35,951 nt of DNA from Bacillota bacterium. GTDB lineage: Bacteria; Bacillota; UBA4882; UBA8346. The stretch covers positions 1 to 35,951 of the forward strand of contig JAAYHS010000031.1 in the NCBI GenBank assembly GCA_012735315.1, in the 5' to 3' direction. Numbering within the stretch: position 1 is the stretch's first letter; each line of letters opens with the position of its first letter. The notes under the pieces are model-generated. The model was not told where the DNA came from. It was given only the letters and a program-made list of their open reading frames with translations, and ran no database searches. The translations under genes were made by a program, and so were the position numbers. Of this stretch, positions 1 through 35,951 are shown one piece after another.

Positions 1-1101
1 CCCTTGAAAAGCGTAACGGTGCTCCCAGCGATGGAGCAACAGCCCCGGTAGCCGCCGCAAGCCCAAATCCCGGCAAGAGCGATAGACACTGGCGTCCACC
101 GCGGCGCAAACACTCTTTAACGGCGAGTCCCGTTCCATCCCTTCCAAGGGATCGAGCTTGGTAATCACCATAATCCATCCCTTGTTCTCCCCTTTCAAAG
201 CCTCGTATATCCTTAATTCGGCCTCTCCATAACCTCTAGCGGTGTCGATCGAATTCAAACCGGAGCCGATCGCCCTTCGAATAATTTCGACCGCGGCCTC
301 AACGGTCGGCTTCCCGTAACGGTTGGCAATACCGTACTCCATCCCTAGTTGAGCGGTTCCTAACGTCAACTCGGAATATTCGAACCCGCCCTTTTTCCGT
401 CGGGGCAACCGGAATGCCGAACCGTCCTCTAAAGCGGCTAATCCGGCGCATAAATCTACCCATGAGGCTTTAATCGGGTCCCTAACATTATCAAAAACCT
501 TTACCACCTTTAAATAATCTTCCAAGGTATCCATGGTGCATCGGAAACCGCTATAATCCCGGTCTAAGCGCTGCGTTTTGAAAACAGCCGAACCGTACTT
601 CGCTCTAATCCAAGGCGTCACATGCTCCCGATCATAAGGTTGAGCCGTTTCCCGGCAAGCCTCCCGCAAAACGTCCACCGTGAAAACCTCGGCCGACAAA
701 CCGTACGGCAACCGGTGATCATTGGGGCCCAAGTACTTCAATCGCTTGGCGAGCAAAAAATCGACCATTTCCCGGACCAAAAGGCCGTCCGGGAATAAAT
801 TATCCGCGGTCATCCTGACCACCAGCGATCCCGGCTCCAAATCTGCGGTCGCCGCTTGAAAACGGCCCAGCACATCATCGAGCGGCCCACGGTAACAGAC
901 GATTCCCGCCCCGGAAAGAGCTTCAGCGATTAAATCATCCGAAGCATCAACCGAAGTGGCCACCACCGTCTCGATCCCGGTATTGGCCGCTCGTAAAGCG
1001 CATAATACAACCGCCGGCATTCCCGCTACCGGCAACAATGCCTTAGCCGGCAACCGTGACGAAGTCAATCTACTTTGAATTACGATCCGCACTTTAGGCA
1101 T
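1..1101 (-). CDS. Cytidylyltransferase (SpsF/PseF-like) fused to aldo/keto reductase, partial at left edge
   Basis: The 367 codons inside the window are all open and no stop is reached, so the C-terminus lies outside. The N-terminal half is a nucleotidyltransferase of the SpsF/CMP-nonulosonate synthetase type; it opens with IQSRLTSSRLPAKALLPVAG, the usual nucleotide-binding signature. From about residue 240 a second domain begins with LGTAQLGMEYGIANRYGKP, an aldo/keto reductase start. It shows the catalytic tetrad in order: Asp and Tyr in SIDTARGYGEAE, Lys in VITKL, His in LLLHRW. The first domain probably activates a nonulosonic acid as its CMP-sugar for flagellin glycosylation. The reductase substrate is unknown. 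The gene follows pseC by 129 bp on the same strand. The start is the ATG at 1101, preceded by an AAGG-rich stretch. Domain calls are firm; substrates are inferred from pseB and pseC next door. Confidence 0.85.
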   Translation of the reverse strand, partial: MPKVRIVIQSRLTSSRLPAKALLPVAGMPAVVLCALRAANTGIETVVATSVDASDDLIAEALSGAGIVCYRGPLDDVLGRFQAATADLEPGSLVVRMTADNLFPDGLLVREMVDFLLAKRLKYLGPNDHRLPYGLSAEVFTVDVLREACRETAQPYDREHVTPWIRAKYGSAVFKTQRLDRDYSGFRCTMDTLEDYLKVVKVFDNVRDPIKASWVDLCAGLAALEDGSAFRLPRRKKGGFEYSELTLGTAQLGMEYGIANRYGKPTVEAAVEIIRRAIGSGLNSIDTARGYGEAELRIYEALKGENKGWIMVITKLDPLEGMERDSPLKSVCAAVDASVYRSCRDLGLRRLPGLLLHRWEHRYAFQG

Positions 1102-1230
1102 GGCGCATACCTTTTCCTTTGCTGTTCGTTAAATGTTACGGTACAGAAAAACCCTGAAAATAAGAATCGTGCCCTAATAAAGTCCTCGTCAAATAATTCC
1201 AATATCGACCACTCATGATCAACAACCTTT

Positions 1231-2391
1231 TTAGACCAATATTTCTCTCAGCTTATCGATCACATAATCCTGTTCCGCATCACTCAAGCCATAATACATC
1301 GGCAAACTGATCGCTTCCCGATAATACCGCTCCGCTTCCGGAAAATCTCCCTGCTTAAATCCGAGCCTTTGATAATATGGTTGGGTATGTACGGGGATAT
1401 AATGCAGATTAACCATGATTCCCGCTTGGCGCAACTCTTCAAAAACCTGACGGTGGGTCTTATTTAGCTGATCGAGTTGCAACCGGATCACATACAAATG
1501 AAAAGCCGATTTACAATCGGGATGCTCCCAAGGAGTTATTACCGGTAAATCAGCCAGGAATCTCCGATACCTTTCCGCCAGATAACGGCGTCTTTCAATA
1601 AATTCATTAATGCGCTGCAATTGACTGTATCCTAAAGCCGCTTGAATATCGGTCATTCGGTAATTATAACCCAAGTCAATTTGTTGATAATACCATGGGC
1701 CGTCCGGGCTTTTCTCCATCAAATCCGGGTCCCGGGTGATCCCGTGGCTCCTTAACAAAAGCAACTTCCGGTATAAATCTTCCCGGTTGGTCAGGACCAT
1801 TCCTCCTTCACCGGTGGTGATAATTTTAACCGGATGAAAGCTGAAAACGGCCATCGCCGAATAAAGGCAGGAACCTACCGGCATGTCTCGATACAAACCG
1901 CCGATGGCGTGAGAAGCGTCTTCAATAATTTCAAAATTATAATCCGCCGCCAACTCGGCGATCCGTTCCATTTCACAAGACTGCCCGGCAAAATGAACCG
2001 GTATGACCACTTTCGGTAGTCTGCCGGCCCCTTCGGCGGCTTCCAATTTTCTTTCCAATTCCGCGGGCGACATATTGAAAGTTCTGGGGTTAATATCGAC
2101 AAAATCGACTTTACTCCCGCAATATAACCCGCAATTAGCCGAAGCTACAAAAGTATTGGGAGAGGTCCAAAGATAATCGCCTTGCTTTAAGCCGGCCGCC
2201 AGACAAGCGAGATGTAAAGCAGCCGTAGCGCTACTCACCGCTACGGCAAACTTGGCGCCGGTAAATTCCGCGACCGCCTTTTCAAATCTTTCGATCGTCG
2301 GCCCTTGGGTCAACCAATCGGATTGTAATATTTTGATTACCGATTCGATATCCGTTTGATTAACATTTTGCCTCGCATAGGGGATCTTCAT
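1231..2391 (-). CDS. pseC: UDP-4-amino-4,6-dideoxy-N-acetyl-beta-L-altrosamine transaminase (PseC-like)
   Basis: This 386-aa PLP enzyme belongs to the DegT/DnrJ/EryC1/StrS aminotransferases. PseC puts the 4-amino group on the keto sugar made by PseB, the second step of pseudaminic acid synthesis. Visible landmarks are SSATAALH near residue 53, EDASHA at 157-162 (the Asp that contacts the PLP ring nitrogen), and FSFHPVKIITTGEGG at 183-197, with Lys189 as the expected PLP lysine. The length is normal for the family. The ATG overlaps the pseB stop in an ATGA, so the two are translationally coupled. A perosamine- or bacillosamine-type transaminase is the main alternative, but the PseB neighbour and the SFHPVK motif favour PseC. 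Confidence 0.9.
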   Translation of the reverse strand: MKIPYARQNVNQTDIESVIKILQSDWLTQGPTIERFEKAVAEFTGAKFAVAVSSATAALHLACLAAGLKQGDYLWTSPNTFVASANCGLYCGSKVDFVDINPRTFNMSPAELERKLEAAEGAGRLPKVVIPVHFAGQSCEMERIAELAADYNFEIIEDASHAIGGLYRDMPVGSCLYSAMAVFSFHPVKIITTGEGGMVLTNREDLYRKLLLLRSHGITRDPDLMEKSPDGPWYYQQIDLGYNYRMTDIQAALGYSQLQRINEFIERRRYLAERYRRFLADLPVITPWEHPDCKSAFHLYVIRLQLDQLNKTHRQVFEELRQAGIMVNLHYIPVHTQPYYQRLGFKQGDFPEAERYYREAISLPMYYGLSDAEQDYVIDKLREILV

Positions 2392-3383
2392 ATAGTTTGG
2401 TTCATCTCCCGAATTTCCTCCACAGTCAAAAAGTGAGGATTGTTCCCCGAATTATACTCAAATCCCGGTTTTACGGGTGCTCCTTTTTCACCGAGGGGGT
2501 TAATTTGATAGTCCACTTTCACCACAAAATTAATGGTGGGTTTGATTACAAAATGGTCGGCGAACTCCAATGTCAAATGGCTGCCGTCCGCCGGGCACAA
2601 CACCTCATGCAGTTTCTCTCCCGGCCGAATTCCGACGATCTTGAACGGCATTCCCGGCTGCAACGACTCAACCAAGTCGGTAATCCGGATCGAAGGTATT
2701 TTAGGAACGAACACTTCGCCGCCTTGACACCGTTCCATGCACTTGAGAGCGAAATCGACTCCCTGTTGAATCGTCAACCAATATCTGGTCATCCGGGTGT
2801 CGGTCACGGGGAGTTCTTTGGCTCCTTCGGCGATTAACTTCCTAAAAAGCGGTAACACCGAGCCGCGCGAACCGGCTACGTTTCCGTACCGGACCACTGC
2901 GAACCGTGTCCGGTGGCCGCCGGCGATATTGTTGGCGGCTACAAACAATTTCTCCGCCACCAGCTTAGTCGCGCCGTACAGATTTACGGGACTGACCGCT
3001 TTATCCGTGGAGATGGCGATTACCTTAGTCACTTCATTTTGAAGCGCGGCTTTGATTACATTCTCCGAACCGTTGATGTTGGTTTTAATAAACTCCATCG
3101 GATTATATTCCGCCGCCGGCACTTGTTTTAAAGCAGCGGCGTGAAACACATAATCCACTCCTTGCATGGCTTGGACCAACCGATTTTCATCCCGGATATC
3201 CCCTAAAAAATATCGCATTGCCGGGTGATTATATTCCCCTTGCTGCATTTCATACTGTTTCAACTCGTCTCTGGAAAAAACAATCAACCGTTTCGGTTTA
3301 TACCGGCTTAAAATCGTTTTAATGCATTGTTTCCCGAAAGAACCGGTTCCCCCGGTAATCAAAATCGACTTATTATCAAACAT
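2388..3383 (-). CDS. pseB: UDP-N-acetylglucosamine 4,6-dehydratase, inverting (PseB/FlaA1-like)
   Basis: This 331-aa short-chain dehydrogenase catalyses the first step of pseudaminic acid synthesis: 4,6-dehydration of UDP-GlcNAc with C5 inversion. GGTGSFG at 11-17 binds NADP, and the sequence around it is characteristic of PseB. The catalytic group STDK (Asp127, Lys128) precedes Tyr136-xxx-Lys140, matching the Asp/Lys/Tyr set known for FlaA1. The reading frame stays open to 3470, but those extra 29 codons come from the repeat array upstream. I chose the ATG at 3383 because it sits behind a GGGGGGAG ribosome site and starts exactly at the family's conserved N-terminus. The gene is separated from the Maf fusion by a 311-bp repeat-filled gap. 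Confidence 0.92.
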   Translation of the reverse strand: MFDNKSILITGGTGSFGKQCIKTILSRYKPKRLIVFSRDELKQYEMQQGEYNHPAMRYFLGDIRDENRLVQAMQGVDYVFHAAALKQVPAAEYNPMEFIKTNINGSENVIKAALQNEVTKVIAISTDKAVSPVNLYGATKLVAEKLFVAANNIAGGHRTRFAVVRYGNVAGSRGSVLPLFRKLIAEGAKELPVTDTRMTRYWLTIQQGVDFALKCMERCQGGEVFVPKIPSIRITDLVESLQPGMPFKIVGIRPGEKLHEVLCPADGSHLTLEFADHFVIKPTINFVVKVDYQINPLGEKGAPVKPGFEYNSGNNPHFLTVEEIREMNQTI

Positions 3384-3405
3384 CCGATCATACTCCCCCC
3401 TTTTA

Positions 3406-3694
3406 AAAGTATGTCGTAAATTTGAGCCTATCGTTCCGCGTTCAATGCTTGTTCCGCGTTTCGAGTTCAACGTTCCGCGTTTTTATCTAAAGTATGTCAT
3501 AAAGGTAGGGCCTATCGTTCCACTTTCCGCGTTTTTTACCGCTTAGTCGATGAAGCCAACTCGACATCGACTTGTCTTGGACCGCTTCCACATTCTTTTC
3601 CTCGTTCCATCGGAATGCACCCGAAACGCAGAACTCGTAACCCGAATGTTTAACTCGGAACGCGGAACGAGAAACCCGGAACCCGGAACTAAAT
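3406..3694. repeat. Intergenic inverted-arm array of GTTCCGCG/GTTCCGGG-type words
   Basis: This is most of a 311-bp gap without a gene, between the Maf-fusion stop codon and pseB. The left arm (about 3406-3535) has repeated TTCCGCG words on the plus strand. It contains a direct duplication: AAAGTATGTC followed by GCCTATCGTTCC occurs at 3406 and again at 3489. The right arm (about 3600-3690) has the same kind of words (GTTCCGGG, GTTCCGCG, GTTCCGAG) on the minus strand, so the two arms are inverted. The array begins within a few bases of the upstream stop codon. Open frames across it are low-complexity shadows. Confidence 0.75.
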
Positions 3695-6600
3695 TTACCC
3701 CATTTCCCGGTATGCGTTGAGAATCTCCTTTGCCACCCGTTCAATTCCGAAATTCTCCAAAACATGTTCTCGTAAACGTTCGGCCTTTTCGATTCTTTCA
3801 GCTTCGTGACTCAGATAAAATTGTACTTTAGCCAGCAATTCTTCCCGGTTTTGATAAATCTCCAATAAACCGTTGAAAGGTTCCAATACTCTTTCGCCGA
3901 CGGTCCGGACCAAACTCCCGTTAACAAGGAAGAATCCTCCCATGGCGATACCGTTAATCAGGTCCGGTTGCAGATAGGAGTTGTTATTCCACATTAAACT
4001 CGGGTAAAGATTGATTTTGCTTTGCAAGACCGTGTTTTGATACTCCTTGCCGAAGGATTCAAGAGGAGGCTCACGGTAGCCTTTTAAGCTCAGATCCTGC
4101 TCCCAACCGGCGCCATATAGTTTGATGTCGAATTTCGGCTCACTATTGACCAGCCATTTAACTTGGACGGAGGTCAGCAATGAATCTTCCAGTTGACGCC
4201 GGAAAAGCCCGGCTATTAATCGCAGAATTTCCGGTTCTAAAGCCCGATCCTTCTTTTGAAATTCTTCCCGGATTACATTTTGATAAAATTCATCATCGGG
4301 CGTTAATGACCCTTGCTTGAGCAACCCGGTCATCAGTTTAAAAACGACCGCGCGGCAAATACTAATTATCGCTTCTCCGCTCAAATTTCTACCGCCTGCT
4401 AGGATCCCCATAACAGCCGCGGCTAACGTTTGGAGGATTTTTTCTTGATCTTTTAAATCCTTAATGACCGAAATCCGGTTTTCTTTTATCAGGTTGGCCC
4501 TTTCAGCAGTGGACATCGGTAAATACGGTAAAGGGACGGATTTGATCTGTTCCGGAAGAAAACCCCGTTCCTTAAGACCGGAATTAACTGAAGATGCGCC
4601 GCTGATTAAGACTTTTTCCAGCGGATGGCTCGCGGTAATATTTGGAACTATCCAACGATCAATTATTTTCCAGCTTATAAAGGGAATAGAGAGGTTTTTA
4701 TAGGCCTCCAACTCTTCCGCCGTAGCGAACAGGTGAACCGCCAAATCCGGTCTGAAACTTTCCAGCCTGCGAAGATCATCATATTTATTAAAGTTATAAA
4801 AAGGAGGACTTTCATAAGCCATTTCGGCTTCAAAACCATTTTCCTTGAAATGTAATCGCAATGCTTCTCCATACCGGAACAAATATTCCTCCGCGCAACT
4901 GGCAACGATTAAGATTCTCTCTGCATGCTCCGGCTTAGTCCGGTCATAGTATTTTTGAAGATTAGCGAGCCTTTCTTGGAAGGAGTTTTCTTTGACAGTC
5001 TTTACCTTCTCTAATAATCCCTTGATCTCCCCAACATCGGTTCCGTATAACACATTCGGAAGGGGGACCTCATCTTTTTGAAAGAATTCTTCCAACTTAT
5101 CATTTTTAACGCCGATTAAAAAATGTATGTTTCGAAACTCCGCCAATTGGTTAAAATCGAATTTCTGCATCATTAATCGCCAATTATCAAGTTGGTGTTC
5201 GATAATAAATACCGGTAAATTTTTTAATGATTGCCGTATTTCGAACGGCGACTCTCGATAAATACGATTTAGATGATGATAGATGCCTGCGTCGTCCGTA
5301 TTATAGATTAAAACCGTATCATTGACGGAGAACTCGAAAGCGGTAGAAGGAGACTCGTTTACCGCCAATAAAAACCGTTTGGAACGGCTATCGTAAACAT
5401 ATTCCACATTGAGAAAATTGCAGGTTTTTAAAGGAACTTCCTCATAATCTCCGAAGTTGATTCCTTGTTTCTCGAAGAATTCTTTATTAAGTCGATAGCG
5501 CCGTTCAAAGTCGGATTCCTTTAATTCCTTCAATAGTTGGTTTAATCTCTTTTGAAGCCGCTTCCGGATTGTAAATCGGCCGTTTATGTCATTGATCTCA
5601 ACTTTGACTTCCGAATCCAATTGTAATCGATGCAAACATTCGATCCGGAGATATGCGTAAAAACAATTCCTCCCGGTTATGGATGCGAAATCAACGATAT
5701 AATTGTTGGCCGCCACATAATTCATAGCGCGATAGGCGTTTTTTACAAGCATCCTCCGGCAAAAATCCGGTTTATAATTCAACCGGAGACAGTTTTCCAA
5801 AGACGATTGGACTTTTGAAAAATTTTGCAACTTCCGGTAACATCGGTATAACAAAAAACCGATCTCGGGATTCTGTTGATCCTCTCGTTGCGCTTCTTCC
5901 AATACCTGGATAGCTTCAGTAACATCATTTCTCTTGTATAAAACCAAACCATATAAAAACCGGAATTCATTTAAGTCTTTTCGTTCACCCCCGCGGACCA
6001 CAGGTTTTAGATAGGCTTGGATTTCAGTTAAGTTTCCGCCGTTATTAATCCAATCTCTAATCTGAACCGGGGTTTTTGTATTGGCGATTTGAATTAACGA
6101 GGGCGTCTCTTTTTCAGTTTCGTTCGTTCCGTTGACGGGAGAATTCGATAAATGTTTGAAAACATAATCCAAATACTTTTTAGTTTCACCGATAATGTTA
6201 CTCCAATGTTGAAGTTTCCCGTCAAAACCTTCCTTAGTCCTCACTTTCCCCAAGTTGGCGATGGCGATCTGATTCGGAGCTATCTTCCAATCTTGGAGAT
6301 CTTTTAAAAACAACCGCCATTCTTTAGTAGTAATAAACGCTCCATACTCATCGGCTATATCTTTCAAAGCCGAATCAATTTTGTCTTGAAACGCTCCTTC
6401 GGTTTGATTCAAATGTCTTAATCCTTGGACCCGATCCCATAGTAAATCCATCTTTAAGACTCCCTGCCGGGACATGGTTCTTATTTGTCCAATAATATTT
6501 TCACTCCCGGCATGACCTCTCCTTATCGTTTTTAAACCCAAATCGTATAGTTCATCAATCTTCCGGCTGATTCCCCGCTCTTTACGGCAATACTCATCAA

Positions 6601-7957
6601 TGAGATCGGCTAGTTTATGATTGGGGACGCCTTTGATGGGCTGACCCCCTTCGGTGGCGTTGAAAATCTTTTTATCCCGGTAATATTCGGAAACCATCAA
6701 TTCAAACAAAACTCTAAAGCTGTCCAGTTGTTTATCGGTGACAATATCCTGACCGTAAATATCTTTGGTAATAAAACAATTGGGCGGTAATTTGTTCCGA
6801 TCAATGACTTTTTGATACAGACTTTCGGCGTAACGCTTGTCGCCGGTATAGGCCAAATCCTGCCCAATCAAGATTACCGGGGAACAGCCAAATTTTATGG
6901 CCAAGTCCACGGAAGGATGGGCCACGGAAAACCCGCTCCTAACCGTGCCGAACTCATAATTTCCGAGTTTTAGCGAAAGAAAATCCGAAAAGGTTTCCGT
7001 ATCCAGTTTCATATAAACTTTTTTACCGCCGAAATAAGAAAGAGCCGCGTCATTAAAGCGGTAATTGTAAATAAGGCAGATATCGTCCAAATCCAAATTG
7101 GCATAGATTTTTTTATTATAATCGGTGCCGTCAAAAGCCACTAAAAAATGGGGCGATACCCCAAACTTCCGCATCGCCCGGATGCTGGTCCCGGCGCAAA
7201 TGATTACCGCTTTATCCTTAATATCATTCAGTAGGTGGATGTTTTTCTCCAAAGAGGGACCCGCCGAAACAATTATCGCCGGGATCCCGTTAAATTGATT
7301 GAAAAAATGCTTGACTCCGGGTGAATTGATAATGGTCGGCAAGTTCTTGATCGCGTTTGACACCCATTTTTCGCCAAAATGATTGGCAGTGGCCAGATTA
7401 GCGCGGTTAATTCGTACCGACTCGCGCAATATATTTTGAAAAGCCCCAATTTCATCGGGGAAAATATCCTGATAAGGCGGAAGTACTACCAAGTCCGAAT
7501 CAAGAATCAAATACATTAAATATTGACTGACCAAGCCGGCGCACTCACCATAATTGTTGCCGGCAAGCAATAAATAATCGCCTTTTATCTCACTTAAATC
7601 AACTTCATGAAGACAAGCTTTCAAGATCGCCGGCGATGGTTCATAACAAACCACTCTTTGATAGCAACCCAATCTCAAAACGGCTTTCAAATGATATAAA
7701 AATCCGCCCCCACAAAAAATCAGCGCGCTTTTATCTCCGGCGTGTCGTTCAACCCAACGTTCGGCTTCCAACTCCGGATCATAAGCGCTATTCAAATAAA
7801 CCTTTCGCTGATCCTTGATTATCCGGGCGACCGGCAAACCATTCCGGCTGCTGTTGATTTCCAGAGTTATTCCATTACTATCCGGTTTCCCTTTTAACTC
7901 TTTTAAGAGATGTGGGTATTTTGCCTTAATATAATTTAAATTTTTTTCGTAAATCAC
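3695..7957 (-). CDS. Maf-type flagellin nonulosonate transferase fused to TPR and CgeB-like glycosyltransferase parts
   Basis: This very large protein (1420 aa) has a Maf/DUF115 (MptE-like) domain at about residues 200-400, with PAIIVSAGPSLEKNI and later LIGQDLAY. Maf proteins move nonulosonic acids onto Ser/Thr of flagellin in the cytoplasm. Residues about 660-740 look like TPRs. The C-terminal part resembles CgeB/YkvP-type glycosyltransferases: a Rossmann-like start at ILIVASCAEEYLFRYGEAL near 1015, then a typical end from KLYGAGW through the SLMWNNNSYLQPD region to the last residues. Ordinary Maf proteins are much shorter (roughly 600-700 aa), so this is a fusion. The start is uncertain. 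A GTG at 7966 lies inside the ribosome site; the GTG at 7957 has AGGTGA at good spacing, so I prefer it. It follows the 116-aa gene almost without a gap. Confidence 0.85.
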   Translation of the reverse strand: MIYEKNLNYIKAKYPHLLKELKGKPDSNGITLEINSSRNGLPVARIIKDQRKVYLNSAYDPELEAERWVERHAGDKSALIFCGGGFLYHLKAVLRLGCYQRVVCYEPSPAILKACLHEVDLSEIKGDYLLLAGNNYGECAGLVSQYLMYLILDSDLVVLPPYQDIFPDEIGAFQNILRESVRINRANLATANHFGEKWVSNAIKNLPTIINSPGVKHFFNQFNGIPAIIVSAGPSLEKNIHLLNDIKDKAVIICAGTSIRAMRKFGVSPHFLVAFDGTDYNKKIYANLDLDDICLIYNYRFNDAALSYFGGKKVYMKLDTETFSDFLSLKLGNYEFGTVRSGFSVAHPSVDLAIKFGCSPVILIGQDLAYTGDKRYAESLYQKVIDRNKLPPNCFITKDIYGQDIVTDKQLDSFRVLFELMVSEYYRDKKIFNATEGGQPIKGVPNHKLADLIDEYCRKERGISRKIDELYDLGLKTIRRGHAGSENIIGQIRTMSRQGVLKMDLLWDRVQGLRHLNQTEGAFQDKIDSALKDIADEYGAFITTKEWRLFLKDLQDWKIAPNQIAIANLGKVRTKEGFDGKLQHWSNIIGETKKYLDYVFKHLSNSPVNGTNETEKETPSLIQIANTKTPVQIRDWINNGGNLTEIQAYLKPVVRGGERKDLNEFRFLYGLVLYKRNDVTEAIQVLEEAQREDQQNPEIGFLLYRCYRKLQNFSKVQSSLENCLRLNYKPDFCRRMLVKNAYRAMNYVAANNYIVDFASITGRNCFYAYLRIECLHRLQLDSEVKVEINDINGRFTIRKRLQKRLNQLLKELKESDFERRYRLNKEFFEKQGINFGDYEEVPLKTCNFLNVEYVYDSRSKRFLLAVNESPSTAFEFSVNDTVLIYNTDDAGIYHHLNRIYRESPFEIRQSLKNLPVFIIEHQLDNWRLMMQKFDFNQLAEFRNIHFLIGVKNDKLEEFFQKDEVPLPNVLYGTDVGEIKGLLEKVKTVKENSFQERLANLQKYYDRTKPEHAERILIVASCAEEYLFRYGEALRLHFKENGFEAEMAYESPPFYNFNKYDDLRRLESFRPDLAVHLFATAEELEAYKNLSIPFISWKIIDRWIVPNITASHPLEKVLISGASSVNSGLKERGFLPEQIKSVPLPYLPMSTAERANLIKENRISVIKDLKDQEKILQTLAAAVMGILAGGRNLSGEAIISICRAVVFKLMTGLLKQGSLTPDDEFYQNVIREEFQKKDRALEPEILRLIAGLFRRQLEDSLLTSVQVKWLVNSEPKFDIKLYGAGWEQDLSLKGYREPPLESFGKEYQNTVLQSKINLYPSLMWNNNSYLQPDLINGIAMGGFFLVNGSLVRTVGERVLEPFNGLLEIYQNREELLAKVQFYLSHEAERIEKAERLREHVLENFGIERVAKEILNAYREMG

Positions 7958-7969
7958 TATAGTCACCTT

Positions 7970-8320
7970 TTAGTTGATTTGGTCATCCACAATTTTGAAC
8001 CTTTTTAATAAAGGAATCAATTCGAATTCCATTAAATCATGGAGTAACAAATAATCGTGGTTCTCCATGGCTTCGCCGAGATTACCAACTAAGCCCTCGA
8101 ATGAATGGAATTCTCCGGCTTCAATCTTCCCCAACCTGACGAATTCGGTGGCGGCCTCATAGATCCAAGCCAGTCCCTCCACCACCGCCGGCATGGTCAT
8201 GTTAAGCTCCTGATAATCGGATTCTTGTAGGTCTTCGCAGATATGCTCCACCGCCGTATTCATCCGATCCAAATATTCATTAAAAGTCTTTACCGTTTGG
8301 GTATATTCCTCAGGAGTCAT
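7970..8320 (-). CDS. Small helical protein of unknown function, first gene of the glycosylation operon
   Basis: I do not recognise a named family with certainty. The 116-aa product is acidic, without cysteines apart from one near residue 29, and without a signal peptide or membrane segment. It reads as mostly helical: MTPEEYTQTVKTFNEYL at the start, then VVEGLAWIYEAATEF, and a C-terminal stretch ending ELIPLLKRFKI. The start is the ATG at 8320, preceded by a perfect AAAGGAGGAG; an upstream in-frame start at 8371 has no such site. A sigma-28-type promoter lies 75 bp upstream, and the Maf fusion starts about 12 bp after the stop. Size, helical content and position suggest an adaptor or chaperone for flagellin or for the glycosyltransferase; this is inference only. 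Confidence 0.75.
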   Translation of the reverse strand: MTPEEYTQTVKTFNEYLDRMNTAVEHICEDLQESDYQELNMTMPAVVEGLAWIYEAATEFVRLGKIEAGEFHSFEGLVGNLGEAMENHDYLLLHDLMEFELIPLLKRFKIVDDQIN

Positions 8321-8394
8321 AATTTGCTCCTCCTTTGAAAGGCTGATTTGGCTAATTTTAATCGATCCCAAATACTAATTACAATATATAGATC

Positions 8395-8421
8395 TAATCG
8401 GCTTTTTACAATCGATCTTTA
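8395..8421 (-). promoter_or_regulatory. Sigma-28 (SigD/FliA) promoter of the flagellin-glycosylation operon
   Basis: On the minus strand TAAA (8421-8418) is followed by exactly 15 bases and GCCGATTA (8402-8395). The known sigma-28 consensus is TAAA-N15-GCCGATAA or GCCGATAT, so 11 of 12 positions agree with the closer form. It lies between the flagellin terminator and the 116-aa gene, giving a leader of about 65 nt. This makes the small gene, the Maf fusion and probably the genes beyond it late flagellar genes. Confidence 0.8.
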
Positions 8422-8457
8422 GAGTTAAAGTTGGTCCGGCCCATGGCAATTTCGGTC

Positions 8458-8483
8458 AAAAAAAATCCCTCCGTAAGGAGGGA
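8458..8483 (-). terminator. Rho-independent terminator after flagellin
   Basis: A perfect 7-bp stem (TCCCTCC, loop GTAA, GGAGGGA) at 8466-8483 is followed on the minus strand by eight T residues. It lies 29 bp beyond the flagellin stop and just before the sigma-28 promoter of the next operon, so it separates the two transcription units. Confidence 0.85.
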
Positions 8484-8511
8484 CTTAAATTGTAAGATTT
8501 GTACCGAAATC

Positions 8512-10118
8512 TTAACCCAAAAGCTGCAATACCGATTGCGGTTGAGTATTGGCTTGAGCCAACATCGCCGTACTGGCTTGGGTGAGAATCGAGAGCCTGG
8601 TGAATTCCATCATCTCCGCAGCCATGTCGACGTCTCTGATTCGGGACTCGGATGCGGTGATGTTCTCCGCGGCGACACCCAAGTTATTGATGGTGTGCTC
8701 TAAGCGGTTTTGCACGGCTCCAAGGTCGGACCGCAACGAAGACACCCGGCTGATCGCCTCGTCGATCTTGGTGATCGCCTGGCCAGCGCTGAAGGCGTCG
8801 ATGACAAGAATATTATGGACTCCGAGGGACTCTGAATCCATTCTGCCGATGGCCGCGCCCATGTTCTGGAGTTCGTTGGCGCCGATCTGGAAGACCTGAG
8901 TGTTGTCTGCCAAGTGGACCGAAGTTGTGTATCTACCAGTTGAGCCTGTTCCACTGAAGTAACCCGCATCGTTCCATTTTACCTCATAATCGGCGTCACT
9001 GGCGAATTTTACGTCTACATTTTGATGAATGATGCCGATAAGGTTGTTTCCTTGGACCGTATTGCTGGATATTACCGTACCGGCCTTTGAAACAAAAACT
9101 TTATAGGTGTTCTCGGTCGCTTTCTGATACTCGGTGAATCCAAAAGCGTTCAACAACTGTTCACTGGCGACAACAGTGATTTTACCATCTTTGCCGGCAA
9201 TCGCGGAACTCAACACGAAAGTTCCGGAAGTACCCAATGCTCCGCTACCGGCGGTTGTGTTGTATGTGGCCAAAGCTTGATTGCCGACACCGGTCGTACT
9301 GGACATACCCAAATCGGTAGCCATTGCCTGATTAAATTTGGCAGCCAATCCCGAAAGGGTGTCATTACCGAAGACGGTGAAGGAAACAGATTTACCGGTA
9401 CCGTCTATTAAGGTGATCTTCTGCGGATTGTCCAACAAGAACCGGCCATTGGCGTCATAGAAACGATCTACGTTGTACAATTTCGTGCCGGCGGAAGCCA
9501 CAATACCGGCCTGGGTCCCGGAAAGCACTCCGCCCAACGTGGTGGTTTTGAAGATGGTTGAAGTCTGGACTTGGGTCTTACCGGCACTCGTCAAATCAAT
9601 TTCTAACTTGTAAGTCCCGGCGGCGGAAACCGAACCATCCCGGATACCGCCTCTTAGATAAATCTTGGTGGCTTCTTATCGGAGGAACTGATGGCTGATG
9701 CGGTGCCGTCCAACAAATTCTTATTATTGAATGAGGTGGTATTGGCGATCCGGTCGATTTCGTCTTTGAGCTGTTCAATTTCCTTTTGGAGTTCGCTCCG
9801 ATCGTTGGCGGTATAGGTGGCGTTCGCCGCTTGGACCGCCAGTTCCCGCATCCGGTGCAAGATCGAATGGGTCTCGGTCAAGGCTCCCTCTGCGGTCTGC
9901 AGTAACGAGATGGCGTCCTGGGAGTTACGGGCTGCTTGATTCAAGCCCCGGATCTGGCTGCGCATGGTTTCCGAAATCGCAAGACCCGCGGCGTCGTCGG
10001 CGGCCCGGTTAATCCGGAGACCGGAAGACAGCTTCTCCATGGTCTTCCCATTCAGGTTGTTCACGATGCCCAAATTCCGATGGGCGTTCAGCGCTGATAA
10101 GTTGTGATTAATTCTCAT
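8512..10118 (-). pseudogene. Flagellin, complete in both ends but interrupted by a one-base frameshift
   Basis: This is the filament protein, exported through the flagellar type III system. The N-terminal D0/D1 part (from 10118) starts MRINHNLSALNAHRN and includes SSGLRINRAADDAAGLAISE. The C-terminal D1/D0 part ends ANTQPQSVLQLLG, the standard flagellin end. The first frame runs into a stop at 9654. The rest of the protein continues in another frame, which can be read upstream as ATKIYLRGGIRDGSV up to about 9672. Restoring one lost base near 9672-9680 (for example DKE instead of DKK) gives one protein of about 535 aa, with a roughly 250-aa variable middle. The ribosome site is AAGGAGGAG. A real loss-of-function mutation, an assembly error, or slippage-based variation are all possible. 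With intact glycosylation and chaperone genes around it, I favour sequence error or a very recent mutation. Confidence 0.85.
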
Positions 10119-10164
10119 GATCTTTCTCCTCCTTGATTAATATTTTCGGGTTTCCTTACCCTCA

Positions 10165-10199
10165 CTCCGGTCGTTGGTCGGCCGCCCCGCGGACCGGAG
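10165..10199 (-). promoter_or_regulatory. Hairpin and GGA motifs in the flagellin mRNA leader (candidate CsrA sites)
   Basis: In the flagellin leader an 8-bp perfect stem (CTCCGGTC at 10165-10172, GACCGGAG at 10192-10199) is followed in the mRNA by several GGA motifs: GGAG at the stem end, AAGGAAAC, and the double GGA in the AAGGAGGAG ribosome site. In B. subtilis, CsrA binds GGA-containing sites over the hag ribosome site and FliW relieves it; both genes lie directly upstream here. CsrA binding is therefore likely but inferred. Confidence 0.5.
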
Positions 10200-10205
10200 C
10201 CGGTG

Positions 10206-10336
10206 TTTTAAACCACCGCCGCTAAAATCAGTTGTCAGTTATCAGTGACCAACGATCATATTTTTTAATGAACTTTACTATCACTATTTACTGATTACTG
10301 TTCACTGTTCACTGATTACACCGGTGGTGGTTTAAA
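10206..10336. repeat. Inverted-arm ATCAGT/ACAGTGA word element inside the flagellin leader
   Basis: An 11-bp inverted repeat (TTTAAACCACC at 10207-10217, GGTGGTTTAAA at 10326-10336) bounds an interior made of short related words. TCAGTTGTCAGTTATCAGTG is on the plus strand on the left, and the same type of word (AATCAGTGAACAGTGAACAG) is on the minus strand on the right. The whole unit could fold as one long hairpin. It lies downstream of the candidate flagellin promoter, so it would be part of the mRNA leader. It occupies part of the 429-bp gap between csrA and flagellin. Confidence 0.7.
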
Positions 10337-10356
10337 GACAAAATCCCTTATTAAAT

Positions 10357-10384
10357 ATTTCGTAAAAATAGTTAAAAAACTTTA
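10357..10384 (-). promoter_or_regulatory. Candidate sigma-28 promoter of flagellin
   Basis: On the minus strand TAAAGTTT (10384-10377), a full match to the extended -35 of sigma-28 promoters, is followed by TACGAAAT (10364-10357). The latter keeps only the CGA core of GCCGATAA, and the spacing is one base longer than usual (16 after TAAA). A weaker alternative, CTCGATTT, lies further upstream. A flagellin promoter is expected here; this is the best candidate I found. Confidence 0.45.
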
Positions 10385-10487
10385 GTCAAATCGAGTTGGG
10401 ATCGTAACATTTAGACAACTTAAATTCTCTACAAGCGCTTAAAAATTTCTATATCATAAAAAGGACTCAAAAAAACATTCCTCGCTA

Positions 10488-10547
10488 AGCCGCCGACTCC
10501 TGGCTACTGACTACTAATTACTGTCTCTTAATTTCCGACTACTGTTT
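10488..10547. repeat. Short CAGTAGTC-type word array after csrA
   Basis: Immediately after the csrA stop codon the minus strand reads as degenerate repeats of CAGTAGTC, CAGTAATTAGTAGTC and CAGTAGCCAGGAGTC. The period is about 7-8 nt. No reading frame or hairpin terminator is evident in it. Confidence 0.55.
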
Positions 10548-10775
10548 TCACTTCTTCTGAAACATCTTGCTCAACTGCTCCAAATTGGCCTTGGCGGCGG
10601 CGGCCAGTTGGTTTTCTTTTTGGATTTCCCGGTATACTTCCTCACGATGCACCGCCACTTCACGGGGAGCGGTAATCCCCAGTTTCACTTGGTCGCCTTT
10701 AACATCGACAATGGTGATCTTGACGTTATCCCCCACCATAATACTCTCATTCAGCTTACGCGTTAAAACGAGCAT
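10548..10775 (-). CDS. csrA: Translational regulator CsrA
   Basis: This 75-aa RNA-binding protein begins [18 protein letters not shown] and contains [16 protein letters not shown], both classic for CsrA. The conserved Arg and the surrounding strand bind GGA motifs in RNA. In Gram-positive flagellar clusters CsrA blocks translation of flagellin mRNA until FliW titrates it. The frame is open upstream to 10805, but the ATG at 10775 follows AAGGAGGAG and starts at the family N-terminus. Flagellin lies downstream and fliW upstream, as in B. subtilis. The C-terminal tail after residue 50 is longer than in enterobacterial CsrA, as is usual in this group. Confidence 0.97.
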
Positions 10776-10951
10776 CCGGCTCCTCCTTGACCTTTCGAAG
10801 TGCAAACCTTTATATATATTTATCTATAATCCCTATTTTTATTTTCTCCGAAAGTCAAAAAATCCCTCTATTTTTACCTCCGCCGCTAAAAATAAATGGC
10901 GAACTTTATAGATCCGCCCTTCTGGTAAACTCCGTCCCTTCGTAAACCGAG

Positions 10952-11407
10952 TTATTTCGCCGATTTTAATTCATTTTCTTCCTTTACTTTCGAAAATAGC
11001 GGGTGTTTGATACCGTAAGCCGGATTATTTAGAATAACTTGGACGCCCCGTTTTTCTTTAACGTTTATTACCAGCGGAGCAGCCAGATTAACCGTAGCTT
11101 GACTAATATCGGACGGTAGAACAACAATCGCGTAAACTAAAGATTCCTCCGGTTTTCCCAGTTTGAGTTCGACCACTACTTCATCGGGAAGATCAATCTC
11201 ATAATCCGGGACCACTTTGCCTAACTCGATTATAATGAAGGCAAGATCGGCCCGTTCCACCGACTGCAACACATGGAAAGGGGAATCGTCGTGCTTTAAA
11301 ACGGTGAATTTATGAGCATTTTCAAACCCCGGAATGCCGTGGGGAAATTCAATGATCTGCGAATCTTCGATTTCAACCGCGCCGAAAAACTTGGTCTCGA
11401 TCTTCAT
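10952..11407 (-). CDS. fliW: Flagellar assembly factor FliW
   Basis: This 151-aa protein has the FliW opening MKIETKFFGAVEIED and the IIEFPHGIPGFENAHKF signature. FliW binds CsrA and also flagellin. When flagellin is exported, FliW is freed, captures CsrA and lets flagellin be translated. The start is the ATG at 11407 with GGAAGGA in front. The gene lies 23 bp after flgL. A 176-bp AT-rich spacer separates it from csrA, longer than other gaps in this operon, so csrA may have a promoter of its own; I could not identify one with confidence. Confidence 0.96.
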   Translation of the reverse strand: MKIETKFFGAVEIEDSQIIEFPHGIPGFENAHKFTVLKHDDSPFHVLQSVERADLAFIIIELGKVVPDYEIDLPDEVVVELKLGKPEESLVYAIVVLPSDISQATVNLAAPLVINVKEKRGVQVILNNPAYGIKHPLFSKVKEENELKSAK

Positions 11408-11430
11408 GGTTTCATCCTTCCGTCAATAGT

Positions 11431-14175
11431 CTATCTTAAATAATCCAAGAGCGTCATCGGCATAATCCGGCCCGCGGACTGTAGCGCCGCCTGATAAGCC
11501 GTTTCCTGCATCCTTAATTCCAGAATAGCCTTGGTGATATCGACGTCTTCCACGTTGCTTAATAATTTTGTTAGGTTCTCATTCAAACTCTTTAAACGGT
11601 CGATCCCTTTTTCAAGGCGGTTAACCTTAGCCCCGACTTCGCCTTGGGTTACCAGCACCTTATCGATATCGAGCCTGATATTGTAAAGGTCTTCTCCGGA
11701 AAGGGCTTCAATATTGTTGGCCCTTAAATCCTGACTAATTTTGGCCAGGTGTTGGAAGATGGGATCAAATAACTTATCGCCGATGACATTGATTTGAATT
11801 TCCATCGAAGTGCTTATCTCATACTCAATATAACCTTTATTCCCTTCATAGTTGGGGGTCTCCGTATCCGAAGAAACCCCGTCGGCGAATCCCATGATCC
11901 AAAGAGCGTCCGCCTCGTTCCCTGAAAAGAGCGTAATTGACAGCGGATTGTTAAGTTCATCCTGATGGAAGATACGCAGCCGGTTATCCGGAGTGGCTTC
12001 CACTCTGACATTGGCATATTCGCCGCCCCGCGCCCGAATCTTTTCCTCGATCATCCGCGCGAATTCCCTAATGTTGTACGAACCCCCGTTCAAACTGATC
12101 TCCTGGGTCAACTCATTGCCGACTTTTATTCGGAACTTATTGTTGGCGTTAATATAACTATGCGCGTCGATCGAATACTTGGAACCGGCTATCGGGGGAG
12201 GATTGCCCCAGGCGCTATCCAAAGTGGCGATACCGGTAGTTCCGTCATAATCCGTAATGATTCTGGTTTGGCTTTTCCCTTGTCCATCGGTGATGGTGAT
12301 CGGCATCCCCACATAAAAGTCGTCAGTCCGGCTGGCATTAGTATCTAACTGAATTTGGTTAGCATTCACAGGGTTAGAGCCCACTTCTCCGTCCAAAGGC
12401 GGAACCAGTTCATATCTGGCGCCCGGCGATATCGTAGTAATCGACAGTTGAGCTTCACGAGTCGCGCCGTTATAGGCCAAAATCCGGTCGGTATATACCG
12501 CTCCCGAAGGTTCAATTATTTTAATGGTCCAGTTATTATAATAATCATTTTCGGCGCTTGCGCCATCGCCCAAAGTTAGCACCGATGGCGTCCCAGCTGT
12601 AAAACTTTGGACCGTTCCCATTTCCGGATATTTGGCCAATACTTTGATTAATGGCTCAACCTCGTAACCGAGCAGTTCCTTGGTGGTCGCCCTATTGTCG
12701 AATCCAAGCTGGGCCAAAGCGGTGTCGGAAATTTTATAGGTCGAACCGGCGGTTACATTGGTAGTCCAGTTACCTTTAACTGTTATCGTATAAGTTGGTG
12801 GCGTTGCCGTATCGTCATACTCATAACCGGTAATCAGCTTTGTTTCCGTAGACCCGTCGGGATTGGTAACCGTGATCGACGCTCCAACATAAAAATCATC
12901 GATCATGCTGGCGCTGGCTTCCAGTTGGATTGAGTTCGCGCCGAAGGATACGGCCTGTCCTTCCAGATGCGGCTTAATCCGGTATTTGAAATTCCCGGTT
13001 ACGCCCCAACTATCTCCGATGGTCACCTCATGTGTTAACTCATCATATCCGGTAATTAAATGGGATTCATAGATGCCGCGCTTTTCATCATAAATCTCAA
13101 TTTCCATTCCAACGTAAAAATTCTCGACATCGCTGGCTGGACTTAAACTAATTGTAGACCCGCCATTAGTAATCGCTGCTGTTCCTTCCAAAGGAGGCAA
13201 CAATTGGTATACGGAGGTGTGATCCGGCTCTATGCCCCAGTCTTCGGTTACTGTCGCAACTCTATCGTCGGTATAAGCACCGATAGTTCTTATTTGCCCA
13301 ACTCCAGTGCCTTCAATAATTTTGATCTGCCATCCATTATAATAATCATCCGCCGCAATAGCCGACATCCCCAGAGTAATTTGATCAGCCGCGCCGCCCC
13401 GAGCTTTTCCCACTTCCTTAACGGCCGGACCGTCCCTCAGCACCAAAGTATGGATGCCGTCCGAGGGATAAGTTCCGGCATAAAATTCCAACCGGTTATC
13501 GGGAGTGGCCTTGACGTAGACCGGCGTGTCAAAACCGGCATAGTGAAGTTTTAATTGGATATCGTTGGCCAAATCGTCCAGGGTGTTCCCGGGCGAACCG
13601 TCATAAGTTTTGGGCGTCAGTCTAATCGTTACAAATTCGCCGTTATCCAGTTTAATATCGAGCATATTGTTCCGATCGGTGATCACAATCGGATTCAACT
13701 GAAAATTGATCGCGTCACCCGTAACTTTGGTCCGGTATTGATAAGGCGGATTCAAGTATTTTTCCCCGCCGAAAATAAACCGGTTATCGATATTGGTGTT
13801 GGCCACCTGCATAATCCCGTCTCGAATAACATCAATCTCGTTTGCGTAGGCCTCCCGGGCTTCTACGGTCAAAGTCCCGTTGGTTCCGGCAATCACCAAT
13901 TCGCGAACTCTCTGCAAATAGTTGGTCAAAGTCATCAAGGCGTCGTCGGTGCAATTCAGCCAACTGATGGCTTGCTCGCTGTTATCGATATATTGCAGGA
14001 TCTCCGCGGTACGGCTTCGAAAATCCATAGCGCGGGCGGTCCCCACCGGGTCGTCCGAAGGCTGTTGGATACGTCTTCCGGTGCTAACCTGATTGGTCTT
14101 TTTATAGATGCTCTCTTCCAGTTTCATAAAGTTATACGAAAAATTCGAGTAAATCATCTTATTGGAAACTCGCAT
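11431..14175 (-). CDS. flgL: Hook-filament junction protein FlgL (HAP3) with a giant repeat-containing insert
   Basis: The N-terminus (MRVSNKMIYSNFSYNFMKLE, then STGRRIQQPSDDP) and the C-terminus (VEDVDITKAILELRMQETAY, ending MPMTLLDYLR) are standard FlgL helices that join hook and filament. FlgL is normally about 300 aa; this one is 914 aa. The insert holds five related segments of about 60-70 aa, at about 264-325, 340-400, 413-483, 531-592 and 606-669. Each is built on (D)DFYVGM or DDYYNGW, then I-x-I, a (T/S)-x-x-I-x-x-Y turn and a W-G-containing strand. They are flanked by two related modules ending in VKATPDNRLEF (near 221) and VEATPDNRLRI (near 725). The insert probably forms surface domains at the junction. 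The ribosome site is AAGGAGG and the ATG is at 14175. Confidence 0.93.
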   Translation of the reverse strand: MRVSNKMIYSNFSYNFMKLEESIYKKTNQVSTGRRIQQPSDDPVGTARAMDFRSRTAEILQYIDNSEQAISWLNCTDDALMTLTNYLQRVRELVIAGTNGTLTVEAREAYANEIDVIRDGIMQVANTNIDNRFIFGGEKYLNPPYQYRTKVTGDAINFQLNPIVITDRNNMLDIKLDNGEFVTIRLTPKTYDGSPGNTLDDLANDIQLKLHYAGFDTPVYVKATPDNRLEFYAGTYPSDGIHTLVLRDGPAVKEVGKARGGAADQITLGMSAIAADDYYNGWQIKIIEGTGVGQIRTIGAYTDDRVATVTEDWGIEPDHTSVYQLLPPLEGTAAITNGGSTISLSPASDVENFYVGMEIEIYDEKRGIYESHLITGYDELTHEVTIGDSWGVTGNFKYRIKPHLEGQAVSFGANSIQLEASASMIDDFYVGASITVTNPDGSTETKLITGYEYDDTATPPTYTITVKGNWTTNVTAGSTYKISDTALAQLGFDNRATTKELLGYEVEPLIKVLAKYPEMGTVQSFTAGTPSVLTLGDGASAENDYYNNWTIKIIEPSGAVYTDRILAYNGATREAQLSITTISPGARYELVPPLDGEVGSNPVNANQIQLDTNASRTDDFYVGMPITITDGQGKSQTRIITDYDGTTGIATLDSAWGNPPPIAGSKYSIDAHSYINANNKFRIKVGNELTQEISLNGGSYNIREFARMIEEKIRARGGEYANVRVEATPDNRLRIFHQDELNNPLSITLFSGNEADALWIMGFADGVSSDTETPNYEGNKGYIEYEISTSMEIQINVIGDKLFDPIFQHLAKISQDLRANNIEALSGEDLYNIRLDIDKVLVTQGEVGAKVNRLEKGIDRLKSLNENLTKLLSNVEDVDITKAILELRMQETAYQAALQSAGRIMPMTLLDYLR

Positions 14176-14235
14176 CGTTCTCCCTCCTTGGTCGGCGATG
14201 AGCGCAAGTCAAACGATAAAGCCGAAATAAACGGT

Positions 14236-15663
14236 TTAATATAGTTTCAATCTATTTACGATTACGTCCAACATTTGATCCATGGTGGCGATTATTTTGG
14301 CGGCCGCATTGTAGCCGTGTTGGAACCTGATCATGTTGGTCATCTCTTCATCAAGGTTGACCCCGCAAACGGACTCGCGGCGTTCGTCCAAATTGGCGAT
14401 GAGCCTGACTTGTCCTTCATATTTCACCTTGGCGGCGCTGGTCTTTTCTCCTAAGTCGGCGATTACGGCGCCGATATACTCTCCCATGGTGGCGTTGCTA
14501 TTGTTTAAAAGCCGCTTATCGAACAATCGGGAGATTTCCAACATTATTTCATTGTTACCGGGCAGTTCTTTCTCCGTATTGACCAACTCGCTGGAAGCCG
14601 CGATCCGATTCAAACCATTCTCAACGTCTTTAATGGCGTCCGCCAAGTCGATATCCGCGGCGCCGGTCCCTTTAAAGAAATCAATACCACGGCTCTCATC
14701 GAGCCCATATCCGGTACGATGAAGCTTATTAACTTCAGTGATTAATGTTTTTGCGAAATTGTCCAAGTGATTTAAAAACTCCGGCAAGTCTTGGTCGCGC
14801 ATTTCCAGAAGCCCTCTGAGGGAACCGCCTAATACCGTGACCTCCTTGTCAAGCCGTTCCCATTTCAACCGGACCATGCCTTCGTCGTCGTGATTGGGTT
14901 CCAAAATGATTTTATTGGCGGTAATACCCTGGACCAGGGCGATACCGTTAATGGTAATATTGACCCGGTTGAATTTGTCGGTGGTTTTACTAATTTTAAT
15001 GATTCCCGAAAGTTCTTCAATTAACGCGTCTCGTTGGTCCATCAGATCATTGGCGTGATCGTTCATCATGGTCACTTTGGAGATTTGATCGTTTAAGAGA
15101 GCGATCTTTCCAGCGATGGTGTTGACGTGGTTCACCTGTTCCTTAATCCGCTCGTTGGCTATGGAACGTAAGGATTTCATCCGCTGGTAATCCTGTCTGA
15201 TTAACTCGGTCATAGTGATCGTCTCTTGCCGCAACACGGAACGGGCCGGTTCCGAAGTAGCGTTATTGGCTACTCCCTGAATTGCTTTCCAAAAATTATC
15301 GATCGCCGTCCGAATATTAGCGTCGGAGGGTTCGTTCACGATCAGTTCCATTTCGTCCAACATGGTTTTACGGCTTTCCCAATAACCGGAAAGAGAAGTT
15401 TCCGCCCAAATTTGCTCGTCGATCAATTCATCGCGGATCCGCATCACCGCCGTAACTTCTACGCCGGTTCCAAGCTGCCCGGCGGTTTGGACCCGATTGA
15501 AAGCCGGATATGTAAAAGGTTGAGTAGTGGTCATTTCCCCTCTTTGTCTGGAATATCCGGGTGTACTGGCATTAGCCATATTATGGCTGGTAATTTCCAA
15601 TTGTTTTTGATGGGCTTGTAATCCGAGACGTCCGATTTCCAATCCGAAAAAAGTCGACCGCAT
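14236..15663 (-). CDS. flgK: Flagellar hook-associated protein 1 FlgK
   Basis: This is the first of the two hook-filament junction proteins. It starts MRSTFFGLEIGRLGLQAHQKQLEITSHNMANASTPGYSRQ, given here in part as the rod/hook motif ITSHNMANASTPGYSRQ. It ends with the matching C-terminal helix (MIRFQHGYNAAAKIIATMDQ). The length, 475 aa, is near the short end for FlgK, in contrast to the oversized FlgL next to it. The start at 15663 has AGGGGTG in front. It sits 6 bp after flgN, whose product is its likely export chaperone. Confidence 0.95.
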   Translation of the reverse strand: MRSTFFGLEIGRLGLQAHQKQLEITSHNMANASTPGYSRQRGEMTTTQPFTYPAFNRVQTAGQLGTGVEVTAVMRIRDELIDEQIWAETSLSGYWESRKTMLDEMELIVNEPSDANIRTAIDNFWKAIQGVANNATSEPARSVLRQETITMTELIRQDYQRMKSLRSIANERIKEQVNHVNTIAGKIALLNDQISKVTMMNDHANDLMDQRDALIEELSGIIKISKTTDKFNRVNITINGIALVQGITANKIILEPNHDDEGMVRLKWERLDKEVTVLGGSLRGLLEMRDQDLPEFLNHLDNFAKTLITEVNKLHRTGYGLDESRGIDFFKGTGAADIDLADAIKDVENGLNRIAASSELVNTEKELPGNNEIMLEISRLFDKRLLNNSNATMGEYIGAVIADLGEKTSAAKVKYEGQVRLIANLDERRESVCGVNLDEEMTNMIRFQHGYNAAAKIIATMDQMLDVIVNRLKLY

Positions 15664-15669
15664 CTTTAT

Positions 15670-16152
15670 TCACCCCTTATAATCCAAGATCAAAGTCTTC
15701 TTGGAATTCTGCTTATCTTTATTTATTCTGCCGGAAGCTCCGTAAAACCCGCTTTCAGCGCTTGTTTGCGGCATTAAGGCATTTATGGTGAACTCAACTA
15801 TGGCCAAAGCGTCTTTGATCAAAGCCTGATTAAATTCATTGTTCAATTTTAACTGTTTGACCTGCCGGCGGAGTTCTTCAATAAGCGCGGCGACCTCTTC
15901 CGATCCTTTTTCAATTTTCGTTCCATCGCCGGAAAAACGTTCCCTTAAAAAAAATTGCACCTGTGGGGAACAGGCGTCATCAATTTTTTTTAATTTTTGA
16001 GACAACGCCTCTTCCTTGAGGACAATTACTTGTAACGCATCCAAATCATCTTTTAAGAGCGCTTCTTTCTTTAAAAGGCTCTGAGCGTTCAACTCTTTTA
16101 AAACGTCGATTTCTTGTCGGAATAATTCTGGGAGAGATTGACTTTCCCGCAT
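15670..16152 (-). CDS. flgN: FlgN-like flagellar export chaperone
   Basis: This 160-aa, highly charged helical protein begins MRESQSLPELFRQEIDVLKEL and is coiled-coil-like through about residue 130. Members of the FlgN family bind the C-terminal helices of FlgK and FlgL and bring them to the export gate. Sequence conservation in this family is low, so the call rests on size, helical pattern and the flgM-flgN-flgK order. The ribosome site (GGGAGGTAG) overlaps the flgM stop codon, so the two are coupled. Confidence 0.85.
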   Translation of the reverse strand: MRESQSLPELFRQEIDVLKELNAQSLLKKEALLKDDLDALQVIVLKEEALSQKLKKIDDACSPQVQFFLRERFSGDGTKIEKGSEEVAALIEELRRQVKQLKLNNEFNQALIKDALAIVEFTINALMPQTSAESGFYGASGRINKDKQNSKKTLILDYKG

Positions 16153-16157
16153 TTGGA

Positions 16158-16460
16158 CTACCTCCCGGTAAGTTCGTCCACCAGGCTCCGGCCAATCATT
16201 TTAGCGGCGATATCATTCCCGGATACCTGATAGTCCCCACTCGTAATTTTTTGCTTGAGTTCAAGGATCTTATCGGCACGAACCTCGGGAGACTTTAGCG
16301 CCTGTTCCTTGGCAAAGTTCAATTCTTGAGCGCGCCCGGATAAAACCAAGCTGTCGCTTTTCTCAATCGCCGCCGTTTCACGGTATGCGGCCTTTTTCTT
16401 AAGGGAATTAATCCGTTCCAAATGTAATATATTTTGAACTTGTTTATTGGAGATGATCAT
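16158..16460 (-). CDS. flgM: Anti-sigma-28 factor FlgM
   Basis: This 100-aa protein has a disordered, charged N-terminal half and the conserved sigma-28-binding C-terminal half VRADKILELKQKITSGDYQV followed by GNDIAAKMIGRSLVDEL. FlgM holds sigma-28 inactive until the hook-basal body is finished and FlgM is exported. The start is the ATG at 16460 with AGGTGAT in front. Its presence supports the sigma-28 promoters assigned downstream. Confidence 0.95.
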   Translation of the reverse strand: MIISNKQVQNILHLERINSLKKKAAYRETAAIEKSDSLVLSGRAQELNFAKEQALKSPEVRADKILELKQKITSGDYQVSGNDIAAKMIGRSLVDELTGR

Positions 16461-16534
16461 CTTTTATCACCTACTTTCATGGCTGTATTGAACGTTTAGC
16501 GATCCGGGCGCCGTTTTTTCTATAAAAAAGGGGT

Positions 16535-16954
16535 CTAATACCTGCGGCGTAAAATATGTTCAAAAGTATGCACTTTACCTGGTTGAAAACTCTTCGGTTT
16601 TTCGGAAACGGGTTTAACGGCTTTGCTGAAGTCAGCCTGCATTTCCCGGATACAGTTTTCACAAAACCTTCCGGATGTCACCGGATTGCCGCATTTCTCA
16701 CATGCCAGGCCGTCGTCGCCGGACATTTTAATATAGTCAGCCTCCAGACGTCCTTCTTTTAAAAATCTGGAGATTACCTTAAGTTCGACGCCTACCGCCT
16801 CGCTAACTTCCGCAGCGGATGAGTTAGGATGTTGGAACAAATATTCGCGAACTTTTTCAAAGTCTTCTTGTTCCTGCCGAAGACAATTGTTACAAACCGC
16901 GCTGCCCGTGTAATTATAAATTTTCCCACAGCGCTTACAGTTTCTTACGTCCAT
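16535..16954 (-). CDS. Flagellar operon zinc-ribbon protein, YvyF/TIGR03826-like
   Basis: This 139-aa protein has two pairs of Cys-x2-Cys zinc knuckles at each end: CKRCG with CNNC near the start, CEKCG with CENC near residue 84-98. They flank a short helix-turn-helix-like segment (SSAAEVSEAVGVELKVISRFLKEG). This matches the family that lies between comFC and flgM in Bacillus (YvyF), whose function is a possible flagellar regulator. The ribosome site GGGAGG overlaps the comFC stop. Zinc ribbons and HTH are seen; the regulatory role is inferred from position. Confidence 0.85.
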   Translation of the reverse strand: MDVRNCKRCGKIYNYTGSAVCNNCLRQEQEDFEKVREYLFQHPNSSAAEVSEAVGVELKVISRFLKEGRLEADYIKMSGDDGLACEKCGNPVTSGRFCENCIREMQADFSKAVKPVSEKPKSFQPGKVHTFEHILRRRY

Positions 16955-16966
16955 TTTCCGCCTCCC

Positions 16967-17749
16967 TTAATTCTCTAACCAAGTAGTATCGATTACTCCT
17001 ACCGCCAAAGTAAGGACCCTGACCGTTAGCGCGCCGGCTCTCAATAACATCCTGGCCACTTCCGAGGCTGTGGCGCCGGTGGTTAAGATATCATCCACCA
17101 CCAAAACGGAGGCGCCGGGTAAGGCCGTGGAGTTAACAACCCGGAAAGCATCGGCGACATTCGCGAACCGGCCTTCCTTACTCAATGCGTTTTGAGATTC
17201 GGTTAATTTGTCCCTGACTATTATATCGTTTTTTACTCTAATCCCCAAATATCTTTGGAGGGGGTTAGCCAACAATTCCGCTTGATTATATCCTCGAAGC
17301 TCCAGTTTTTGACGATGGATCGGAACAGGAATAATTAAATCACTTTTCCGGTATTCCGGATTGAGCCTGACCCAATCTACCAGCAATTTTCCTAAAGCTT
17401 CGCCCAGTTCGGGACGGTAACGATATTTTAATTCGCTTAAATATTCCCGCAGAGCTCCCTCATATAAACCGACCGCCCTGGCTTCGGAAAAATAATAGCT
17501 GTTTTCTTCGCACTGCCGGCAGATCCCCCGGTCCCCGACTTTTAAGCGAAGCGGTCGTCCGCATACCCGGCAGATCGGAGGAGCAACCAAACCGATTTTT
17601 TGAAAGCATTTTTTCCCGATGCCATGTCCATAACCGGGTTCCTGGCGGCAGACCGGACAGGCCTCCGCCGCGGGATATAAAAGTTCAATAAACCCCGTTC
17701 CGACTTGGCGGAACCAATTCTTCACTTCTACATAATCCATCGACATCAT
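16967..17749 (-). CDS. comFC: ComF family protein (ComFC-like phosphoribosyltransferase fold)
   Basis: The N-terminal zinc finger (CPVC, CRVCGRPL, CRQC) is followed by a phosphoribosyltransferase-type domain with IIPVPIHRQKLELRGYNQ and the PRPP loop VLVVDDILTTGAT. ComFC is needed for natural transformation in Bacillus and Helicobacter and works with the ComFA helicase, which is encoded just upstream. The length is about 260 aa. The start is unclear: a TTG at 17755 and ATGs at 17749, 17746 and 17740 are in frame, none with a clear ribosome site. I use 17749. Confidence 0.9.
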   Translation of the reverse strand: MMSMDYVEVKNWFRQVGTGFIELLYPAAEACPVCRQEPGYGHGIGKKCFQKIGLVAPPICRVCGRPLRLKVGDRGICRQCEENSYYFSEARAVGLYEGALREYLSELKYRYRPELGEALGKLLVDWVRLNPEYRKSDLIIPVPIHRQKLELRGYNQAELLANPLQRYLGIRVKNDIIVRDKLTESQNALSKEGRFANVADAFRVVNSTALPGASVLVVDDILTTGATASEVARMLLRAGALTVRVLTLAVGVIDTTWLEN

Positions 17750-17844
17750 TCCCAAAAAAATTAATAAGACCCTGGACCTAATTTAAAACTTGGTTATTTT
17801 CAAAACCTTGCAAATACTAGGTTTTCTTGATTATTGCAAAATAC

Positions 17845-17862
17845 TGTAACCAAAATGTTACA
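17845..17862. promoter_or_regulatory. Palindrome TGTAAC-N6-GTTACA between comFA and comFC
   Basis: An 18-bp perfect palindrome with 6-base arms sits in the 240-bp gap upstream of comFC. A second perfect hairpin, GTAAATG-N5-CATTTAC, lies at 17895-17913. The first looks like an operator for a dimeric regulator; the second has no T-tract on the transcribed strand. Which protein would bind is unknown. Confidence 0.4.
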
Positions 17863-17989
17863 TACTTTTAACGGGTTATGTTTCAAAAAGAGATGTAAAT
17901 GTTTTTCATTTACTTACAGTTTGCAATGCGCTGGAAAACAACACCCAAGAATATCACCGGATAAATTAAAGACGGGAACCAAAGCCGGG

Positions 17990-19729
17990 TCAATCCAAAT
18001 ATCCCAACCGATACCCTTCTTCGTTCATTTGGGCGATCCAACGGCAACTCTCACGCATCGCTTTGGTAAAAAGCTTCGCGGCGAAAAGCACCCGCGCCGG
18101 CTCGCCTTTTCGACCCGCCCGGCCGGCAATCTGCACCAGAGTACGGAGGTCAAAGATGGTTTCATTTTCCGCCGCCAAAACCAGCACATCAAGGTCGGGA
18201 ATGGTGATCCCCCGCTCTAAAATAGTGGAGGTAATTACAAAATCCATGGCGCCGGTCAATAATCCGGCTTTGGGTAATTCCCGGTCACGGATGCGGGAAT
18301 GAATTACGCATCCTCTAATTCCTTGGGATTGGGCCCATTGAATCAAACCCGGCCCAATCTGTTCGATTAATTTAATGGTAGGTAAGAATATTAGCGCTTT
18401 GCGCTGATTTCGTCTAACATCTATTAAAAACTGTTTTACGAGGGGTGGTGGTTCCCAACCGGAACCGGGAATTGCTGGCAGCCGAAGTTCCAGTTTGACT
18501 AATTCCGGCAGAATTAAGGGTTTCCGGTGCGGTCGGGCCGGAATCGTTACCGACGCCAACTTTCCGGATGCCATTTTGGATAACAGAGCATTATCGGGCG
18601 TCGCGGTCATGATTACCAACTTTCCGCCGGGTTTCAGCGCCCTCCGGACCGCGAATTGAAGCATGGCGCTTCCTTGATAGGGATAAGCGTCGCCTTCATC
18701 GAGGATGATCAAGTCGAAACAACGGTAAAACCGCAAACATTGATGGGTAGTGGCGATGGTCAAGGGAGCCGCCGCGCCCCGGTTGCAGCCGCCTCCATAT
18801 AAGGCAACTACCGGTACTTCGGGAAAAGCCCGCTCAAAACGGGGCAAAAGTTCCTGAACCACATCCTTGCGGGGAATGGCCACCAAAATCCGGGCTCCCT
18901 CGGTTAACGCCTTGGCGATAATCCCGAAGCTGACCTCGGTTTTCCCCGCGCCGCAGACCGCCCAGACTAAAAATTCACCCGCTTCTTCCTCCCAAAAACG
19001 GACCAACCTCGCGGCAGCCCTCAACTGCGGCGGAGTAAGTTCGAAATCCAACACCGGCTTAATCTCGGTCCCGTTCCCCCGGCGGCTCCCGCCGGGCGCC
19101 GAGTATAACGGAATGCAGCTTTTAGCCAAACCCATGCTTTGACAATTGGCGCAGGTTAAACAGTGTGAATTGCCGCAGAAGAAACAATCGTCCTCGTATA
19201 TTTGCTTGCTTGAACCGCATCGCCGACAGTAAGGCAATCCGATCCGGTCGAGGGAAACCGCCGCTTCCCGACGCACCTTTCCTTCAAGATATGCATATTG
19301 CAGCCAGTCTTCCGGATCCCAGGGCGGGTTTTGTCCCGAATCTCTTAATAATTCCGGAATCTCGGTCAATAACAAACAACGTCCCTCGAAAAAAGGTTCC
19401 AAGGAGGGAGGTTCAAAAAAGTGATCCGGAGCGAGAGCGCTAATCGGAAGTGAATCGAGGGTGAAACGGACTCCTTGAGAAAGCTCCTTTAGTAAGGGGA
19501 CGGCGAGTTTTTGGAAGCGCCGCACCAGCTTGTCTTGGGGTGTCGGAGTAAGAGTTCGCAAGACTTTTTCCACGATCCATAACGGTTGCGGCGGCCGAAT
19601 CATTTGGAAAGAGTCAAAACCTTGTTGCTGCAGAAAAAAGGCGTCAATCCGGGGATTAGCGGTTAAATCCAGCTTAAAGCGGTCTTCGGGTCCGGTCGCC
19701 AAGTATATGAAATATTTGGGGGAAAGCAT
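17990..19729 (-). CDS. comFA: ComFA-like DNA helicase/translocase
   Basis: This 579-aa SF2 ATPase, by homology, powers import of single-stranded DNA during transformation. A Cys-rich zinc motif lies at 168-196 (CRRCG, CFFCG, CLTCANC). The motor has Walker A VCGAGKTEV at 258-266, DEGD at 344-347, TATPD at 375-379, and a late QIAGRAGRKG motif VI. ComFA normally has DEAD at Walker B; here it is DEGD. The first 150 residues are variable, as in other ComFA proteins. The ATG at 19729 lies 3 bp after the recD2 stop, and GGGTG at the recD2 end serves as the ribosome site. Confidence 0.88.
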   Translation of the reverse strand: MLSPKYFIYLATGPEDRFKLDLTANPRIDAFFLQQQGFDSFQMIRPPQPLWIVEKVLRTLTPTPQDKLVRRFQKLAVPLLKELSQGVRFTLDSLPISALAPDHFFEPPSLEPFFEGRCLLLTEIPELLRDSGQNPPWDPEDWLQYAYLEGKVRREAAVSLDRIGLPYCRRCGSSKQIYEDDCFFCGNSHCLTCANCQSMGLAKSCIPLYSAPGGSRRGNGTEIKPVLDFELTPPQLRAAARLVRFWEEEAGEFLVWAVCGAGKTEVSFGIIAKALTEGARILVAIPRKDVVQELLPRFERAFPEVPVVALYGGGCNRGAAAPLTIATTHQCLRFYRCFDLIILDEGDAYPYQGSAMLQFAVRRALKPGGKLVIMTATPDNALLSKMASGKLASVTIPARPHRKPLILPELVKLELRLPAIPGSGWEPPPLVKQFLIDVRRNQRKALIFLPTIKLIEQIGPGLIQWAQSQGIRGCVIHSRIRDRELPKAGLLTGAMDFVITSTILERGITIPDLDVLVLAAENETIFDLRTLVQIAGRAGRKGEPARVLFAAKLFTKAMRESCRWIAQMNEEGYRLGYLD

Positions 19730-19732
19730 AAT

Positions 19733-21916
19733 TCACCCGCTTTCGCCAAGCGCCGCCCTGATTCTTTGTTGCAAAAACGAATGCCGTTCCTCGATCCGAT
19801 TGTTTTTTACCGCGATAGCGACTGCTTTTTTGGTTCCGATGATTACCACCATTTGCTTAGCCCTAGTTACGGCGGTATAGAGCAGGTTCCGTTGCAACAT
19901 CAGAAAATGCTGGGTGGTTACCGGCATGATCACTACCGGATATTCGTTTCCCTGGCTTTTATGCACCGAAATGGCGTAGGCCAGAACCAATTGTTCCAGT
20001 TCTTCGGCTTCATATTCAACGATCCGTTCGGCGTCCACATCCGGGTAGGCCACGCATAAAACCCGTTCCTCAGCGTCAATCTCCCGGACTCTCCCGATGT
20101 CACCGTTAAAGACCATCTTCTGATAGTCGTTTTTAAGCTGCATCACCTTGTCGCCGACGCGAAATACCACCGAACCGCTCCGTAGTTCGGCTTTACCGGC
20201 TTGGGGTGGATTCAAGGCGTTTTGAAGCGTGAGATTGAGATTTTCCACTCCGGTGATAGTCCGGCGCATTGGGGTTAAAACCTGAATATCCTCCAGAGGG
20301 TCACACCGTAAATAACTGGAAATCCTATTTTTAACGAGATCGGTGATGGTTTCGACGATCTGTTCCGGTTCTTGCTTGGCAATAAAGAAAAAATCCCGGG
20401 ATGTCGAAAGCATGGGGAATTCACCCCGATTGATTTTATGGGCGTTGGATACGATCAGACTGGCTTCGGCTTGACGAAAAATAACGTTTAAACGGACCGT
20501 GGGAATTCTTTGGGAGCCAATCAAATCGCGCAACACCGAACCGGGGCCGACCGACGGCAACTGATCCACATCTCCGACCATTATCAATCTAGTCCCGGGA
20601 GTGATCGCTTTCAATAAATTATAAAAAAGCAGCAAGTCGACCATGGAAAACTCATCGACGATCAAAACATCGGTCTCCAGCGGCTCCCGTTCATTATATT
20701 GAAATCTGCTTCCGTTCTTGGACTCGCTTCCATATCCCAATAGCCGATGGATGGTTTTAGCTTCTTGTCCGGTAGTTTCCGCTAGGCGCTTGGCGGCGCG
20801 CCCCGTCGGCGCCGCGAGCAGCACCCGCATTCCGGCTTGTTTGAAAAGAGCGATGATCGCTTTCACAATGGTTGTTTTACCGGTGCCCGGCCCCCCGGTA
20901 ATGACCATCATTCCGTATTTTACGGAATTAAGCGCCGCTTCTTTCTGTTTCGGCGCGAGGACGATTTTATTTTGAACCGCGAAATCCGCCAATACCGCCT
21001 CCGGTTCGATCTCCACCCGCTTGGGTTCCGCGCCTAATAAAGCGCTGATCTTTTCGGCCGCGCCGACTTCACTATGGTAAAAAGGGGCTAAATACAGCGC
21101 TGAAAACTCGGGGGTGGTTTCCCGGAAGATCTCTTTTTGAAGGATTAATTCTTCGATTTCAGCCGCCACTTGCAGTTGATTCACTTCCAATTCCCTGGCG
21201 GCATGCTCCAGAAATTCATTTTCGACGGCGTACACATGGCCTTCACTGCTGACTTCATTTAATAAATACCTGATTCCGGCGCGGATTCGATAAGGCGAAT
21301 CCTTTTCCACACCGAGCTTCGCGGCTATCTGATCGGCTATTTTGAAGCCGATGCCGAAGACATCGTCGGCTAAGCGATAAGGATTTTCGGAAACCACTTT
21401 GACGGCTTCTTCGCCGTAGACCCGGTATATCTTTAAGGCATACGCCGGGCTGATCCCTACCCCTTGTAAAAAAACCATGATCCGCTGCAGGGCGGCGTGT
21501 TCTTCCAGACCGGCCGCGATCTTCATGGCCTTTTTAAGGCTGATTCCCGGAATCTCCGTTAGGCGTTCGGGGGTGTTTTGAATAACCGTTAAAGAATCAA
21601 GGCCGAATTTAGCGACGATTTTTCGGGCGGTAACTGCCCCGACCCCTTTGATTAAACCGCTGGACAAAAAACGTTCGATTCCGATCAAGGTTTGAGGAAT
21701 CCGGCTCTCCCATTCCGTAACCTGAAACTGTTCCCCGTATTCCTTATGCCGGACCCATTCGCCTTTAAAACTAACGGCCGCGCCGGGGTATAAGGGCGGC
21801 AGATTGCCGACTACGGTGACCGTTCTTCCGGAACGCGGCTTTAACTTGGCCACGGTGTAATTGTTATCCTGGTTATAGAAGATGATTTGCTCGACGATGC
21901 CTTCCAAATCGGTCAT
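19733..21916 (-). CDS. recD2: ATP-dependent DNA helicase RecD2
   Basis: This 727-aa SF1B 5'-3' helicase is of the RecD2 (RecD-like, AddAB-independent) type. An N-terminal OB-like part is followed by helix-hairpin-helix repeats (LIKGVGAVTARKIV near 88, EIPGISLKKAMKI near 120). Walker A GGPGTGKT is at 341-348, then VLIVDEFSMVD, GDVDQLPSVGPGSVL and, near the end, AYAISVHKSQGNEY. RecD2 acts in replication-fork repair and mismatch-repair-related pathways in Gram-positive bacteria. Its start overlaps the upstream gene's stop as ATGA, so it is coupled to the Gx-transporter gene. Confidence 0.96.
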   Translation of the reverse strand: MTDLEGIVEQIIFYNQDNNYTVAKLKPRSGRTVTVVGNLPPLYPGAAVSFKGEWVRHKEYGEQFQVTEWESRIPQTLIGIERFLSSGLIKGVGAVTARKIVAKFGLDSLTVIQNTPERLTEIPGISLKKAMKIAAGLEEHAALQRIMVFLQGVGISPAYALKIYRVYGEEAVKVVSENPYRLADDVFGIGFKIADQIAAKLGVEKDSPYRIRAGIRYLLNEVSSEGHVYAVENEFLEHAARELEVNQLQVAAEIEELILQKEIFRETTPEFSALYLAPFYHSEVGAAEKISALLGAEPKRVEIEPEAVLADFAVQNKIVLAPKQKEAALNSVKYGMMVITGGPGTGKTTIVKAIIALFKQAGMRVLLAAPTGRAAKRLAETTGQEAKTIHRLLGYGSESKNGSRFQYNEREPLETDVLIVDEFSMVDLLLFYNLLKAITPGTRLIMVGDVDQLPSVGPGSVLRDLIGSQRIPTVRLNVIFRQAEASLIVSNAHKINRGEFPMLSTSRDFFFIAKQEPEQIVETITDLVKNRISSYLRCDPLEDIQVLTPMRRTITGVENLNLTLQNALNPPQAGKAELRSGSVVFRVGDKVMQLKNDYQKMVFNGDIGRVREIDAEERVLCVAYPDVDAERIVEYEAEELEQLVLAYAISVHKSQGNEYPVVIMPVTTQHFLMLQRNLLYTAVTRAKQMVVIIGTKKAVAIAVKNNRIEERHSFLQQRIRAALGESG

Positions 21917-22443
21917 CTATCCCGCCACTCCCGCGCGATGGTCGGTAAAACCCGTTCCACGATCCATCCGGTGATCATCCCCGCCGGAATCGCCATCAGG
22001 AGAAGCCCCGGCAGGAGCAGATATAAAGCTGAAACTCCCGGAAAAAGACCGGGAATCATCGTTAGCGCCAACAACTGGCCCAGATTATGACCCGAAGCCC
22101 CGATGACGCTTAACCCGATTAGGCTAAGCTTATCGTTCAAAACCAACCGGGCTGTTTCCATTAAAACCAGACTCAAAACCGCCCCGCTCAGACTCAACGG
22201 GAATACCGGGGTGGCCAAAGTCCCGGTTAAAATGCCGAGAATTATAATTCGGAATATCGAAAGAGCCAAGCTGGTTTTGAAACCCTCGAGGAACAAGATG
22301 ATTAAAAAAACGATATTCGCCAATCCGATTCTCGCCCCGGGGATCGGTAAAATAGTCCACGGTAATAGAAGATTCTCCAAGGCGTTTAAGACTATACCCA
22401 AAGCCACCAGGACGCTTAGGATTACCATTTTTTTAGTTGACAT
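21913..22443 (-). CDS. Gx transporter family protein (heptaprenyl diphosphate synthase component I-like)
   Basis: This 176-aa integral membrane protein has about five hydrophobic segments. The family motif PIPGARIGLANIVFLIILFL lies in the second. It is usually annotated as heptaprenyl diphosphate synthase component I (HepT-I) or Gx transporter, and is thought to be a substrate-binding S-component-like transporter; the substrate is not known. The frame is open to 22503, but the ATG at 22443 has AAGGACGG in front and starts right before the first membrane helix. No energy-coupling partner is in the window. Confidence 0.85.
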   Translation of the reverse strand: MSTKKMVILSVLVALGIVLNALENLLLPWTILPIPGARIGLANIVFLIILFLEGFKTSLALSIFRIIILGILTGTLATPVFPLSLSGAVLSLVLMETARLVLNDKLSLIGLSVIGASGHNLGQLLALTMIPGLFPGVSALYLLLPGLLLMAIPAGMITGWIVERVLPTIAREWRDR

Positions 22444-22590
22444 CGATCCGTCCTTGAAATTAAATTCGAAACTGCTTTCTTTCGCAAAAAGCCAAAGTCC
22501 CATATCAAAAGAACCAAACTTAGTCTCTTTAACTTTAACAGTTAAGCTTCGACTCTTTCGATATTCATCTTGGCTGACTTTTGACCAAAA

Positions 22591-23217
22591 TTAGGTGTAA
22601 TAAGCCAAACTCTGCAGTTCTAATGTCACATCGGAGGTATGCAGTTTGACCCCGAAAGGGACCTTAATCGACGCCGGAATAAAGTTTAAAAAGGCTTTAA
22701 CGCCGTTTTTAACGCAGAGATCGACTACTTCTTGGACATTGACCGCAGGGAAGGTCAAGATCATCAATTTGATTTTAAACTCCGCGATCCTTTTCTCCAA
22801 ATCCTCCAAAGGGAAAACTTCAACTTCGGCGATTTTGCGGCCGATTTTTTTCGGATCAGTATCAAAAAGGGCGACTATTTGCAAAGGACGGTGCACGGGA
22901 CTTTTTTGATGATACCGCACCAAAGCCTCGCCCAGGTTACCAACTCCGATCAACCCGACCCTAATCTCCCGGTCCAGTTTTAAAATCCGCCGCAGTTCAT
23001 CGCGGAGAGCCAGTGTTTGATAACCGACCCCTTGTTTACCGAAGACACCGAAATAGGAAAGGTCTTTCCGGACTTGTCCGGCTGAGGTTCCGATTATTTG
23101 CGCCATTTGCTCGGAGGAAATGATCGGCGACTCGTTATGGTCGATGAGTTCCAAGGCCCGCAAATAAAGGGGTAATCTCCGAATAACTACGTCAGGCGCT
23201 TTTCGTTCCCGGTTCAT
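22591..23217 (-). CDS. rex: Redox-sensing transcriptional repressor Rex
   Basis: This 208-aa protein has an N-terminal winged helix (PLYLRALELI through QVRKDLSYFGVFGKQGVGY) and a Rossmann fold with VGLIGVGNLGEAL at 87-99. Rex senses the NADH/NAD+ ratio and represses fermentation and anaerobic respiration genes when NADH is low. A GTG at 23223 is too close to the ribosome site; the ATG at 23217 has AAGGAG at 8-nt spacing, so I use that. No Rex operator could be recognised upstream. Confidence 0.96.
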   Translation of the reverse strand: MNRERKAPDVVIRRLPLYLRALELIDHNESPIISSEQMAQIIGTSAGQVRKDLSYFGVFGKQGVGYQTLALRDELRRILKLDREIRVGLIGVGNLGEALVRYHQKSPVHRPLQIVALFDTDPKKIGRKIAEVEVFPLEDLEKRIAEFKIKLMILTFPAVNVQEVVDLCVKNGVKAFLNFIPASIKVPFGVKLHTSDVTLELQSLAYYT

Positions 23218-23265
23218 CGGCACTCTCCTTGTACAATAGATTTATAATTCATTATGTTTTCGACA

Positions 23266-23287
23266 CTACATTTTGCTTTTCCTCCTT
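23266..23287 (-). promoter_or_regulatory. Start-stop element (ribosome site, ATG, TAG) in the rex leader
   Basis: On the minus strand a perfect AAGGAGG (23287-23281) is followed 9 nt later by ATG (23271-23269) and at once by TAG (23268-23266). No other start downstream in reach gives an ORF. The element ends 48 bp before the rex start. Ribosomes loading here would start and stop immediately. It could be a regulator of rex translation or the remnant of a lost gene. Confidence 0.5.
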
Positions 23288-23362
23288 GAAGTAAAAAAAT
23301 GTAAAGTCACCGCCGCCTCTTCATGGGTCACGGTTCCGGGCGCCGGGTTAAAGGTAGACTAG

Positions 23363-23391
23363 ATTATAGTGTTGCTTCATTTGATTAATAA
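23363..23391 (-). promoter_or_regulatory. Candidate rex promoter
   Basis: On the minus strand a perfect TATAAT (23368-23363) is preceded by 17 bases and a weak -35, TTATTA (23391-23386). If used, the rex leader is about 140 nt and contains the start-stop element. Confidence 0.35.
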
Positions 23392-23521
23392 TATCACTAC
23401 CGTCCGGTTAACGGACTCAACTGATCCGGCCGTGGTGGGTTAGCCAACGGCGGACAGAAGGGCCTCTATTGCCGACGGTCCTTGGTAATGGTATAACTAT
23501 CTTAAAAATATGGTTCAGAAA

Positions 23522-23566
23522 ACGATTACGAGCACCGCTTCGCTGAGCACGAGCACGAGTACGAAT
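23522..23566. repeat. Short ACGAGCACGAG-type word stretch
   Basis: The words GATTACGAGCACC, GAGCACGAGCACGAGTACG and AATACTAATACTC follow each other with a 6-nt period. It is a short, single-arm stretch resembling the other word arrays of this window. Confidence 0.45.
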
Positions 23567-23825
23567 AATACTAATACTCATTTTCATCCTTTAATGTGCC
23601 CCGGCGAGCCGGGGTGGGAGACTTAAATTTATTAAAGATCGCCAAATTGCATCCCAAAGCAAAATATGGTAAGATCGTTTCGGCGGTTGGCTGCTTGGCG
23701 ACGCCTATTTTTGCTTCTCTTGCTCCGCTTCCGTTTCGGAATTAAAAAGGCATCGGGTTTTGATTCGCTTAAAGCTAGCCAATGCCTATTATTGGTTTCA
23801 ACTCTAAATAAGGAGTCCTTGAACG

Positions 23826-24845
23826 GTGCGTAATCATTTTAAAGAGCTCAGCCGGGAATACCCGGAGCGAAAAAGCGGTTCCGTCGCGGCGGCCAAAGTA
23901 GCCCAAGCGATTACTGCCCAGGCGGCGGCATTAAATCTAAAAACCGTTACCGAGAAAATCAAGGTGTTTCATTTTCAAAAGAGCATTCTCGCTTTTTGCT
24001 TGGGGAGCCTGGCGGCGTTCCTGATCGGCCTTTATCTCCCCCTGCCGGGATTAATTCTGGAAACGGCGTTATGGCTCTTACTTTTAGGCGAGGTCAAGCG
24101 CCCGGTTCTGGCCGGCATCAAAACGGAAACGGCCGAAAATTTGGTGGTAGCCATCCCGGCCCGGAGCAAGGAGACCCAAAAGGTGGTTTTGACCGCGGCT
24201 TATGATACGAGCCTCTTTTTATCGGCCCCGTTAGGTCTAAATCCCTATTGGTATTGGGGATTAAGCCTCAGCCTTGGGTTGGTGATTCCAATCTTGCAAT
24301 CGGCCGGTTTCATGCTCGCTTTTGATACGCTAAAGTTTTGGTCGTTAGTCCCCTTAATACTCTTAGCCGTCTTTAGTATCTTGCCGGGAAAAACCGCTTT
24401 CTCGTCCGGATTAAACGGCTGTATCGCCTTATTGGAAACCGCCTCGATTTTACTCAGGTTTCGTCCCAGTATTACCACGGTAATCCTTTATTTCACCGGA
24501 GGGAGCTCTTTAAATTCAGGCGTCCAAAAACTTCCGGCGCTCTTTAAAGGAGAAAACCCGACCTACGGCTTGAATTTGGTTGAACAAAACCGGCCGGAGA
24601 TCGGGATCATCAATCGAGAGGGCTTTCTGCCCCAATCCGGAAGCCTCTTACTCAAAGAGCTCCTCATCGAAGTGGCGGCGGATAAATCAATCCCGGTTAA
24701 ATCTATAATCACTTCTGAAGTTACACCGTCTTATCCTTTATTGAGCCAAAAAGCGAATGCTATTTCATTAGCTGTCCCAGCCGAGGAGACCAACGAAAAT
24801 CTCAGGGAGTTACTGGTCGGGTTCATTCGTAAGATCGAGCATTAA
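23826..24845 (+). CDS. Membrane protein resembling an M28 peptidase that lacks metal ligands
   Basis: This 339-aa protein has two hydrophobic blocks (about 51-88 and 141-187, each long enough for two helices) inserted in what looks like an M28 aminopeptidase-type fold. NLVVAIPARSKETQKVVLTAAYDT matches the family's usual ...VVLGAHYDS region in layout, but the His ligand is replaced (AYDT). SGLNGCIALLETASILL stands where GANDNASGVAALLE is usual, losing Asp-Asn. ILYFTGGSSLNSG stands where FFGAEE is usual, losing the Glu pair. So the zinc and catalytic residues all seem absent. The start is a GTG with AAGGAG 10 nt upstream. Family assignment by pattern only; role unknown. Confidence 0.65.
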   Translation: MRNHFKELSREYPERKSGSVAAAKVAQAITAQAAALNLKTVTEKIKVFHFQKSILAFCLGSLAAFLIGLYLPLPGLILETALWLLLLGEVKRPVLAGIKTETAENLVVAIPARSKETQKVVLTAAYDTSLFLSAPLGLNPYWYWGLSLSLGLVIPILQSAGFMLAFDTLKFWSLVPLILLAVFSILPGKTAFSSGLNGCIALLETASILLRFRPSITTVILYFTGGSSLNSGVQKLPALFKGENPTYGLNLVEQNRPEIGIINREGFLPQSGSLLLKELLIEVAADKSIPVKSIITSEVTPSYPLLSQKANAISLAVPAEETNENLRELLVGFIRKIEH

Positions 24846-24872
24846 GGTTAATAGCTAATAGCCGGTGACGAA

Positions 24873-24957
24873 ATTATTAATGTTTTTAATAATGTTTTTA
24901 AGGAAAGACAAGTTGTCTGAAAAACGGCTGATTTTTTTGGACAATCTTGTTCTTTTT
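24873..24957. terminator. Convergent terminator region
   Basis: Between the plus-strand M28-like gene and the minus-strand chrA genes there are two structures. The first is a perfect AT-only 8-bp hairpin (ATTATTAA, loop, TTAATAAT at 24873-24893) followed by GTTTTTA. The second is an inverted pair (ACAAGTTGTC at 24908-24917, GACAATCTTGT at 24940-24950) followed by TCTTTTTGTC on the plus strand. Together they probably stop transcription from at least the plus strand. Confidence 0.5.
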
Positions 24958-24959
24958 GT

Positions 24960-25502
24960 CTAAGTAAAGATCAAACCCAAGCAGCCTGCAATCGCTAATA
25001 TCAAAATCGGGTGAATTCTTTCATTTAATAGAAGCCATAACGCGACTATACCGACAGCCAACGAGAAGTAATCCGTCAATATTTCCCGTCCTAATAAAAA
25101 GATGGTAATCATGAGCAAACCAACCACTGCCGGTTTAATACCGAGCAATACCGCCTTGGTTGTTGATGAAGCGACAAACCTTTGAATTAATTTGGCCAAA
25201 AGCAGAACAATCATAAATGAAGGCAGAACCACGGCGATGGTAGCTGTCAAGGACCCCCAGAATCCCGCAACCTTATACCCCACATAAGTGGCGGTATTGA
25301 TCGCTACCGGGCCGGGGGTCATCTCCGCAATCGCCACAATCTCTACAAACTGCTGCATATTTAACCATTGATGAATTTTGATTGTCTCTTCCTGAACCAA
25401 GGGAATCATTGCATAACCGCCACCAAAAGAGAATGCGCCAATCCTTAAGAAAGAGAAAAACAAGGATATTAAGTTGATTAATCCATCTCCCATAAGATTC
25501 AT
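24960..25502 (-). CDS. Chromate transporter family protein, second single-domain subunit
   Basis: This 180-aa short-chain CHR protein has the motif FLRIGAFSFGGGYAMIPLVQEE near residue 20 (shown in part) and AEMTPGPVAINTATYVGYKV near 75. It has about six hydrophobic segments. Short-chain CHR proteins come in pairs that form one antiporter. The ATG overlaps the previous gene's stop as ATGA. The true substrate need not be chromate; no ChrB-like regulator is present, and the regulator gene upstream is of another family. Confidence 0.88.
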   Translation of the reverse strand: MNLMGDGLINLISLFFSFLRIGAFSFGGGYAMIPLVQEETIKIHQWLNMQQFVEIVAIAEMTPGPVAINTATYVGYKVAGFWGSLTATIAVVLPSFMIVLLLAKLIQRFVASSTTKAVLLGIKPAVVGLLMITIFLLGREILTDYFSLAVGIVALWLLLNERIHPILILAIAGCLGLIFT

Positions 25503-26050
25503 TTCGCTTCCCTCCGCTTTTGTTTATAAAGAAAAAAACCGGCTGTTGCGGAGATTAGGATTAGTAACACCGGACTGATGCCGAGAAACAGATTGAGGAT
25601 GACAACTAAGGCGACCAAAAAATAACTCGCTTTTCTGGTTAATGTTCTTTGCCAAAGTCTGATTCCGGCATAAGCTACCAAAGCTACCACTGCCGGTCTG
25701 ATGCCGTTGAAAATCTTTTCAACCAGAGGATTTTCGGAAAAATTCACAAAAAAAACAGCTATCCCCAGTATAATAAGAAAAGATGGTAAGACTGCTCCAA
25801 GGGTGGCTACCAACGCGCCTTTAAAACCTAATATTTGATAACCTAATAAAACAGCGATATTGACGGACATTGCCCCGGGAGCGGATTGGGTCACACCTAA
25901 AATATCATAAAAATGTTCTTCAGAAACCCACCCTTTTCCCTTGACCAACTCTTTTTGAATTATTGGAATCATTGCATAACCTCCACCAAAGGTAAAAAGG
26001 CCGACTTTGAAAAAGGTCGAAAAAATGCTGATTAATTTGGGTTTGTTCAT
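25499..26050 (-). CDS. Chromate transporter family protein, first single-domain subunit
   Basis: This 183-aa partner of the next gene has FFKVGLFTFGGGYAMIPIIQ near the start and QSAPGAMSVNIAVLLGYQ near residue 73, the same two motifs as its partner, and a Lys/Arg-rich C-terminus (KQKRREAK). It follows gntR by 25 bp, with GAGG in front of the ATG at 26050. Gene pair and regulator probably form one operon. The pair is diverged, which is usual for heterodimeric CHR transporters. Confidence 0.88.
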   Translation of the reverse strand: MNKPKLISIFSTFFKVGLFTFGGGYAMIPIIQKELVKGKGWVSEEHFYDILGVTQSAPGAMSVNIAVLLGYQILGFKGALVATLGAVLPSFLIILGIAVFFVNFSENPLVEKIFNGIRPAVVALVAYAGIRLWQRTLTRKASYFLVALVVILNLFLGISPVLLILISATAGFFLYKQKRREAK

Positions 26051-26075
26051 GTCTGCCTCACAAATTATATAGATT

Positions 26076-26801
26076 TTAATTTATCGGAAATTCCAGAGTA
26101 TAGAGGCAACGATCGCCTCTAACCAGAATAGTTGTATATTCTACAGGTTGCACCCCTGAAAAGGAGGTCCGGTGAACCAGTAATGAAGGGGTCGTTAAGG
26201 TTATTCTTAACAACTTACCTGCTTCTTTATCGGGCAAAATCGGTTCAAACCTCTCTCTTACCCGATCAATAGTTGTCTTATTGGACCTATTGATCAAGTC
26301 ATAAACCGCATTCGCCGCTAAATCCTTCTCCAGAAAATCAGGGAAGAGCGATTTCGGAAGATAGGTGGTGGCCAATGCTAGTGATTGATCATCACCACGG
26401 ATTATTCTTTGAATCATATATACCGAAGCGCCAGGGGTGAGCTTCAACTGCTCGCTAACGCAGACAGAAGCCCCCATAATTGAGCTTTGAATTACCACCG
26501 ATGATGGTTTCATCCCTTGCCGCTCAATCTCCTTGAAAAAACTAGGATTAGCCAAAGGATTCGGCTCAAATTTTTTCTCGTTGACAATAACGCCTTTCCC
26601 GCGAATCGCGCGAGCCAAACCGGCAATTTCCAGGTTCTTGATTGCCTGGCGCACCGGTCCCCGGCTAACCTTATAGGTTTCACAAAGCTCCCGTTCCGAT
26701 GGCAAAACCGTTCCGGGAGGCCAAATCCCTTCTTCAATGTGATGGCGTAATAATTCTTCAAGTTGGTAATAGAGGGGAATCGGAGAATCATGGTTAAGCA
26801 T
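26076..26801 (-). CDS. GntR family regulator, HutC/UTRA type
   Basis: This 241-aa protein has an N-terminal GntR winged helix (PLYYQLEELLRHHIEEGIW, then LPSERELCETYKVSRGPVRQ) and a C-terminal UTRA ligand-binding domain of the HutC subfamily, ending VEYTTILVRGDRCLYTLEFP. UTRA domains bind small molecules such as sugars, amino acids or their phosphates. It is the first gene of the gntR-chrA-chrA unit. The ATG at 26801 has GAAGGTGAT in front. A palindrome just upstream is its probable operator, which would make it autoregulated. Confidence 0.92.
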   Translation of the reverse strand: MLNHDSPIPLYYQLEELLRHHIEEGIWPPGTVLPSERELCETYKVSRGPVRQAIKNLEIAGLARAIRGKGVIVNEKKFEPNPLANPSFFKEIERQGMKPSSVVIQSSIMGASVCVSEQLKLTPGASVYMIQRIIRGDDQSLALATTYLPKSLFPDFLEKDLAANAVYDLINRSNKTTIDRVRERFEPILPDKEAGKLLRITLTTPSLLVHRTSFSGVQPVEYTTILVRGDRCLYTLEFPIN

Positions 26802-26828
26802 TGAATCACCTTCTATTGATATAGATAT

Positions 26829-26848
26829 ATAGTTGTATATATAACTAT
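26829..26848. promoter_or_regulatory. Probable GntR operator
   Basis: ATAGTT-N8-AACTAT, a 20-bp palindrome in an AT-rich stretch, lies 28 bp before the gntR start. Operators of HutC-type regulators are of this size and symmetry. The link to this GntR is inferred from position. Confidence 0.6.
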
Positions 26849-26909
26849 GATGAAGATTATTTTCGGAATTAAAATCAAAAAATCCTGCCTTGTAATGATT
26901 TTGTAATAT

Positions 26910-28151
26910 TTAATTCACTAATCGAGCATCAGACAGTAAACCAATGACACTTTTTAAATTTCCGACCACTCCCACAAAAACAGGGGTCATTTCTTCCGCA
27001 TGAAATATTCGGAATCTTACCCCCGGACGTCCTTGAGCAGCCAAAATCTCCCGAGCCAGCTCTTTAAAACGCGGCAAGGCGTGTTCAAAAAAATCCGCCA
27101 TCCTTCGCAAAGCCAACTTAACCGGGATGGTTCTTCCCCGCCGTAAAAGCGATTTTTCAAACAATCTCCCGAACAGTATAACAAATAAGGGCACTCATTG
27201 CAGCGACTGTTCCAACTCGCCTTTTGTATGCCGAAAGCCAGATACTTTTCCGATGCAAGCAACTGCTCCCAACCGTCTTCCATAATGTTGCCAACCTTCT
27301 TGTCCGCATCCACGAAGAAATCGCAAGGATAAACGTCCCCGTTATGCTCCACTACAAAGTATTGACTGCAATGCCCGCCCATATGGCAGAGATGATATTC
27401 TCCGGTGACCATTAAATTTAAAACAGCGTCGAATAAACGGATCGAAATCTTCCGGGTATCGGAGGCAATCCACTGATCAAAAATAGCGTTCAGAAACTCG
27501 CCCCATTGCCGTCCGGTAATTGAATAGGGCAATGCTTGTCCACTCCGGTCATACTCGACGTAAGGGATATATTGGTGATACTGAACTCCCAAGTCACAGA
27601 GATACTGATAAATTCTCCCGCCCATGATGAACATTGGCTGAATTAACCAAGATCAAAACATTAAAATCGACTTGATGGCGGCGGAGCCATTCAATTCCTT
27701 GTAATACCATTTCATGAGATCCTCCCCCGCCCTTCGCTTTTCGGAACCGGTCATGCAACTCCGCCGGTCCGTCCAGGCTGACTCCGACCAAAAAATGATA
27801 TTCGGCAAGGTGTGAAGCGAGTTCGTCAGTGATTAAGGTGGCGTTTGTTTGTAACCCGTTAGCCACCACCGCTCCTGGACGGCCGTATTTTTGTTGCAAT
27901 TCGGTAACCCGCCGAAAAAAAACGACTCCCATCAAGGTCGGCTCCCCGCCCTGCCAACCAAAGACGTATTGGGGCTGATCGGTCGCCATGTAACTAGCAA
28001 TCATACGGGTCAATACTTCATCCGGCATCCGATGGGTCGTAGTCTCCGGGTATAACTGACTCCGGCTTGAATAAAAGCAATAATCGCAGCGGAGGTTGCA
28101 ATCGGCGGAAGCGGGTTTGATTAGAAGCGAAAAACAACATTCAGTCGACAT
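26910..28151 (-). pseudogene. Radical SAM maturase of the anaerobic sulfatase-maturating (anSME/SPASM) type, two frameshifts
   Basis: The product would be about 413 aa. It has the radical SAM motif CNLRCDYC at residues 18-25, a GWQGGEPTLMG loop, and C-terminal SPASM-type cysteines (CHMGGHC, YPCDFF, then CNECPYLLYCSGDC). anSME enzymes turn a Cys or Ser of sulfatases into formylglycine. The frame shifts by one extra base near 27612-27617 (NVHHGRE to IYQYL). It shifts back by one missing base in a run of seven A at 27087-27093 (EGWRIF to FEHALPRFKEL). The two compensate, so 5' and 3' parts share a frame. Sequence errors or true decay are both possible. Its ATG overlaps the kinase stop (TAATG). 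No sulfatase is in the window, so its target is unknown; other SPASM targets are possible. Confidence 0.85.
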
Positions 28152-29185
28152 TACCGATTCATCTCACTCATATTCTTGGACTTATGATCTTGAATCATTT
28201 TCGATATTTCCTGAAAATCACTAACCGGCATATCGCCGGGGATGGTATTCTTCATCGCGGCCATGGCATTGCCGAACTCCAGAGCTGTTTGGACATCCTG
28301 GTACTTGAGCATCCCGAAGAGCACCCCCGCCAGATAAGCGTCCCCGCTTCCGATCCGATCAACCACCTCAATCTCATGATAGGGTTCTTCTTCATAAAAC
28401 CGGTCTTCCCGCGCGGAATAAATCGATGAATTCCAGGTATGTTTGGTCGGACTCAACACCTTCCTTTGGGTGGTGGCAACCAGTTGGCAGCCGTATTCTT
28501 CAGCGAAACTCCGTATAATCTCATGAATGGAACCTTGTTTTTGAAACATTCGCCGCGAAGTCTCCTCGGAGACGAATAAAAAATCGACCAACGGCAAAAC
28601 TTGAGCGATCACGGCCCTGGCTTCGCTCTCACTCCAGAGGGTGGCCCGGTAATTGACATCGAAGGAAATCAAACAGCCGGCGGCCTTGAATTTTTTTATC
28701 ATTTCCAGGGCGGTCTCCCGGAGCGTCCCCCCCAACGCTAAAGTAATCCCACTGACGTGAAAAGCGGCGGCCTTCTGATAAATCTCGGCCGGGACCTCCT
28801 CCAGTTTCAAAGTCGTCGCCGACGAATTGCGACGGTCATAAACCACCGTCGGTTTCCGGGGCGCGGCGCCGCTTTCGTAATAATAGATTCCGAGCCTGGC
28901 TTGGGGCGAAGAGTCGTAGATGATATAATCATCGCTCACATCACTAAAGCGGATTTTATTTTTAATATATTTCCCGATCTCATTTTGAGGCAGTTTGGTG
29001 ATGATTCCGGTTCTCAAGCCCAGTAGGGAAATCCCGGAGACCACATTCAATTCCGAGCCGCCGGCCCGTTTTTCAAAAACATCCCCAGCCAAAATTCTTT
29101 CTTTATTTGGCGGCGACAATCTGAGCAATACTTCGCCCAATCCTAAAACCGCAAATTCTTTACCGTTGATCAACTCTTCTCCCAT
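28151..29185 (-). CDS. PfkB family sugar kinase, 2-keto-3-deoxygluconate kinase-like
   Basis: This 344-aa ribokinase-type enzyme has LGLGEVLLRLSPP at the start, the GGSELNVVSGISLLG sugar-binding motif near 45, and the ATP/anion-hole signature DRIGSGDAYLAGVLFG, with the catalytic Asp in GSGD, near residue 285. It looks closest to KDG kinases, which phosphorylate 2-keto-3-deoxygluconate in uronate breakdown; the exact sugar is inferred. A TTG at 29191 is also in frame, but the ATG at 29185 has AGGAGG at 8-nt spacing. It follows the DUF362 gene by 19 bp and is coupled to the maturase. Confidence 0.87.
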   Translation of the reverse strand: MGEELINGKEFAVLGLGEVLLRLSPPNKERILAGDVFEKRAGGSELNVVSGISLLGLRTGIITKLPQNEIGKYIKNKIRFSDVSDDYIIYDSSPQARLGIYYYESGAAPRKPTVVYDRRNSSATTLKLEEVPAEIYQKAAAFHVSGITLALGGTLRETALEMIKKFKAAGCLISFDVNYRATLWSESEARAVIAQVLPLVDFLFVSEETSRRMFQKQGSIHEIIRSFAEEYGCQLVATTQRKVLSPTKHTWNSSIYSAREDRFYEEEPYHEIEVVDRIGSGDAYLAGVLFGMLKYQDVQTALEFGNAMAAMKNTIPGDMPVSDFQEISKMIQDHKSKNMSEMNR

Positions 29186-29204
29186 CTTCAATACCTCCTG
29201 ACAT

Positions 29205-30359
29205 TTATGAAAGCCCCATGGTGATCTTCCTTAACAATTTGGCAGTCCAGACGTCTTGCAAAGTGATGGCCCCAACCGGGCAAAATTCCTGACAACAACA
29301 GCACTTAATGCATTTGGACTCCCGGATTCTGACCCGTTTACGGATCCTTATGGCCTTGGCTGGACAATGGGCTTCGCATTTCCGGCAATTGATACAAGCT
29401 TGATGATTAATGACCAATCTTTGGCGAATCAACCGTTGATAAAGATTACTGAATAATCGATTGGCGAACCGGTCCAACTCGACCCGGCCCGGAATCTCAA
29501 AATCGGAAATTTGAAACTCGGTTACGGCCCCGCCTTCAAGGATGATCCGGTCCGGTTCAACCCCGGCAACCCCCAATTCACGGGCGGCCGCAAAGATCGG
29601 AAACTGATCCGGACTCTTCCCGATCAGTTCCACAACCATCCGGTCCAAAGCCACCGGATTAGCGCTCGCCATCAAGAACCCCAGTTCTCTCGGTCGGCCG
29701 CTGGAGGGACCGTTCCCGTCCATACCGACAATACCGTCTAAAATATGGAGACCGGCATTTACCGTCAAAGCTATCTCCACTAAAATCCGGGCAAAAGCAT
29801 GCGTATCGCGGCCGACGATGAAATGCCACCGGCCTTTGGCATGGCCGACCACACACCCGAAAAGGTTCTTAGTCGCCAGGGTGATCCCCATTTGCCCGTG
29901 GGATTTTAATTTCGGGAGATTAATCACTTGGTCATATTCAAGCAATTCTCCGGCCAATTCTAAATTATTGAACCTGCGTTCAAAGGCCGGGGCTTTGGTA
30001 AAGCGTTTCCAAGAAACTCCCTTTTCAAATTCGACAATTTCAACTCCGCGCCTGGTTAACTCTTCAAAAATTCCCAACTTCCTGATCACGTTTTCGGCGC
30101 TGCCCATACCGGGACTGTCGCCAATCGCTACCTTACAGCCTTGATCACTAAGCAACCGGACCAGCGCCATAATCAACGCCGGATGAGTCAGAACCGCGCT
30201 TTCCGGTGTTTTAGGCATCAACAGATTCGGTTTCAGGAAGACCCGCGCGCCGGGTTTGCAAAACGCGCCGAGACCGCCTAAAGGCGCCAGTAATTTCGTT
30301 ATTTTTTCCGTTAAATCTTCCCGATAGGAATCGGCTTTGATGATTGAGACCGTTTCCAT
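29205..30359 (-). CDS. DUF362 protein with C-terminal 2x[4Fe-4S] ferredoxin domain
   Basis: This 384-aa protein has a DUF362 core (VFLKPNLLMPK, DSPGMGSAEN, INLPKLKSHGQMGIT, GRDTHAF) followed by a bacterial ferredoxin module. The cluster cysteines are 322/325/328/332 (CINCRKCEAHC) and 350/353/356/360, within a run of four adjacent Cys. DUF362 proteins are common in anaerobes; their reaction is not established. The frame is open to 30422, but the ATG at 30359 follows TAAGGAG at good spacing. It is the first gene of the operon with the kinase and the maturase, behind a good promoter. Confidence 0.88.
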   Translation of the reverse strand: METVSIIKADSYREDLTEKITKLLAPLGGLGAFCKPGARVFLKPNLLMPKTPESAVLTHPALIMALVRLLSDQGCKVAIGDSPGMGSAENVIRKLGIFEELTRRGVEIVEFEKGVSWKRFTKAPAFERRFNNLELAGELLEYDQVINLPKLKSHGQMGITLATKNLFGCVVGHAKGRWHFIVGRDTHAFARILVEIALTVNAGLHILDGIVGMDGNGPSSGRPRELGFLMASANPVALDRMVVELIGKSPDQFPIFAAARELGVAGVEPDRIILEGGAVTEFQISDFEIPGRVELDRFANRLFSNLYQRLIRQRLVINHQACINCRKCEAHCPAKAIRIRKRVRIRESKCIKCCCCQEFCPVGAITLQDVWTAKLLRKITMGLS

Positions 30360-30387
30360 GAAATGCTCCTTACCAAAGATATCATTC

Positions 30388-30416
30388 ATTATAGCAGAAA
30401 AACAAAGGCTTTTAAA
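30388..30416 (-). promoter_or_regulatory. SigA-type promoter of the DUF362-kinase-maturase operon
   Basis: On the minus strand TTTAAA (30416-30411), 17 bases, then a perfect TATAAT (30393-30388). The distance to the ATG at 30359 gives a leader of about 22 nt that includes the ribosome site. Confidence 0.55.
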
Positions 30417-30549
30417 TATCACCCCTCGATAGATTCCTCAAAATCGCGGCTAATAAGGGAAAAACCTCAGGAATGGCGGGACGCTAACCGTCGGCGCTTT
30501 CCACGGCGGTAAAAAATCGCCGGTTTTATGATTTTCGCCGGCCAAGGAG

Positions 30550-30578
30550 TTGTATTTTAGCTTTAAATATGTTATATA
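30550..30578 (+). promoter_or_regulatory. Candidate asd promoter
   Basis: TTGTAT (30550-30555), a 17-base spacer, and TATATA (30573-30578) lie about 79 bp before asd. Each hexamer matches the SigA consensus at 4 of 6 positions. The region is AT-rich, so chance is possible. Confidence 0.35.
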
Positions 30579-30656
30579 TAAAAAAATCCTTTTTAAAATC
30601 GACCAAGCTTGATGATGATAATCCAAACTTAACTTAAATTATGGGGTGAAAAAAAG

Positions 30657-31742
30657 ATGAACCGCAAATTACGCGTCGGAGTTTTAGGGGCTACCGGGAT
30701 GGTGGGTCAACGTTTTATAACGCTTCTCGCCGATCATCCTTGGTTTGAGATAGCCGTCGTGGCGGCCAGCCCGCGTTCGGCCGGAAAGACATATCAGGAA
30801 GCCGTCCGGGACCGCTGGGCGATGAGCAAGCCGATTCCCGACCGGATCACCGGCTTGACCGTTCTTAATGCCGCCGACATCGAAAAAATCGGTCAAGAAG
30901 TCGACTTCGTTTGCTGCGCCGTTGATATGGCCAAGGAAGACACTAAAAAGCTGGAGGAAGATTACGCCAAAGCTGATATTCCGGTTATTTCCAACAACTC
31001 GGCTCATCGTTGGACCCAGGATGTGCCGATGATCATTCCGGAAATCAACCCGGAACACGTTGAAATCATTGAAGCCCAGCGGAAACGTCTCGGCTGCAAA
31101 CACGGCTTTATCGCCGTCAAACCCAATTGTTCCATTCAAAGCTATGTCCCGGCCCTTCACCCGCTAATGAAGTTTAAACCGCAAGAAGTGGTGGCCTGTA
31201 CTTATCAGGCAATTTCCGGTGCGGGAAAGACCTTTAGGGACTGGCCGGAAATGGTTGACAACATCATTCCGTTCATCGGCGGCGAGGAGGAAAAAAGCGA
31301 AAAAGAACCGCTGAAAATCTGGGGCCGTATCTCCGGTACGGCGATAGTCAATGCCGAAACCCCGGTAATCACCGCTCAGTGCATCCGGGTTCCGGTGAGC
31401 GACGGCCATCTGGCCGCGATTTACGTCAATTTTGAATCCAAGCCGGCCAAGGAAGAAATTATTGAGCTATGGAGAAATTTCAAAGGAAAGCCGCAGCTGC
31501 TTTCTTTGCCCAGCGCGCCCCAGCCGTTCTTGAAATATTTTGAAGAAGAAAACCGCCCCCAAACCAAACTGGACCGGGATTTTGAAAACGGCATGGGAGT
31601 CACCATCGGCCGCCTGCGGGAGGATCATCTCTTCCAGTATAAGTTCGTGGCCTTATCCCACAACACGGTCCGGGGCGCCGCCGGCGGCGGAGTCTTAACC
31701 GCCGAACTCCTTGCGGCCGAAGGGTATTTACAAGCCCGTTAA
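30657..31742 (+). CDS. asd: Aspartate-semialdehyde dehydrogenase, archaeal/fungal-type
   Basis: This 361-aa enzyme reduces aspartyl phosphate to aspartate semialdehyde for lysine, threonine and methionine (and cell wall) synthesis. The NADP fold begins VGVLGATGMVGQRF. The nucleophile is Cys158 in KPNCSIQSYV, and AQCIRVPVSDGHLAAI carries the catalytic His region. The SPRSAGKTYQEAV loop and overall length fit the archaeal/fungal subclass rather than the common bacterial subclass. The ATG follows GGGGTGA. It is a single-gene unit, ended by a strong terminator. Confidence 0.95.
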   Translation: MNRKLRVGVLGATGMVGQRFITLLADHPWFEIAVVAASPRSAGKTYQEAVRDRWAMSKPIPDRITGLTVLNAADIEKIGQEVDFVCCAVDMAKEDTKKLEEDYAKADIPVISNNSAHRWTQDVPMIIPEINPEHVEIIEAQRKRLGCKHGFIAVKPNCSIQSYVPALHPLMKFKPQEVVACTYQAISGAGKTFRDWPEMVDNIIPFIGGEEEKSEKEPLKIWGRISGTAIVNAETPVITAQCIRVPVSDGHLAAIYVNFESKPAKEEIIELWRNFKGKPQLLSLPSAPQPFLKYFEEENRPQTKLDRDFENGMGVTIGRLREDHLFQYKFVALSHNTVRGAAGGGVLTAELLAAEGYLQAR

Positions 31743-31766
31743 CTTTGATGATTGCTACGCTGCCTG

Positions 31767-31802
31767 ACTCTCCCGGTTGCTTCGAACCGGGAGAGTTTTT
31801 TT
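31767..31802 (+). terminator. Rho-independent terminator of asd
   Basis: A perfect 12-bp stem (ACTCTCCCGGTT, loop GCTTCG, AACCGGGAGAGT) is followed by a run of T. It lies 24 bp after the asd stop. Confidence 0.93.
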
Positions 31803-31886
31803 AACTTCGTTAAATCGATTCTGGCGACAGATTAAAACCCCCTTAACCGGGGAAAATAGAAATACAAAGTAAAGCATGAGGTAGCT

Positions 31887-33647
31887 ATGGAAACGATCGA
31901 AAAGCTCCAATTGGGTCAATCTATCCACGCCTTGCCGGACTTCAACCCGAATTTTCAAATCGACAACGACTTCTCACCTTTCCTGTTGGAGATGCGCCGG
32001 AAACATTGGGACTCCTGGGAAGCTTTCCTGTTATGCTATCGCGGCGCGGAATTGACTTTAAACCGGGGTTTTGAAGAACTGCTGGTCCTCAGTCATATGC
32101 GGGAACACTGGCGTCAACAGGGCGTAATCCCATACCAACATCAGATCGAAACGGCGCGGCGGGTCATCGCCCGAATGCGGGGCCGGGCGATCCTCGCCGA
32201 TGAGGTAGGACTCGGTAAAACCATTGAGGCGGCAATGATTCTTAAAGAATACATGCTTAGGGGCTTGGTAAAAAAATTCTTAATCCTGACCCCGGCCGCT
32301 CTTTGCCGGCAGTGGGAGGCCGAACTCAGGGAAAAGTTTGAGATTCCCACTCTCATCGCTAAACAGGAATATCACTGGTCCCATTACGATCAGTTAATCG
32401 CCTCCATCGACACCGCCAAAAAAGAAGCGCATCGCCGAGAGATCTTAAAACTCTATTTCGATCTGGTGATCATCGACGAAGCCCATAAACTAAAGAGCGC
32501 TACCACTCAAAACTGGCAGTTCGTCAACAGTATTCAAAAAAAATACTTTTTATTATTAACGGCCACACCGCTTCAAAACGATCTTAAGGAACTCTTTAAC
32601 CTGATCACCTTGCTGCGGCCGGGTCAATTGGGCAGCTACCGCAGTTTTAAGAAAAAGTATACCAAAGATAAACGAACGCCCCAACATCCCCAGGAACTGA
32701 AAAGCCTCCTCGGCGAGGTAATGATCAGGAATAAGCATGGCGCCAATATGGGGTTTACCAAACGGCACGTTCAAAATATCCCGATCATGCTTTCGGAACT
32801 CGAGCAGAAACTATATGATCAAGTAACCGCTTTCATCCGTAAAAATATCGCTAAAACGGCGCGCGGCTCCCTCTCGTTACCCCTGCTTACCTTACAGCGG
32901 GAAATTTGCTCCAGTACTTTCGCGGCGGCGTTGACCCTCTTTAAGCTGGCCCAAAACATGGAGATTAGCGAAGACTGCCAAGAAGAAGCGAGCGCCCTCT
33001 TTCAAATGGTGCAGCAGGTTAAAGACAATTCGAAAATGAAAATCGTGATGGAGCTAATCAACAAAACCTCCGAAAAAGTGATCATCTTTACCGAATTCTT
33101 GGCTACTCAAAGCTATATCCGGACCCGTTTGGAGCAGGCCGGAATTTTGACGCTGCCTTTTGACGGCAGCCTTTCGGCCAGTAAAAAAGAGTTCACCAAA
33201 TGGCAGTTTAAAGAATTCCCTAAATACCGGGCTTTAGTCTGCACCGAATCCGGCGGCGAAGGGATTAACCTTCAGTTTTGCAATACGCTCATCAATTACG
33301 ATCTCCCGTGGAACCCGATGCGGTTGGAACAAAGAATCGGACGGATCCACCGGCTCGGCCAGACCCGCGACGTCTATATTTATAATTTGTCCACCAAAGG
33401 AACCGTGGAGGAACATTTACTTAACTTGCTCGATCAAAAAGTGCGCATGTTTGAGATGGTCATCGGTGAAAGCCAAAAAGTAATCAGCCGACTGTCGCGG
33501 AATAAAAGCCTTGAAGCCCGCATTATGGAACTAATAATTAATGCCAACTCCAATGAAGAACTCGCTCAGGGTTTTACGCGACTGGGAACTGAAATCGACC
33601 GGCTCCTCAACGAACCGGCGGAGACGGAATGGCCGGAAATTCTTTAA
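31887..33647 (+). CDS. yqhH: SNF2-family helicase, YqhH-like
   Basis: This 586-aa SF2 ATPase is of the SNF2/RapA type. It has DEVGLGKT at 105-112, DEAH at 197-200, TATP at 225-228, and motifs V/VI in SGGEGINLQ and LEQRIGRIHRLGQ. It has no long accessory domains; the first 90 residues are specific to the group. In B. subtilis yqhH lies beside yqhG as here, which supports the assignment. It probably remodels protein-nucleic acid complexes, perhaps RNA polymerase as RapA does; the substrate is unknown. The ATG at 31887 has GAGG in front. Confidence 0.88.
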   Translation: METIEKLQLGQSIHALPDFNPNFQIDNDFSPFLLEMRRKHWDSWEAFLLCYRGAELTLNRGFEELLVLSHMREHWRQQGVIPYQHQIETARRVIARMRGRAILADEVGLGKTIEAAMILKEYMLRGLVKKFLILTPAALCRQWEAELREKFEIPTLIAKQEYHWSHYDQLIASIDTAKKEAHRREILKLYFDLVIIDEAHKLKSATTQNWQFVNSIQKKYFLLLTATPLQNDLKELFNLITLLRPGQLGSYRSFKKKYTKDKRTPQHPQELKSLLGEVMIRNKHGANMGFTKRHVQNIPIMLSELEQKLYDQVTAFIRKNIAKTARGSLSLPLLTLQREICSSTFAAALTLFKLAQNMEISEDCQEEASALFQMVQQVKDNSKMKIVMELINKTSEKVIIFTEFLATQSYIRTRLEQAGILTLPFDGSLSASKKEFTKWQFKEFPKYRALVCTESGGEGINLQFCNTLINYDLPWNPMRLEQRIGRIHRLGQTRDVYIYNLSTKGTVEEHLLNLLDQKVRMFEMVIGESQKVISRLSRNKSLEARIMELIINANSNEELAQGFTRLGTEIDRLLNEPAETEWPEIL

Positions 33648-33707
33648 GCAAGGGAAAATCTAACCCGAGTATGATTAAGAATTCTTAAGTGGGGCGGTTA
33701 TAAACGA

Positions 33708-34649
33708 ATGGCCGAGTTTTCACTCAATATGAGATCCCAAAACATTTCCGAAAATCAATTAATCTTCGACTTTCTGGTGGATGCCTTAAAAGTGGCCTGC
33801 TCCCCGTATAATATCATCAACAATGAACTAATCATGGCCCAATGCCAAGTGGACGTACCCGCGACTTTCTTTCGGCCGGCCCGGATGGAAACGCTGAATC
33901 TCCAAATGGTCTGCTCTCCGGAATTGCTGGAAAAATATCCCGGTTCGGAGTTGGTAACCCGAGGCAGTTTCCGGCTTCAATGGCTGGTGGACGGCATCAG
34001 CAAACGGGGTCTAATCACCAGAGCGACCTTCCCTTATGACTTGGATCACCGGAAGCTTGAACGGGAAATATTGCCTTTCTTAAATCTACAAAATCGTTTC
34101 TTCTTTAAGCAACCGACCCTTTTCTACCATCCTCATCTGCTGGTCAATTTTAAAATCAGTTTTGAGACCGATGAAAGATTTGATGAGTTATTCTCTTTGA
34201 GTATCGATTTGGTCCAAGGGGAAATTTCCACCAATTTAACTACGGTTTTGGCCGCTAAAAAACTCTCAAGCCAGCCGCCCAAAAAAAACCTGGCTCCAAG
34301 GCAAATTTCTTACCGCGAAGCTTACCAAGCACTACTCAACCACTTAAAATGGCAGCTTCAAAATTATGATTCGAAATGGATTAAAGCAGCCCAAACCCGG
34401 TGGGAGGAGGAAGTGAGTTATCTGGAAAGTTATTACCGGGATAACCCGGAGCAGGAACATGACCAGCATAGTTTTTATCGCCGTCTGGCCGAAGTCTACC
34501 GGAAGTACCGTCCGATCATTCATATCCAGATCGTTAATATCGCAATTCTTTATTTACCGCTGGTCCGTTATACATTGGAACCTTATCCCGGGGAACCGGA
34601 ACTGCCGGTTGTAATCTATGATCCGGTGCGGCGGAAGCTGAAACACTGA
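33708..34649 (+). CDS. yqhG: YqhG family protein
   Basis: This 313-aa cytoplasmic protein of unknown function pairs with the SNF2 helicase 60 bp upstream, the arrangement of yqhH-yqhG in Bacillus. No catalytic motif is visible. It alternates beta-rich segments with a helical, charged part around residues 215-270 (YRRLAEVYRKYRP). There is no signal peptide or membrane span. The stop codon TGA is already part of the first words of the repeat array that follows. A partner or adaptor of the helicase is the best guess. Confidence 0.82.
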   Translation: MAEFSLNMRSQNISENQLIFDFLVDALKVACSPYNIINNELIMAQCQVDVPATFFRPARMETLNLQMVCSPELLEKYPGSELVTRGSFRLQWLVDGISKRGLITRATFPYDLDHRKLEREILPFLNLQNRFFFKQPTLFYHPHLLVNFKISFETDERFDELFSLSIDLVQGEISTNLTTVLAAKKLSSQPPKKNLAPRQISYREAYQALLNHLKWQLQNYDSKWIKAAQTRWEEEVSYLESYYRDNPEQEHDQHSFYRRLAEVYRKYRPIIHIQIVNIAILYLPLVRYTLEPYPGEPELPVVIYDPVRRKLKH

Positions 34650-35035
34650 CCGCTGATGTCACTGATTACACTGATTACGCTGATTACAGATCACTGATGT
34701 CGCTGATTGCTCTGAGAACGCTGATACCACTGATAGCGCTGAAAACACTGAACGCTGATTTCGCTGATTGCTCTGAAAACGCTGGTTTTTTCACTAAACA
34801 CACGGAAAACACTGTCTGAGACATAGACCCGAACCGTCACAACCCGTCTTGTCTGCGTCATCTTTCTTATCTTCGTTATCTAAATTATTTGTGATCTTCG
34901 TCATCTATGCTATCAACGTTCTGCGTCATCTGTGTTCATCTGCGTCATCTGCGGTCATCTGCGTCATCTGTGTTCATCTGCGTCATCTGTGTTCATCTGC
35001 GTCATCTGCGTTCCGTGTCATCTGCGTTATCAGTG
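34643..35035. repeat. Inverted-arm array of CTGATTACN / TCATCTGCG words between convergent genes
   Basis: This covers a 380-bp gap without a gene. The left arm (34643-34790) contains ten CTGAT words with a period near 9 (CGCTGATTA, CACTGATTA, CGCTGATTG). The right arm (about 34850-35030) contains ten TCATCTG words (TCATCTGCG, TTCATCTGTG) on the plus strand. Its reverse complement, CGCAGATGA, is close to the left-arm word, so the arms are roughly inverted. The array starts inside the yqhG stop region and ends at the rsmE stop. The open frame through it is an artefact of the repeat. Confidence 0.85.
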
Positions 35036-35773
35036 TTCCAGGTCGTCAAAATGGTAAAACAAAGCCGCGGCCACTACCAGTCCGGCGGTTTCAGTCCTTA
35101 AAATCCGGGGACCCAAAGTCACCGGGATCGCTCCTTGAGTTCGGGCTTTCTCAACTTCTCCCACTGAAAAACCGCCTTCCGGGCCGATCAAGACCGTAAC
35201 CCGTTCAGGCTGAACCTTTAGAGATTTTAGGACTTGCTTCAGCGACCGAGCCTGCTCCCCTTCCCACGGAATTAAAACCAACTCGTCTTGAAAATCGGCA
35301 ATTGCCTCGTCCCAACAACGGATCGGCTCCAGCTTGGGAATAATCCGCCTGCCCGACTGTTCCGCCGCCTCTTTGATAATTTTACGCCACCGTTCTAGTT
35401 TTCGTTCCCGCACCTCCGTGGTTAATTTAATATTACTCCGCTCCGTAATCACCGGTTGAAACCGCGCGACGCCCAATTCAGTGTTTTTTTGGAGAATCCA
35501 CTCGAATTTATCAGCTTTTGGAAGGCTTTGGACCAAGGTGATCTTAACCCGCGGTTCGGTTTGGCGTTCCAGCTTTTCGATTATTTCTCCGATAACCTGT
35601 TCCGGAGTAATTTCGTTTATTCTAACCAAATATTCCTCGCCTTTACCGTTCAAAACGATGATCTCTCCTCCCGGACCTTGACGGAGCACGTTCACAAGGT
35701 GATGCCGGTCTTCACCTTGAAGAACGACGGTATTCTCTTTAATTTGGTCCGGCGAAATAAAAAAGCGGATCAT
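35030..35773 (-). CDS. rsmE: 16S rRNA (uracil-1498-N3)-methyltransferase RsmE
   Basis: This 247-aa SPOUT methyltransferase acts on U1498 of 16S rRNA. It has an N-terminal PUA-like part (DRHHLVNVLRQGPGG), TLVQSLPKADKFEWILQKNTELG, and the C-terminal knot LIGPEGGFSVGEVE with LGPRILRTETAGLVV. The frame is open upstream to 35878, through hairpin-rich repeats. The ATG at 35773 follows AAAGGAG and starts with the family MIRFFI, so I use it. The stop codon lies at the edge of the word array. Confidence 0.95.
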   Translation of the reverse strand: MIRFFISPDQIKENTVVLQGEDRHHLVNVLRQGPGGEIIVLNGKGEEYLVRINEITPEQVIGEIIEKLERQTEPRVKITLVQSLPKADKFEWILQKNTELGVARFQPVITERSNIKLTTEVRERKLERWRKIIKEAAEQSGRRIIPKLEPIRCWDEAIADFQDELVLIPWEGEQARSLKQVLKSLKVQPERVTVLIGPEGGFSVGEVEKARTQGAIPVTLGPRILRTETAGLVVAAALFYHFDDLEH

Positions 35774-35796
35774 CTGCGGACTCTCCTTTAAGTTCG

Positions 35797-35951
35797 CCGC
35801 GGGTTGAAACCCACGGCTAAATGAAAAAAAACTTTCCAAAGCCCGGTTCCACCGGGCTCCGTGATGCTTCGAAGCCAATAGCGAAGGACAGCTGATCCCG
35901 GTTGGGATTCAGAACGTTTTTATATACCCAGCCGCGTGGTTAACCCGCGAC
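35797..35951. repeat. Chain of short hairpins upstream of rsmE (REP-like)
   Basis: There are four palindromes in a row: CCGCGGGTT-GA-AACCCACGG (35797-35816, one mismatch), GCCCGGT-N3-ACCGGGC (35841-35857), ATCCC-N4-GGGAT (35895-35908), and at the window edge GCGTGGTTAACCCGCG. It resembles repetitive extragenic palindromes that occur in many copies per genome. It continues off the right edge. Confidence 0.5.

Follow-up and report, generated by a model that had tools for sequence, protein, structure and literature searches.

In this study, we analysed a 35,951-nucleotide stretch of DNA from a member of the Bacillota (contig JAAYHS010000031.1 of assembly GCA_012735315.1; hereafter, the window) and found that a single gene in it joins a Maf flagellin transferase, a TPR module and a second, CgeB-type glycosyltransferase-like module in one chain. 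The new element is the joining of Maf to a second glycosyltransferase-type module; Maf with TPR and TPR with GT-B are arrangements that were already known. The join is real, old and restricted to one family. We propose that the two transferase-type modules serve flagellin O-glycosylation from one chain, an explanation that, taken as a whole, we consider to have roughly even prospects of being correct.

Domain Layout of the Fusion Gene

The fusion gene (3695..7966, minus strand) reads from a GTG start at 7966 to a stop at 3695 and encodes 1423 aa (1423 codons), and the plus strand of 3695–7957 contains stops throughout. Its extent is evidenced by the open frame and by full-length relatives, as a search of other genomes for the same domain order, which the first-pass annotation had recommended, recovered three complete fusions, in G001, G006 and G003 (61, 38 and 37% identity, respectively). 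At the same place in G005 the halves are two frames of 631 and 810 aa with a 38-base overlap, and in G008 only the second half was found, interrupted by a contig end. The earlier observation that Maf, TPR and CgeB-type features lie on one chain was borne out by the 1423-aa frame, by matches to PF01973 and PF13524 and by predicted TPR hairpins.

All domains are encoded on the minus strand. Residues 1–200 (7367..7966) form an N-terminal Maf region of the Maf_flag10_N type, which has no Pfam match and was assigned by alignment to other Mafs. It is followed by the Maf GT-A core at residues 204–375 (6842..7357), with the motifs SAGPSL and LIGQDLAY, and by a C-terminal helical region of Maf at residues 461–610 (6137..6586), which aligned with ordinary Mafs. 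The remainder was examined with an AlphaFold2 model of residues 630–1423, built from an alignment with six relatives. The model predicts about five TPR-like helical hairpins at residues 665–833 (5468..5974) with a pLDDT of ~90; Foldseek matched this module to TPR proteins, and Pfam TPR profiles matched residues 666–725 below their cut-offs. TPRs are thus present between the two halves as first described, although at residues 665–833 and not at the 640–760 given originally. Next is a modelled middle alpha/beta domain (residues 846–975; 5042..5431) that hhalign relates only faintly to the N-terminal domain of Maf (P 0.0016), too weakly for us to claim a second such domain. The C-terminal part comprises a probable GT-B N-lobe (residues 1017–1165; 4472..4918), based on its Rossmann-like alternation of strands and helices, and a GT-B C-lobe of the Glyco_trans_1_2/CgeB type (PF13524; residues 1274–1416; 3719..4147), identified by profile matches and containing an invariant QPDL motif (residues 1333–1336; 3959..3970).

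The Maf Half, Its Companion and the Locus

The Maf half is intact as judged by its conserved signature. PF01973 matched residues 204–375 with an E-value of 7.5e-47 (159.7 bits against a cut-off of 34.6), and PDB entry 5mu5 matched residues 223–388. In an alignment of 36 Mafs, 33 columns are conserved in 90% or more of the rows, and the window's Maf half keeps all of them; the conserved residues checked, which include GPS, P, D, G-Q-x-L-A and N...G-x-x-I-x-G, are all present. The gene also lies where a Maf gene belongs, with flagellin upstream and pseB and pseC downstream.

A gene of 116 aa (7970..8320, minus strand), which the first-pass annotation had overlooked, ends three bases ahead of the fusion start and has counterparts at the equivalent position in G001, G003, G005 and G006. 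With a profile built from these five sequences, 74 matches were obtained in 398 genomes of the phylum, of which 61 lay no more than 3 kb from a Maf domain; companion and Maf co-occurred by genome with an odds ratio of 83, and in 40 fetched Maf neighbourhoods the companion usually touches maf. The gene therefore belongs to a family of Maf partners and, judged by its size and its position beside maf, is probably GlfM, which has been described as a factor encoded beside Maf-2 that forms a ternary complex with Maf and flagellin (Unay et al. 2024, cited in PMC13317340).

The likely substrate is encoded by the neighbouring flagellin gene (8512..10118, minus strand), which is frameshifted in the assembly (10118–9654 and 9594–8512). 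It is followed by a terminator-like hairpin (8463..8486, minus strand) with a 10-pair stem and a T run, sites of this kind being overall no commoner than in shuffled sequences. Between the hairpin and glfM, a pattern search identified a sigma-28-type promoter, TAAA-N15-GCCGATTA (8395..8421, minus strand); the strict pattern occurs twice in the window against 0.16 expected. In G001, G003 and G006, but not in G005, glfM is preceded by an element that agrees at 11 or 12 of the 12 positions, giving four of five loci, and the gene order flagellin-glfM-fusion is constant across loci. The position of the promoter beyond the hairpin that follows flagellin makes glfM-maf look like a sigma-28 unit of its own beside flagellin. 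The sigma-28 operon next to flagellin that was originally described is accordingly upheld in its promoter and adjacency, with the amendment that glfM-maf appears to form a separate unit. A scan for sigma-70-type promoters gave nothing informative. There is a precedent in Shewanella, where a FliA-type promoter precedes a flagellin-modification operon beside the Maf gene (PMC3765264).

Downstream, on the minus strand, are pseB, for an inverting UDP-GlcNAc 4,6-dehydratase (2388..3470; TIGR03589), and the aminotransferase gene pseC (1231..2391; TIGR03588), both above cut-off, and a PseF-like gene combining a cytidylyltransferase with an aldo/keto reductase (1..1101; PF02348 and PF00248) that is cut by the contig end. 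By the same NCBIfam cut-offs, which were used for all PseB, PseC and LegB calls, PseB is found beside the G001 fusion and LegB beside those of G003, G006 and G008; a LegC-type aminotransferase falls slightly under its cut-off in G006 and G008, and G008 has NeuC and NeuB genes. The fusion is therefore accompanied by genes of the pseudaminic type in two genomes and of the legionaminic type in three. Its occurrence with either nonulosonic acid argues that the second head would not depend on one particular first sugar. No pathway for a second sugar donor was identified in the window, a point against the explanation with two transfers.

The C-Terminal Half

Residues 1274–1416 of the window protein scored 39 bits with PF13524, whose cut-off is 25, and all six relatives were above this cut-off (39–42 bits). 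These matches led us to reject the notion that the protein is simply a Maf-1 whose TPR tail is unusually long. The C-lobe is under strong purifying selection: its dN is 0.20 against a dS of 1.74, the latter being near saturation, and dN is far under dS in every comparison of the fusions for which dS is computable. Its core is conserved on a par with the Maf GT-A catalytic core, with identities to G001, G003 and G006 of 79, 61 and 67% for the former and 81, 56 and 59% for the latter.

At one position, however, the fusion C-lobes depart from their family. The near-universal arginine of the PF13524 R-x-F segment, shared by 28 of the 29 comparison sequences in the alignment, is an aspartate in 6/6 fusion C-lobes, where it forms the D of QPDL within the invariant stretch N-x-S-x-x-QPDL-x-x-G-x-A-x-GGF, the most conserved part of the C-terminal half. 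In addition, the aspartate of the SW-x-x-D motif of DUF3880-type relatives is not kept in the alignment, and DUF3880 itself was not detected in the fusion. With aspartate for the family arginine in all six, the C-lobe is a homologue of PF13524 rather than a standard member, and its donor pocket is likely to be either altered or non-catalytic.

One counterpart was a 577-aa Maf_N-DUF3880-GT1_2 protein (L074 of G156), whose gene shares a flagellar glycosylation island with those of two Mafs and to which the C-lobe matched with an hhalign E-value of 1.4e-12; the N-lobe and the helical insertion between the lobes also align between the two proteins. In the AlphaFold2 model a Rossmann-like N-lobe starts at residue 1017 and is followed by the helical insertion and a low-confidence C-lobe (pLDDT mostly 34–80). 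The N-lobe is plausible as GT-B, whereas the donor site of the C-lobe falls outside the region modelled with confidence. The profile of the C-terminal half found no sequence match in the PDB, and the best PDB fold matches of the model were SPINDLY and OGT (E ~1e-6, in part driven by the TPRs), whose TM-scores near 0.16 mean that they back the order of modules rather than the detailed fold.

Proposed Function

In our proposed mechanism, the Maf half and its co-encoded GlfM-like partner would transfer a CMP-activated nonulosonic acid, pseudaminic-type in the window and legionaminic-type in some relatives, to serine or threonine of flagellin while the protein is still in the cytoplasm and awaiting export. 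The flagellin may be held by the TPR module, by analogy with FlmG and the Maf-1 type, and the C-terminal GT-B module with its altered donor pocket could attach another sugar to that flagellin molecule, whether directly on a further serine or threonine, as FlmG and OGT do, or on the sugar already placed. Each of these catalytic steps is inferred, as are the sugars, the contact of the TPRs with flagellin and any activity of the second head. A bolder reading, which we consider possible but less likely than not, is a truly two-headed enzyme: Maf would place the nonulosonic acid and a TPR-guided GT-B module, its donor pocket remodelled by aspartate for arginine, would add another and perhaps unusual sugar to the same molecule during one binding event. 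We counted the conservation of the C-lobe, its dN/dS and the match to the G156 protein for an active second head, and the change of arginine to aspartate and the lost SW-x-x-D aspartate against it. Consequently, the first-pass assignment of the second half as a glycosyltransferase stands insofar as its C-lobe is CgeB-type and strongly conserved, and is weakened by the invariant aspartate.

The same substitutions, at positions that are nearly constant in canonical relatives, are what would be expected if the second half were a pseudo-enzyme. The Maf head alone would then be catalytic, and the TPR and GT-B-like half would be an arm that binds flagellin or glycan, either to position the substrate or to sense a sugar that has been attached before. 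TPR domains alone bind the acceptor in FlmG (PMC7591256) and in Maf-1, according to work cited in PMC13317340, which is in keeping with such a scaffold. Yet the motif, although altered, does not vary among the fusions and falls where the C-terminal half is best conserved, suggesting that the ligand site is still used, and so we regard the scaffold as possible while rather doubting it. The QPDL region may be a remodelled ligand site, with about even odds of activity on a different donor, and the scaffold is the main rival to such activity.

PF13524 enzymes are common and diverse, with one or more in each of the 41 genomes searched, and the C-terminal half might accordingly act on another acceptor or for another purpose, for example on another surface glycan, and have been fused for co-regulation only. 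We consider this improbable, as the gene has a constant place after flagellin and glfM and the sigma-28 promoter is present in four of the five loci. A fusion of two genes that are usual neighbours was unsupported outside the G005 split: by a home-made profile, CgeB-type genes were near Maf in just two of the 40 fetched Maf neighbourhoods, and neighbourhood logic consequently lends the second-transferase reading little support.

Genuineness and Distribution of the Fusion

An error of assembly or sequencing that joined two neighbouring genes, which the two overlapping frames of G005 and the frameshifted flagellin gene of the window's own assembly might suggest, is very improbable and was rejected, because the fusion recurs uninterrupted in three separately assembled genomes that are just 37–61% identical. 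Together with the dN values below dS, this recurrence also speaks against an open frame that arose by chance. The concern raised initially that relatives might carry separate genes with a sequencing join in the window was thereby answered, as separate frames are found in G005 alone, which leaves the split in G005 as the sole candidate for such an error. That split may represent the arrangement before fusion, a secondary separation or a frame error.

The fusion-bearing genomes (the window's, G001, G003 and G006) belong to the same uncultured Bacillota family. In a tree of 90 Maf rows, all five Maf halves (the four fused and that of G005) formed one clade with 100% support, and G002 and G004, of the same family, have ordinary Mafs that fell outside it. 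Among the 398 genomes of the phylum, of which few are members of the family, a Maf domain is present in 90, and no full-length relative outside the window's genus was found with the C-half profile. A scan of 84,980 species, with one genome each, identified the C-terminal half at five loci, all matching same-family genomes.

Discussion

The fusion shares with Maf enzymes the full Maf signature, a GlfM-like neighbour, a locus for flagellin and nonulosonic acid and a Maf-1-like TPR after Maf, but differs from them by ~580 extra residues that include the CgeB-type lobe: it has ~1420 aa, whereas the longest other Maf frame among those listed for the 398 genomes, the window and G001 apart, has 902 aa. 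Maf with TPR (Maf-1) has been described previously, in work cited in PMC13317340, and TPR repeats serve to pick out the flagellin transferases of Clostridium (PMC13317340). For a Clostridium Maf, an E. coli strain producing CMP-sialic acid has served as the donor system (PMC11339370). The fusion locus combines a Maf-1-type TPR with a Maf-2-type partner gene.

Other known systems resemble parts of the fusion. FlmG of Caulobacter, which is needed for flagellin modification and whose TPRs bind flagellin, has a TPR followed by a GT-B-type C-terminal domain (PMC7591256), as the fusion does. This likeness, drawn by description, concerns the C-terminal half only: FlmG has 596 aa, lacks a Maf domain and has a host without Maf, and the fusion as a whole, having Maf, does not match the FlmG class. 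CgeB/Glyco_trans_1_2 proteins, including L074 of G156, match the C-lobe by profile, and the fusion differs from them in its aspartate for arginine and in having Maf and TPR. OGT and SPINDLY have the same order of modules as the fusion, but the low TM-scores and ~11% identity give no support to a common origin of the arrangement. A bifunctional transferase-methyltransferase acting on the flagellin glycan has been proposed in C. difficile (PMC5207246). A Maf fused to a second transferase was not found in the literature searched, an absence that is weak evidence.

How the choice of sugar is made for each flagellin site in cells is poorly understood. The fusion of Maf with TPR and GT-B modules, together with its partner gene, represents a compact test of whether physical coupling sets the order of glycans or the choice of sites. 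As the fusion occurs with both types of pathway, comparison of its relatives would show if a given first sugar is needed by the second head. A C-lobe that proved catalytic despite having aspartate in place of the family arginine would widen current knowledge of the donor sites of CgeB-type enzymes.

Interrupted frames and a sigma-28 match in the window

The flagellin gene (8512-10118) is frameshifted in the window's assembly, where it is divided between an N-terminal frame (10118-9654) and a C-terminal frame (9594-8512); in genomes G003, G005 and G006 of the same family, the flagellin frames are unbroken and encode 531, 805 and 554 aa, respectively. Elsewhere in the window, two overlapping frames at 27017-28151, the downstream one carrying a SPASM domain, look like a single broken radical SAM/SPASM gene. 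A sigma-28 match at all 12 of 12 positions (16270-16297) lies within the flgM frame, and is possibly the true flgM promoter, in which case the flgM start codon would be later.

Maf and CgeB-type architectures in other genomes

Mafs of ~780-820 aa with a C-terminal HAD-type hydrolase domain (PF08282) were identified in other Bacillota (locus coordinates: L070, 4375-6846; L071, 4623-7019; L072, 4033-6363) and are a further kind of Maf fusion. The final ~500 residues of an 881-aa Maf (L069, 4412-7057) had no Pfam match. No Maf domain was found in the genome of G007, a member of the same bacterial family as the window's genome, which has a GlfM-like gene (L075, 6746-7234) flanked by flagellin and FlaG/FliD-type genes.

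A 650-aa CgeB-type transferase-methyltransferase fusion protein is encoded a short way downstream of the Maf-TPR-CgeB fusion in G006 (L023, 12135-14087). In addition, a flagellar island holding two Mafs encodes a 577-aa protein (L074, 9754-11487) in which a Maf N-terminal domain, without the Maf catalytic core, is joined to DUF3880 and Glyco_trans_1_2, making it a candidate domain-swapped flagellin transferase.

Follow-up and report, generated by a model that had tools for sequence, protein, structure and literature searches.

The window analysed here, a stretch of 35,951 nucleotides from a Bacillota genome, carries on its minus strand a flgL coding sequence of 914 amino acids (11434..14175; stop codon at 11431-11433). 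The initial annotation described its product as a hook-filament junction protein three times the usual size, enlarged by tandem modules. The locus raises the question of whether this protein is a genuine FlgL, of what its additional part is composed, where else these domains occur, and what they might do on the flagellum.

Identity and anatomy of the enlarged FlgL

The open reading frame (11431-14175) scored 235.4 bits against TIGR02550, above the curated cut-off of 127.2, and the window genome holds no second gene over this FlgL cut-off. Pfam detected Flagellin_N at residues 3-137 and Flagellin_C at residues 837-913, in agreement with the earlier view that the helical ends are those of a normal FlgL. 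The N-terminal D0/D1 helices (residues 1-150, 13726..14175, minus strand as for all flgL features below) were modelled as helices at 5-126 and the C-terminal D1/D0 helices (residues 776-914, 11434..11850) as helices at 795-913. The best structural matches to the D0/D1 fold were FlgL structures, with Bacillus cereus FlgL (5ziy) at Z 17.1 over 168 residues and 2.0 Å. The gene order flgN-flgK-flgL-fliW is found in the window, all on the minus strand: the chaperone gene flgN (15670..16152; PF05130, E 1.6e-18) and flgK (14236..15663; TIGR02492, 369 bits) lie upstream of flgL, and fliW (10952..11407; PF02623, E 5.7e-39) lies downstream. FlgK, at 475 aa, is of ordinary size and, as had been noted, does not share the enlargement. 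The window protein is a genuine FlgL. Its size is exceptional: among the matches listed for the phylum Bacillota (150 FlgL frames), the median is 308 aa, roughly a third of the 914 aa found here, 135 frames fall within 260-400 aa, and the window's open frame (925 aa) is the longest. Seven other frames among the matches listed exceed 550 aa; FlgL open frames of 571-871 aa occur in G206, G043, G159, G171, G103, G084 and G117 of the same phylum.

Several neighbouring features were observed alongside flgL. The flagellin gene occupies two frames (8512-10118, minus strand), of which 9654-10118 contains only Flagellin_N and 8512-9594 only Flagellin_C; the split corresponds to a one-base gap relative to the sister genome G001, where the gene reads through, and is either a sequencing error or a real loss. 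Near a contig end in the same genome (G000:C160:21004-21336, minus strand), a flagellin/FlgL-like C-terminal stretch (199-aa frame, 41.6 bits) is perhaps a second flagellin. A 1423-aa protein encoded near the flagellin (3695-7966, minus strand) combines an MptE-like domain, TPR-like repeats and a C-terminal glycosyltransferase-like domain, and is perhaps a fused flagellin glycosylation factor. Through its N-terminal helices, the window FlgL matched two unnamed flagellin-like families in PHROGs; of two further weak rows, one touches unit M1 (E 0.2). The match of phrog_28924, a 769-position phage family, to the N-terminal helices (E 1.2e-15) may point to a phage-borne FlgL or flagellin.

Self-comparison of the protein in 25-residue windows gave best off-diagonal scores of 82, 81, 51 and 48, far above the maxima of 28-35 in five shuffles. 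A profile delineated five units of about 75 residues within residues 256-672, namely M1 (256-328, 13192..13410), M2 (330-403, 12967..13188), M3 (404-484, 12724..12966; 405-484 in the profile itself), M4 (520-593, 12397..12618) and M5 (596-671, 12163..12390), the last being the most conserved; these boundaries come from a profile that includes the window units themselves. When a profile was made from the window units alone, units of six other genomes scored E 1e-5 to 1e-28. The units are 21-40% identical to one another within the window protein. The five tandem modules of the initial annotation were recovered, over a shorter extent than the roughly 500 residues it had claimed: the units amount to about 375 residues, or 417 with the linker.

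Two larger domains, which we term cap-shared, accompany the units. The first part of domain 1 (residues 161-250, 13426..13695) is alpha/beta in the model and matched a profile made of family FlgL/FliD domains at 3.8e-18; its last part ('DTALAQLGFDNRATTKELLGY', residues 485-505, 12661..12723) was aligned with the natural empty site of the G006 FlgL and of four FliD proteins, and forms a short helix at 485-489 in the full-length model. M1-M3 are inserted in the loop before the last helix of domain 1, ahead of its 'LAQLGF' end. This interruption is recognisable because the G006 FlgL has domain 1 without units. M4 and M5 are placed between domain 1 and domain 2 (residues 673-774, 11854..12159). 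The two ATPDNRL domains proposed earlier as flanks are therefore present (161-249 and 673-774), but the first is no simple flank, since units 1-3 lie inside it, ahead of its final motif.

AlphaFold2 predicted M5 (residues 595-672, 51 sequences) as a compact five-stranded barrel with a pLDDT of 93.6 and a pTM of 0.83. The full-length model (five sequences; pLDDT 64.9, pTM 0.33) is globally poor, with low pLDDT at the outermost helix ends, and the barrel arrangement is not readable from it; within it, the five-strand pattern is repeated five times with block pLDDT of ~65-89. The prediction thus yielded five repeated five-strand units and not one ordinary domain without repeats. The exposed repeat domains that had been anticipated correspond to separately folding, duplicated units at the exposed D2 position of FlgL.

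Shared domains with the filament cap and conservation of the units

Comparison by hhalign matched FlgL domain 2 to FliD domain 2 (99.9%, P 1.3e-37) and to FliD domain 1 (97.8%), and gave 1.0% against the barrel unit. By these profiles, the two larger FlgL domains are recognisable as the outer domains of the filament cap FliD of the same bacterial family, and the alpha/beta domain and the barrel unit are unrelated. Pfam provided no name for the cap-shared domains, with no match for residues 160-252 and one unrelated match of 0.15 for residues 672-775. Flagellin_IN (PF07196) was absent at E<=1 from both of these segments and from the G005 FliD.

The same loop accommodates barrels in both proteins. 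The G005 FliD (1106 aa, with FliD_N and FliD_C) carries three barrel units in the same loop as FlgL units 1-3, and is the only FliD with barrels among the family genomes. The domain 1 slot holds three barrels in this FliD and in the FlgL of G000 (the window genome), G001, G003, G005 and G008, one barrel in the G007 FlgL, and none in the G006 FlgL or in the FliD of G000, G001, G006 and G007. Across the class, all 32 barrel matches at E<=1e-5 were located in FlgL (29) or FliD (3), in 7 of 29 genomes; as the class-wide profile was built from these FlgL and FliD proteins, their recovery is by construction, whereas their confinement to two genes is not.

In all seven genomes with an enlarged FlgL, FliD has cap-shared domains ahead of its core, one in G003 and G008 and two in the other five. 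The FliD of G002 and G004 has no cap-shared domain, and the G002 FlgL is ordinary (295-aa frame). The paired domains do not strictly co-occur in FlgL and FliD, since the FliD of G003 and G008 has only one ahead of its core. The co-occurrence in these few genomes would be explained equally well by shared descent. G007 possesses two flagellar sets (contigs C18/C8 and C44), one with a decorated FlgL and an enlarged FliD and one plain: at its second flagellar locus, FlgL is ordinary (TIGR02550 236 bits, no match to either domain) and FliD shows a single weak domain match (5.8e-7). Contig C8 of this genome also contains several flagellin-like frames of 773-789 aa.

The FlgL plan was found in 7 of the 10 family genomes, that of the window included; four metagenome-assembled Bacillota make up the named matches in the genome collection. 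Counting modules in relatives, as had been suggested, showed that the six other genomes share the plan with 5, 5, 5, 5, 3 or 2 units. The first and second slots hold 3+2 units in G000, G001, G003, G005 and G008 (the G008 FlgL is N-terminally incomplete, and the stretch used starts inside the gene), 1+2 in G007 and 0+2 in G006, with a weak first unit (E 8e-7). Same-slot units from different species show a mean identity of 45% (50 pairs) and units from different slots one of 29-30%, averages that leave out G006, G007 and the FliD units; the array of units thus predates these genera. Five units are retained in five genomes of three genera, and slot order is kept across these three genera.

Between G000 and G001, dN/dS was 0.05 in the helical ends, 0.05-0.09 in the cap-shared domains and 0.09-0.24 in M2-M5 (0.09 in M5), with synonymous sites of M1 not computable. 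M1 and M3 are the least conserved units, at 57% identity between the sister genomes. In a unit tree, starred slot clades were obtained for m1 and for most m3 and m5 rows; FlgL units form no single clade apart from phage units, and the starred branches force at least three changes. This tree comprises 75 columns, and the direction or number of transfers is beyond its reach; these few columns lend no support to one origin for all FlgL units. By these comparisons, the barrel units are old, slot-conserved and under purifying selection, and not the product of recent tandem growth.

The barrel unit in phage tails and pseudopilin-like proteins

The barrel unit was detected in 13 of 299 genomes of the phylum, the window's own included. 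The 12 other carriers comprise eight pseudopilin-like proteins, two tail sheath proteins (Phage_sheath_1) and two long unnamed proteins, and by inspection none is recognisable as FlgL or FliD; the pseudopilin-like label was given by eye in 8 of the 12, and the one that was scanned contains N_methyl. Loci L075, L076, L078 and L082-L086 are pseudopilin-like proteins of one other bacterial family (f32), with the barrel following the N-terminal helix.

With one barrel unit as the query, 29 loci were confirmed in viral contigs. A profile made only of FlgL and FliD units matched all 29 viral open reading frames at E<1e-3, in comparison to 0/29 reversed and 0/29 shuffled sequences. Ten of these frames were classified against PHROGs, four of them against Pfam too, which identified L122 as T4 gp8 (baseplate wedge), L115 as a head-tail adaptor and L116 as a virion or head-closure protein; the remaining seven received no name from PHROGs, four of the ten having also been compared with Pfam. 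A tail-tube label for L126 and L127, given by eye, is not claimed here, as Pfam and PHROGs assigned no family to L126. Among phage records, the unit is found in a gp8-like baseplate gene of vB_OspM_OC, in a baseplate wedge gene of Cr30 and, in Mae-JY22, in a hypothetical gene that follows a tape-measure-like gene two positions further downstream. A Pfam scan of 23 units at E<=10 gave only one-member matches. The unit is thus not private to FlgL, being present also in FliD, phage tail proteins and pseudopilin-like proteins, a distribution that the initial annotation had not recognised. This points to a mobile domain, one without a Pfam name, which connects the sheath and baseplate of phage tails with FlgL, FliD and pseudopilin-like proteins. 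The same building block seems to serve bacteria and their viruses in decorating tubes and fibres.

Structural comparison of M5 with the PDB pointed in the same direction. The highest match was a GTA virion chain (Z 10.4, 76 residues, 2.0 Å), and other tail-tip-type structures included the R4C baseplate-tail complex (Z 9.7) and the phage Chi tail tip (Z 8.4). Lower matches were GH110 enzymes (8.0-8.3), the Mystique tail tube (7.8), tailspikes or capsule lyases (7.2-7.6), a JBD30 baseplate chain (7.4) and the lambda tail tip (6.9, lambda residues 492-564); those under Z 8 may reflect a common geometry. Matches to F1 and V-type ATPases, E1 enzymes and a ribosomal chain (VIA-align Z ~6) were put down to common small-barrel geometry. 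Foldseek alone gave no row under 1e-3 for M5 against the PDB, and 17 rows under 1e-3 against a viral structure library, with TM up to 0.89. The top viral-library match, BFVD A0A1X9VNQ1, and A0A481Z1A5 are labelled as Mimivirus proteins (33% and 30% identity); if these labels are right, the barrel unit extends to giant viruses. A sequence search of solved structures with the unit profile returned only repetitive designed proteins and weak rows, dismissed as chance, and a PDB search with a profile of the window FlgL D2 region returned no flagellar chain.

Among named domains, the tail-tip hub domain Phage_BR0599 (PF09356) and the hub inserts of RcGTA gp13 and lambda gpJ (the HDIV insert) may share the fold of the barrel unit. 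JBD30 gp50 carries PF09356, and the JBD30 structure chain above was equated with gp50 by its length. PMC10721106 describes an extra beta-sandwich at lambda residues 483-569, where the lambda fold match falls. When the barrel unit was aligned by hhalign with 12 phage PF09356 rows, the score was 29.0, compared with at most 12.5 in 60 column shuffles, at a probability of 77.9%. By contrast, no cysteine occurs in M1-M5, the phage domain closing with a GC motif (12/12 rows), mostly GCD, and Phage_BR0599 was not among the 21 families listed in the scan of 23 units. PF09356 was not found in 101 genomes of the phylum, and the link therefore is one of fold and profile comparison. A distant relationship to Phage_BR0599, not membership, is probable.

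A proposed collar and its nearest known counterparts

According to PMC12221982, eleven FlgL subunits with exposed D2 make up the layer that separates FlgK from the filament, and this layer is ~150 Å wide in Salmonella; PMC6155364 likewise describes an exposed D2, which may reinforce contacts within the ring or junction. The collar at the hook-filament junction suggested by the initial annotation would be a natural consequence of 11 FlgL per junction, an expectation that draws on established FlgL structures. With 11 copies in the distal junction layer, 22 cap-type domains and 55 barrels would consequently face outward at the filament base. Sequence and prediction establish the anatomy, and the function is inferred. 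For the reading as a whole we favour, with a probability of roughly 0.55, a genuine FlgL whose D2 consists of a FliD-type pair and phage-tail-type barrels and forms an exposed collar that reinforces the junction and meets the cap, with the barrels as spacers or weak binders. Judging from homology and from co-occurrence in few genomes, the cap-type domains may offer the FliD cap a matching surface when the filament starts, so that junction and cap would meet through like surfaces; they may also strengthen the FlgL ring. The barrels, judged from their position, may serve as rigid spacers that point outward, any binding being weak and of low specificity, a role already proposed for phage-tail accessory domains.

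A collar with an adhesive function, in which the barrels bind polysaccharide, mineral or sheath material and surfaces or flocs are held by the flagellar base, seems to us rather unlikely. The barrels are repeated, lie in an exposed position and have relatives among phage-tail domains, their fold matches include phage tailspikes and GH110 enzymes, and an opinion quoted in PMC10721106 ascribes weak carbohydrate binding to the Ig-like domains of phage tails; that domain type, however, is Ig-like and not the barrel unit. No conserved binding residues were identified in the barrels. The unit occurs in sheath and adaptor proteins too, for which we know of no such binding. The comparisons spoke neither for nor against the surface binding or the resistance to a thick cell coat that the initial annotation thought conceivable. 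It is improbable that the extra domains piled up harmlessly in a tolerant, outward D2 loop: unit number does vary in the family (5, 3 or 2) and M1 and M3 are the least conserved, but slot order is kept across genera, slot clades are starred, selection is purifying and the five units persist in three genera.

Recent tandem duplication within the window gene alone, which the initial annotation implied in proposing growth by duplication, is very improbable. The units are homologous, adjacent and duplicated, and to this extent the proposal stands; its recent tandem expansion does not, as the window units are less similar to one another than same-slot units are across species, and FlgL units form no clade apart from those of phages. 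An assembly error or chimera can practically be discounted: the genome is indeed a draft in 216 contigs, and a frame shift disrupts the flagellin gene nearby, but the same gene, order and plan are present in six other genomes, with the G001 protein 81% identical end to end, and the enlarged FlgL is therefore no assembly error.

Beyond the favoured reading of a reinforcing, cap-meeting collar, we tentatively consider a broader idea, which we hold to be somewhat short of an even bet. One portable small-barrel domain may circulate between phage tails and bacterial surface filaments, repeatedly entering loops of tube-forming proteins, and FlgL and FliD may keep homologous outer domains for cap-junction fit, as a swappable handshake. 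The composition of the outer region provides a testable idea for the mutual recognition of junction and cap at filament start, for which natural versions exist: a single slot holds zero, one or three barrels, and G007 has both a decorated and a plain flagellar set. The outer domains of large FlgL proteins commonly pass for hypervariable regions with no history; in the present case their origin can be read, as cap-type domains plus a domain shared with phage tails.

A foreign domain in the exposed part of an axial flagellar protein has precedents. PMC5595980 reports 61 domain families in flagellins, with foreign domains placed in the hypervariable region, with flagellinolysin among the examples. 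Flagellinolysin-type flagellins are alike in this respect; they differ in placing an enzyme on many filament subunits, whereas the window FlgL would present repeated barrels, without a known enzyme, on 11 junction subunits. Our literature search, conducted mostly outside subscription papers, yielded no paper that describes this FlgL plan or domains common to FlgL and FliD. The window FlgL matched PRK08412 (827 positions) and PRK14692 (749 positions), which we take to be NCBIfam models of Campylobacter jejuni-type large FlgL, only partially, at 102.3 and 89.8 bits, below cut-offs of 749 and 878, with the best stretch in the N-terminal helices. The C. jejuni FlgL (750 aa, PDB 9gsx) is likewise two to three times the usual size, with a bulky, exposed D2 next to FliD outer domains, and the FliD outer domain D4 of C. 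jejuni is likewise added to the cap beside FlgL. PMC12221982 places this D4 between FliD D3 and FlgL, beside the bulky FlgL D2, before the first flagellin enters. Unlike the C. jejuni FliD case, the outer domains of FlgL and FliD are homologous in the family described here, and in one genome both proteins carry the same inserted barrels. Large size alone was already known; against the literature searched, the composition of the FlgL outer region is new.
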